From assembly GCF_964204645.1 (NCBI RefSeq), contig NC_134031.1, forward strand, positions 6,927,001-6,991,000: DNA of 64,000 nucleotides. Direction: 5' to 3'. Source of the stretch: Tubulanus polymorphus. Lineage: Eukaryota; Nemertea; Palaeonemertea; Tubulaniformes; Tubulanidae. Shown piece by piece: positions 1-64,000 of the stretch (position 1 is its first letter; each line of letters begins with the position of its first letter). The notes under the pieces are model-generated. The model saw nothing but the letters and a program-made list of their open reading frames with translations. It did no database searches and was not told the DNA's origin. A program made the position numbers and the translations under genes.

Positions 1-400
1 TAACTTGTAATGCATGGAAATAAACAAGAAATGAGCTATTCGGTATCGTGATGAACTTGGATTTGACCTTGAATTTTCTGAGGAGTAATTGACACTACAT
101 AGTGCAATTCCTGAGTGCTAATGGGTTAAAAAAGACATTTAAAAGGAGATGAATACATCAACCTGCTTGCCCTGCCTGATAAGACTGGGAAAACTGTTCC
201 ATTAAAACAGGAGCTACTTCAAATAATCTAAGACCATTTTGTACCATTTTGCACAATGGACATTAAGGACACCTTGGACCGATGACCATAATTTTCATGA
301 TCGTTCATCATTACTAATATGTACTATGATTGGTCTTTAAGGTTGTTATGCTTATGCTAGGGGTTTCAGTTGAAGAACTTATGATCACTTTTCTTTTTAG

Positions 401-3400
401 AAAAAGGTACAATGGCGATGAACGGATCGTTGATATCGTTACCGCAGAATATGGACAGCAGTTCTAGTTCGCCTTCGCCGATACATCTAAATACGTTGAG
501 TTCGTCTGAAGTGATTCTTCGACGCGATAGCGATGAGGGGAAGTAAGTACGCGAGTATCTCGCTATGAATAATTCCCGGGTGATGATTATAAAGAACTGG
601 CATGATTCCCACAGAACAGGGAAATTGGGAAAAACTTGGGAATTTTAATATAATAATTCCCGATTTGGAAATATTTGGGAATTTGAAAGATTTTCCTCAA
701 ACCAGGGAAATAGTTGGGAAATTCATTACTTTTCACATATTGCATTTGCCAAGGGCAATTTTCTTCAGCAATCCCTTGAAAATCACCTTTATCGACCAGT
801 CACTGCTAAAATGTTGACTGTAGCATGACGATATGTGTGCATTTCCATTTGGGAAAATTGAAAAATCACCCATGAAATACTAGGGAAAAACTTGGGCATT
901 TTGAATTCATATAACTGTGGGAACCATGAACTGTATATAAAATGTACGTTATGTGAATAGCCTATAACTGTTGTTATCGATGGGTCCCTAAGATTTCTTG
1001 ATTCCTTAACAACTCCTTCTCTAAACGGAAAACGCTTGTAAAGGTGCTTGAAACTCCTTTAATTTGAGCAAAATTCCTTCAATTTTGAGAAATGAACAAA
1101 TAGACAATTAGAAATTTGTCTAGTTGTACAGTATTCTATGTCTAAGTCGGTATGGTTGGGATTTGTTTTTACCCAATTAGGCGGTTGCTAAATTAGAAAT
1201 TGAGTTTATGTACCGGGTAGTCTTAAGGAAAGAAATTTGCTTACAAAAGGAGAAGTTTAGATGAATTGATTTAGAGGGGTTTACATTTAGGAGGAGTCAC
1301 AGTAATTGGGATATGAAAGTGATGCAGACACTACCTTGAAATTTGAGATCTCTCCTTCCAAACTCCTTATATGCAGGAATCACTGATCTGTAGGCACCCT
1401 GATAGATAACTTGCATCGGTGTCTGCCATTGTAGCCATAATTCAGTACCGATGGCAGAATACGTACTTGTATTTGGAACATATAGCAAACTGTGCAACTA
1501 AAGATTTCAGAAGAATTTTATTATTCAACAAATGTTTGAAAAAATTCTCATAGTTATCACTCAAAATGGCCGCTTAGGAACACTAAGCTGACAACTACTT
1601 CTATGATGCTATTTCTCGAACCCTTTTGAACCTTTGGTTTACGTATGCCGTCGCTGTTGAGTGACTGCAATGGTGCCGATTCCTATGAACACAAACTGTT
1701 CAAGACATGTGCGCTTCAGTGCATGTTAAGAACTATCAATTCCTGCCAAAAACTATTTTTGATGGTCGATTTTGCTGATCCTCAGTTTTATGGCATAAAC
1801 ATAGGATCACCTACATTTATGACATTTCAACGGAGATTCCTCGGCAACGGGATTCCCTATGCACCAGGAATTATCACTTAAATTGTTCGGAAGTTCACCC
1901 ACCTTTGGCGTTACGGTTGGGTATAATGCAGAAACTATTTATATTACAGATGGAGTGATACATTGACGGATGTAAGTAGTTCATTAAGTGTTAATACGCT
2001 GACGGGAGATGATTCAGATTCTACTGCGCTCCTTGGTGGTGGACGCAAAACTCCGACCTACGAAGAAATGGAAGACGATTTCGATTTTGGCGATTTTAAA
2101 GTTCCCGATATGTCTATGGTACGGGACCTTCCTATTAAATTGTGAATCCTGTTTCACTTTATTTATGATGGATTTAAGTTTTATTTTCTTTTTACTGTAG
2201 CCATCGAGTGCATTTGATTTGGGTCCTTCATTTATGGATGAAGTGTTCAAAGCGTTATCTGATAACACGCCGACCGATGAGCCGGAAAAACCATCTACAT
2301 CTCGACAAATCAGTCACTCATCATGTAAGTAATGCCCTAATCTGTCAGTAACTCCTCCCTATGTGTCAGTAGCTCTTCCTGATCTGTCAGAAAACTCTTT
2401 CCAATCTGTCAGTAACTCTTCCTGATCTATCAGTAACTCCTCCCAGTCTATCAGTAACTCCTCCCAGTCTTGCAATAACTCTTCCCAGTCTGTCAGAATA
2501 CCTCCCAGTCTGTCAGTAACACCTCCCAATCTGTCAGTCACCCCTCCCAATCTGTGAGTAACTCCTCCCAGTCTGTCATTAACTCCTCCCAGTCTATCAG
2601 TAACTCCTCCCAGTCTATCAGTAACTCCTCCCAGTCTATCAGTAACTCCTCCAGTCTATCAGTAACTCCTCCCAGTCTTGCAATAACTGCTCTCAGTCTG
2701 TCAGAATAACTCCCAGTCTGTCAGTAACACCTCCCAATCTGTCAGTCACCCCTCCCAATCTGTCAGTAATTCCTTCCAATCTATCCATAACACGGAGTAC
2801 CCAGTCAAATAGATTCAGAACCCAGAGTAAAATTCTAACCAAGAGCAACAGAACTGCATCTTCAGTTATCTAACATGAACAACTACCGATACCTCAATTT
2901 TTGACGCTGGTTATATTTCGTAAATTACTGATTGCTGATAACTGTATAATTCAACTCGTCGTATGATGACGCGTTTATTTGTAGATGAAGCTGACAAAAG
3001 CGAACCGTCGTCTCCGGTGAAAGATCTTTCCCCACCGATAAACGGACACGAACCTCACAGTCGTCTGAAAAAACTCAAACAAAAACTTGTAAGTTTCTCA
3101 TCAAAAACGAGTGCTGTAACTCTACCAGCGATACAGTGGCAACCAACGATTCCACTTGGTTGTGAAGTTTGCTATTAGTTAGTTATTCGTCTGCACTTCG
3201 ATTTTGTCTACGAATTGTGAATTAAAATTAAATGAACTTTCACTTCTGAACGAATGAATTTACGATGAAACCGAAAATTATCGGTATACCGAGCAATGAG
3301 AAGAAAATTTTCTTCTGAGGCCAATGTCATAATATTTGGATTCATTAGTTGCAAAATCTGGTTTTGTGTGAAGCAGTTTAGATTCAGGGGCCGATCAACG

Positions 3401-6400
3401 GTCTGATTCAGAGAGGGGTGCACCCCAAAAAAACTCATCAGAAACTATCAACTAATTTTTGGATAAACAGTGAGAAAAGCTTATGGTTTTAAACTTTAGG
3501 TATCAGTTTAGGTATATTTCAGTTTGCCGTGAAATTTCTGGGCAACTTGACAGATTTTTTTTGGGGGGTGTACCCCCTGCACCCTCCTGTTGGATCCCCC
3601 CTGTGTCTATTCTCAGGCTGTTAGTCACCCCATCTGGTCAGATAGCGTCTCTTTTTTTGAGATCGAGTGAACCTTGATTGATAAACAATGTGTCTTTGTT
3701 TTAGGGTAAAAGTAACGGCGAACGTATCGACGATGGCATCCCTATAAAACCGATGTCGGCAGCCGATGAACGGGAGATCGACCACGCGATCGCGTTGGCT
3801 AACGAACTCGATCCGATCGGACACCGCGAGAGGGCGCTACTGTCTCCGCCGTCGCGTACCGACTCAGAAAGCGGCGGCGAATCGCCGAAATCGAAGAGCA
3901 ACATCTCGTTGAAATTCCCATCGTTGAAAAAATCGAATCGTCCCGATCGGCCGAGTTTCTCGGATGAGTTTTCCGCCAAAACCGACGAGGACGTTCCGAT
4001 CGAAGCGCAGGAGGCGTACAACCTGTTGGTGGCGCGCGGGCGCGAGAGCTCGCCGGCGGCTCTGGAAAAACAACTGAAACCTCGCAGTCGCAATTCGGAC
4101 AGTTTGAGCGCGAGTGACGTCGACACGCAGAGCAACTCGTCGACGGAGAATCGCGGCGTTCGCGGCTTGCAACAATCGGCACGACTAAGTCCTCGCGTGG
4201 ACAGCAGTTCCGACAGCGGTCGGTCGAACTCGCGTAGCCCGATGACCGTTCAAACGGTGGAACACGCCGCGAAGCCGACGGAAACGTTTGGCAAAGTCGC
4301 CGACGGCAAGAGTTTCATATCGGCGCCGATCGAAACAAAATTCGAAGGACGAATGATCGGACGAACGGATTTAAAACCGATCGGTCAAGCGCGTACGGAG
4401 GCGCGGATCCGCGCGGCCGGAGCGTTGTCGGCGTCGCGACGACCGGTGCCCGACCCGAGCGGGGAAAACAGGTCGGCCGGCGCAGCCGAACCGACTGAAG
4501 AAGAGCGAAATCCGTTGCGTATGCTACGCAGCGGGAACACGGTGTTCAAACCGTCGACGATCGGGCGAGGCGCCACGCGGAAATATTCGTACGACGAACA
4601 GACTCGGACGTCGTCTGCTGCGTCGTCGTATCCGCGGAAATATTCAGGACAATCGGCGTTTCGTACGTCGGCGTCGGTGGCGGACGACGGTAACGACAAC
4701 CCGTTACCGCTGCCGCCGCGCGATCGCAGCCGACCGGCGATGTTCACCAGCAAACCGCGACAACGGAAGTACCCACTGGCGAACGAACGATCGAACGAAG
4801 CGGAACCGCAGCAGACGTTGCGACAAAACGGCGATAATTCGCAGCACAATGCGTCGTCGTCGGCAACTGCGGCGCCGACGTCGTCGGAAAAATCGCAGTC
4901 GTCGCCGAATTCGCTCGGTAATTTCAGCGCCGAACAATTAGGATTCTTGGACGACTTGGATTCGTTTTGGACGGACGAGGTGAAGTTCGACGGACAAAGT
5001 TACGAGGATCTAGTCGATTTTTCGTTAGATAAGTAAGTTTCATACGTTATGCATCGGTCGTGCGTAACTTTCTTTTTCGCATGAAATCTCGGCGCGGTAA
5101 CTACTTAACCAACTAGGTTGTTTTTATTTTTCGTTGCTTCGATATCGTTTTTGGCTAGATAAGCTTCTTGATGTATTCAATGATTTCATCTTTACTTTTT
5201 TTTAATCGAAATGAAAATCTGAAAATGTCAGGTTTCAGTAATAACTGTAAAGAAATCTTTGAAAATCATGTTTTTTTTATGCTAGTACATTTATTTCAAG
5301 TGTATTTCTAACGTAATTTCTACAAAAATTGTTTTGTTGAAGATTTTGAGGTCGTAGAGACTACGATTTCGCTAAATTCTTTAAAATGCATGGAACAGTC
5401 GATTAAATCTCCCAATAAAAACTAATCGGGTTATGAAGATTGAGTATTGAGTTATGTGTTTGTCTTATAGAAACGACCAGACTGATGAGGTTAGATTAAT
5501 GCAAAGAGTTTTAGGAAACGAGGTATGTATCCGTATATGAAAAAACCTCTCGTCATATTTAGCACTCTTACACCACCCCTTTGTATTTGTCCTTAAGAAC
5601 TACCGGTAGTAGCCGCGCGTTAAAAAAACGTTTGAAACTGTCAGAATGTATATATCCATCTCAGCCATCTAGATTCTTCCGTGGATCGTTAAATGTCTGA
5701 ATAGCTTAGGCATGTAATTTGCGCACTGTTTGAACGTTTGAAGAGGCCGGTCAGAGGCATTCGAAACCTGGTGGACATGTATGCATACGTAGTTCGACCA
5801 GGGCCGGAAATTCCTATTCTCACTGTCTAGAATTCTTTCTAAAAACAAAAGTTGAAAAAACTTCATCTTAGACCAAAGGTATTTCGATGAACCGGCGCTA
5901 TTATGCATGCATTCTGCCTTAAGTTCCGTATACTGTTGCCTAATTATGTTCATCCCCCTCCTGCAAGAGACAGTGTCCGTTGAGAATTCTGTTTCGTTAA
6001 AAAATAACATGCGCACCCCTTATCGATTAAAAAACATGGATTTAAAATCAGTGTTGCACGCAATAACTTGAGAAGTAATTGACCAATTTGAAGAAAGTCT
6101 CACTCGCCAGTGCTCGAATGTCGATTTACAAGAAAAAAACCGAAGCGATTCTAGAGAAAAAAATTTGCGAGCATCTTGTAGTTTACACGGATACTATGCA
6201 CACCACTGCGTATATTCTTCATATGTTTATTTCGGATTTGTTTTTTGTTTTTTATTTCTTGCAATGCCAGAAATGATTATGTCAGTCTCAGTGATTAGTA
6301 AGTCTCCTATCCGATTCATATCTTAAGCATGTATATCAATTACTACTACTACTAGCGCTACCTATATTTCTCTCTGCACGTCGGGTTTTTTTTTTTTTCG

Positions 6401-9400
6401 TAGAAGAGGAAAATCTAGCTTTTTATGTGCCGATTAATACGTCGAAAATCATCCCTCCATTTTTTTTCCGTCCGATTCGTAGGAAACTCCTGTTATTGTG
6501 TCCAACACTGTTCTTATATCCATGTGCACCTATCCTTACCTATTGTGCAGTCATGATCCGAGGTTGATACCAGTACGGACGAGTGGGGACACAAATTTAA
6601 CCGATGATATTTCGAGACGTAGTTACACAGCTCGGGAGTTCAATTTGACACCATGAAAATTAATTAATTTTGGTTCTAAGGGTAGAATCGAACTCTGTGC
6701 TTACACATACAAATAGTTTAAGTTGATGGAAATCCAACTCGCAACTGTGCAAATGAGCTTTCACGTGCGAATAGTTAAAGTTCATGAAAATCCAGCTCGC
6801 AACTGTGGAATTGAGCTTTCACGTACAAATAGTTTAAGTTCATGAAAATCAAACTCGCATTTGTGGAACTGAGCTGTCACAAATAGTTTAATTTGATGAA
6901 AATTTAGGTGTACTTCAAGAACGCCCCTAACTCTTAATCCATAAACACCCACTTTATGTCTTCGTTCATTTCTTTTCTTTGCAATGTGTAGAATTTCATT
7001 TCAATCATCTTTATTTCAATGACCTCGGACACAGTTTCTCGGTACTCGCCATAGTGGTATAGACATGTTTGGAGAATTGATATCTGCTTAACAATTAACA
7101 ATTAACTTAGCAATTTAAATTGTCCTTGATTGAATATGCAGGGCCCAGCTTCACGAAAGTGTTGTTAAAGTGAAATGATTAAGTATGAATCATCTATTGT
7201 ACTGGCTAATAGATACCCAAAAGTGCTGGAGAAAAATTCCACTCCAGTGTGTTGAATAGCGGGCATACCGCTTTAGTGCGTCTACACCGCGATGAGTTGT
7301 ATCGTTCCTGATATTTCACTGACAGGTGCTGCCACTTTTGAATAGAGATAAAAACTTATTACTGATGACATCAATAAACTGCGATGCGGTATACTAACAA
7401 TGCCCATCACTGATGTATACACCGCACTGTGGTGTAGACGCAATGAAAGGGATGAGGGGTTGAATTGTGTACCCGGTTCAAATGATTGAGAAATGAGATT
7501 TCAAAACTGGCCACCCTCTTCAAACATGGTAACTATTGCTGTTTTAACGGTTTGATATGAGAGAGGATGATCTTTCGTCCCGAGGAACTGGGTCGATAAA
7601 TCGTGTTGGTGTGATCTGTGTGTTGTGTGTTTTTGTGTGATTATTTATATAATTTTCGGTTATTTATATAGGAACTGTTGTTGGAACATAAAAATTTGGA
7701 TTACTGGGTATTGATATATTTATATATATATTTATATACATATATAGACATATTTATATGATGTATTTCACTAGTTGTTCACGAAGTGACAACACGATCA
7801 ATAATCAAATGACATCTTGCCCCCTCATCCCCCTGCCGCTCACTGACCACTGCTATTATTATTGACACTTCCATAAAACATGGCTGCCTCCTATATCCCC
7901 GTATGACATCATAAAATTGCCTACTAGTAAAGAGGACTGTCCATTTGAGTGTGGCAATCGATGATCACGCTTAATGTGGCATGTCAGGATCCAACAAGGT
8001 CCGCTTGCAGCATGCGGGGATCAAACAAAGTGAAAATTGTGCTACCGATATATGAAGATCATTCTTGAGTGTATCAAGAGATGATGTGATTACCGGTAGC
8101 TAAATTTTTACACGGGAGCCTAAAAATCTAGATTCTTAAAAAAGTGATGGAATTTTGTAACAACAAAATTCACTTGCGTGAATTTGGACGGCGATCACAA
8201 ATTCAATTCAAATTGATGAATGAAAATAGCGCTACCGATGTATGAACCATAAAGATCAATCTTGAGTGTATCAAAAGATATGATTTGCTAACATTTTTTC
8301 ACGGGAGGCTGAAAATCTAGATGAAACTTCGTTGAAAATGAAATTAATGTTAAGCTGTCCTATTGATCATGGTGGCCACTTATGTACCTGGAAATCACGG
8401 AAAAGTTTTTTTATAAAAAGTCAGGGAATGTTTTTAATAAAAAGTAAGGGAATTCCGTAAAAAGACCCTAAAAATCAGGGCAGTTCGTTGAGATTGCCAG
8501 ATTGCATGTTAAATCTAAGTTTCCATCTATGTGTAATTGACTGTGTTAATTGATTGGATTCTAAGCAGATCAAGTCAGGGAAAACAAAGTACATGACAGA
8601 AAATAGTAAGAAAACAAGCAAGTCAAAGTCAAATAAAAGTGGCCACCCTGATTTGATCCGCACGGTATCTGGCGTGGGATAGCTGGAGCAGAATGGGGGT
8701 CTTCATTAGGTTTATCCGGACTGCAGCTGAATAATGATATGACTAAGTAACGATCTAATTTACGTGTGGCAACCATCTCTTATGGAAGTGTCTATTGAAT
8801 TGGAATGAATCGTCCTTCATCGTCACTCACGTCTGTTCCTCCACCCATTCTCGGATAAAATCCAGCGCAATTCTCGTGTTTTCATAGAAAATTCCGGCGT
8901 ATGCCAATATTTTAGCTTGCCCTTACAATAATTATGGTGTTTTGATTTACAACAGCGGTCTCACACATTCATCACAATATCCCACTTTTCGGCTTGAAAT
9001 CATGCTTCGAAAACAATAAAAATCGAATGGACAAAATGTACAGTCCCGATTCCTTCATAAGATGAGAATATTTTGTAATTCACTCGCATGCGTAAAAACG
9101 TAATTTCTGTTGTCTTCTTTAGTTCATCATTCCATTCAGAATTTCAGTGTGTTTTTGCTAAATTCGTTCACTCGTACAGTGGTCAATGTGTAGGCTTTGG
9201 TAACTTGTAATAGTCGTGTGAATTTTGTTCTCGAGACAAATTCAGCCTATTATATGGAACGTAAAACGCATTTAGAATTGATCGTCCTAATGCAAAAAAA
9301 TCATGGAGATCTATCAAACTCTTACTTATTTTTAAGTTCTGGTAGGCTCAGTCAGTCAAGATATAAGCAGTTAAATCAATATTAGTGTCTTGTCTTTTTA

Positions 9401-9876
9401 TCTACAATACTTCGTAAATAAGGCGGCACCAGGGGGAGTCTGCCGTAGCTAATGGCACCCACAACATTTTGAAATTTACGTTCCGCTTATTTCATGAAGT
9501 CACAATTTTTACATGCACTTTCATCGGGATTTGAACCTAAAAGAACTGCTAAGTTGCTGGGCAAATAGATCCAAGGCCCCTGATTTCAAAGTTTTCTCGA
9601 GGGGATGATGCCCAAACTACGAATGAATTAACGAGTAAAATGTCTAACTCACTATTGCAGGTAACCGACGACGAATGCGTGTACGCATTGAACGAAACGA
9701 AATGGAACGTGCACAACGCGATCAAATTCATCAAGCTGCACCAACTGTATAAACTAGGAATCGCCGACATACTGCGCTGTAAACAAGCTCTGATGGAGTG
9801 TTCATGGAACGTGCCCGACGCCGCCGAGCTACTCATCGAAAACCCCCTCAACAGTCCCGAGTGCGTCGACGTCTAA
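401..9876 (+). CDS. TNK2: ACK1/TNK2-like non-receptor tyrosine kinase, C-terminal exons (5' partial)
   Basis: Coding exons deduced by GT/AG sites and phase: 401-542, 1950-2118, 2201-2324, 2985-3088, 3705-5032, 5471-5522, 9661-9876 (stop TAA 9874-9876). All phases join, giving about 710 residues. The kinase, SH3 and CRIB regions must lie upstream of the window. The last exon encodes a UBA-type module (VTDDECVYALNETKWNV, then LYKLGIADILRCKQAL and SWNVPDAAELL) that lines up closely with the ACK1 C-terminal ubiquitin-binding domain. The large fifth exon (about 443 residues) is low complexity, Ser/Arg rich, with a proline motif PLPLPPRDRSRP likely to bind SH3 domains. An acidic aromatic patch, DDFDFGDF, lies in the second exon. 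ACK1 family kinases bind active CDC42 and act in receptor endocytosis and growth-factor signalling. The UBA exon lies 4.1 kb from its neighbour. TNK1 is the alternative; the family call rests mainly on the UBA. Confidence 0.8.
601..928. mobile_element. MITE in TNK2 intron, 14-bp terminal inverted repeat
   Basis: The ends catgattcccacag (601-614) and ctgtgggaaccatg (915-928) are inverted repeats with one mismatch. The interior repeats short words such as ttgggaa. No coding capacity. Probably a non-autonomous DNA transposon. Confidence 0.55.
982..1400. mobile_element. MITE family B (AGGGTCCCTAC ends), copy 1
   Basis: Related to copies at 30042, 30903, 34963, 37520 and 40955. Members start near gggtccctacaactcctt and end near ctgtagggaccct, so the termini are inverted repeats of about 11 bp. 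Shared interior words include tttaatttgagcaaaat and gatatgaaagtgatgc. This copy is in a TNK2 intron. No ORF; the short termini suggest a DNA transposon derivative. Confidence 0.65.
2335..2791. repeat. Minisatellite, about 20-bp unit (cagtctgtcagtaactcctc)
   Basis: Some twenty-plus imperfect head-to-tail copies of a 19-21 bp unit lie in the TNK2 intron, starting about 10 bases after the exon ending at 2324. Variants such as cccaatctgtcagtcacc recur in the same order in two blocks (about 2440-2555 and 2640-2775), so a multi-unit segment was duplicated. Open frames across it are repeat artefacts. Confidence 0.9.
3385..3602. mobile_element. MITE family E (CAGGGGCGGATCC ends), copy in TNK2 intron
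   Basis: Ends caggggccgatc and ggatcccccctg are inverted. The interior (aaactttaggtatcagtttaggtata) is the reverse complement of the interior of the copies at 11837 and 43876. Such ends are typical of hAT-type non-autonomous elements. It lies just before the largest TNK2 exon. Confidence 0.55.
6711..6903. repeat. Tandem repeat, about 58-bp unit x 3.3
   Basis: Each unit begins aaatagtttaagttcatg and continues through actcgcaactgtgg and gagctttcacgt. Three full imperfect units and a partial fourth can be read. Confidence 0.8.
7191..7451 (+). mobile_element. TTAA-type MITE family A, degenerate copy
   Basis: Shares the interior of the copies at 33579 and 39565: gtgttgaatagcgggcatacc, gacaggtgctgccact, then caccgcactgtggtgtagacg. 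The outer ends and flanking TTAA have decayed, so this is an old copy. Confidence 0.65.
8040..8322. repeat. Two direct repeats of about 95 bp
   Basis: The segment from gctaccgatatatgaagatc through tgagtgtatcaagagatgat to cacgggagcctaaaaatctag recurs about 189 bases on, with roughly 15 percent divergence and small indels. No element termini identified. Confidence 0.6.
8371..8650. mobile_element. MITE family F (CAGGGTGGCCAC ends), copy in TNK2 intron
   Basis: Inverted ends ggtggccact and agtggccaccctg, with gtcagggaa words inside both ends. Other copies: 27381-27470 (short) and 36631-36964. Ends starting CAGGGTGGCC fit hAT-like MITEs. No ORF. Confidence 0.6.
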
Positions 9877-10071
9877 AATGACACGCCCTGTTAGAGAGGG
9901 CGTCTCGCTCAAATTCCATCTTCCCGCGCGTGCGCGCCCGCTTTCCACCGGTCGCGAGCTACAAGCGTTATGATGTGTCGTTTGCGTGTGTGTGTGGATT
10001 AACCAGCAGCGTCTGGAATCTAGAAAGGGGTTACAAAGTCAACAGTTTCCCCCCGTGAGACTACGACGATG

Positions 10072-10077
10072 AATAAA
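10072..10077 (+). other. Candidate TNK2 poly(A) signal AATAAA
   Basis: First canonical hexamer after the stop codon (196 nt downstream), followed by T-rich sequence. Positional evidence only. Confidence 0.5.
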
Positions 10078-11836
10078 ATTCTTGTTTGAAAAAATATCTT
10101 CGTTTATATAAATCGATAGAAATGCATTTACCAGTGTATAAAAAAAAATCATTATTCGTCATAAATACGAGGCCTCTAGTCGCTTTAGTTGTATTTTTAT
10201 AAAACTTCTCTATCGCAGTCGATTATTGAAAAGACGTCTGCTGCATCGAGGTTCGTTAGATGGACAGTAGATGGCGCTTCGTGTTCTAAAAACAAGATTT
10301 CTAATGATGCCGCGTTGAGAATTTTGTCACAACATGTCTTCTAGATAACTTTCCAATTTTTCGCCGTTTCGAGAAGCGGAACTAGCTTTTTCGCTTCGAT
10401 AAAAAAGATTCAAAAGATTGTCGGCAGTCTTTTATGCGTATAATTACGTTATCTAGAAGAACTATGTTTTTATTTTTTGTATATTTTTCATCAAGCACTT
10501 GTTACGTTGAAATCATGGCATAATATTTAAATCGTTACCAGTATTTCGATTGAAATTAATTGTTTACACAACGAGAGATCCGAAAATTGATCGTGGAATT
10601 TTACGAATGGATTCGGTAATTTTACGAATGAATTTGGTAATTCCTAATCAAATATTCGTTTATATGTTGAGATCAGGAATATGTTCTAATCGCCTTTTTT
10701 CAATGATTTTTAATTCAAAATTTTCGATATGTTTTGTTTTGATTGAGATTTAAATTTGAGTTGTCTTGTTTGAAGGTCTGCCATTGAGATAGAATTGGGT
10801 TGGGTTTGCATATTTTTGGGGTTTATACAGCTATGCTATCAATTCGACCCAGTCATGGTAGTGGTTGTATCCGCAGTGCTCTACAATCCTACAGCATCCA
10901 TTGCTGAGATTCTTTATTATATGTTATTGTATGTTAGTGCTTTAAGTCTGTATGACCTTATTGAGAATTTGAATGTGGTCATAATCTAATGTCTGGCATT
11001 CGTGAAGTTCCCTTTCAGTTACAAATTCCTGAGGTGAGGTCCTATATGTACACGGGAAATTTCGATGATCAAAATATGGAATATCAAATTTTTGATTGAG
11101 TGTGGCTCCAGATCGTAGATTGCTCCTGCATCGAATGGGAGTGTCACTGAACCTGAAACCCTCTTAACCTAAGACCCGTTAGGTCGTATGTCTAGGGGGT
11201 CTTGGACCCGCCTGTCCGATTTTTAAGTTGTGCTTACTATTTCTCATAAACTGTCAGTCCAGATAACGCGTTAATGCTCATTTTACGTAGCTTTTAGTAT
11301 ACTCCTTTTTGTAAACCAGTCTTCCGTTGAGTCGTTTCGGTTACCATATTTAACGCCGTTGTAACAACTCGAGTTGTTATATAAGAAACGTGCGATCCGT
11401 TTTCGATCCGTTTTTTCGCGAATCTCATCTCGTCGTCTATTAAATCGTAAAACGAAAAGAATAAAATATTTTCGTTCGAAAGTCTCAATAGATAAATAAA
11501 CCGCTTGGATTGTAATTATTAATGAACTACTGTACATTGTATTCTATAGTGTGTTACGATATGAAATCGAGTGTCAATGTTTTAACCGTGTATGATCGAT
11601 GATAGTTGTTTCGTCGCGCGCTATACGACCATTAAACTGAAAACTTTTGCGAAAATTTTTTTGCGAAAATCGTGTAAATACGAACGACGATTTGTGTATA
11701 GTTTATAAAGTCATTACCGGTAAAATGTTGCCGATGAGAATGTCTCAGAAAAGCACTCTCTTTGTACGGCGATTGAACGTATTCAAATGGCGTTAATGTC
11801 TGTTTTTAGAAACTAGTTTTCTTACTCCCCGAACTT

Positions 11837-12057
11837 CAGGGGCGGATCCGAGGGTAGGGTGCAGGGGTGCACGCTATTGCCTCCCTCAAAACGTCAAGTT
11901 ACCCTGAAATTTTACGGGAAAAATGAAAAATATTAAACTGATATCTAAAAAGTTTAGATTCATAATCTTGTGCTCTGTATTTTTATGAGTTAATGTTTTC
12001 TGATGAACTTTCTTTCAGAGTGCCAATTTAATAAGTATTACCCTAGATCTGCCCCTG
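11837..12057. mobile_element. MITE family E (CAGGGGCGGATCC ends)
   Basis: Ends caggggcggatcc and agatctgcccctg are inverted. Interior aaatattaaactgatatctaaaaag is shared with 43876-44116. No clear target duplication. Confidence 0.65.
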
Positions 12058-12489
12058 AACCTGCTACGGTAAAGGATATCCACGCAATGGTTTTATAGAC
12101 CGGCTATCAAAGGCTAGTAAGAGTGAATGTACAGTAGACTTCGTTCATCCCTATGTAGTTTGCCTCATGTTATTGCGTGCCTTGGACAAAATATTACAAA
12201 TTTTAAGATTTGTATTATTTTGTAGTCGGAGCAGTACTCCAATTCATCGAAATAACGACTGCTCCGACTGCCTTGGAATTCACATCGGAGAGAATTTATT
12301 GCTCCCAGAATATCCAAGGCAAATGGAGTGTACAGTAAACTCTGCTTACCTCTGAAACAATTACTTTGGATTTATCGCTTGCCTGGGAGAAATATTTCGT
12401 GCCAACAAGACTTCCAAGATTGATAGCCACTCCGGCTAACCCGCTATTCGTTTACACTTCGGAAAAAACTGTATGGTCCCACGAGATCT

Positions 12490-12621
12490 GGGCCCAGTTT
12501 CACGAAAAAGTTTAAGCCTAAAACGGTTAAGTTTGAATTGTTGTCCTCATTGAAAACACGAAGTAACCAAATTACAATTACACCAATAATTTGAGTTAAA
12601 CTTTTTTGCGAAACTGGGCCC
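12490..12621. mobile_element. Short inverted-repeat element with gggcccagtttc ends
   Basis: gggcccagtttcacgaaaaagttta at the left pairs with aaacttttttgcgaaactgggccc at the right. A similar left end (gggcccagcttcacgaaag) occurs at 7141. Total 132 bp, non-coding. Confidence 0.65.
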
Positions 12622-12694
12622 TGGGGTAAGCGGAGTCTGCTGTATTGAAGTACCGAATTCGACAGTCTATTACATAAATCAGTTACATTTGTAT

Positions 12695-12760
12695 CTGTAG
12701 TTGTAAATGAGTATGATGATAGAAATAACTTTCTATCATCATACTCATTTACAACTACAG
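12695..12760. repeat. Perfect 31-bp inverted repeat with 4-nt loop
   Basis: The arms 12695-12725 and 12730-12760 are exact reverse complements; the loop is taac. A transcript would fold into an uninterrupted 31-bp stem. Confidence 0.95.
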
Positions 12761-12786
12761 TTGGCCCTGTGTAATCCGAATATCAT

Positions 12787-13022
12787 GGCGAACTTCGGTT
12801 ATTGGAGTTGGTTTGACTAGAGTCGAACTAAACGAAACCGAATGTCAGTCGTAACTAGCCCAGAAATGGTCGACCAATTGAGCGCAGTCGCTGTCGTTCG
12901 GACCAAATTCCAAGATGGACGACTCCGTGAAATACATTTCGACCGAACTAAGCGCGTTTGGTCATTAGTTCCGACCAGTTCCTAGTTCCTAGTTGACTAG
13001 CTACGAAAACCGAAGTTCGCCC
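12787..13022. mobile_element. MITE family D (GGCGAACTTCGGTT ends), copy 1
   Basis: Left ggcgaacttcggtt and right aaaaccgaagttcgcc are inverted, and CAT flanks both ends. Shared interior: gtcgaccaattgagc, gttcggacc, aagatgg, cgaccgaactaag. Other copies at 47716-47922 and 59130-59334. Confidence 0.7.
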
Positions 13023-13888
13023 ATGGTGCATTGATGCGTGAATTTATGTAAAAGAATGATGTTTAACTCCATCGCATCTCTTCGATTTCACCGGTCCAAA
13101 AAGATCCGCAGCGAGCGGCATCTGATGAATTCGCCAAAAAGATTAATAAACAAACTAACGCGTATGAATAATAAAGTTAAACCGTGGAAAATACGCGCGC
13201 GGTAAGAACTAGGGTGTTATATGTAAATTCATACATAGAATGATTCACGATGATAATACGTGGTAAAATTTTCAGTATTTTATAAGTTATGTTATTAACC
13301 AAAGAGCGAGTCTGCATGTTAGTGTATATTAATCAATACTAGGTACGGTATATACGTAAATATATATCTATATAGCCTATTATAACATACTAAAATGGTG
13401 ATTCGTATGTCTGTTGCGCTATGAGTATGTGGTGTGTATCATCCATGTTTTTTCGATCGCGTTGGTGATATTATGATATATTGTGCCGTTGCTATATCCA
13501 GAGAGAGATCTGTTACTTATCATCATGTAATAAACACAATGTTAGGCGTTTTGTCATTTCATTTTCATCGATTATAAATTCAATAAAACATAAAAGTTAA
13601 AATCACGAATTTATACGTTTCGGACGTTTGAGATTATTTTCGTTTGGATGAAAGGTATCTATCACTCTGCATCCTGGATGGACCCTTCACCTCGTAGACA
13701 TTGACACTGTGATCACTGGTGTTCGAATATTTGTTCGGGATTCCAAAATATGGCTCACAAGATCACACCGAGGAATTAAACAAGTGTGGTAGATTGTCGG
13801 CTGATATAACTCTGGGACTGGTTTTATAGACAAGTATTAACTTAAACCCGTGGATGAACTCAATCGAAAATGAATTGAGTTAACCCCA

Positions 13889-14028
13889 GGGGCCAGTTGC
13901 ATATTCATGGCTTAGATTTAAGACTGGTCTAAGACCAACTTAGTTCTATACCCAATCTAACAACTAAAGACCAGTCTTAAGATTTGAAACCACCTTTAGA
14001 TTTTAGTCACGACTGTGTAAGTGGGCCC
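13889..14028. mobile_element. Short element with aagaccagtcttaa palindromes
   Basis: Runs from ggggccagttgc to gtgggccc. Internal gactggtctaagaccaacttagttctata recurs at 55125-55230 (gaccagtctaagaccatcttagttctata). Hairpin-forming, non-coding. Confidence 0.5.
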
Positions 14029-14454
14029 TGCTTGGTTATTATTATGATAATCTATAAAACAGCCCTTGATGTGTTTTGATAAGTTAGTTACTCTTCATTT
14101 ATGGCCCCACTGCTAAGGGTACTACTCTTAAGGGACAGTAGTTGCAATTCATAAATATAGGCGTCACCCCGTCAGTCAAATTCAGAAAACGGCTTTCTGT
14201 CACAGCAGAGCCCGTAAAACAAAGGAGACGCCAGTTGCTAAATTTGCCTACTCCCATTCATGTGATGATGTCCATAGTGGTTCCGTCTGCCCTGGGATTT
14301 GACAGATAGCCTCTTGAGAATATGGTCCGGCAAGACCCGGGGCAAGCAGAGTAAACTGGAGCTAAACTTACGAACGTAAAAATGGTTCCTTGTAATGAAT
14401 GAGAATAAGAAAGTCACAAACAAGTACCATTCAAATTATGAACAATCCAGCATT

Positions 14455-14460
14455 TATTTC
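14455..14460 (-). other. Possible poly(A) signal for the minus-strand FUNDC gene
   Basis: tttatt on the plus strand reads AATAAA on the minus strand. It is 2.3 kb beyond the FUNDC stop, so a long UTR would be needed. Weak positional evidence. Confidence 0.2.
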
Positions 14461-14649
14461 AATATTTACAATAGTATTACATACGAATACAGAAATTAGT
14501 ATAATCACAAGAAAGATACATAACTCTTATTAATGACCTGGATCCAGACAGTTTCTTAGTTGTGAGTGAGCTAAAACCAGTTCATTTTCTACGAGTTGAA
14601 TTTAAGTCAAATCTAACTCACAACTGTGGAACTGTGGATCTAAGTAATA

Positions 14650-14970
14650 CATCCTCCCTCGGCAGGGATTCAAACCTGATAGCATCACTAGACTCAGCCA
14701 CGGCACGAAATCCTGCCACACTAGACCTAGGCACAGGTTTGCTAGAAAACTTGCAGTACCAATCAGATTGCCTGTTGCATAATCGTGGAGGCAAATTCCA
14801 TGGATAAACTATAAATGCAAAAACGCAGGCTAAAATAAAAGGCGATTTCTGATTCGCTAATAATGACATCATCTCAGCACCGAATGTAGTTGTGTACTTG
14901 GGCTTGTGTGGCACGGTGCTGTGGAGAGTCTCGATGCCATCAGGTTCGTATCCTTGCCGGAGAAGGATGG
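14650..14970. mobile_element. tRNA-like inverted-repeat element (family C), copy 1
   Basis: The left arm begins catcctccctcggcagggatt and the right arm ends atccttgccggagaaggatgg, its reverse complement. Each arm, read outward, contains a TGGCTGAGTCT word and a GGTTCGAATCC word resembling RNA polymerase III A and B boxes. Members also share gatttctgattggctaat and atgacatcat in the middle. Other copies: 31144, 44594, 48974, 54591, and a split copy at 20152-21334. Confidence 0.7.
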
Positions 14971-15054
14971 GTAAATTAGAGGGAGGCAAGCCAAGAGTAC
15001 AATACAGTAGACCTGGTCTAAGTTTTTTTTTTTTTACCCTCAACCCATTACCGT

Positions 15055-15122
15055 GCCACGCATCATTTTGTCACTGAAAATTCCAGATGCCACGCATCAT
15101 TTTGTCACTGAAAATTCCAGAT
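15055..15122. repeat. Perfect 34-bp tandem duplication
   Basis: The unit starting gccacgcatcattttgtcac occurs twice without a mismatch (15055-15088, 15089-15122), so the duplication is recent. Confidence 0.95.
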
Positions 15123-15418
15123 GGTATATTCTTTTTCTAACATTTGGGTTGAGATAAAATCTCTACAATCTCTATCCGAAGTATCTGCTCATCTACCGTA
15201 TCATACTACATACTGTATTACAATATATCGACAGACTACAGATATATATATATATCGTTAAGGACACAGGAAAAACCTTTGGATGAACTTATCTAAAAAA
15301 TGATAAATAAATATCAAAAATAATCGAAAGTTTTATATCATTATGGCAGAGGTACAGAATTCGGACATTTCAACATTGATATTCAGAGAAAATAATGAAA
15401 TTCATGCCGAAATAACAT

Positions 15419-15625
15419 GAGCATTTTTGGCCCGTGCCAAATGGGCCAATGCCCCGAGCCAATTTTAGTACGGTTCAAATTATTGCATGTGAATTGCAAC
15501 TGGTTCCATTAATGACTCAGTTCACAGAGTGAATTGTGCGTGAACGCGTTCTCTAATCAGGCGCGGGCCAAATTTGACTCAAGCCTGATCTGTGCCGATT
15601 TGACCCGGGCCAAATCGCCTGTGTG
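15419..15625. repeat. Dispersed repeat with GGCCCGTGCCAAAT ends
   Basis: Begins tttttggcccgtgccaaatg and ends gacccgggccaaatcgcctg. Related sequence occurs at 29285-29445 and 53905-53945. No ORF. Confidence 0.45.
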
Positions 15626-16014
15626 TGATTGCGGCGTTCACTTATCTGTAATGAATGTGACGGAAATGTCGCGAAATATGGTACGAATTACAGGTAATGA
15701 AAGTCATGCAACGAATTGAAAACCAAAAGAGGTAGACATTAATTCAAATACATCTACATGTATTTACATAATTATTTTTAGTTGAATTTACGTAGGGATT
15801 AAAGAACATCGAGTTGAACTATGGCGAATATTTCGATAAATAAAAATGTCGCGGAAAGCAGCGAGCGAGTGTCTCCTTTCATAAAGGAGAAAGAAAAGTC
15901 GAAAGATTAGAACGAGCAAAGCTGCGGTTAGCGAATTAACCTATTATTCTAGGGTCAAACCGATCTTAGGTAATGTACGACAATTATACTTATACAGCAA
16001 GTACATATGTACAT

Positions 16015-16132
16015 AGGGATCATTCATAAATATGCATGAAAAACGAAATTAGAATCTTTCAACCCCACAACATTACAGTACACAATTGAACCTCCCCCTC
16101 CCCCAAATCCAAACATGATAAATGAATGACCT
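16015..16132. mobile_element. MITE family K (GGGATCATTCAT ends), copy 1
   Basis: Left agggatcattcat and right atgaatgac are inverted, with a cctccccctccccc tract near the right end. Copies at 55428-55605 and 63023-63130 share the cattacagtacacaattg and cccctcccc features and the outer gtacgcat words. Confidence 0.55.
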
Positions 16133-16765
16133 GTATAATAAACAGCTATACTGGTAAACACATTTCTGAGAGGTTTTGATTAAAGTCGCCCTTGTTCTTA
16201 TATAATAAATCAGATAAGCATTAACAGTTTGTTGGCACAAGAGATATTTCCTAGAAAATATCAAGGATAAAGATTGTGTACGCGCACGCACACACGTCTA
16301 GTGAGGTTTTAGAATTTCCTGGAAACAAACGTCATTATTGACCACTTGTTTGTACAGAATGACTACGAGTGAAAACAACTTCGTTAAAAGTACATCCGAT
16401 GCATTGTCATACCGTCTGCCTTTTCGTCGAAATATGAAAACAGTGTTCACATATTGTCGAGAAAATCTTCAAATTAATCAGTAATCGAGGGTAAGACCTT
16501 TAAAATTTCTGCACACATCAAACAAATCAAATTAGCATTTCTCAGACCATAAGAATCACAATACGGGAAATCAGAAATGGTTTTAGCCACTTCCATTCAA
16601 TACGACAGTGAAGTCAGATCATCACGAATCTTTGACCCTGTTAAGAGTTAAGATTTTTTCATTTTTCAAATTCTTTAGTCAAACCTCAACTCAAAACTGT
16701 GGAACAGGATCCTAGAATACTTGATAATCATTTTGAAGGGATGATTTTGTAATATTGTCTCTTCT

Positions 16766-19700
16766 CTACGACGCCAAACCGATCAAAAAACCACCGCCGA
16801 ATCCACTGGCTAAAAATGCGTTATCTTTTACGAACTGTTTCGTCTGAAAAACACAAATAAAAGATTAGAACAAGTAATCAGACACACATCACATTCGAAC
16901 TCATAACACCAGATTTTTTACACCGTAAAGGCAGTTACAAAAATATTTTCATGCATTCCTAACTATCCGAAGTGTGTGAATTTGTGTGCCAATCAATATA
17001 ACAAATATAGCTGCAAAGCAGCAAGTACAGGTTTTCTGCACAGCTGCATCATCAATGAAGGCTATTACTGCATCAAAATCAGCCTGGGTTCAGACATTTA
17101 AGCAATATGTATGTTATTTGTCAAGGCATCAGTTAACTATTACATTGGTTTTCTTGTTGGGAAATGCTTCTTTTTGAATGAATGCTGAAAGCTGTGGGCC
17201 AGGATGGAAATATTTGATATCAAAATCAGTCAGGGACTTTATATCTCTGGGAGAAACTAGTGAACTTTTCTTTGTGAACTAGTGAACGTTTTTAAGAGTA
17301 ATTTTAATGTGTTTTTGCAGCCTAATTTTTATCTTAAACCGCACCAGTCTATAGATGTTCATTACTATTATCAAAAATACAGAAAGTGTATCCCATTATG
17401 TATTTTGCTTTATGTATTTTTGCTATTATTATTAAGCTCTAGTAGTAGTAGTAGTAGAAGTAGTAGTCTTAAACCATACAGAAATAGATAGAAAAATGCA
17501 ATGAGTTAAATCATATAACTAGATTCCAAATAAATACCCTTGTTGATCATTGGACAGAATAATAAAGGACCATGGGTCCAGTAGGATCAACTGAGTATAT
17601 TTCATTTTTGAGCACAAAACTCGATTTATACTCAGATTTGCAGTTACATATCAAGTTGAAATCTTGGTGCACTGAATAGATTTAGGCATGTTCAACTTTG
17701 ATGATATACATAGTAATGGGTTTCCCCATGACAATCATGGCAATCAATGCTATGTTCTATATGTAAGTTCTCAATACCGGTGGTAACGATGTCACTGGGA
17801 AAGTCCTTCAGTTCCAACATTGAACTTGGATGCTGAAGGGCTTTCCCAGTCATGTCATTATCGAGAGATAAGGTCAAGCATCGATTAGTAGAATGGGGAA
17901 AAATTCATAGAAATTTTGCACATTTCCTCCCAGTACTTCCAAATAGCTATTGATGAAACTTGCCATATCAATTCCATCACCACCTTTCAATTTCATCAAT
18001 TTCCCTCCTAATGACAAAATATCAGCGGTGTATATCCAGTGATTGCAATTTGTGCCAACAAGAGCCAACAGAAAGTTACTCTCAGAACCATTCCACAAAA
18101 ACTAACAAAAGAATATATGCAAATATCCAAAACGATCAAAACGAATTCCCTGAAACCAAAAACACGGAATCCTTTCGATCCTAGTAAATAATAGCTGTAC
18201 TTACACTTTCTAAATATTCTTCCCAGTTCGAGTTTCGCGCTGTCGTTTCGACTGTGTGACTGGCCGAGTTGAATTCGCGTTCCACTTTCGTCCAGTTGAT
18301 TTTGATGTAACCGCGATGTTGCGCTAACTGTATTAACAGTAGACTACCGCCAAGCGCAGTGGCAGCCGCTTTACCGACCTTCGAGAACAAGTAACCAGCG
18401 CACCTTAAGAAATAGAATGTTTTGAAATCAACAATTGTCTTTAGTTGAATATTTGGTGCTAAAACACCACAGTGGCGGATCCGGGGGGGGGGGGTGCTTT
18501 TTTCAGCTGTATTTTTTTGTATCATTTCTAATTTCAACCAGGAAAGTGCTCAGATTGCACCTAAATGCATCTAATTTTTCAAAATTTTCTTCCGGAGGAA
18601 CGTCCCCAGACTCCTAATGTGCAAGTAGTGACCCAGGTAAGTAGTGCGCACCCTCTTTCCGAAATGCTAGATCCGCCCCTGCGCTACACAATACGATCAT
18701 TCTCCTCTCTGTTGGTAATTCATATTTGGCCCTATGTTACTTCTACTGCGCACTCATGACCTAACTTGGCCATAGTTTTCACTACGCAAATGCATCATTA
18801 GTGAACTGAAACGGAGGCAAGTGGCACGGAATTTAAAAGAAATGTGAAACGTCAGGACTTCTGTCTGGTATACTATATAAGGAAGCAAACCATCGCTGAT
18901 TCGCTATGGTCTGATCATGTGAAATACAACGAAATTACTGAAGCCATTTGACTGCCGTTAGGCTCAATAAAGTCCCATTAATATCCATTGATTTTCGCAG
19001 TTCTTTAAACCGGTACCTGGAGATACGTACCATCCCGATACGCCGCCGATCGTGATCTGTTTCGCCGCTGAAGCTTTCGTAATGTCGTCGTACATTTTCT
19101 TGATCCAGTCGTTGCTGTTATTACTATTATTACCGGTTATCTCCTTTATTATTTCTAATCTGCCACTCCCTTTATCTTCTGTAAGCAACAACAAGGAAAA
19201 GGACATCTTAAGCAACGTTGTTCTTGTAAATGCTATTTTTGGCTATAGCTCCAGGGGCCGATCCAGCAAGACTTAAGCCTTTTACAAGAGCATCAAATTT
19301 TTTTCAGCGCCCTTTTCAATTTTTCCAGCGAAGATAATTAACGAAGATAACTTTGTGCGGTAGTGCCCATAATATTGCCGTTTTTGTTCCTCTGATGATG
19401 GGGCTTAGTTTAAGCCTCGAAACTGCAATAAACTGTTTTTATTTGTTGATATTGCCTTTGTGGATATCACAGTGCCTTTTGCGAATTAAAATGGTCTTCA
19501 AAATTAGCTTCTCAGTGCTGGAGTACACCTAAATAATACCTTTTTGGACATCAAAATGCCCTAAAAGAAAATCCTTCAAAACTGGCCTCTCAGTGTAGGA
19601 TTACAAATAATGTTGCCATTACGGACAACAAATTGCCCTTTTGGAATGTGATAAGTCCTTCAAAATTGGCTTCTGGATCCCGTCCGTGGGCTCATTCCTG

Positions 19701-22700
19701 ATTGGTTAGCAACGCATGTCATTTAGCCTATCTTCTGGAGGTCTAGGACCATTCGAATTTCGATTCAAATTTTGAACTTGCTCGTGTTTTTACCTGTAAT
19801 AATCGGCATTTGCTTTTTGTATTTTCTCCTCAATCAGAGTTACATCCAATATATAATAAATATACACCTACAAATTTAAAAAGCATCTTTATTAATTTCA
19901 TGGTCAAGCATGGATATTTCACTCCTGGAAATGGATGTATCCATTGTACGCTACGATTCTGTATACCCGACCACCCAAAAAAACAGTTGATCCAAATTTG
20001 AGCGACGTTTGTCGACCATACTTTGTTTGAATAGTCTGTCAATTAATCTCCTCCATAAAGAACAAACTTTTCAGGGATCAGAAAAGACATGACTTAGGCC
20101 TATTGTGGTCTTGTGGTGGTAGGACCTGTACTCAATCTCTCTCCATTGGACCCATCCTTCCCGGCAGGGATTCGAACCCAATTGCATCGAGATTGCCACG
20201 GTACGAAACCCTGCCACACTTGACCTAGTTAGTTACCTAATCGTTGGTGGTAAGCTTTTTATAATCGGATGGGCTTATACCAACGTTAGGGATGACAAGG
20301 ACCAAAACACGGTTGAAAAAAGTAACACTTCAAAAATATACTTTCTATTCACTTCAGTCCACAATTAATGGCTTAAATCACAAACTAACACAGGTACCTT
20401 TCGAAATAATCCAATTTTATGTATGTTTCGAGTGGTTAATCAACATTAATTTGAGAAATTAATTAATTTCTCCACCAATTTCGCCATTGGCCGCCATTTC
20501 TCTGTATTGCACATGTGGCATGATAAGACAAGGGGACCTACAAGGATTTATATAAAATTTCCAAGACGAAACGACAATTTTTATTTTTGATGGTTTTCCA
20601 ACTTATATTTCAAATCTTCAGGTTTTCCATAATAAATAATGAAATAATAAATTCTGGTAAAAGAAAAATGTGAATAAGTGTTGATTTCTTAATTTTTTTC
20701 AATTTCGTCGTTTCGCTTAGTTAGTTTGTGCTGTTGTCCTGGCCTCAGTCCACAGGTGCCAGCACCTCCAGTAGTTTTCAAAATGGCAGCTGTTGACCCG
20801 ACGGAAATTTACTCTCACTTTACGGCCGATTTGCACATGGATTAAGATCATCAGGTGAGGTGTTATAGGTATCAGACAAACTACGAATCTGTTGTGCCTC
20901 GATTACAACAAAAAATAGACGGATATCTTAAGAGACAATGAAATGCCAGGCAAATTACTCGTCAGTCAAATTGGCTGACGAAGATTTCATACAAAAATGA
21001 CCTTCCCATTCCTGACTGTGGTTTGTGAAAATATCCGATTGTGAAACTAAACCACAGACAGGTTACTGACTACACTTGACCGAGTGCGCAGTTTAGATGA
21101 TGTCATTATTAGCCAATCAGACATCCTGTTTATTATAGCCAGGGTTTTCTGCGCTAGTTCTGTGAAATCCACCTCAGTCATTATAGGCCTACAACGAACG
21201 AGCAATTTGATTGGTGCCGCAAGTTTTCGTGCGACAAAGCTGCGCACCCAGTTCAGTGTGGCAGGGGTTCGTGCTGTGGCTGAGTTGAGTGTAGCAATGG
21301 CATGCCATATCAGGTTCAAATCCCGAGGGAGGACGCATTGCATTGGACCAGGTCCACGGACCACATGATATTGGACCAGGTTCAGGGTCAGGGACCAAGC
21401 GATTGATTTTCATTTTTTTGTCATTGACATTGCCAGGGCCCCAGGCCCAGGGGGATTGGCTGGCCTGGCGATTCATCGATTCAGACGATTTTAGGCAACA
21501 ATTCGTGTTTTTTCTTTTGGAAAGGCAGGGCCAGCCCTTCTCTTGCGAAATTACTCAAGTCAAAAGCTGGGACTTTGGTTTATTTATCATTTACCGCAAA
21601 ACAACTCAAGAGTTTCTTCTGCTGGATTATTTTATGAATCACGACTTCTTCAATAACTTCCACTTTCCAGTCAGTGACAGTTAGTTCGAACTGTCAAGCC
21701 AGCCACTACAACTGGCGTTATGTCGCGGGATATGTTGGTCGATTCCCTACAATGGAAACCGCTTGCTTCGGCTGGTGGTTCTTTAACTCGAGAGCAATTT
21801 CCCTCGTGTGGATGGCTTCCGCCAATTATATTTCGGATTCGAATCCCAAAATTTTGTTTGACCACAACCCTAGTTAATCTTTCTAAATGACGTTCTGTGA
21901 GATGAGGTTAAGTTTCAACGTTAATTTAGGTACACCATTTAATGCAATTTGAATCACATTTCCTTAAAACGAAGCTCGCGATGTCGCGTGTGAATTTCCA
22001 ATTTAGTATTAACCGAGCTTGTGACTTGGATCGATAATTGGCATTTTCTAGGTCAAGGTCGTCAGTATATGCCGCAGTACAGAGTTTTACAGTTAGTACA
22101 GGACATACTCTCTCACTCGAGACTCTACTCTACTGCTGCTGCCTACGCTCGAGTGGATGTATCTCGTGAAGTCTACGTGTTTCAGATCACTACCTCCAGA
22201 CTCCTCTCGCGTTCAGCAGGTACGTTTGCAGGTTGTCAAGCTTTTTATTTTGACGAAACCGGCCTATGACTGAAAACAGTTTTTAAAGTCCCGTCTCTGT
22301 GGTCGGTCCTCGAACTCGCTAGGTCGTCCGTCTCCAGCCTTCTTTTTTTCGGCGAATCCTCTGCCTGCCTGTTCTTCAATCAATTCAATTAATGAAATAA
22401 AAATCAACTGTCTGTTTAATTGTATTGTCTCTCATTTAGACAATTTTCTCTAAAGGTGTTTTCTTTGACCTTTCTGAGCAGAAATGGATGGAATTGGACG
22501 TGCATTTAGCAAAACTAAGTTTGTAAAGATAGGCCATTTCAAATTCAATAAATAGGGAGTGAATATTTTGCCGATTGATGCTGCATTATTTCAGAAAACA
22601 CCATTTTCCGACATTTATATATAGGGTTTATATGTAGAGTCTAAGATTATGACGATAAAATTATTTTAGTCTTAGGGTTACTTTCGGGTTTTGATAGGGG

Positions 22701-24804
22701 TAGGGTCCGTAGTGTCCAGACAGAGGGTTAGGGTCCGTTTTGTCCCTTTTTCAAGCTAGGCATAGGGTTTGTGTTGAGTGCTGTATGTAGTTAGGCCCTG
22801 AAAGTAAAACATTTGAATGGTTTCAACCAACATCGGTGGAAAGACATTGCACCAGCAATATGCTGGCACAGGTTCGACCACTGACCTCCCCGCTCTATTT
22901 TTTCTCCAACTCTGTTCGCCACACTTCCCTCGAATTTTTCGAAGTCGCGCACTACCGTGCACATGTGTTCAGGCAACAAATTAGGCAATCAGAATGAGTT
23001 GTCAGCAAAGTAGCGTTTAGGCCTAACGGGAATAATGCGGCGTTGGTCAGCAATCACCTGCTTAGACCGAGCAACTGTTAGAATTTGCATTGAAAACAAT
23101 GTCATGATCGTAAAAAGTTCCATTTGCAAGTATTATGCATCACCGAATGATTCAATTTAATTAATACACAATAAACCTAGTTCAGATAACATCAGTGACT
23201 ACATAATGAGAATCCCACAGTAATGACAAAAAAACAAGGTCCGAAAATGTTTCCTCGAGCTGATAGTTGATTCAACGTTTCAACTATATCTTCAGGAATA
23301 CTGAGTTACAGCAGGACTCAGTTCCAGAGTTGTGAGTTAAAAATCACTCGAGTTGAAATTAGTCGAATTTCAATGTTTTAACTTCGAATCAAATCTTAAC
23401 TCACAACTGTGAAACTGGATCCAGAAAATTAGGCGAGGAAACATTCTCAGACTTTTTTGGAGGTTTTTCATTTTTATTATGGGATTCTCGTTATATTATC
23501 GTCATAACACAGATATAGTGTCTTATGAATGGTGAACATCAGTGACTACTTAGTCCTAACTCGAATACCGTATGACGGCACATATTTGAGATGGGCATTC
23601 TCCCGGAGTCTGCTTCGTTTTTTCTTCAAAGGTAAAGGCATCCCTATCTAGGCCTATTAGGCCTATAACATCGTAAATTATTCCTAGTCCATGATTTTAC
23701 ATCATTTTTTTAAACGAAATTGGGTTAGATTACTACAATAAAATGTACTGTTCCTGTGTTTATTAAAAAACTCTATGCGTGGTTTGTAAATTGTCCCGGC
23801 TGCCGTGTGGGCCTGCTTAAGTCTTAAGGCGTAAAGTATCCACTTTGTAGTTATTTGGTGCAGTCCAGCAAACTATCACAGCAAACTAAAGGAAAAAAAA
23901 CAAAAAGGAAACAGATAAATCCTTGGGCTATCTTTATATGTGTCTATATTTTCACGTGCAGTGTTTTGGAAAACCTCGCTTCTCGTTTCAGAGCAGTGTT
24001 ACGAGTTTTTAAGCAACCCGTACGGTCCCAAAGCGGGGCATCAGAAATGCGTCTCTGTTTTATGTGTATGTTATTCTGACAGACCGACACAGCGTGTCCC
24101 AGAAAAAGGTTATCAGTTGAAAGATTAATATATCAAATATAGTAATAATAATCAACCGACTTTTTCCCCCATCATCATTTGAGTGTTTACTAATTAGTTA
24201 CCTAACGAGAGAAATCCGAAGAAATTCAGCCTAAAAATGAAAAGTTCTGTGGCAAAAAGATATATATTTCGAGCAACGTTTCGGCTAAAGCCATCATCAG
24301 GCGTGAATTTAGCCGAAGTAGTTACTTTTAGCCAAAACGTTGCTCGAAATATATATCTTTTTTACCATAGAACTTTTCATTTTTTGGCTGATTTATTGTG
24401 GGATTTCTCGACTAGTTAGTTACCTAATCGTTGGTAAGCTTTTCTTATCGGATTGGCTTGAAACTAAACCACAGACAGATTACTGGCTATGAATTGATTT
24501 TCAGGCTTGCCTCGTGAATGCATGACTGAGCAGTTCAGTTACGACATGACAAAACAGTCGGTTAACAAAATGTTGGGGCGACACAATCATTTATTGAGAC
24601 TAATGAATTTATACATCTGATGTGAAAAGATTTAACTACTTAGGATTACTCTATGATTACTCTATAATTTTTTTGATCGATCTAAACGAGATTTTACAGA
24701 ATTAAGTGGATCATTCATATCAGGATGTTGAATTTTCAATCTCGCAATCGATGGTGTTCGGTCGCATTTCAGTACAAGGAATACTTACCGTCGAGGCTAA
24801 CCAT
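16766..24804 (-). CDS. FUNDC1: FUN14 domain-containing protein (mitophagy receptor), complete
   Basis: Minus-strand exons in transcript order: 24804-24789 (ATG at 24804-24802), 19178-19031, 18403-18205, 16843-16766 (stop TAG at 16768-16766). All junctions are GT/AG and phases join to 441 nt, 146 residues; human FUNDC1 has 155. FUN14 features are clear: ITIGGVSGWCAGYLFSKVGK, then LGGSLLLIQLAQHRGYIKINW, and a C-terminal ASGFGGGFLIGLAS hydrophobic segment. The family sits in the mitochondrial outer membrane with its N-terminus in the cytosol, binding LC3 to drive mitophagy in hypoxia. The N-terminus here lacks the YEVL-type LIR of vertebrate FUNDC1; YDDI just before the first membrane segment fits the W/F/Y-x-x-L/I/V pattern and is a candidate. 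The 16-nt first coding exon is the least certain part, but it has a gtaagtat donor and the right phase. FUNDC2 is the alternative name. Confidence 0.85.
17437..17464. repeat. (TAG)n microsatellite
   Basis: tagtagtagtagtagtag with one interruption, in the last FUNDC intron. Confidence 0.85.
17791..17855. repeat. Hairpin in FUNDC intron
   Basis: gtcactgggaaagtccttcag pairs with ctgaagggctttcccagt (one mismatch) around a 20-nt loop. Confidence 0.7.
18470..18681. mobile_element. MITE family E copy in FUNDC intron
   Basis: Ends cagtggcggatccgg and gctagatccgcccctg are inverted, and a G-run follows the left end as in other members. It starts 67 bp upstream (transcript sense) of the exon at 18403-18205. 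Confidence 0.6.
19252..19684. mobile_element. Family E-related element (ggggccgatccag ends)
   Basis: Left ccaggggccgatccag and right ttctggatcccgtccgtggg. Interior words gcccttttcaatttt, cataatattgcc and gacatcaaaatgccc recur at 28676-28946, 41580-41996 and 57821-58012. Lies in the large first FUNDC intron, 70 bp upstream of the second exon. Confidence 0.5.
20152..21334. mobile_element. tRNA-like element (family C) split by a nested insertion
   Basis: Left arm 20152-20225 (catccttcccggcagggatt to cacacttgacc) and right remainder 21073-21334 (cacttgaccgagtgcgcag to caggttcaaatcccgaggga) belong to one family C element. They are separated by the 847-bp element at 20226-21072, and cacttgacc is duplicated at the break. 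Confidence 0.75.
20226..21072. mobile_element. Family H element with 9-bp target-site duplication
   Basis: Termini TAGTTAGTTACC and GGTTACTGACTA are imperfect inverted repeats (10/12). cacttgacc flanks both sides exactly (20217-20225, 21073-21081). A deleted derivative at 59963-60059 is flanked by ataaacctg / atatacctg (8/9). No transposase ORF seen. The 9-bp duplication suggests a Mutator-like origin, but that is inference. Confidence 0.8.
21335..22565. other. FUNDC first-intron sequence without recognised features
   Basis: Open frames here, such as the one at 21343-21684, show no family resemblance, repeats or splice logic. I see nothing assignable. Confidence 0.5.
22566..23050. mobile_element. 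MITE family I (gccaatgcggcattatt ends), copy 1
   Basis: Left ttttgccgattgatgctgcattatt pairs with right aataatgcggcgttggtcag. Shares with 58644-59090 a gggttagggtcc block near the left and the gtgcacatg ... aatcagaa ... gagt block near the right. Confidence 0.6.
23203..23534. mobile_element. Inverted-repeat element with 15-bp flanking direct repeat
   Basis: aacatcagtgactac occurs perfectly at 23188-23202 and 23535-23549. The left end ataatgagaatcccacagtaat pairs with ttattatgggattctcgttat about 35 bp inside the right boundary. Long duplications like this suggest a retroelement rather than a cut-and-paste transposon. Confidence 0.6.
24206..24410. mobile_element. Inverted-repeat element family G with 17-bp flanking repeat
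   Basis: Ends cgagagaaatccgaagaaatt and ttattgtgggatttctcg are inverted. Inner arms (gatatatatttcgagcaacgt) are nearly perfect reverse complements. Flanks actaattagttacctaa and actagttagttacctaa differ at one of 17 positions. It is inserted at the edge of a family H fragment. A second copy lies at 38652-38880. Confidence 0.7.
24412..24490. mobile_element. Family H internal-deletion derivative
   Basis: tagttagttacctaatcgttggtaagctttt is joined directly to aaactaaaccacagacagattactggcta, i.e. both ends of the 847-bp element without its interior. Confidence 0.65.
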
Positions 24805-25725
24805 CCTGGATACTGTGCTCGATAAAAGAACTGACCGATATGTAAAGCAATGACGACCTGTGGGTAGGACTCAAAAAGAGTTGAATTGTCATTATGTGAT
24901 GCTGTTAATTACTGATTGGTGCTCGGTCATGCGTAAAACAAATGGCCTTAAGACCAAAGTAGAATCTAGTTAATAAACACCCAGAGGTAGATGGGGATAA
25001 AATGAAATTGATTATAATTTCTTACATAAACATAGTTATTTTCGATCTGACAACCTTTTCCTGGGGCACGCTGTAATAAGAATTTGTTTCTGCCATTTCG
25101 CGCTAGCATTCAAAGGGCCTGGCTGGTAACCTCATTGCCATGATCTAAGCCGGGTAGGTTTGGTACACCTAAACACCAGTGTTCTACGCATGCTGGAATT
25201 TTAAAGGGGTTGCATTCATTATATATGACATCGTGACTGCTGAAGTAGCAACAGAACAGAGAACGACGAGCTGCTACGCGGTACAGGGTGCTTTTGAAAA
25301 AAGCATAAAAATTTTTTGTTAAGCAAAAAAGTGGCGCAGCTTTGGCCGCTGCTGCCGTCCTCGTTCCAATGGCTCTGAGCAAGGCTTTCAATCCCTCAAA
25401 AAATACAGAAAATTAAACTTAATTCTGGTGTAATATCTTCTATTGCTGGTAGGGATAGCACAAATTTTACAGCGAGGTGGATGTAAAGATGAAAGGGGTG
25501 ACCGCCCTTCTAAGACCTGTTGCACTTGAGAACACTGAAACACTAACACTGCAGTTGCTCCGGCATTTTACGTATCTAAAAAGAAATTGTTCATAAAAAT
25601 TAATGAAACGAATAGACGATCCTTTATTCTTGTTCGATTCCACGATCAGCAGAAAGTTATTCTTACGTGCTGGTCGACCAGTTGATGCCGTGCTTTTTTA
25701 GCCCACTTTATTGCGTTCACTTTTC

Positions 25726-25755
25726 GTCCGTCGTCCGTTCGTCCGTCCGTCCGTA
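25726..25755. repeat. (CCGT)n simple repeat
   Basis: tccgtcgtccgttcgtccgtccgtccgt, followed by ttttgaagacgcttcaagg and aagatggccgac words that recur at 25930-25970 and 26050. It may be the edge of a larger dispersed repeat. Confidence 0.7.
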
Positions 25756-26265
25756 GACGGAATCCAGTTATTTTGGGAAGTTTTGAAGACGCTTCAAGGT
25801 AACGTCTTGATATTTGGGTTACACATGTATCTACCCTAGACACATCTTCAGCCCAAAAACTGCCCCTGTCAGAATCAAGATGGCCGACTGGCAGCCATTG
25901 TTGTTCGCCAAAATCAGCACTTTTTACACATTTTTGAACTTTTTGAGGGAAATTTTGAAGACGCTTCGATCAATTACATTGATCTTTCGGATATATGTGA
26001 ATCCCCCCAGGGCCCATCAACATAACAAAAATTGGGTCGATCGGACTCAAGATGGCCGTCCTATGACCTTTTTAGTGCCCAAAAATGTTAATTTTGGCCC
26101 AAATTCTGAGTCCTGTAGCTTCCTACTGGTTAATCATTTCTCATTGCAATTTGTGATGGGTATTCTTTGGAAAGGGATGTTTTATACCTGAGACAGGTAT
26201 TTTTCATCAGCCAATTATGACGCAATTGGCGGCCATCTTGGTGTCACCAGTACTCATTCGTAAGT

Positions 26266-26880
26266 GGGACAAAGTTTTTCCACATAATATTGATACCTAA
26301 GCATATTTTGCTACCGCAATCAATTAGAAAGTTGTAGCTCATAACGTGTTCTATGATTGTGGTGAGTTTCATGGTAATTGGATTTTGTATATGGCCACCA
26401 GGGGGCGTTGAATAATACAATATCTTAGCATTTCTTTATTATATTCGTACCTATGCATATTTTGTAACCACAATCAATTGCAAAGTTGTAGCTCATGACA
26501 TCATCTATGATTGTTGCGAGTTTTAAGGACATAAGTTTATCTATATGGTCACCAGGGGGCGTTGAATTGTAGAATAACTTAGTATTTCCTTATTATATTG
26601 GTACCTAGGCATATTTTGTTACCATGATCAATTGCGAAGTTGTAGTTCATGACATGTTCTATGATTGTGGTGAGTTTCGAAGTCATTGGGTTTTGAATAT
26701 GGTCACCAGGGGGCGTTGAATAGTAGAATGACTTAGAATTTCCGTATTAAATTGGTAACGAGGCATATTTTGTTATCACAATCAATTACAAAATCGTAGC
26801 TGCTGACAGGTTCTATGATTGTGGTGAGTTTCAAGGTCATTGGTTTTTGTAAATGGTCACCAGGGGGGCGTTGAATGTTG
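26266..26880. repeat. 154-bp tandem satellite, four units, each with a CTCF-like core
   Basis: Units share catattttgttaccacaatcaat, agttgtagctcatgac, tctatgattgtggtgagttt and caccagggggcgttgaat. The last word starts a base run at 26395, 26549, 26703 and 26857, exactly 154 bases apart. ccaccagggggcg (26395-26407) matches the vertebrate/insect CTCF core; units 2 and 3 read tcaccagggggcg, and unit 4 has one extra G. Confidence 0.9.
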
Positions 26881-27380
26881 AAATTGTTAGATTGTTGAGC
26901 ATTTGAAACCACTTCCCAAGTGGGCATGGAGTCCCTGGACCCCTAGTTTGCAGAGGGACTATATAGAAAAAGATGTGCTCTCTATCGGAAGCGATCTTTT
27001 GTCGAACGTCTCTTTAAATCCGTGTCCAGACGAGATATACGTTATGACATTGAAACTGTACTGTAAAATCCTCATTTCATAACACGAGGTTCTAAATATG
27101 TATCCTAACTCGTCCCAGGCAGTATCACAGTATCGGGGCTTCAGGTAGGTTCGGTTAAGTCGTCGAATCTTTTCGGGTCGTTCAAAATGTAGCCGACTCG
27201 AATCTGAGAGCGATGTCCAAATTGGATGGTTTCATAATTCCATTGGTTAGAAAAATACCTCAACGAACATACCTCATTGAAACAGTTGTTCAAGGTGACT
27301 TGGGGTAGAGTAAATGTAATACTTATAAGCATCAGGTCTTTTTCTAGTGTCTGCACGTAGTTTGTCTTTACATGTTTAAA

Positions 27381-27470
27381 CAGGTTGGCCACTTACCTCG
27401 AAATCAGGGAAGAAGAAGTCAGAATAGTCATTGAAGTCAGGGAAAAGCAAAATTAAAAGTGGCCACCTTG
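27381..27470. mobile_element. Family F MITE, short internally deleted copy
   Basis: caggttggccacttacctcg to aaagtggccaccttg, with gtcagggaaaa inside. Confidence 0.55.
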
Positions 27471-28675
27471 TTAAATCGAGTTCCCCACAGATCTCTGTTA
27501 AATTAAGAGACTCTTCAACAACTCAAAACAACCTGCTACTCCTGTTGTAACTAACCGATGATTGAGGATCCGGATTCTGTGAACCCGACGCCCCTGACAG
27601 AAATGATGAAACTTAATTCTATGCGCTGTGGTTAGATTGAAAAGGTACAGAGACGGTTGGTTGATCAAATCACTTGCCATACTCGCTGTAGAAGGGTAAG
27701 AACGTTTTTAAAATTGCGATCGTTTCATTAGGACATTTCAATTATTCTAAGTACATCAGTTCTCGAGCATGACCCGAATCGGGGCCACACGGGCGTAGCC
27801 TGTCCTGTAGAGTGCCCTTGATTCGAGAACGGATCTCTGTGAGACAAAATACAATTCATTAATCGATTGATCGATATGAAAGGTCATCATATTTACCACT
27901 TAGTTCCGGTTTTTCGAGGATAAGATATGAAGGTCGTCTATAGTCTCTCTCTCTCTTTCGCAAGTGTCGCAATGTAAGCCAGTAAAATCTAGTGATCAGT
28001 GTGATGAAGGAAATGCATCGTAGTATAGTGGGATGAAGATATCATATGAGTTCTGCTTTGGGGCCGTCCATATAGTACGTGCGCATGGTCTGGTTAGGAC
28101 CTGTGAATCAAATGCGTACGATAGGTAGCTGACAGTCATCAAGTCTGTACGCGCTTAGTGGACAAAATATGTCGTATATACGTAGCACCCAACTCCTGTA
28201 AGAATGATAGCAGTTGCTTATCAAATCATTGTGAAACCTTATTGACAGACGCTACGCGGTACTGGAAATTTTCCGTGTACGACGCTGTTGGTACTTAACT
28301 TAGTGTTCGGCATTTATTGTGAAAAAATGTTTGAATAGATTTTCTACCTTTGGTTTCTGCAATCAATGTCTTAAATCTATTCACTGATAACGAACGTTGC
28401 TGAGATATAAGTTTAACGTTTTAATTAAATGCAATATCGTAATACTGCAGTGATTCACTTTAATATGATATCTATAAAGTACTCAAATAATTCTATTGAT
28501 TTTCACGTTGAGATTAATGACCTTCTCATTCTTGATAGAGTTTTATGATTACTTACTTAAAATGAGGACCAGATCATCTGTTTCTCAAGAATTTCAACGA
28601 TTCATTGAAATCACGAAGGGTACCCTCTCATTGATTCTTGAGATGACTGCAGTTCTATAAACTAGAACTATGCGG

Positions 28676-28946
28676 GATTGATCCAGAGGCCAATTTTAAG
28701 ACCTTGTCGCATCTGAAAAGGGCACTTTGATGTCCAAAAAGGCGATAACAGGCAAACTGTGCGCTGAGAAGCTAGTTGCGAAGAACTTGTCTCATCACGA
28801 AATTGAGCTTTCATGCCAAAATAGCCAAAATTAGGCACACTATTGCACTGAAAGGTACCAATTTTCTTTGTTGATGAATTAGAAAAGGGCACTGAAAAAA
28901 AAAATTGATGGACTTGTACTAGTTACGTAAGTCCCCTGAATCGGCA
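28676..28946. mobile_element. Family E-related element near the TSC1 5' end
   Basis: gggattgatccagaggccaatttt ... aaaagggcactttgatgtcc ... tgcactgaaaggtacc ... cccctgaatcggcactg is the reverse-oriented relative of 57821-58012 and 19252-19684. Confidence 0.45.
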
Positions 28947-29037
28947 CTGACTATGTAAACTCTACAAAAGAATTGGTTGTTCTAATTGTTAATTTTGTCG
29001 ATAACCGTTTTTTATTTTGTAGGTATGATTATTGCTA

Positions 29038-32000
29038 ATGGCTAGTTCCACATCCTCTGCCCAACACGCTCGTGCTAATCATTTATGTAGTCTACTCGAT
29101 ACGAACGAACTACGAGTCTCCGAAAATATAAAAGAGGTTATCCACGAGGATCTCAATGAAAGTAAGTACCGTGTACAACTCATCTTTAAATCATGTTGTT
29201 GATGTAAAATGCTGGGTGAAGATTACTGGGGGGATGAATGCCATATGGCAACATTGAGCTTTGATTGTCGCTAGCCATGATCACACGGAGTCGATTTGGC
29301 CCGGGCCAAATTGGCACGGATCATTTCCGGAACCAGTTGCAGTTCAAATGCCATCATTTTGACCTGTGCTTAAATGTGGCTCGGGCCTGGTTTGATGTTT
29401 TTGGTCGGGCCAAACAGGCACAGGCCCATTTGTGACACCTGTGTGAACTATATCAACTATCCTTTGGTTAACCAACTAACTCCACCTTGAGAATTGTTTT
29501 TCTTGTGGTTGAATAAATGTCAATTAAAAGTTATAAGATAAAAATTGAATTTAAAAGTATTTGTGTTTTTTTTAATGAAAGTAAAAATTGGCCATATTGG
29601 CAAATTGTTTAAGACATTAATTCAGGCCATATTTTCTGATTGATTCCTTTCACTGTTTTACCAATCAAAGCTCCACAAAATCCCCCAGTGACGATATTGG
29701 TACTGTAGCAGTATTTTCTCATTCATGATCTGTTTTTTAGCGCGTGAACCGTTACTACTGAACGCTATATTCGACTATTACATCGCATCGAATTCGGAGA
29801 AAAGCGTCGAAATTTTAGGCGGTATTCGTGAACCCCATGATAAGGTAAACTGGATTAGCAAATTAATTTCATCATCATATCATTACTGAGCTACTTACTT
29901 CAATGATGGAAAAGTTAACTTTGCCTAATTTGAAATGTTATGAGAAGAAACTATGTCCTTTTTTGAGTTACATATGACCAAGCATTGTAGACATAACTTT
30001 AAAGATGGAATAATAACTTCTAGATATCGGCAGCGTCACACAGGGTACCTACAACTCCTTGTTTCCTTAGAAATTCCTCAAAATGGAAAAATGCTTTTAA
30101 AGTTGCTTGAAACTCCTTTAATTTGAGCAAAATGCCCAAAACTCCTACTCCTTCAATTTTGAGAAATAAGCAATTGGAAATTATTGTCTAGTTTCTGTTT
30201 ATACATTAGACTACACCTAAATCGGTATGCTTGGGACCAGGATTTTTTTAACCAAATTAGGCGGTTAATGCATTAGAGGATAGAAGTTAGCTTACCAAAC
30301 CACCTAGACAGTCTTGATTTAGGAGGCATCTACAGTAATTGGGATATGAAATGATGCAGACACTCCCTCGAAATTTTCTCCTTCAAAACTACTTGATCTG
30401 TAGGGACCCTGGTTTAACTCAATGCTATTATTTATTATCCAGAGCTGCCAACTGTTCCTGATTTTCAGTATTTGTTACTATTTTGTAACGAGAAAAACTT
30501 GATTGAGTTGATTAGTTCGATGCATACAGAAATATGAAAGATGTTACTGAGCGTCTTACTGTTGATTACTGATTTATTTGAACATTTTCTTTCATACTTC
30601 AATGAAATGTTACTGAAAAAAATTCAATTTGTTACTGATAGCACTTTTCAGAGGTTGGCAGCCCTGATTACCGATGATAAGATGTGTTCAAATCAAGCTG
30701 TTGTATATTCTATTTTTACCAGCATTTATTCGACAAATGTAATGAGTACATGAAACTAAATCAGACGAAACTTCCGACATTGAATCTACTCGGCTATATC
30801 GTACGCAAACAACCGTCATGGCTGCACAAGATCGTCAATCATACTTTGTTCACGACGATCATCAAGTGTTTGAAGGTAAGAATTGAAATCGGGTATACAG
30901 CGCGGTCCCTTCGTCTCAATGATTCCTTAAAATCTCCTTCTAAACAGAAGATGCTTTTAAGGTGCTTGAAACTCCTTTAATTTGAGCAAAATGTCTGAAA
31001 CTCCTTTGAAACTGTTTCAATTTTGAGAAATAGCCGATTAGAAATGTTTATATTTGTACAGAAAGCTCTACCTAAATTGGTACAGTTCGGGACCTGGATT
31101 TCTTTCTCACCCAATCAGGCAGTAACCGAAACACAGCCAACGACATCCATTCTCCTCCGGCGGGGATTCTAACCTGAAGGCATCGTTAGACTCAGCCATG
31201 GCGCAAAACCCTGCAACACTTGACCGAATGCGCAGGTAGTTGGGCAGATTGCCAGTTGCGTAATCACAAATTTCACGAATAGACTATAAATGGAAAAACC
31301 CGGGCTAAAATAAAACCGGATTTCTGATTGGCTAATAATGACAAAACTGTGCATGTAGCTGTGCACTTGATCTAGTGTGGCAGGATTTCGTACTGTGGTG
31401 AATCTCGGGTTCGAATCCCTGCTGGAGGAGGATGAGGGCAACTAGAAATGCACCCGAGGACGAATTTTAAACCACAAATGTGACACATATCTAAGACATT
31501 ACTGGATATTATAAAACTGCGTATATTCTTTTTCTTTTTAAAATTATAGACGGATACAGATGTACCGATATTAATGAGCGCCGCTCTCATTGTAACTACG
31601 TTATTACCAGTAATACCAGTAGCGGTCGGCAGCTATCTCAACGATATATTCCTCGTGTTTGGGAGATTGGCTGATTTTGCTACGATGAAACCAGGTCTGT
31701 CGATGAAGTCTAGTCAAAACTTAGAAACCGTCAGAAAATAAATCGTAAAATTATCAACTGTGGGTTTTACTCATTAAAACTTAATTAAGTCTTTAAACTG
31801 CCTCCTTTTTAGTTTTATGTAAGTCTTTTAAAAAAAGTCTTCAAATTTAGATATCCTTACTCCTTAATACTATGAACCTTGCTATAACATGTATTTGACC
31901 AGTGATATTTTTATACGTAGGCAATATCCCCGACATATTTCTGCTACATTTACAAGTAAGCGTCTACGCGCTGTTTCATCGTCTGTACGGGATGTACCCG

Positions 32001-35000
32001 TGTAACTTTCTTGCATTTCTACGCGCTTATTACAACAAGAAAGAACGAATGCTGACTTTCAATGCGACTATCAAGGTTTGTGTTGTTTTGTTTCTTTCTG
32101 AAATCTTACGTGATTCAAAGAAAATATGAGAGCATAGAATAGAACGTATGTATGCATTAGCGCCAACGTATTGTGTTCCTAGAAAAAAATTAGGTAGAAA
32201 AAGATTAGGTAGGCTATGTAGGACAGTTCCTGACCACTTGACCTACATAAAACCTATCTGATAAAGGAGGCATTTTGTTTAAAAATTTTTTCCTCCCGTC
32301 ATGTACACGGCAATGAATTACAAAACCAAATATAGCTGCAAAGCAGTGATAAATGGGTTCTGCCTTGCTGGTTGAAATTAATGTTGTAATAGAAAGTGTA
32401 CAAAGATTTTGTCACATTTTCACGATTAAAATACTACGCTACCTTAACCAGGAATTCAGTATGGTTTTGAATGACAAAAGGACCGATGTTTCAAAATTTT
32501 CGAATTCATCAAAAGTTTTGAAACAATGGTTCTTTCGTCTTGTCGTTCATGCTGAAATAAACCTCGAATTTTCATGGCTTTCTGCAATTCAAAACGCTTA
32601 GATCCCTCCCACGTTGGATTCAAATGAAAATTGCAAATGAAATTCGTTTCTGTTTCAGCCCATGCTCGAGCGAGTTAGAATGCACCCGTTGTTGGTGACT
32701 GCCTCGAAAGACCAAGAAGTTTCCACGTCGCGGTTAGTACCTTTCTGTCTTATTTCTGGCCTTGATATTTTCATATATCAATTTATATGCTTTGTTTAGA
32801 TGTTAAATTATTAGGAATTGAAAAGTGAAACACAAACTGAAACGAACTGAAAAGTGATCCCTTAAACATTTTCACTGATTTTTCTGGTACCGGTACCCTA
32901 TAATTTTGTTTGAGAATAGGATAAATTGTATGAAGTTTAAGCTAGGAAAGTATATTATGATAAAACCTGTCTATGGCGAACACTTGTCGTTCTGGGCAAA
33001 ACGTTCACCGCATATACCGGTAGGTGTCCACTGTAGAGAGGTGTACACCGTAAAGAGTTATTCGCTGTAGAGGTGTGTTCACTGCAGAGAAGTGTCCACT
33101 GTAGAGGTGTCCATTGTAGAGATGGTACAATTATTTGCAAATGAACTAGAAAATTTTGGTAGGTTCCTAGAAAAAAGTGTTTGTTATGGGAGATGTTCAC
33201 TATTGAGAGGTGTTCACTCAGGAGGTGTTACCATATTGAGTTCGTTAACCTAACGGCAGACCTACAAATACCAATGATGCGCGCTAGATAAACCGGGCGC
33301 GAAATTTTATCGTTCTAGGTGGAAGCACATGGAAATCCATGACATCATTATCGAATGCGCGAAGATGTCGTTAGACGTGATCGAAGGAACGAACGAGCAA
33401 AACGGACAACTGACGTTATTGAATTCTTATCGAGAACACTTTCTGTCGGATAAACCAGCTAACGTTAGAACTCTGCTTAATCGTGAGTAATCATCGATTA
33501 GGCTTCTCGCCGGAATGACTTTATTTCGTTTGCAACGAAATCTAGATGTGTTTTCGCAGTTTCAAGTTTCTATTTTAACCCTTTCAGTGCTGACTAATCA
33601 ATACCCTATAGTGCTGGAGATAATTTGAAAATTTTGAAAAATTTCACCCTAGTGTGTTGAATAATGGGAATATCACTATAGTGCGTATTTACCGCGGTGC
33701 GGTATATCGTTAGTTACTAATATTTCTCTATGTTTGACAGGTGCTGCCATCTTTCAATAGAGATAAAAACTAATTACATCGATACACCGCAGTGCGGTGT
33801 ACTAGCAAAATCCATCACCGAATCATACACTGCACTGCGGTGTAGACGCGCTGAAAGGGTTAAATTGAAAATAATTTTGTTTTCAATTGCTGGTTCTCGG
33901 CTTTCGTTCAGACGCTAGTTTTCGTACAATCTGTCTGTATGCGTGTCAGCTACTCAACTTCGTAATAGTGGGTCGATCTTGATGAAAGTTGAGTACAATG
34001 TTAGTATGGTGGTCTGATGGTGCGGTGCAAAGAATGAGCACCACCTAGTGGCAGAACTAGGCACTAAAAACTGTTTTTCAGCGAGATGACCTCATGAGGA
34101 ACGGGGTTGACTTTCAAAAAGTAGTGTTGACAAAATTTCCCTATTGGCCCTAGATGCAACATATCCAAAATGCATTGGGAACTAGCGTATGGTAATGTCA
34201 GAGTTCCAGATTCGAGCCTGAGCCTGAGAACCATTATCGCCTGTGGCTTGTTAGACTCAAAATAAACTTGCGACTAATAAAACAGGGTATTGTGAAACAT
34301 ATATGGGGTTGCATTTGGCTACAGTATTCATAAGGTTATTTTGAATGTCTTCGAAATTCGTCGTTAAACGGAATTTTCTTGTAATTTTAGAAACTGCTGG
34401 ATTGAAGGCGTCTGACCTGAATTCAAGAGGAGTAGATTTGTCTCTAGTGTTGTCGAACAGTGATATGTTCAGTCCGTCGGCCGCTTGTGGATTGTCTACT
34501 CCTCCGCGTAGACTGTCTCCGGTTTACGGTACGACCACCAACGAAATAGCTTCGGCCATTTGTAGCACATCTTACCAGGGTAAGTTTTACTTGTTCGGTT
34601 GAGATACACATTGTAATAGTGATTGGCCTGTGAATACTCTTTTTAAGTTTTCAAAGAACGTTTTAGGACGACTGAATTATTTTTATTGTACCCTAGCAAC
34701 AAAGTACAGATTGGGAACATACTGGAGTCAGCTAGTTCATTTGTGTAATTCTTGTGCGGATACTCTGCTAGGTCTCTGGTTGTGTTTTGATGAAACTTGG
34801 TACGACTATTCAAATGAAGATTTGCTCTTGCTGTTAATTTTTTGAGATAATCAAATATGGCTGACTGGCAGCCATTTTGGCATCTATGTAGTTGATTTTG
34901 TGTGGACGACATCCTTTCTAAGGTTTCTTATTGTTCACTATGATAATTGGTACACATATTACTGGATCCCTACAACTCCTTGATTCCTTGAAAACTCCTT

Positions 35001-38000
35001 CTAAACCAAAATGCTTTAAAGGTCCTTGAATATCCTTGAATTTGAGCAAAATACCTGAAGGTCTTTGAAAACTCCTTGAATTTTGAGAAATTGGCGATTA
35101 GAAAATTGTTAGGTTTTAGGCCTAGTTATTATACACACAGATTCCACTGAATTAGATGGTTTACAGAGATAAACATTACGGATTTAGGAGGAGTACAGCA
35201 ATCGGGATATGAAAGTCATAGGCCTACATACATTCCTTGAAATTAAAATTTTCACCTTGAAAATTGCTTGAATTCTGCAATGATTGATCCGTAGGGACTC
35301 TGTATTAAGTAGCTGTACACCTGCCGACAACTCGCGGGCCTTTCAAAAACTGTACAGCATTGGGCACAGGTATTGTTCCGCCCATCACTGACATTTGAAG
35401 ATTATCGAAATGTTGTTGTATTTTGTAGCTGTTCCGCACACAACTCCAGTGCCTACATCCGATACTCCCGTAGACGATAGCTTTGTAAGTTTGTGATTTT
35501 CATCCCACTGTAAACACTGTCACTGATTAATATCTTGTAATCGCAAAACAATCACGAACCAACTGTGATTCATTCTAGTTCACAGGGTTGCCAACCAGTC
35601 ATAGAAAGTCTTTAAAAAGTGCTTACTTTTGTCAAAATTTGGAAAGCCTTTGTGTTTAATATTAAGTCTTAATATGAAGTCTTACTTTCACGAAAAGTGT
35701 TTAATCAACCCAAAAAGGGTAATTCAATGAATACCAGATAGTCTTTGGATTTTTGGGGTGCTCCAATTTGTTGTGATCCTGGTTGTGATTGATTACGCTA
35801 TGATTTTAGCCAGTGACTAGCTTAAAATGTTTTGAGAGTCAAAAAAGTGCCTATGAGTGCTTACTTTTGCGTCGGCCTTACTGCTGCTAAACCCTGGGAC
35901 CAGTTTTGAAGATAGTTGTCATCTTAAACCAAGGGGTTTACGCAATTGAAGCTGAATTGAGTTAACACCGCGGGTTGGAGTCTACAAAACTTGTCCCTAG
36001 TTAAGTTAGCAGGTAGCATATGTTGTGTATACAATTATTTGATTCTCAAGTTGATACCAGTCTATAAAACTGTGCCCTGGCAAAGTTAGCAGGTATTGAT
36101 TTGTTTAATTCTAGAATCATTCTCAATGTGGATCTGCAGCTAAACAGCGAACCTCTTTACCGTCGCTTCAACTGAAAACTACTCCCTCGCCGTCAACCGA
36201 AGTTCCCCCGTCTCCCGTAAAACGAGAGTTCACTAGTCAACCGCCGGTTAGAGCTATACGCATGCAGGTGAAGAAAGCTGAACTGAATTCGCCGACGAAA
36301 GCGCCGCGAGATTCCGCGAATCGGAACGGCGATGTCGGTCAGATCAGCGGTCGACTGCCGCTTCATCAACAGCAGCATCACGACTCGCTCGGACTGAGCG
36401 GGTTGGACGACCGGTTCAACGTCGATTTACCAAGGAGCACCGGCAGAGACGAGTGGGCGATCGTTCGAAAAGAATCGCTAGAATCGAATCGTAAAGAATC
36501 CGTCGATGCAGCGGCGCAGAATCGACGAGATTCGTCGGACGCGCGTGACCTTCGCATGGAGGGTAAGCGTAGGTTCTGAGCGGTAGCAGAAATTTTCTTT
36601 GAACGCTTTTGTAGAAATATGTGTCCAATACAGGGTGGCCACCTACCTGGAAATCAGGAGAAAATCAGGAAATTTTCTTTTCTTTAGAAATGTCAGGGAA
36701 TAGTCAGGGAATTTTGTTCAAAACTGCTTAAAATCAGGATAGTTAGCAAAATTTGTTGAGATTGTTAGATTGTAGCTTAAAGTCAAACAGTTTCCCTCTA
36801 TGTCTTACTTATAACTTATTTACTTACAACTTATTCAACTTATAACTTATTTTAACTTACTTATGTCTTACCTGTGTCAATTATTCGGATTCTTAGCAGA
36901 TTAAGTCAGGGAAAACAATGTGCGTGTCAGGGAACAAGCAAGCCAAATATCAGTGGCCACCTTGAAATATTTGAAAAAAAATGTTTTTGTTATTTTTCAG
37001 TTCATGAACGAAGAAACTCTTCTCCGCCTGTCAGGCGCGATTCCGCTGAAAATCAGCTGTTGGCAGTACCGCATGCTCGAAACGGAGTCAAGTTCGACTT
37101 GTCGCAGGATAAATCTCCTAATATGGACATGTTGCCGTTAGTAATAGAGAAATTATCAGAAAGAGGTTCTGATGATAAACACCACTGTGATAACGGTAAT
37201 CATATTAGATTTTTACTTTCATCTGATATCTGTTCATCTGCTGAGTTGTGGAAATAGAAGAGTTAAAAACCCAGGGCCCAATTGCCTAGGAATTTGGTTT
37301 TAAAATCTGTTAGTTAAATTTCAACCAAATCGAACCGGCAGGTCTGGAAATAATGAGGAAATTTCTTCAATAATAATGTTCAAATTAGCACATTGCTCAT
37401 ATTACGATTCAATGCAGTTTGCGCTATAGGACCCGCATTGAACCCGAATGCAGCAATCAAACTAGCAAGTAGATAATCCTCTTCGGGGAGTGCGCAAATT
37501 TAAAAAGGGCCTTAGAGCCAGGGTACCTACAACTCGATTCCTTATAACTCCTTCTAAAATGGAAAATGCCTTTAAAAGGTGCTTGAAAATCCTTTAACAC
37601 AAGCGAAATGCCTGAAACTCTTCTATTTCGAGTACCAGGATTTGTAGCCTAATGAGGCGGTTACCAAATTAGAATAGATAGCAGTATGCTTACAAAACCG
37701 CCGAATTAACAGTTTACCGAGATTAACAGATCCGAGAGTCTACTGCAACTGGTATAAATGACGCTTGGTCGAAATTTGAAATTTTCTCCTTTAAAAGACC
37801 TTGTCAACTCCTTATATCCAGGAATGACTGATCTGTAGATACCCTGAGCGTGCAGTTTCTAGCAGTTCGATGCTGAAGGCATTTTTGTTCGTTAATTCGT
37901 TTTCAGAAATGGATAAAGAGGTCTGTGATATAACCAAGAACAACAGTAGTAGCATAGAAGACTGTTGTAACCAGTTGACCGCACAGTCGGTCGCGCCGTA

Positions 38001-41000
38001 CATCAAACGCTACAACCGTCAACGATTCAACAGCATGAACTACGACGCGATGTTCGCCGCGCAGGAGCCGGTGAAACGCACGGTCAGTTGCCCGAATCTG
38101 TCGCCCGCTCAATTCACGTCGGAATCGTCGTCGGAGACGGTCGTCTCGGACAGCGGGGGCGGCGGCGCGCAGCAGACGGATAACGCGTCTTCACCGCCGT
38201 CTGTTGGTAAAAATCAGAACAATGTGAAGCGAATGCTGAGTAATTCGCCGTGCGTCGATCATCAGCAGACGCGGCCAAGGTTGCCGTACGAGGATATGTT
38301 CCCGTTTGCGCTGCCCTACACGCCTATCATTCAATGTCAGCGGTGTCTAGACCGCGCGTACACTACGCCCGATTATACCAAACTTGTATTTAGCGGATTG
38401 CCACAACCTATGATGACGATCGGAGCGACACCGAAAGTTTTAGGTTGGTAGAAATATATTTATTTTGTTCACTGATCTACCAGTGTCGACGTCTGGACCT
38501 CAGTTTTATATCATGCCCTGTAGAGAGAGGCTTTCAGCCATTATTTGTCTGGAGTTATAATGCGGATATTGATTTGTAGTCATGTGGAACAAGCCCCTTA
38601 TCAGACCATGATCACTTTGAAAGTTTTGTGATAAGATCACTAATGTCTATACGAGAGAAATCCCGCAATAATTCAGTCAAAGAGTAGAAGTCTTGCGTGG
38701 AAGTAGAAGTATTTGAGTAATGTTTGACTAGACTACTAGCCATCATCAGGCGTACTGAATGCTCCTGGACAGTACGCCTGGTGATGGCTATTACGGTAAT
38801 CTAAAGCCAAAACGTTCAAATGTGTAAATCTTTTACTCAAGCCCTACATCTTTGTCTGAATTATTGTGGGATTTCTCTCGCGTATATTCATCTTAAACAG
38901 TTATTGTGTATCTCCTCGACCTATCACTAATATCTTTGTAGTGTTCAATGAAAATAATAGAATATTTGGATGATAGAGTGTGGATTGAGGCAGTGGGTCC
39001 AAGCAGCAAATTGATACCTTGCTTTAATGAAACTTCAATGGTCCGAGGCCCACTCGTCGTGAAGTCACTTCTGATCTTTCGCCCTTTCTCTGCCTTCCTA
39101 ATTCATCTCCCGAGTTCCTGAGCAGATGGAACCTTGCTACAGAAAATGTTGTTATCATTCCAATGCGGTTTGTTTTTAGGCAGTGAAATTCCATTATTTA
39201 CTCAACTATCTCCACCGGAATTATTAGATCGTCATTTACATCTCGGAGGTAAAGAACACATGTCCCTTACTAGTCACGAAAATATCGACTGGACCCACTT
39301 TGGAGGTAATCATTCAATAATTAAGATGTAAATCATTGAATCATATTAGTTTGTTCTCAACTCACGAAACAGGCATCGAAAATCTCTTCCTACTCTGGGA
39401 AAACATGAGGTATTTCTGACAAAGGTTTTGTGTCAATTCAATTTAGATTTTGACCCAAAAAAAAGTCAGTCCTGGCTAAATATGGCACTATGTGTTAGGC
39501 CGTTAGGCCTATTTCTCTGATGTATTTTTTCGCCACCACTTAACACCACAATTTATGATATTAACCCTTTCAGTGCTGACTAATCAATACCCTATAGTGC
39601 TGACTAATCAATACCCTATAGTGAAAATTTTGAAAAATTCCACCCTAGTGTATTGAATAACAGGAATACCACTATAGTGCGTATATACTGGCTGGGTATA
39701 TCGTTAGTTACTAATATTTCACTATGTTTGACAGGTGCTGCCATCTTTCAATATAGAGATAAAAACTAATTACTAATTGCATCAATACACTGCAGTGCGG
39801 TGTACTAGCAAAATCCATCACCGATTCATACACCGCACTGAAAGGGTTAATGCGAGTTGTTACTAGTTTAAAGATCAATATTTTATACTGTTTTACTGTA
39901 CATATAAGCTATCGAATCGTTAAACAAGTAACAAACCTCTTATTGATAACTGCAATTATGGTGTTCAAAAGATTCCATGAAGTAGTTGCGAAAAAATAGT
40001 CAGCCCCTGATTTTGCTAAAGCATAGTGACCAGAGTACAAGAAGAAGTGAATTTCCCTAAACATTACGCCTGAGTTCCAAGTCTTAACGTGTTCAATCAA
40101 AACCTGCCTTAATGTTAATCTATTTCGAGTTGAGAACTTACGTCATTTCCTGAAACACCTTGTCAGTAAGATTTGGTTTCATAGCGATTCAAACCCGTTA
40201 ATTTGATGTTATTCATATGATTGTCCAGCTCTTTATTATTTTCACTTGTTGAATATCCTTCACTTATCCTTAAGACCCAGTTTCACATTTTTGCGTTCTA
40301 TACTTTAACTCTAGCATGAAAATGAAAATTTAAACGATCACTATAATTCATCAAAAATAGAATAAAAGTTGCAAAAAATCCTAATTGATTACAAAATGAA
40401 TGCCAAAAGTCACGATTGTAATTGTTATTTTGAAACGCCAATTGATGACGACTCGCACAGAACCTCTAAAATAACGCATATTAGGTATCAATGTATATAA
40501 ACATCGTTGTAACGGTTTTTACGGCGTCAAAGAATTGTCCATCTTTTATTACCGCGCTTAAATCCAAAGAGTAAAATTTAACCCATAACTGTGTTATTGA
40601 ATGTTGTTCTTAAGTTAGAATTTCCTAACCATTCGTATAATTGATATGATGAAGTGTTGTATTTGTCTAGGGTTACCGCCTGCGGATGAGTTGAATGTTC
40701 TGTATAATCAGGTGCAGTTGTTACATATGCAGTTAATGTTCGAACGACACAAACGCGAACAGCACGCGCAACGAAACAGACGCCAACTTGGAAAAATCGT
40801 CGAAGCGACCGCGCTGCAGGAACAAAACAAAGCCATGGTGTGTCCCTATTAAACCTTGTGAAAATTCTTTTAGTCCACAAGTTCTAATGCAACTACCCTT
40901 AGGCTATCTATAAACTTGCAACCTGGAAGGAACAGCATTCACTGCTATTGCGACAGGGTCCCTTCGACTCCTTGATTCCTTTAAAACTCCTTCTTAACAG

Positions 41001-44000
41001 AAGATGCTTTTAAAGGTGCTTCGAACTCCTTTAATTTGAGTTAAATGCCCAAAACTCCTTAAAAACTCCAACAGTTTTGAGAAATAGGCAATTAGAAATT
41101 TTTGTCTAGTTTGTAGTTATACAGTAAGTAACGCCTAAATCAGGACCAGGACTTTTTTTACCCAATTATGTGGTTACTGAATTAGAAACTGAATATAGGT
41201 AGTGTTAAGAATAAGAATTTGCTCACGAAACCACCAAATTAATGGTTTACTGAGATAAACAGTACAAATTTAGGAGTCTACTGTAGTTGGGATATGAAAG
41301 TGATGCGGACGCTTCTTGAAATATGAAATTTGCTTGAAAACTCCTCATATCCAGGAATGACTAATCTGTAGGGACCCTCATTAAGCAGAGAAGATGTTCA
41401 GTGTTTGCTAACCATCTTAGGCCAGTTCCTCAAAAGTTAGATAAAATTTACCAGTGGCTAGTCGATATAGGGCCTAGTGATAATTGAAAGTTCATTGTTA
41501 CCATAGTATTCATCAGCCAGATATCTTAAACCAACTTTTGAGCAACTGGCCCCTGTTTAGTCTAGGTATCCTGACCACGCAGGCACAGATCCAGGGCCAT
41601 TCAGTGACTACAGCATAGTGAAAAAAGGGCACCAACTTTGAAAAGGGCCTGTATTAATGCCCAGCGAGTGAGTTTGAGTTTGAGTGCCATTTATTGGTAT
41701 CATGCCACTTAATTTGCCTTCACATTCAATTTGTGTTTTTTTTTTAGATTTTTGGCGAAATTTGCCCTTTTTCGATTAAATTTATAGAGCAACAATAATG
41801 TCTGTAATGAAAATTGCCATAGATTGCCTTTTTTGATTTTGGCCAATTTATTTTCATTCACATTTTGCTTTAGGCCTAGTACAGAAAGGCAGTTATTGTG
41901 TGCCCTTTTATTTACTTTTTTCCCGAATTTTTCAAGGGCATTTGAAAACTGCGACTACTGCACGTGCTGCATGCGCGATAGTCTGGATCCGCGCCTGACA
42001 CGTGTGAAGTCTGGTCAATCCTGTGTCAAATGCTGTTATATGTATTTGAATGTTTAATTTGTGTATATTTTTTGTATCGTAGAAAGATCAGATTTGTCTT
42101 CAAGAAAATGAAATACACTCATTGAACATCGCTTTGAAATTGCAACAAGAGGAAACGAGGCGTTTAAAGGAATCGAAAATGAAAACCGAACTCGAATTGG
42201 ACAAGAGACTAAAGTAGGTTGCACAACAGAGATATGGATATCTCTCAGCCTTCGATATTATAAGAAACGTTTTGATAACAAATTATTTCATTTACAGAGA
42301 GGTGGAACAAGAAAGCGAAGAACTGAAGTACAGAAATAAAGAATTAAAAAGTCAAGTTTTGGCGCAACGTGAAGATTACAACAAACTTTTAAAGGTGATG
42401 CACGGTACCCAAGTGTCCTTTGGGCGATAAAGATTATCATTGGTGCCTCTTTCCGGCAGGGGTATTAAATAATTGATTAAAACGATGTTATCAGTGTCAA
42501 CTGTAGATACCAGTAAATGAAAAGTGCCACTAGAATTCATCCGTCATTCCACTTGATGATGGCTGTTAGTCAACAGCTGAAACACTGTGGTTTCATTTCC
42601 TGGTTGCTTGCTTGGACCTTAAAGGAGTGCATTTGAAATCGCTATTCAGTGTCTTTAAAAATTCAGTGTGCCCCAAGGCTGCTTTCTGCTGAAATTTAGC
42701 CAAATACTGTGCGTCTAGTGTTAGGTTTCAAAATATATGATAAGATACAGTGGAACGTCGTTATTACGAGTAAGCCTACCTGGGGCAATAGAAAATTATT
42801 CTTATTAATGTGAATTCGTAACGCGCAATCCAATGTATATTTCCCGCCAATAGTTGTCGATCAATTCCTAGCATGCCGCCACATGTTCACTGTTTGTATC
42901 ATTGCAATAGACTGACAGTAGACCACGTGGCATTGATTGATAAAACTCTTAGATCTTATCGTCATACTGCACGTGTAATATGTCCGATTCAGGTGATCAT
43001 ATTGACCACCTTGATTTACTAGGGAAATGAGACATAGGGATTGAAAATGTTCATCTTTTTAACAAATTTTTCGTATCGTCTCGTTCGTATGAAACTGATT
43101 TTCGCATTAGTAGTTTGTACTACTTTTGGGCGGGATATTAAAAAAAAATCATCGTTATGCTGCAAGTTTCGTAATAGGCCGTCTCGTACCAACAAGCTTC
43201 CACGCTGTAGTTCAGTCTCGTAGAGTTATCAGTTTTGAATTCTCGATATCGTTACGACGTATGTTTGTAGACGTTACAAGACTCGAAGTCGCAACTGTTT
43301 AAAGTCGCCCACAAGATAATGGCGATGAAGTCGACGATAAATCGAACACATTTACTACAAGCGACCGTCGAACGTTTGAATAAAGAATTGTTGATGATGG
43401 GAGAATTGCAGAAAAAGTATCAAGAGAAATTAGCTCATTATGCGACGGCGTCGAGCGGGGACGAGATGCTGCATCTGTTGTTACAAGCTCATAAAGCGGA
43501 AATTGCTGGTAAGTGGCTGTTGACCTTTTTTTCGGAGAGGGCGGTCTTGTCTAGTATATGGAATTTCGTTATTCGCAGACTTTCGGAATTTATTTTGTAG
43601 ATTTGAACTGTAAATTGTCGCAGAAATGTGTCGAAATAGAGGCGAGTAAAGCTAAACTGATGGAATTTGAGGACATCGTGCATACAAAGGTCAGTCCAAT
43701 GAAATATCTTTCGATTAGACTGCGGAGAAGTTAGCTGTAATCTTGGGGGTCGCGTACACCATGTTAAGTCCGTAGTGCATAATTTGGGCCTAGAAATATT
43801 TGCAATGATTAAGGAAGCAGTACCATAGGTAGATATACACCTAAAAAGTATATTAGGAAAAATATATTACTTTTCATGGGCGGATCCAAGGGGAGGATGC
43901 AGGGGGTACCCCCCCCTGAAAAAAGTGTAGAGTTTTCCAGAAGTTTTACGGCAAAATGAAATATATTAAACTGATACCTAAAAATGTTTAAATTCATACA

Positions 44001-45580
44001 TAAGCTTTCTCTGTATTTTCTAATTCAGTTGATTTAAGCTGTCTTTCAGGATGCCTGTTCAATTATATGATATGCCCTATTTTTAGGTGCACCCTTCCAC
44101 GAAAGATCCGTCCCTGCCTTTCATTGTCCCACCACATATATCATTGTTTTACGGTGTAATGGTTTTGTCGTTACAGGACGAAAACAACATGAAAATGAAG
44201 AGAATGCAAGAACATACGAAATATCTTCACCTAGCAGAAATAGAGGTTAGAATACTCGATTGTCGAAATACCACAAACATTTCCGTGTAACATATTGTTA
44301 GAAAATTTTGTTAAAAAACAATTATTCCGCAGGCGCTCAACAACAAATATCATACGTTACTGAAGTCGAATCGACAGTTGGAAACGCATATAATGCAGCT
44401 TAGAGATCGTATTAGTCATATGGAATCATCTAAAGATGATGGTAAGTTCAAAACTGGGTTCGGCTAGATGGTGGAGAAATGAACGATATTTCAAATGATT
44501 TCAGTCTGAATTACCAGGAACTGTTTGTTAGTCTGCGATCAATGAGGTCCCACGGTTAAAATTTTTAGAGATTTCTGAAGTTCCTAATTCTAGCATGCTC
44601 CCCGGCAGGGATTCAAACCTGATGGTATTGCTAGACTCAGCCACGTCACGAAACCCTGCCAAGTGCGCAGGTACTATAGCAGTTTGCCACAAGCAAACTT
44701 GCGGCACCAATCAGATTGTCCGTTGTATAATTACTAAGGCAAATTTCATGGAAAACCACAGATGGAAAAACCTGGGCTAAAATAAAGCAGGATTTCTGAT
44801 TGGCTAATGACGACATCATCTAAACTGCGAACTCGCGCGAATCAGGCAGGGTTTCCTACCGTGGCTGAGTATTGATGCCACCAGGTTCAAATCTCTACCG
44901 GGGGAGGATTATTTGTAGCATTTCTTTAGTCTTCCTCTACCGTCTAATCGTAAAATTTTTGTTCATCATCTGTTTTTGTAGGTTCGATGAAAAGCTTGAG
45001 TAATTCAGCTCGGTCGAGTCCGAGCCCGGATAAGATGGACATCAGGCGCGGCAGCGGTCCGTTAGAGCTGTGCGCTCACGGCAGTTCATCGGGCCGCGTT
45101 CTAACGTACTCCGATAATACGCAAACCGATACGCCGCCTATCGACGTAACCGCAAACCACAACAACAACCAACATACGGAAACCAACGGCGGTCATGATG
45201 ATGAACCGCCTGGCTTTGAGGGCGACGTTTGCAACGGCATATCGTCGCGGCGTAGTTCCGATTCCGATTTGCCGAGTTCGTACCCGGGTTTGAGTAAACT
45301 GCACCGGCACGTCGAGAAAGACTACAGCTGCAGCGAGGGACACGATCGTTCGATCAACTACGAGGACGTTATCAAACCGTTCGTGCTGTCGTACGACACG
45401 ATCGCCGGCGGCGGCAAACAATCGACGAACGCGAACGCCGACGCGAGGGGCAGCGGCGAGGACACCCATGGTGGTGGCGGCGTAATCGACGAGGACTACG
45501 CGTGCGAGGAAGCCGCTGAGTGGCAGGAAACAAGGACGTCGCGTAGTAGTACGTTAATGGATAGCGGTATCGATTCGTAG
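29038..45580 (+). CDS. TSC1: Hamartin (tuberous sclerosis 1), complete, 21 coding exons
   Basis: Exons: 29038-29161, 29741-29844, 30723-30875, 31550-31694, 31921-32075, 32659-32732, 33319-33482, 34391-34579, 35429-35484, 36148-36562, 37001-37195, 37907-38443, 39180-39305, 40671-40837, 42083-42213, 42298-42394, 43271-43508, 43601-43689, 44177-44245, 44333-44441, 44982-45580. Every junction is GT/AG and phases sum to 3936 nt, 1311 residues (human 1164). The N-terminal helical core (about 77-306) carries NLLGYIVRKQPSW, VSVYALFHRLYGMYPCNF and RWKHMEIHDIIIECAK, all close to human hamartin. A variable Ser/Pro middle holds LPYEDMFPFALP (the human PPYDHLFEVALP motif) and ENIDWTHFGG. A coiled coil runs from about 813 to 1112 (LHMQLMFERHKREQHAQRNRR). 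Hamartin stabilises tuberin, the Rheb GAP, restraining mTORC1 at lysosomes. Exon 10 uses the second of two AGs (36146-36147); the first would meet an early stop. The introns carry at least fifteen repeat insertions. Confidence 0.95.
29285..29445. repeat. GGCCCGGGCCAAAT dispersed repeat in TSC1 intron 1
   Basis: gatttggcccgggccaaattgg ... ggtcgggccaaacaggcac; relative of 15419-15625. Confidence 0.4.
30042..30410. mobile_element. MITE family B, copy 2 (TSC1 intron 2)
   Basis: agggtacctacaactccttg at the left, gatctgtagggaccct at the right, with the tttaatttgagcaaaatgcc core. Confidence 0.7.
30903..31128. mobile_element. MITE family B, copy 3, truncated
   Basis: ggtcccttcgtctcaatgattcc through aatttgagcaaaatg. 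The family's right end is missing, and the sequence abuts the family C element at 31144. Confidence 0.6.
31144..31434. mobile_element. tRNA-like inverted-repeat element (family C), copy in TSC1 intron 3
   Basis: catccattctcctccggcgg at the left and tgctggaggaggatg at the right. Right arm contains gggttcgaatccctg (B-box-like). Ends about 115 bp before the next exon. Confidence 0.65.
32990..33240. repeat. Imperfect minisatellite (aggtgtccactgtagag)
   Basis: Repeated gtgtccactgtagag / gtgttcactgcagag / gtgttcactattgag words at 15-25 bp spacing in TSC1 intron 6, with a unique insert near 33125-33180. Confidence 0.7.
33579..33859 (+). mobile_element. TTAA-flanked piggyBac-like MITE (family A), best copy
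   Basis: 281 bp. Termini ccctttcagtgctg and gcgctgaaaggg form an inverted repeat, flanked on both sides by TTAA (33575-33578, 33860-33863). Sub-terminal palindromic words ccgcagtgcggtgta and ctgcactgcggtgtag. TTAA target duplication is diagnostic of piggyBac-type transposition. No ORF. Confidence 0.85.
34963..35301. mobile_element. MITE family B, copy 4 (TSC1 intron 8)
   Basis: ggatccctacaactccttgatt at the left and tgatccgtagggact at the right. Confidence 0.65.
36631..36964. mobile_element. MITE family F, copy just upstream of TSC1 exon 11
   Basis: cagggtggccacctacctgg at the left, cagtggccaccttg at the right, gtcagggaa words inside both. Its right end is 36 bp from the acceptor-exon boundary at 37001, so the branch point may lie at or inside the element. 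Confidence 0.7.
37520..37845. mobile_element. MITE family B, copy 5 (TSC1 intron 11)
   Basis: agggtacctacaactcgattcc at the left and gatctgtagataccct at the right. Ends about 60 bp before exon 12. Confidence 0.65.
38652..38880. mobile_element. Inverted-repeat element family G, copy 2 (TSC1 intron 12)
   Basis: cgagagaaatcccgcaataatt at the left, aattattgtgggatttctctcg at the right, with tagccatcatcaggcgtactg facing cagtacgcctggtgatggcta in the middle. Same termini as 24206-24410. Confidence 0.7.
39565..39846 (+). mobile_element. TTAA MITE (family A), copy in TSC1 intron 13
   Basis: Flanked by TTAA at 39561-39564 and 39847-39850. Termini ccctttcagtgctg / cactgaaaggg. A 27-bp internal tandem copy of tgctgactaatcaataccc is specific to this insertion. 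Confidence 0.85.
40955..41378. mobile_element. MITE family B, copy 6 (TSC1 intron 14)
   Basis: agggtcccttcgactccttg at the left and aatctgtagggaccct at the right. Together with copies 1 and 2 it is among the most complete copies, about 420 bp. Confidence 0.7.
41419..41554. mobile_element. Small inverted-repeat element with ggccagttgctcaaaagtt ends
   Basis: aggccagttcctcaaaagtt pairs with aacttttgagcaactggccc. Relatives at 46314-46443 and 46759-46926. Confidence 0.55.
41580..41996. mobile_element. Family E-related element (TSC1 intron 14)
   Basis: caggcacagatccagggcc at the left, gtctggatccgcgcctg at the right, with ttgccctttttcg-type words inside. Adjacent to the preceding element. Confidence 0.45.
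43876..44116. mobile_element. MITE family E copy (TSC1 intron 18)
   Basis: gggcggatccaaggggagg at the left, gaaagatccgtccctg at the right, interior atattaaactgatacctaaaaa as at 11837. Ends 60 bp before exon 19. Confidence 0.6.
44594..44910. mobile_element. tRNA-like inverted-repeat element (family C) in the last TSC1 intron
   Basis: catgctccccggcagggattc at the left and caaatctctaccgggggagg at the right, with the shared ggatttctgattggctaat middle. Ends about 70 bp before the last exon. Confidence 0.65.
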
Positions 45581-45607
45581 CCGACGCTCGCATGTAGGAT
45601 CGTTACT

Positions 45608-46070
45608 AATGTCTATTTCAACTCGACTTGAGAGCACATCGGGTGGCCTAGTTTGATCAGTTTTGATGTTACATACCTGATAAAAGTGTTATTAGGACCA
45701 GAAAGCACTGGCAGTTGACCTAAACCATTGATTTTTAATCCATTTTAAACTGATTGAAGGATATCTAAAAATAGTCTGCATTGAAATATGTTTCAATATG
45801 TTTCCATGCCTACCAACTAAAGTTTGGTGTGTAGGCATGGGAACATTGTTAAACTTTCAAATCATGGAGTCACTTTTCTCTCATGAACCCCTTTCAATGC
45901 AGACTTTTTGGATATCCTTCAATACAGTTTAAAGTGGATTAAAAAATGATGTTTTAGGTTAACTTCCAGTGCTTTCTGGTCCGAATAAGACTTTCATCAG
46001 GTGTGTACCACCAAAACTGACTGAGCTAGGCCACCCGGTATGCTCTCAAGTCAGGTTGAAATAGACATTA
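45608..46070. mobile_element. 463-bp foldback element in the TSC1 3' UTR
   Basis: Perfect 16-bp termini TAATGTCTATTTCAAC / GTTGAAATAGACATTA begin 27 nt after the TSC1 stop. The pairing continues inward through gagagcacatcgggtggcctag / ctaggccacccggtatgctctc, ggaccagaaagcactgg / ccagtgctttctggtcc and gaaggatatc / gatatccttc to a central hairpin (catgcctacc ... gtaggcatg). A half copy lies at 58110-58304. Confidence 0.85.
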
Positions 46071-46313
46071 GCTAAGACTGCGCTCAAATGTTCGATGCAC
46101 CAAGCTCTTGGCCGAGGCATTGCTGAGGATACTGATCTGTTATTAGCTGAAGCGCCGATCCGAATGGATATTTTTAGTTCGAAATAGGATGTATTCCAGT
46201 AGCTGTTAAAATTCTTAGCCAGGTCCTGAAATAGCTGGCACTTAAACATAGGATCAATGATCATCACTAGCTAGGGTGTACCACGTTCTTGGCTGAGGCA
46301 TAACGATAATACT

Positions 46314-46443
46314 GGGGCCAGTTGGTCAAAAATTGGTTAAAGATAACCGGCGGGTAAATGCCGTAGTAATGATGAACTTTTAATCGTCACTACGTCAACT
46401 ATCCAGTGGTTAACTCTAACCAACTTTTGAGAAACTGCAGCCC
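46314..46443. mobile_element. Small inverted-repeat element (ggccagttg ends)
   Basis: tggggccagttggtcaaaaattggtta pairs with taaccaacttttgagaaactgcagccc. Confidence 0.5.
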
Positions 46444-46758
46444 TGATCTGTTATTCGTAACTAGCTCAAGCTCTACTCCGAATGGATATCTTTAGTTCCG
46501 ACTCGATATAGTTTTTAGCCAGGGCTCAAACAAGGAATCAATTTGTTGTAACTGTAATTAAACTAAAAGGGGATAGTCCTCTTCATTGCTCCCTGTTGAT
46601 GAACTGTGGATGACTGACTCGTTATGTATCTGTGTATCCTAGACACTGTCCGTCTGCAACTGCTGCTTTTTCGCTGTTGTATAATACGCACTCTTCCATT
46701 CCGCCGTTGGTCATCTTTATTGAATTCAGTCCACTTCGGAAATGACATATCAAGGATC

Positions 46759-46926
46759 CAGTCGCTTAAAAGTTGGTTGAAGCTATCTCTAGGATGAATA
46801 CCTTAGTATAAGGCCATCCCATGATAATTGTCTGTTTTGCCGTATGGCCTAACCATGAACTTTTAATTGTCGCTATGTCACCTAGCCGCTGGTTATCTCT
46901 AACCGACGTTCGAGCAACTGGCCCCC
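46759..46926. mobile_element. Small inverted-repeat element, diverged copy
   Basis: agtcgcttaaaagttggttg at the left and ctaaccgacgttcgagcaactggcccc at the right, with the family's tgaacttttaattgtcgctatgtc interior. Confidence 0.45.
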
Positions 46927-47715
46927 AGATTGCCATGATGACCCAGATCTACTACTGTGGGTTAGAATTTGAGTCTTATAGACTGTTAGATATTAGGGGG
47001 AAACGAATTTTGACTCTGCCATGTCAAATACACCTCGTCCAAAATTGGAACAAGGTTCAACACCGTTGGAAAAAGTACTGATGCAAATCAAATTGATTTC
47101 CCTAATGTGATTTATCTGATGGCCAGAAGTAGATAGCTAAGTTTTTCTGTTAGGCTTGATTTTCTAGAGACTGCTGAACAAAGTGCAATAGACTCCACGT
47201 TGAAACTTCCATAACTCGAATAGTAGATTGACTAATAATAAGTCATTTTCTAAATAGATTTGATGATATTGAAGCCTTACCTAGAACGATTACTAAAACA
47301 TGTACCGGGGTATGATGGATTGATTATTTTGATTTTGCTCCCGACACGCATTTAAAGAAGTTTTTTTTATTTTATTTTTGATGCAACCTATCGACCTGTT
47401 GGTGAAAAGTTGTATAAATTACATACATGCAAACAGTCTAGCTGCTGACTGTCATATGCTGGCTATGGTTTCGGTTTCACTGCGCCTGTATAAACAATAT
47501 GAAAACTTGATAACGATGAATTATGCAAAATCATCTTTGCTGCCGTGATCATTCTTCCCGGTTGTTACTACATCTCGTACGTAGTTGGAAATAGAATTTT
47601 TATGCATATAGTCAACCATTGACCTTTTTTTGAGAATTGACAAATAAATGATGAGACTATTAGTGAAGCAGCGTTTGTTGACACATTGTATCATTAGAAA
47701 CTACATGTCATTCTG

Positions 47716-47922
47716 GGCGAACTTTGGTTTTCGAAGTTAGTTGATAGTGGTCGCGCCATAGTTCGTCGTAACCTATATCTGTGTCGGCCATCTTGGAAGT
47801 AGGTCCGAACTACAGCGACCGTGCTCAATCGCGTGGTCAACTATTTCTGGACCATATTTCCGACTCACTGATATTCGGTTTCACTTAGTTCGCAAATAGT
47901 CGACTAACTCCAAAGTTCGCCC
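47716..47922. mobile_element. MITE family D, copy 2 (inverted)
   Basis: gggcgaactttggttttcg at the left, caaagttcgccc at the right, with the interior of 12787-13022 reverse-complemented (ggccatcttgg, ggtccgaac, gtggtcaact). Confidence 0.7.
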
Positions 47923-48032
47923 TGATTGCCAGGGTGGCAATATTGAATAGCAGATCAGCTAGGCCTACCAGTCATCCGTAGTGGGTACATTGTATGAGAT
48001 ATCTCATAGTAAGCGGCAAACCTTTGTTAAAA

Positions 48033-48247
48033 CCCTTTCAGTGCGTCTATACCGCAGTACATCTTATAAATCGGAAGATGGCAGCACCTGTCAAACATAG
48101 CTAAATATAAGCAACTAATAATACATTGCACCGCAGTGTAGACACACTATAGTTGTATGCCCGTTATTTAACACACTAGGATGAAATTTTAAGAGTTAAC
48201 GAACTATATCCAGCATTTCTGGAATTAATTAGTTGGCACTGAAAGGG
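48033..48247 (-). mobile_element. TTAA MITE (family A), inverted internally shortened copy
   Basis: ccctttcagtgcgtctataccgcag at the left and gttggcactgaaaggg at the right. TTAA follows the right end (48248-48251); the left flank is TTAA plus two extra A residues. Confidence 0.75.
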
Positions 48248-48973
48248 TTAAAAAAGCTAGAAGAAAATATCATTAAGGCATTTTGCATGTAGAATATGGT
48301 TCCATATAAGCATGTACAGAATTGATATCATAAAATGATGGATTATTGAATGTATGCCAAAGAATTGAATTGATATAGTCGATCATGTACAGGTATTATA
48401 TCATTATTGCATGAGGGCAGAGGAGATCGACGGTTTTATTATGGATTGTTCTTGCAAATCTCTAAAACTTATACAAGCGCGAGGATGTAGATTTATAATC
48501 AATCATCTGAATTTAGTAATTATTACCTTACAGTATTAATAGGCAAAATATATTTATTTACGTAAGTGATTAAACCCCCAAAGAGCCGTAGTCATTGACG
48601 GCAAATTCGATTTAAAAGTTTATTTGAAATTTCATGCGTGTACTTCAGTATTTGGATGACTTATAACTTGTAAGAGAATTTATACGAATGTAAATTGAGT
48701 AATAAGTTATCAGGGTGTTAGCTGCCTAAAAATTCATGAGAAATTTGAATAGCTATAATTGTTCTCCCTCAGCGGGGACTCATACTGAGAGGCATCATGG
48801 CTCTGCTTCTAAGAGAGCGTTAAAATAGTATGTACAATTTGTACCAAAATTGCACAAGATCGTTCAAGGGGGAGGGGGGTCTTTGAATGCTCCCTAATGG
48901 AACACTGACCAGAAAATTGCGTGGACCCAATCAGATTTACCTTTACGCATTTCAGTTAACATAGTCGTAATAC

Positions 48974-49421
48974 CATCCACCCCCGGCACGGATTCGAACC
49001 TGATGGCATTGAGACTCGCCAAGGTACAAAACCCTGCAACACTAGCCCGTGTTCACAGGTACATACGCAGCTTAGATGATGTGATTGTTAAGCAATCAGA
49101 AATCCCGGTTTATTCCCAGCCTGGGTTTTCGATTTATAGTTTATCCGTGAAATTTGCCTCAGCAATTATACGAGCAATCCAGGGTTTGATCTAAGGAATA
49201 AAAGCCTTTTGCAAGACGAGTGATGATGATAACCTACTCGCCCAAATGAGAATATACTTGTCTCAGGCAATGGGACAAGTGCTTAGATCGGACCCCATCT
49301 GATTGATGCTGAAAGTTTTTGTGCAGCAAACCTGCGCACCCGGTCTAGTGTGGCAGGGTTTTGTGCTGTGGTGGCTAAATCTTACGATACCATCAGGTTT
49401 GAATCCCTACCGGGGCGGCTG
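48974..49421. mobile_element. tRNA-like inverted-repeat element (family C), expanded copy
   Basis: catccacccccggcacggattc at the left and gtttgaatccctaccggggcgg at the right. At 448 bp it is longer than its relatives (290-330), so about 120 bp was inserted or duplicated inside. Confidence 0.55.
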
Positions 49422-50197
49422 TAGTGATATAGGCATTTCTTTGGGCTCGGTTGCCTTTTAGCCAGTAAAATCGACGCCATTTCTGATTGGCTGACAATGA
49501 GGTTAATTCATAATCTGAATCTGGAATGCTAATAATGCACTCGTGTCCACTAGGGTAGGGTTTCGTACCATGTACAGTCTTTCGAAGACATCTCGTTTGA
49601 ATCCCTGTAGAACGAAGAAGGCTTTGGATTCGGTTTCGATAACCTCAAAATATTGCAAAATATTGGAAATGAATGTAACCTGCTTTGGTGAGTTGGTTTT
49701 GTACGTCACTGCCCGCATGGCCATTCGTGTAAAAATCTATTTTAACATCGATTATTGAATCCTTGAAATAGGTTCGCTTTGTAAAATGTTTGCTAATTAT
49801 CAACCATTGTTCGTGTGTTATTCTAGGGGTTTAAAAAAAAATTTCATTGACCAATGGCTCATGCAAATTATTGTCATTACTGGAATCGATGGCAAATTGT
49901 GACGATGATAAATACATTATTTACAAATTGAAAATTCAATAGAGAAATAAATTGTCTTATTATTTATAAGAAATTTCGTCTGGTTTATTTTCTCACTAGC
50001 TTTGTCTATAGTTTTCGAGGCATTGCAGCGTCGAGACCGCAGTAAGACTGGCATTGTACTGACCAGTACCGAGTGGAGACAAGTTAACTGACCAGTACAG
50101 TGACAAGTTAGCTGGCCAGATTGAATGGGATAGGAGAGAAGTGCTTGACTAAGCAGCACCAAATGTCTAAATATATTCCTAAACTGACCAGTACTTC

Positions 50198-50438
50198 CAG
50201 GGGTGGATCCAGGAGCAGACTTTTGACAGGAGCACTAAGAAATGAAAAACGGTAGGGCAAGTTAAGTATCCACACAGCCAAAACAAGGGTCTGAAATTTG
50301 AAATTTCAGTGCATTTTCATACAATTTCTAGGCACCTGAGGGACAATAAAGAGTATAAGCTAAATCTTGTGCTGAAGACTGCCGTCTCATTAGTTGCAGG
50401 AGCACGTGCTCATTGTGCCCTGTCTGGATCTGCCGCTG
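50198..50438. mobile_element. Family E-related element
   Basis: caggggtggatccaggagcag at the left and ctgtctggatctgccgctg at the right. Confidence 0.5.
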
Positions 50439-50642
50439 TATATCTGGCATTTTTCATTGAAACTGATTATTTCTGAGGAGTATGAAGGGTCAAGACAACA
50501 AATTGATACCTATGCGCATCATTACTCTGGAGTAGAGAATCGGTTTAACTGACTGGAATCTATTTGGATGTAGGTGAGCAGTGCTCCAAGTTGAGATAAC
50601 AATCTACTCAAGACAACGACTTGTACTGTAAATGATGATGAC

Positions 50643-50648
50643 TTTATT
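50643..50648 (-). other. Poly(A) signal AATAAA of MRPS18B
   Basis: tttatt on the plus strand, 21 nt beyond the minus-strand stop codon, implying a very short 3' UTR. Confidence 0.65.
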
Positions 50649-50668
50649 GTTGAATAATTTTCAATATG

Positions 50669-53600
50669 CTACGAAGACGAATTCGAAGGTTTTTGTTGTT
50701 GTTTAAGTTGTGGATAATAATCTGCATAATCGAAACGTTTAAATGGAAGAGGCATGTCCAAATATCCGTAGTCGTACGCTTGTTCTATCGCTATTTGTAA
50801 ATTCATCAGCTGTTTTCGACACACTCCTGAAAACAGAAAGTACATACAAGCTGAAATTCAAATTTCCCCAAAATTTTTCAGTCATAGATACTAGAGCAAC
50901 ATCCATGGAAACCACTGGTGATCTTATTCAGCCCAGAACTTCAAACTTTTTCAATTTATTGGCCATGGAATATAGTCTGACAATCTAAAAATTATATGAT
51001 ATATGCCCATGCGACATCGACAGGAACTTTGGTAACCTGTACCTGCGGAGATCGGGGACTATAATCGGACGCGAATAAAATATGTAGTTTATTTACAAGG
51101 GTTACAAATTTCTGATCTATTAGGTGACAGTCTTGTGCCCTACTAACTGGGCCATTGTGACTGCATGTATGGTAGTACTATGCTGAAAATTGTTTTGATG
51201 CAAAGATAGTCCATGATTAAAATTCCTGCTCACTGACTGGCTGAAATTTTGTTTGCCTCCATTTGGCCCCCTTATAAAAACAGCAGAACCCACTTAATTC
51301 GGATCCCTTGGGACCAACAACATTCATCCAGTTTATGGGATATGCAGATTGAAAGTAATTTTCTTGCATATAAATGAACAAATGGACTGAAAATATTGTC
51401 CAAATTAGACCAAAATCCGGATTAAGCGCGTTTGACTATTTTCCCAGCTGTTAATAACCGTGTCACCAGTTATACAATGACTACCACACCAAGTTTCTCA
51501 GCCCATTATTTCTCCACAGCAACACCATTCGGTACATAGTTTCGTATTAATATATAGATAACTGACCTGTTTTTAGGGGTGATAATTCCAAACCGCTATG
51601 AGGATCGATAAACTGCTTCAAAAGATTCACATTCTGAAACGAGAGAGCGAACATTTCAATACTACGAACGAAATCATCACGGAAAGAAAACTATTTCGTA
51701 TCGATTTTTTCTTTCATGAGAAACTTACCGCAGGGTGAAGTACCAGATATTCATCTCTACAAATAGGACATGGGTTTCCGCAGATCTTGTCGCCTCTCTG
51801 TAATTATAGTGTCTTCATGGTTAAAAGCCTTCGGCTGAATAAAGCATTTTAAGCCTGCTTTCATTATTCGAATTGAGCCCTTTGCCGATGAAAGTACAGT
51901 AGAACTCGCTTAAAATTCGGGTCACCTGGGACTGGAAAATCTTGTCCGAATCAAATTTGAATTATGCGCTCTCATTTGAAACGAAACGGCCTAGTGGAGA
52001 TTGGAATTTTAGTCCGAAATAAGTAAAAATCTGATTAAAAATCGATCCGAATTAAACGAGTTATAACTACGGGCCTATATAGCATTTTTGCGAACTTACA
52101 ATGCATTGTTTACGCGTCTTCTTTGGTTGATATTGCCCTTTGAAATTTCGTTTGTACTTCGTCCAAACCGGTTCATCTCCGTACACCTCGCTGTAGGCTG
52201 AAATACAGAGATAAATCATCAGCTTCACAGGTCAGCATTCAGTCAGCTGATATGGCTTTGCTGTTTCATTATTCTTCATTTATTTAATTACCCCATTTCT
52301 ACGGGTACGCTTTAGGGTTCAAATCTAAAAACAGCTATGCAACTTAGTAGCTGCTGGGCCATAGAATATCCATACTAAATTTTGGTAATGAACTGATAAG
52401 GATTAGTAGCAATTCGCAGGAATACGGGCCCCACCCAGCAATTGGATCAGGCCTGTACGCAGACTACTTTTGGTGGGTGCGAATTCAGATATGGTGGGTC
52501 TTATTTGACAGCGGAGCCAGCAATAGTGAGCGCCACAGGCGTCCTCTCCTGAGAAAATTTGAAGCGTTTTAGAGACATTTTCAGCCAATGTTAGTGAATA
52601 TTTCAAAAAATCCATCAAGACTAGATTGTAGTCTCTAGGAATTTTTGATATTTCATATATTGAAGTCACTGAAACACTAATGCGTAATCCAATAAATTTT
52701 TTCTAACAAAAATAGTGGAACTCAGGATCTTGTAGGGCGGTGTGTTCGCACCCAACGCACACCCCGAGTATGGGCCTGTGGATAAGGAATGCAGGCCACT
52801 GGGGCTATTCAGGCAGAAGTTCGTACAGTAGCAAGTCTAACGGCGCCATCAGCTTCGAATCCCAGCTGAGGACAAGTTGCTACTGGTTTCTTCTTCATTG
52901 ATAGTAGAATTGAACCCTAATATGAAATCTGAATAAGAAAGCCATAAACACAGCTGAATTCTCAAAAAAAGATGCCTATAAGCCGAGTAGATAGTTACCT
53001 GTCGAAGCCAGATATCTTTGACTAGTTTCTAATGAATGATTCGGTCGAGGATTTATTGGCGTTTGATCATCTGCGTTGCTACTCTCTTCAGTTTCCTCTG
53101 CCTCGTTATAACGACGATTAGCGACTGAAAAATGTCTCTACGGATAGAGTGAGAAAAGAAATTTATGAAATTAAGCTGCGGTAAGTCTAGTTAAGGCCAA
53201 AATCGAGCTACGTCTACACTTGCTTCTGGTACCCGGGTTACGCGTCTACGGTACGCTCGAAACACAGGTTCAAGGCAGAGTCTTCCGCAAAACCCGTGTT
53301 TTATAGAAACCCTCTTGGAAAAGAAGGGTTCATACATTCCGCATTGAACCCGCCTTCCCGTAAAACTCCGCATTTCCTCTAGTGTAGATGGTAAACCTAT
53401 TCAATTCAGCGTTCAGGGCACCACAATTGACCATGAACTTGAACTACATATGTGGATTCTTACTACCGAAACTGCCTTACGTGTAGATGCTACTCGCTGC
53501 GAACGCGGGTTTTCGTCGAACCCCCGTACATCGAAACGCCGGTTTTCGTCCAACCCCTGTACATCGAAACCCAGGTTCAACGAGCTAGTGTACACGTGGT

Positions 53601-56600
53601 TTCACTCTGCTCTTTAATGATACCCGAGATTTCAGGGTCTAGTGTCTATTTCAACTTGTTTGCACAGACGTTGACATAACTCGGTACATTTTGGGTGTAC
53701 AAACCGGATATCGATATAACGACCAGTACGGATGCGTAGCTGAACTAAAACCTCGATTTCTAATCCATGTTACACTACATGTATATAGAAGGATTGCCAA
53801 GTCTTCGTTTTACCGGTACTGGAGTTGAACTCTAATTGCTTATGGCAACTGACATCTGTGAAAACAAGCGAAGCGAAATGGGACATTTCCAGTACACAAT
53901 CATTTGTCCCGTGCTAAAATTTGGCACGGGCCAAGCCTGGGTCAAAAACGCTTGTGTGATCGCGCCTATGGTAACTGGGCTCAGCATTACTTTTTCATAT
54001 GTAACAGAACATGAATCAATAGCGAATAGATCCTTATAGCGCAAAAACCGACAACAATAAGTAGAATATATGGATCTTTCCGTATGTATTTATTATCATC
54101 AATAATTTATGTATAAAAAGAATTTGAATAATTATTTAGTGAAAGACTTGAAACAATGGAAAACGTTCTTGTGTAAAATTTGCTGCGTTTGAATTAAACC
54201 GATGAGAGAGAGAGCAGGTTTAAAAACGAATCATCACGGGTTTCACCGGGAATTTCTGTAGGGAGGTCGGCATAGGCAATTAATAGCCAAAAGGTCAGTC
54301 GAACAGCATAGGGGTACGGGGTCCTCGCCTTAGAAGATTTTGATTCTTTAAAAGTGTTTTCGAGCAATTGGAACATTTTTTAGATGTGAAATTGTTTACT
54401 TCACTTACTGGTACATCTCAGTCAGAAAGAAAATTTGATGACGAACGAAGGGAACTTAGTTTTGGAAACGGGGATTAATCAGACCCACCAAACCCCCCCT
54501 CCCCAGCGACGCCCTTGATCATAAAGAGAGATAACGCAGATCGCATCGGTCAAGACCTCAAAATCTCATAAAAACTCAAGATTCTTTACACATCCTCCCT
54601 CGGCAGGGATTCGAACCTGATGGTATCGCTTGACTAGGACCATCTAGACTAGGTATCTAGACCAGGACGTGCACAGGTACATGTTTCACAGGCACCTGCT
54701 GCAGGCAAACTTGTCCCATAGATCGAATTGCCTGTTAGCCTATAAAATCGCTGAAGAAAATTTCACGGATTAAACAGAAAAATCCGCACTAAAAATATAA
54801 CAGGATTTCTGATTGGCTAATAATGACATCACATAAGCTGCGCACTCGGTTTAGTGTGGCAGGGGTTCATGCCGTGGAGTCTGGACACCGCCATAGGTTG
54901 GAATCCCTGCCAGGGAGGATGGATTAACAAGGTCTCACTGTTTTCAACGGGTGAAATTGAAGTTAAATCGTGCAGCACATTCTAATTATTCAGTTTACAC
55001 AACTACATATAAATAGATTTTTCAGTTTTTCATCAGCAATAATTTTCAATCATGCAAAAATACAAGTTAAGTAACATTACACAGCGCACAAACCACTGTG
55101 CGTCGGTAGCACATGCATGGCTTCCATTTGAGACCAGTCTAAGACCATCTTAGTTCTATAACCAACCTAACGATCTAAGACCAATCTCAAATTCGAGACC
55201 AAATTTGCGCTTAACAATTGTGCAACTGAACCCTTAAGTTATATTGTCATAGAAATTAACCCCTATCAATTGTTTGGTTTCCATTTTCCTAGGGTCTTAA
55301 TTAATTGCACAAAATTCATGTTTTTCACTCTGCTTAATGGTTTGTTTGAATGAAGACCAACAATTAACAGCGAGGACATACATTCGAAACCCTCGGGTGT
55401 TACCATAAACACATACGTCCAAACCCCTAAGGGATCATTCATTTATTGCGTACGCATAAAATTTGAATTTTTCAACCCCTCCTCCCCGTTTGTACGCAAA
55501 ATAATCGGCCATTTTTTCATATACATTAAGCATTACAGTACGCAATTGCTCTGACCCCTCCCCCTCCCCTAATGCGTACGTAATAGGCTATATGAATGAC
55601 CCCTTAGAGAATGACCATATTAAATGTACACCCAAAACCTTGGAGGGGTTTAAGACCAAGTTCACCTTTAATCTTTAAATACATTTCCGCTCACACATTG
55701 GAGCTATCGTTCCATAGATTACTACAAGGTATTTACATTAATCTATTCTTCATGTAGTAGAAGTAGTATTCATGCAATGCGGCGAAAGCAGATAACTACA
55801 ATAAATACAGGTTTAGCCGAATACTGGTATGACTTTTAAAGTACAATGGATTAAACACAAACGAAGCAATACCAATCTATTGCAAATCGTAATGAACAAA
55901 TTTTTTTCCTACCACCAACTAGCAAATATAACCAGTCATGCAAGTCCAATAAAACTGGCCCATAATTGCAGAAACCCTTAAATTCGTTTTTCAAAATACA
56001 GTCAAACCCCGATATACCGCTCTCCCATTTACCCCCACCCCTGCCTACTGCCAGGTTGATCTCAACATAAATACACAGTAAAACACCCCCGATATACCGC
56101 CATACTCTCTATACCGCCAAAATCGTTCTGCACCGACGTGGTCCGTATATCGGGGTTGACTGTACTTTCAAGAAGCACAAATCTTAATGAATGAATTTCT
56201 TCCTTCCACCATAACTCGAAAATATAACCAGTAACGTCCCACAAAACTGGCCCATAATTGCAGAAAGCCTATAGCCTAAATTCGCTTTTATAACTTTTTT
56301 TAAGAATTCTAGAATTGAGCAGGAAACGCAATCTTGAAAACTGGATTCAACGAATCGAAAATAATATCGCCGCGATTCGAAGTTCATTCATTCGTTCATC
56401 GTTCTCTGAAGCCAATCTTTGTATTTTTTCTGCAGTCGTTTCACCGTCGACTGTTTCGACTTTTCAAACTGTTTACAAAATTCCAGTTCGTCGTTGAACA
56501 AATCGAGCGCCGAACGTTCGACTTTGCTCTTTTTCGAACACCCTCCTCCGCCACCTCCTCCGGCGAGAATGGTCTCTGTGTCAACGAACGCCTTATTCTC

Positions 56601-59600
56601 GCACGCGAAATTCGCGAGGTGAAACGCGTCCACGGCGTCGGGATGATTCCGTAAATACGTGACGACGAATCGCCGATGGCACCAGATCGCCTCGTGGTCG
56701 GGAAACCGTCGCACGAGCTCCGTGCTCATCGCCAGTTCGTCGACTAAGATGCGCTTCATCTCGTCATCGTCGCCGAGCTGATCGTCGTTGCACAACAGGT
56801 TGATCAGAAACTGGCGGAAATGGAAGCCGCTGTGGTCAGAGATGTGCGCGCGCACCCATTCCTTCGTCGTTTCGAGTTCGTCGAGCAGAACGTCGACGTC
56901 GTTGCCCGTTAAGTGTTGTATCGTCCAGATTCGATGACTCCACGCGTTGTAGTTGCTGGCGTATTTATCGGCGGCTGTCGAACAGATTTCGAATTCGGCG
57001 AGCACGTGCGATTTAACGACGTCCGGGGTCGCGATCCGGGACCGCTGCTGTTGCTGCTGCGAGGAGTCCACGACGCCAATTTCGATCGATATCGACTCCA
57101 ATTTCACCTCGGTCGATAAACGCGCGAAATAATCTTTCACCGCTGCGTCCGTCGACATCCACCGCTCGAGCAGCCATTTACGATGGCCGAACGTTTCCGA
57201 ACTCTTCGGATGTTTGCCGAGTATCAACGCGCACAGTTTCAATTCGACGTCAACCGTCGCGAAATCGCGATCGATCTGCTCCTTGCGAATGTTCCACACG
57301 GTCGCCACGTCCGGGTTGATCAGTAAAACCGCGCGCGACAAGCTGTTGATCTCGTCCGGTTCGACGTCGCGCGACCGCGCGTCTTTACGACGCCACGACA
57401 TCAGCTTGTCGTACGCGTACGCGTAGAGAATTTTCACGCACCACATTTCGAGGCCGATTTTGCGTTCGATCTTCACCAGCGGACTGCAGTTCTGCACCGG
57501 CTCGAGGACGGGGACGTAGTCGTACTCGTCTATGTCGGGGTCCTGGCGAAACGCTGCGTCCAGGTCGGCGAGAATTCGAGAACCACGCGAATCGACCATG
57601 ATCTAGGCTATTTCTCTCTCGGTCTCTCTTAAAACCCGTCCTGGAAATAGAGCATCATTCAACCATTAAAGCTTTATATCATAAACAATAGAAATCTTTT
57701 CTGAAGATATCGATACACATAAAATAAAATCAGTTCAGATGAAGCATTACGTAATAGCATTAGAAGCAGCTTTTAAGACACTATTTTTGTTTATGAAATA
57801 AAGTTTGTCTTTAATGGTTGGATGCCCCGTCCAGGGTCCAAAGGGGACTGATTGTGAAACTTGTACAAAATTCATCAAATTTCTTGAACTTTTCAACACA
57901 GAAAATTACATTGGTGCATTTCAGTGCAGTAGTGCCCCTAATATTGCCTTTTTGGACATCAAAGCGTTTCCAAATCAAAGTCCATCCAAATTTGCCACTG
58001 GATCCGTTCCTGCCTCAACATTGAAAATTGTGCAACGGTCAATGATAATCCTGTCAAATTTGTGACGCAAACACATTTCAAACAACAACAAATTCCTGTC
58101 GACCATACTCCTACCTGATGTAGGTCTTATAGGATGACTGGCAGTTGACCTAATACATCGTTTTAAAATCCAATCTACACTGTATTCAAGGATCGCAAAA
58201 TGGTCTTCATTGAAAGGGGTTGAATAAGAAAAAGTGACTGCATGATTTAAACTGACTGAGCTACACTACCTGATGTGCTCTCAAATCAAGTTGAAATAGA
58301 CGTTAGACAGTTGCACTGTGGCATGTGTGACTGTCAGATTTACGAGTACCTTCGAAAAAATTGGCAATATTTGTGACTATCTTTATGTAATCTATGTTTT
58401 TGTAGGCCTATCTGTGATATATACTAGTATTTGAAATACTGTCTATAGCATGATTTAACAGATGTTCGCCGAGCTGGCTATGAGAACTACTATACTTGTA
58501 CTTGATCCGGTTCTGTCACCAGTGCCACTACGAGTATACTCATGTCTGATTCTTTCGATTCTCTCATAGATTCTCTGGCACACGGGAATGATACACTGTC
58601 TGAGTGGCTATTTTCCACCCATTATTTACAAGGAAGTGGTTACTTTGCCAATGCGGCATTATTTTAATAAATGCTATTTTGCCAATGGCTATATAGGCCT
58701 ATAATAAGATATACTAATAAAATATAACAATAAAATCATTATATTGGGTTAAGGATTAGGGTTTCGATAGGGTTAGGGTCTAGAGGGTCCAGAGGGTTAG
58801 GAATAGAGGGGATAGGGATAGGGTAAGGGCAAGGTGAGGCTGTAAGTAGTGAAAACTTACAGCTGGATGGCATGAACCTCGCTGATCAAGTGGGAAGACG
58901 TTGCGCTAGCAATCTGCTGGTCCGGGATCGAATCCCGCTCTATGCTCCCATTTGCTCTTACTCTGTTCTCCACACTTTCCTTGAATTTTCTAAGGCACGC
59001 ACCACAGTGCACATGCGCAGCGTCAATTAGCAAATCAGAACGAGCCATTGGCATAATAGCGTAAACAGGAATAATACTGCATTGGCAAAATATCACCTGC
59101 CTATTTGCAAAATATCCTTTTCTTGGATTGTGTGGACTAAATGAAACCGAATATCCGTTAGTCGAAACTATAGTCCGGAAATAGTCGACCACGGGATTCG
59201 ATTAAGCACGGTCGCTACAGTTCGGACCTAGGTTCAAGATGGCCGACAATGTGAAATACGTTACAACTGAACTAGTGTGTGTTAGGTTATTAGTTCCGAC
59301 CACTAGTCGACTAGCTACGAAAACCGAAGTTGGTCCTGGCTTCTTCCGGCATCCGACCTTACTACACATACAACAATTTTTACAATGTAAACATCATCTT
59401 ATACAGTTCACACAACTCTAGCAAGGCTCGATGATTATGAATACTAGGTACAATAAATTGTGCAGCTGCAGATGTGGACTTTTTCCCAGATCCGACTTTA
59501 TCTCTATTCAGTACGAGTCCGACCGAACGAAGAAGTTTAAAAGACGTTCGCCCAGACTAGTTTTAGAGGCGATTTTCTACCGGTCGGACGAAGATTCACC

Positions 59601-59763
59601 GAATATCTACATATAAACACAAAATAATTTTCGGATTCATAAATATTGATTTACTTACTAGTTGTGAATCCGCAGTCAGATACAAGCTAGCTTTTACGGG
59701 TTTCGATATATTGGTGGTTAAACGCGTAAATTTCGTGCAAATTTCTCGAACGATCGACGCCAT
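50669..59763 (-). CDS. MRPS18B: Mitochondrial small-subunit ribosomal protein mS40/bS18b (MRPS18B), complete
   Basis: Minus-strand exons in transcript order: 59763-59659 (ATG in ggagaaaaATGGCGTCG), 53137-52999, 52197-52100, 51797-51729, 51633-51567, 50826-50669 (stop TAG). Phases join to 636 nt, 211 residues (human 258, with a longer C-terminal tail). Diagnostic strings: YGDEPVWTKYKRNFKG, KKTRKQCI, ICGNPCPICRDEYLVL, NVNLLKQFIDPHSG and TGVCRKQ, matching mitochondrial S18b. The cysteines (KQC, KIC, PCPIC, GVC) form the expected zinc-binding set. The basic N-terminus, poor in acidic residues, fits a mitochondrial targeting peptide. It is a structural component of the mitochondrial small ribosomal subunit. 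Uncertain point: exon 2 has two acceptors 13 nt apart; the upstream one (exon start 53137) keeps phase with exon 1, while the better-looking downstream tttttcag would need another small exon. PTAR1 lies inside intron 1. Confidence 0.88.
53205..53600. repeat. Dispersed repeat with acgtctacact ends and internal 36-bp duplication
   Basis: ctacgtctacacttgc at the left and gctagtgtacacgtgg at the right are imperfect inverted repeats. The words tagtgtagatgg and cgtgtagatgc recur inside. cgttttcgtc-aacccc-gtacatcgaaac is tandemly doubled at about 53507-53575. Family not identified. Confidence 0.4.
54591..54922. mobile_element. tRNA-like inverted-repeat element (family C) in MRPS18B intron 1
   Basis: catcctccctcggcagggatt at the left and atccctgccagggaggatgg at the right are almost perfect inverted repeats. 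Contains tgattggctaataatgacatcac in the middle. The best-preserved termini of the family. Confidence 0.75.
55428..55605. mobile_element. MITE family K copy in MRPS18B intron 1
   Basis: ctaagggatcattcattta at the left, atatgaatgaccccttag at the right, with gcgtacgcat and atgcgtacgtaat facing each other inside. Confidence 0.7.
55885..56292. repeat. Direct duplication of about 115 bp flanking a MITE
   Basis: 55885-55998 and 56178-56292 share aaatataaccagt, acaaaactggcccataattgcagaaa and taaattcg. Between them an element with ends tacagtcaaaccccgatatacc and tatatcggggttgactgta (about 55999-56164) looks like a pogo/Tc1-type MITE. It lies downstream (3') of PTAR1, starting about 100 bp past its stop codon. 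Confidence 0.6.
56388..57599 (-). CDS. PTAR1: Protein prenyltransferase alpha-subunit repeat protein 1 (PTAR1), intronless
   Basis: Single uninterrupted frame of 403 residues (human PTAR1 about 400). Start ATG at 57599-57597, stop at 56390-56388. The N-terminus IDEYDYVPVLEP and LEMWCVKILYAYAYDKL match the family. PFTA repeats follow: LINPDVATVWNIRKEQ (about 95-110), KSSETFGHRKWLLERW (about 134-149), SNYNAWSHRIWTIQHL (about 218-233), SDHSGFHFRQFLINLL (about 257-272) and PDHEAIWCHRRFVVTYL (about 300-316). A glycine run (about 344-351) precedes a Lys-rich tail ending KKYKDWLQ. In mammals PTAR1 pairs with RabGGTB as geranylgeranyltransferase III, modifying FBXL2 and the SNARE Ykt6. It lies within intron 1 of MRPS18B on the same strand. 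Lack of introns suggests a retrocopy or complete intron loss; the intact frame argues that it is functional. Confidence 0.92.
   Translation of the reverse strand: MVDSRGSRILADLDAAFRQDPDIDEYDYVPVLEPVQNCSPLVKIERKIGLEMWCVKILYAYAYDKLMSWRRKDARSRDVEPDEINSLSRAVLLINPDVATVWNIRKEQIDRDFATVDVELKLCALILGKHPKSSETFGHRKWLLERWMSTDAAVKDYFARLSTEVKLESISIEIGVVDSSQQQQQRSRIATPDVVKSHVLAEFEICSTAADKYASNYNAWSHRIWTIQHLTGNDVDVLLDELETTKEWVRAHISDHSGFHFRQFLINLLCNDDQLGDDDEMKRILVDELAMSTELVRRFPDHEAIWCHRRFVVTYLRNHPDAVDAFHLANFACENKAFVDTETILAGGGGGGGCSKKSKVERSALDLFNDELEFCKQFEKSKQSTVKRLQKKYKDWLQRTMNE
57821..58012. mobile_element. Family E-related element upstream of PTAR1
   Basis: ccccgtccagggtccaaaggggact at the left and ccactggatccgttcctg at the right, with gtgcatttcagtgcagtagtgcc inside, as at 28676-28946 reversed. 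Confidence 0.45.
58110..58304. mobile_element. Deleted half copy of the TSC1 3' foldback
   Basis: ggcagttgacctaatacat, gaaaggggttgaat and gctctcaaatcaagttgaaatagacgtta match the element at 45608-46070, with the middle deleted. Confidence 0.6.
58644..59090. mobile_element. MITE family I, copy 2, with telomere-like gggttaggg words
   Basis: ttgccaatgcggcattatt at the left pairs with aataatactgcattggcaa at the right. Near the left third lies a block of ggattagggttt, agggttagggtc and gagggttagg words, also present at 22676-22760. Confidence 0.65.
59130..59334. mobile_element. MITE family D, copy 3, left end lost
   Basis: gtggactaaatgaaaccgaat through gtcgaccacg, gttcggacc, aagatggccgac to gctacgaaaaccgaagttgg. 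Abuts the family I element. Confidence 0.65.
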
Positions 59764-59962
59764 TTTTCTCCAATCACCTGCTAGGGCAGGAATTTCTCTT
59801 TGATTGGTTTCGAATCCCTTTAATTTTTTTCTGACACTGTGAAAGTACTGAAAAAAATACTGAATGAAAATACAACACGAGTTACGAATCGATGAGTGAA
59901 TGCCGTGCTTTCACCGGAAAAGCTGACACAGTAAATGTGTTAAAATCAGTTCCATAAACCTG

Positions 59963-60059
59963 TAGTCAGTAACCTGTCTGTGGTTTCACAGTCATATTTT
60001 CAAAAGCCCATCCGATTATAAAAAGCTTGGCGCGACTAATAGGCCACGGTAACTAACTA
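59963..60059. mobile_element. Family H internal-deletion derivative with 9-bp duplication
   Basis: tagtcagtaacctg at the left and ggtaactaacta at the right. Flanks ataaacctg (59954-59962) and atatacctg (60060-60068) match at 8 of 9 positions. A further fragment (cccatccgattataaaaagct) is at 60463. Confidence 0.65.
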
Positions 60060-60620
60060 ATATACCTGGGCCCAGAAATCGGAAATATTAATGGGTAGGG
60101 CCTGAGTGCGGAATTCCGGCTACGGCACTGGATCCATACTTTCCCTGATCCAACTTACTCACTGTAAAATTCTTTAAAGTTTTATAAAGTTTAGCGAAGT
60201 TTTGTGAGTTTATTAGAACTTGCAGGCAATCCGTCCAATGGCACAGTCAGAGTAAAACAAACAATTTTACAAATTTCTACCAGTAATAACACAAGGAATT
60301 TATTTTTTAAAAAATAAATTTTCTTTTATTTAGAAAAAAAGCATATACGTTAATCCGCTACATAATCCTAAAATTAGATTGGCATAAAAGTTTCCAAGTC
60401 CAGGCCGGCGGCCGGGAAACTCACTGTCCTGTTTAGTTTCACGATCGGATATTTTCACAAGCCCATCCGATTATAAAAAGCTCAACGAAACTATCCCCAA
60501 AACTGTGCCCTTAAAAATCAGTGACTGTGTGGTCTCAAACAGTGGATCTCCACCCCAATCGGGAAGCATACCTATACACGGGAACTGACATTATTATACG
60601 GCCCCTAGCCTTGAGAATAA

Positions 60621-60970
60621 TGACGTCATCGGGTGGCGTGCCGGTATGCGGTAATTTATGCGAGAAGGTAGATAGTGCGGAAGGCGAGGCGAATTTTACT
60701 CCTCGGCTAAATCACTTAAAACAGCCCCTCGACGCTTTCGTATCCGCCTGAAATTTGTGTCAACGAATACAAAATCGGATACTGATTTATTTATTGCAGA
60801 TATCGAGCGTTACGGCGACGCGGAATCGCTGGAATTTCAGCTGAGAAATTGTTCAACTCGGGAAAATTGAGAGAAACGTAGATTACTCGCGCACGACGCC
60901 ATATTGTCTTCATCCCCGCCGCGGCGACCAACCTACGAGCGGGTCATCGACGTTGACGACGGATTTTTAG
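60621..60970. promoter_or_regulatory. Candidate promoter region (CRE palindrome, CpG-richer)
   Basis: TGACGTCA at 60621-60628, then CpG-dense sequence around 60870-60970 (gcgcacgacgcc, ccccgccgcggcgacc, gtcatcgacgttgacgacgg) in an otherwise AT-rich spacer. It is about 0.9-1.2 kb upstream of MRPS18B. Transcription start not determined. Confidence 0.3.
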
Positions 60971-63022
60971 AAATTTAGCCCCTTGTTTTTCTAATAATCC
61001 CCACAGATTTATAAATAGGAAGGCATAAACTCTGTTTTGATGGGCGTAAGTGTCTTATTTAGTCGTGTACATTCGTTTTAAATTGATATATTGGATACAT
61101 TTTTGTTGCAGCGTGTCGGGCGAGTTCAATTGGTCGTAGAGGGGTGGCCTTCGGCGAGGCTATAATGAATTCTGTGTTTTCTATTAGTTTTATCTCTGTA
61201 TTTTTGTCGTCGATTCTTTGAATAATGTTTTCATTTTATTCCATGGATTAGTTTCAAATATACATTCTTATAAATATGTAGTTATTTGTAATGTATATCC
61301 TCAATATTTCACAATTAGTGCTTTCGTTCACAATTAGTGCCATTTGGTTTTTGCTCCCCACCTGTCATAAGTGGTGGTTTTAAGGTTGATAAAATTGTGT
61401 AGGTACTCTAAAAATTGTCTTGTTAATTTTTTTCGCCCCATAATCTATGCTATTGGCATCATGCCATTTTGAACGTGCTGTAGAATATTTCTATTAGTGC
61501 CACGTAGTGAGACAAGAATATGCTGCCATCTATTGGAGTTTTAATGTACCACTAGGCATTGCTCTGGGGGTCATCTCAGGAGTTCAAAACAATTGTTAAG
61601 CCGGAGACCCCTCTAAACAGCAAACTTAATGGTAAAGTGCCTACGATTTTCAGAGCAATACCAAAAAGTCATCAATCTGTGAACTTAACCAATTGAATTT
61701 TTGATAATGTGGCGCAAATTATTGTATTGAAAAATTAATGGGCAATGAAATAGAATTTTAAGAAATATGATAAACTTATACTTGACTTGACCTTAGGACA
61801 GCTAAGTGTTGTCTAACACTTTCAATTTTCAAATTTATCTAGTGACTGTTGACCGACCCCTACCTATTTTACGATGCCCCTTGTACATGGTTCATGTTGC
61901 CAGCGTTCAAACAACTAATATTACTAGAATAATTGCCAATATGTGAAACTACTCAAAATCTTCCCATTTCTCAGTATTTTTTCGATCAAATTCATCCACA
62001 ATTTAATAACTCTCAGTTGTCCTTGCACTAAATTGGATTACAAAATTCTACTTGAGCCATTGGTGACAGTTTGTATGTTTGTACACTACATGTCACCAAA
62101 ATCTTCCATTGTGTTCATGGTTTGCGTGGTTCCCACTTGACATTTGAGTACATTAGTCATGACATTTATTTAGCAGTCAAGGATATAATAGTGCATGCAT
62201 AATGCCGACTAGAATTAGATAGCTGGTAGATGAGAAATTATGAGTATAAGGTTTACAGTAAGCAAATTCATACAGTGTAACTCGTTAAATTTGGATTGGA
62301 TTTAATAATATTAAGATTTCGGACTAAAATTCAAGTCCCCTCTATATTTTTTCAGTTCAAATGAGAGCTCATAATTCAGATTTCGTTAAAGTTTGATTTA
62401 GCGAGTTCACTATCGTGTGTTTGGTGAGCCAAAAATTCTTGAATTTTTGTTCGAACCAATCGCTGAGACTAGGATATATCCATCAATAGTTGGTTTCTTT
62501 GACATATAATTGACTTCATTGACATGTTCTTTATTCATCGAAGTATTTATATTAGGCATTACTTGTCTGACATTCGTGAAATACAAAATCGAAATTTTAT
62601 ACTGATTAATATGACCTAGATGATTGAATTCAGATTTAGATCAGTTGATCAGGGTTAAAAGAACTGTACATTCATATTCATGTGCCTTACATTTGCTACT
62701 TTCGTTCAGATAACACTAAAAATTAATGCGCTTTCTAGCCTTGTATTTCCTTGTGGTAGGGTCTGATGGTTCGTGATGAAAATTCAGCTGAATACATATG
62801 CGATAGTCTAATTCATTTGTACGGCGGTCAGTTGCAATAGTCTGGGCAATTTCAGACATTGTGACTCGGGTGTATTTAAGAATTATAGTCCATTTCTTGA
62901 TACATGTAGTACTGTAAATCCAGCTTAATGATCATCAAATGAGGGTATTAGTTACGTTGGAACCTCATCAAACTTACACACCTAAAATTTCGTGCATAAT
63001 CCGACAATGTTGATATTATCCT

Positions 63023-63130
63023 AGGGTCATCCGTTTATTATGTAAACATTAGGGGAGGAGTGATGGTAGATTTCGGTACAGAGGGGGGGTTAAGAAATTC
63101 AAGCTTCATGCGTACGTAATAAATGATCCC
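63023..63130. mobile_element. MITE family K, copy 3
   Basis: agggtcatccgtttattatg at the left and tacgtaataaatgatccc at the right, with an agggggggt tract. Confidence 0.55.
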
Positions 63131-63496
63131 CAAATGGATAAAACTAACTATTGGTTATCACAAACAGATTTGCTGGTCCTCTGAAATTTGTTGTTTCATT
63201 GTGTAGGCATTGATGTTCAAGATTTCTTTTAAATCAGTAATCAATTTCATCCCAAATGATCCGGTTTAAGTAATTGCCTTGTAGTTGAACTGGTGCTTCA
63301 GATCTAGGCCTACGAGGAGGACACGGAAATATTTCAAACATCAGAATTAGTTGGTCGTATCAGATATGAGCTGACGTATTTGAGAACTCGCTCGATATGG
63401 ATTTTTCAATCCAGATTTCACTCAACGTAATTATGTTGAAATATTTGGTCCATTTTAACCTGGAACCATAGATACTAATTCATAATTCGGGTTTTA

Positions 63497-63713
63497 GGCT
63501 AAAAAAAATTGATACCTTGTTTCTCCACTCTGCTGAGCTTAAATGTTGACCCGGCCGGCCGCCTATCTACCCTATACATTACTTTTTTAAAAAATCGTGA
63601 TCAATTTTACCATAACAGACCCGGCCGCTATAGAAATGAACTGTTAATAAATTTTATCATAGTTTACAAAACCTGGCCGCTGCGGAGAAACAAGGTATAA
63701 TTTTTGTTTAGCC
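63497..63713. mobile_element. Inverted-repeat element with ataccttgtttctcc ends
   Basis: ggctaaaaaaaattgatacc-ttgtttctcc at the left is the reverse complement, with few changes, of ggagaaacaaggtataatttttgtttagcc at the right. The interior repeats gacccggccg / acctggccgc. Confidence 0.65.
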
Positions 63714-64000
63714 TTATTTATGTAATTTAAAGAAAATCTAGGCAAAAGTTCTCATCCAAGTTCTACTAAACTGTTATAAGGAAATTGCTTTTCTCAGTCT
63801 TAAGCGAATTATGATACATCTGTCTTTAATTTAATGCTGTATATATAAATGAGGCACATTTTTTTTCTCGTGAACTCAAAAAGTTCTTTTTTCGAATCTA
63901 TTTTCAGGTATTGGTTTAGTTATTGAACCCCCGTCAAGCGGAGCATCTCCCTAAATATACAGACAGTTCTTAAAACTAGCAAAACTATGGTAATTAATTT

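Follow-up and report, generated by a model that had tools for sequence, protein, structure and literature searches.

A CTCF-consensus motif in the tandem units of a Helentron-type element of Tubulanus polymorphus

The tandem array between FUNDC1 and TSC1 in the window, as we call the 64,000-nucleotide stretch of Tubulanus polymorphus DNA analysed here, is the internal repeat of a dispersed non-autonomous Helentron (HINE) of ca. 1.25 kb. What is new is a HINE, a known kind of element, whose tandem units mostly carry a predicted CTCF-consensus site. We consider it fairly probable that the feature in the window is a single HINE insertion whose satellite-like units mostly hold such a site, and that some unmethylated copies of the family are bound and serve as stackable pause or boundary sites.

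The array lies within a HINE insertion

As originally predicted, the window holds a tandem array of 154-bp units, at ca. 26273-26880 on the plus strand, placed at 26287-26876 by repeat finding, with 3.8 copies, 82% matches and no indels. In the excerpted descriptions, a HINE is composed of a subterminal inverted repeat (subTIR), an inverted repeat (IR), a microsatellite, a satellite-like array, a second subTIR and a palindrome, and inserts into T-rich targets without target duplication (PMC7492417, PMC4067079). The sequence surrounding the array contains the following features.

25695..26946, plus strand: HINE insertion from the 5' T-run to the terminal CTAG, from similarity to dispersed copies; the exact 5' edge is uncertain within the T-run
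25700..25708, plus strand: remnant of the 5' subTIR, AGCCCACTT, from comparison with other copies
25709..26272, plus strand: left module of the element, from similarity to dispersed copies
25723..25754, plus strand: GTCC-type microsatellite, from repeat finding and the sequence
26915..26925, plus strand: 3' subTIR, CCCAAGTGGGC, the exact reverse complement of the family's 5' GCCCACTTGGG
26931..26940, plus strand: short 3' palindrome GTCC-CT-GGAC ahead of the terminal CCCCTAG, read from the sequence

Of 20 loci fetched around matches to the array, 16 become similar to the window at 25709, and in all 20 the similarity extends to 26947-26953. Other copies start slightly further out, with TTTTTAGCCCACTTGGGACTTTAGTCCCAGCGGGCTATTGCG followed by the GTCC microsatellite. 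Across the family, GCCCACTTGGG and CCCAAGTGGGC form an 11-bp pair of subTIRs, within the ca. 11-15 bp of HINEs, and in aligned copies the 5' subTIR is met by a complementary IR (AGCCCACTTGGGAC...GTCCCAGCGGGCT) and then by GTCC repeats. The window copy is damaged at this end: its 5' GCCCACTTGGG is truncated, and ca. 21 bp of the family's 5' hairpin and most of the IR are missing. The 3' palindrome, GTCCCTGGAC, is short, with a 4-bp stem, and is known from reading the sequence. The copies end in ...CCCAAGTGGGCATGGTGTCCCTGGACCCCTAG or near variants, the terminal CTAG being followed by T in 19 of 19 copies and by TT in 15 of these. At the 5' end, five Ts stand ahead of AGCC in 19 of 20 elements. 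One element (L021) has inserted into a T-run inside an older family member, and when it is set against uninterrupted family sequence, nothing beyond the Ts is duplicated. The CTAG-T flanks, the 5' Ts and this one nested insertion agree with a T-rich target and no target duplication. Ends and columns were analysed on 19 of 22 loci (L001-L022), as L002 duplicates L003, and L016 and L020 failed the full-length filter. The left flanks of L021, L031 and L038 are T-runs within the left module of another HINE; the family therefore appears to nest in itself.

Three open reading frames were tested against Pfam, two of at least 90 aa overlapping the element and one just outside it, and none gave a match, so on these three the element has no coding capacity. 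The genome holds 58 matches to Helitron_like_N (Rep), and among 100 listed of 1,654 family ends none was linked to an autonomous Helentron partner with the same ends. In viral contigs, searches with the motif block and with the 5' hairpin gave no match, and a COX1 family search of the genome gave none.

The original prediction took the array for a satellite placed as an insulator. This view was not upheld: the array does not stand outside a mobile element and is enclosed by element ends common to dispersed copies, which rules out a local satellite.

CTCF-like sites in the array

The exact word CACCAGGGGGCG occurs three times in the array, starting at 26396, 26550 and 26704, one base above the predicted starts of 26395, 26549 and 26703. 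Four cores had been claimed, of which these three are exact; the fourth, at 26858, reads CACCAGGGGGGCG with six Gs and is therefore not an exact core, so that an exact fourfold motif is ruled out. In a 19-row alignment the extra G is missing from the 18 other copies, and it therefore looks private to the window insertion. With up to one mismatch the word has four matches in the whole window, the three exact ones, all within the array, and a single one-mismatch match at 9427, compared to a mean of 0.02 in shuffled sequence (n=100). The CTCF-like word is thus present far above chance expectation.

The window was also scanned with an approximate CTCF matrix, which has a maximum score of 29.5. It places four sites in the array.

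26392..26410, plus strand: CTCF-like site 1, TGGCCACCAGGGGGCGTTG, matrix score 25.0
26546..26564, plus strand: CTCF-like site 2, TGGTCACCAGGGGGCGTTG, matrix score 20.0
26700..26718, plus strand: CTCF-like site 3, TGGTCACCAGGGGGCGTTG, matrix score 20.0
26854..26873, plus strand: CTCF-like site 4, weakened by one extra G, matrix score 8.6

With this matrix, sites 1-3 match at p values of at most 2.5e-7, and site 4 is weak with ca. 6e-5. At p<1e-5 the window contains eight matches vs 1.28 expected, three of them in the array. The strong matches at three sites bear out the claim that the word is the core of the animal CTCF consensus. Most units have T at site position 17, and most have T immediately before CACC, two places at which this matrix favours C. 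At the level of the motif, the predicted CTCF match of the array holds.

Abundance of the family

When the 267.8-Mb genome was searched with the array, the 40 candidates scored, out of 3,226, yielded 42 matches. Nearly the whole query is spanned at 96-100% identity by 40 of these, which lie on several chromosomes. The 36-bp 5' hairpin, with up to three mismatches, was found 1,654 times (control 0), of which 100 places were listed. On chromosome C1 (32.1 Mb), 81 of the 82 listed unchanged 5' ends lie at 8.1-24.4 Mb and the other at 28.8 Mb; recent copies therefore crowd the middle of the chromosome. Masking could contribute to this crowding, as one of five sampled 300-bp pieces consisted entirely of N.

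From the listed unchanged 5' hairpins 20 elements were picked by hand, disregarding the array. The exact CTCF word is present in 13 of them (1 to 4 words each) and absent from seven. Among these seven, little or nothing of the array is left in L038, L039 and L045, no 3' end was recognised in L031, L032 and L037, and the units of L043 persist without the word. Across otherwise alike insertions the number of tandem sites ranges from 0 to about 5. CTCF-like sites beyond the array were likewise looked for, and no match at p<1e-5 was found there in the 20 elements, the first 1,500 bases being scanned in the five without a recognised 3' end.

The motif inside and outside the element

Genome-wide, the exact word CACCAGGGGGCG occurs 4,676 times (reversed control 4), and in 3,800 cases, at least 81%, it is followed by YTGAA, the HINE context. 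The sequence CACCAGGGGGCGS occurs 365 times (control 1), with 124 occurrences in the HINE subfamily context CTGAA and ca. 241 left. For the degenerate core CASYAGRKGGCG we counted 8,645 occurrences vs 122 in the reversed control, a ca. 70-fold enrichment; with at least 3,800 words in HINE context, the HINE therefore supplies at least 44% of these. Among 100 listed degenerate cores, 68 lie within the first 6.3 Mb of C1, ahead of the first listed HINE-context word at 6.34 Mb.

We compared 27 exact sites outside the HINE, 16 of which were picked by hand from the CACCAGGGGGCGS list. Eight of these are copies of just two segments (six and two, respectively), and the remaining 19 have nothing in common beyond ca. 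32 bp. Two of the 27 match the element over short stretches (30 and 38 bp). The base ahead of CACC in these host sites is A in ten, T in nine, C in seven and G in one. The same motif is thus strongly enriched in the genome outside the element as well. On these counts the element may have scattered thousands of CTCF-like sites through the genome.

Some sites are clustered. At C3:22902650-23105720 (L063-L068), six segments of ca. 800 bp, 90-100% identical, each contain CACCAGGGGGCGC in one direction; this local series of duplicates, in which every member carries a CTCF-like site, may represent a gene cluster. A short non-HINE cluster at C1:83750-84400 (L047) has three CACCAGGGGGC words in 651 bases. 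C1 starts with nine exact CACCAGGGGGCG words within 0.9 Mb, after which the next is at 6.12 Mb; degenerate cores continue in the gap.

Conservation of the motif

Two sets of units, which overlap in kind, were used to evaluate the conservation of the motif. The first consists of 100 units anchored by exact sequence outside the motif, the first listed of 1,505 and all on C1. Of these, 65 contain the exact word, and 87 match the matrix at p<1e-5, vs none of 100 shuffled units. Changes common to more than 15% of the anchored units affect none of the 12 core columns and 14 of the 43 others (p=0.018), while a rank test of core vs other columns gave p=0.06. The second set is an alignment of 102 near-full units, out of 163 matches and from 32 of 41 sources, which leans towards young copies, 20 of the 41 sources being the best matches to the window. 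Here, columns with a shared change number 0 of 12 in the core vs 34 of 141 elsewhere (p=0.043). The longest invariant run, of 19 columns, is not significant (p=0.22, run permutation).

Within copies, the private change per column is 2.5% in the non-CpG core vs 3.6% in other non-diagnostic columns (p=0.92). The core CpG is changed in 10.5%, vs 2.5% for the other core columns, and hence decays about four times faster, a pattern that methylation would produce. Other blocks of the unit, e.g. TCTATGATTGT and GCATATTTTGT, are about as invariant as the core, which ranks 8th by conservation among 142 twelve-base stretches. The similarly conserved 11-mer TCTATGATTGT occurs 5,035 times genome-wide (control 134), compared to 4,676 for the motif word.

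The original prediction described the rest of the unit as more diverged than the motif. This is true on average; it does not extend to the other blocks just named or to the rank of the core. The idea was to be given up if the motif diverged like the rest. Within copies it does so, and between unit types the 12-base core is free of shared changes, with modest significance. Strong purifying selection on the motif is ruled out by the private changes (p=0.92), the run test (p=0.22) and the equally frequent 11-mer. The motif belongs to the shared design of the family, and single copies are not visibly protected.

These observations bear on the possibility that the motif is incidental, i.e. that the core matches CTCF while the methylated, silent copies are seldom bound by it, and that the word owes its abundance solely to that of the element. 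We regard this as a tenable explanation, although a doubtful one. The private change of the non-CpG core, which equals that of the rest, the fast decay of the core CpG and the frequency of the 11-mer would all fit it, as would the position of 81 of the 82 listed exact 5' ends on C1 in the middle of the chromosome, a placement typical of silent DNA. Against it, the word is far from a random 12-mer, being the best possible core of a site for which the host genome is enriched, and the changes shared between unit types avoid the core.

Host CTCF

The host has a CTCF orthologue on C3, with identities of 62% and 52% in two exons vs 33-43% for the next nine listed places, and CTCF is the best PDB-chain match of both host exons searched. 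Three exons yield 11 fingers. In ZF3, ZF4 and ZF5 the residues at positions -1, 2, 3 and 6 are the same as in the human protein. Three of these four positions are kept in ZF10, two in ZF7 (Arg, Asp) and one in ZF6 (Gln at -1), while ZF1, 2, 8, 9 and 11 are more divergent from human. The genome thus encodes a CTCF with matching DNA-reading fingers, and from the unchanged finger residues we infer that the host CTCF reads the usual core.

Alternatively, the element itself may need the motif, for replication, for the upkeep of the array or as a site for another C2H2 factor rather than for CTCF. The genome has many other C2H2 genes (206 matches), and the core columns are without shared change, yet other blocks are about as invariant. 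The same core is, however, enriched in unrelated single-copy places, the core-reading fingers of CTCF are unchanged, and elements without an array (L038, L039, L045) also reached the genome, which together make such a need improbable.

The FUNDC1-TSC1 locus

The window contains the following features around the insertion.

18229-18402 and 19030-19083, minus strand: coding exons of FUNDC1 (Pfam FUN14)
29059-29166, plus strand: first coding exon found of TSC1 (Pfam Hamartin), a weak single match with an E value of 0.06
34036-34054, minus strand: strong CTCF-like match CTGCCACTAGGTGGTGCTC among the TSC1 exons, facing the plus-strand sites of the array
10261-10279, plus strand: strong CTCF-like match TGGACAGTAGATGGCGCTT outside the repeat

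The next TSC1 match, at 29743, is firmer than that of the first exon. With FUNDC1 on the minus and TSC1 on the plus strand, the two genes are divergent, as had been stated. The HINE insertion has its 3' end ca. 2.1 kb ahead of the first TSC1 exon found. A separate array of 21-bp units, in ca. 21 copies, lies at 2341-2782.

A locus-specific insulator between the two genes, with the motif under selection at this place, was part of the original prediction. The divergent genes flanking the insertion and the three strong plus-strand sites (26.4-26.7 kb), which face the minus-strand match among the TSC1 exons, would be in agreement with it. However, the insertion is one of a family with 1,654 recognisable 5' ends, its fourth core carries a private G insertion, and individual copies give no sign of constraint. 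Hence, this reading is not supported, and we consider it very improbable. With three good sites and a weakened fourth, the FUNDC1-TSC1 copy bears no mark, apart from that fourth site and its damaged 5' end, that distinguishes it from its sisters or points to special selection.

Proposed role of the element

In the explanation we favour, a HINE insertion with candidate CTCF sites in most of its units, a rolling-circle Rep/helicase acting in trans would generate the copies. Each copy would drop a head-to-tail array with up to about five CTCF sites in the same direction and at nucleosome-scale spacing. CTCF might bind part of the copies, the unmethylated ones, which would then serve as pause or boundary sites that can be stacked. 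Vertebrate work indicates that methylation may block CTCF. Other copies would lose the site by decay of the CpG.

A further-reaching version is rather unlikely: the rolling-circle family would be the main supplier of strong CTCF sites, its nucleosome-spaced, same-direction arrays would be read by CTCF, much of this animal's map of loops and boundaries would go back to them, and binding by CTCF might in turn promote the spread of the element.

Comparison with known systems

Cases in which mobile DNA rewires CTCF landscapes come mostly from the retrotransposons of mammals. The HINE described here, with candidate CTCF sites in the majority of its units, would be an example of the same process driven by a rolling-circle DNA transposon, and in an invertebrate. 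Insertions with 0 to about five tandem sites would provide a natural series for the effects of site number and orientation. A literature search, with most subscription papers outside its scope, found no paper uniting CTCF and Helentron, and a HINE-type carrier of CTCF sites is undescribed in the titles and abstract openings from a broader search. According to excerpts of the respective reports, CTCF is absent from non-bilaterians (PMC12221973), and in lophotrochozoans CTCF motifs are found in annelid open chromatin, mostly near promoters, and at cephalopod domain boundaries (PMC7854359, PMC12407938, PMC12221973); the question is therefore testable in invertebrates.

In anatomy, the family is close to Cg_HINE and Pearl of oysters and ark clam, which in the excerpted account share the 5' subTIR with a complementary IR, the GTCC-type microsatellite, the 3' subTIR followed by a palindrome, and T-rich targets without target duplication (PMC7492417). 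Their arrays mostly consist of 140-180 bp units, as with the 154-bp units here. The comparison is one of anatomy, and a CTCF motif is unmentioned in the excerpts of that paper (PMC7492417). DINE-1 and mite HINEs are, in the parts of the report available, likewise non-coding, with subTIRs, a 3' palindrome, insertion into T-runs and sometimes tandem repeats; they are tied to Helentrons by shared ends (PMC4067079), whereas for the window family no autonomous partner was identified among the ends listed.

The placozoan Mutator transposons, as outlined in excerpts of the report, resemble the HINE as invertebrate DNA transposons with a motif of chromatin-loop anchors; their motif lies in the terminal inverted repeats and is backed by contact maps (PMC12221973), while that of the HINE is predicted from sequence. 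The DXZ4 macrosatellite, in the excerpted description, is similar in that tandem units each offer CTCF binding, predicted in the case of the HINE arrays, but it has 3-kb units at one X-linked locus, compared to 154-bp units in a dispersed transposon (PMC3218863). In mammals, again from excerpts, retrotransposons disperse CTCF sites (rodent lineage, PMC7520972; mammals, PMC9902604), as we propose for the mobile family described here. Those cases concern retrotransposons with measured binding (PMC7520972, PMC9902604), while the present element is a rolling-circle DNA element with several predicted sites in the same direction per copy.
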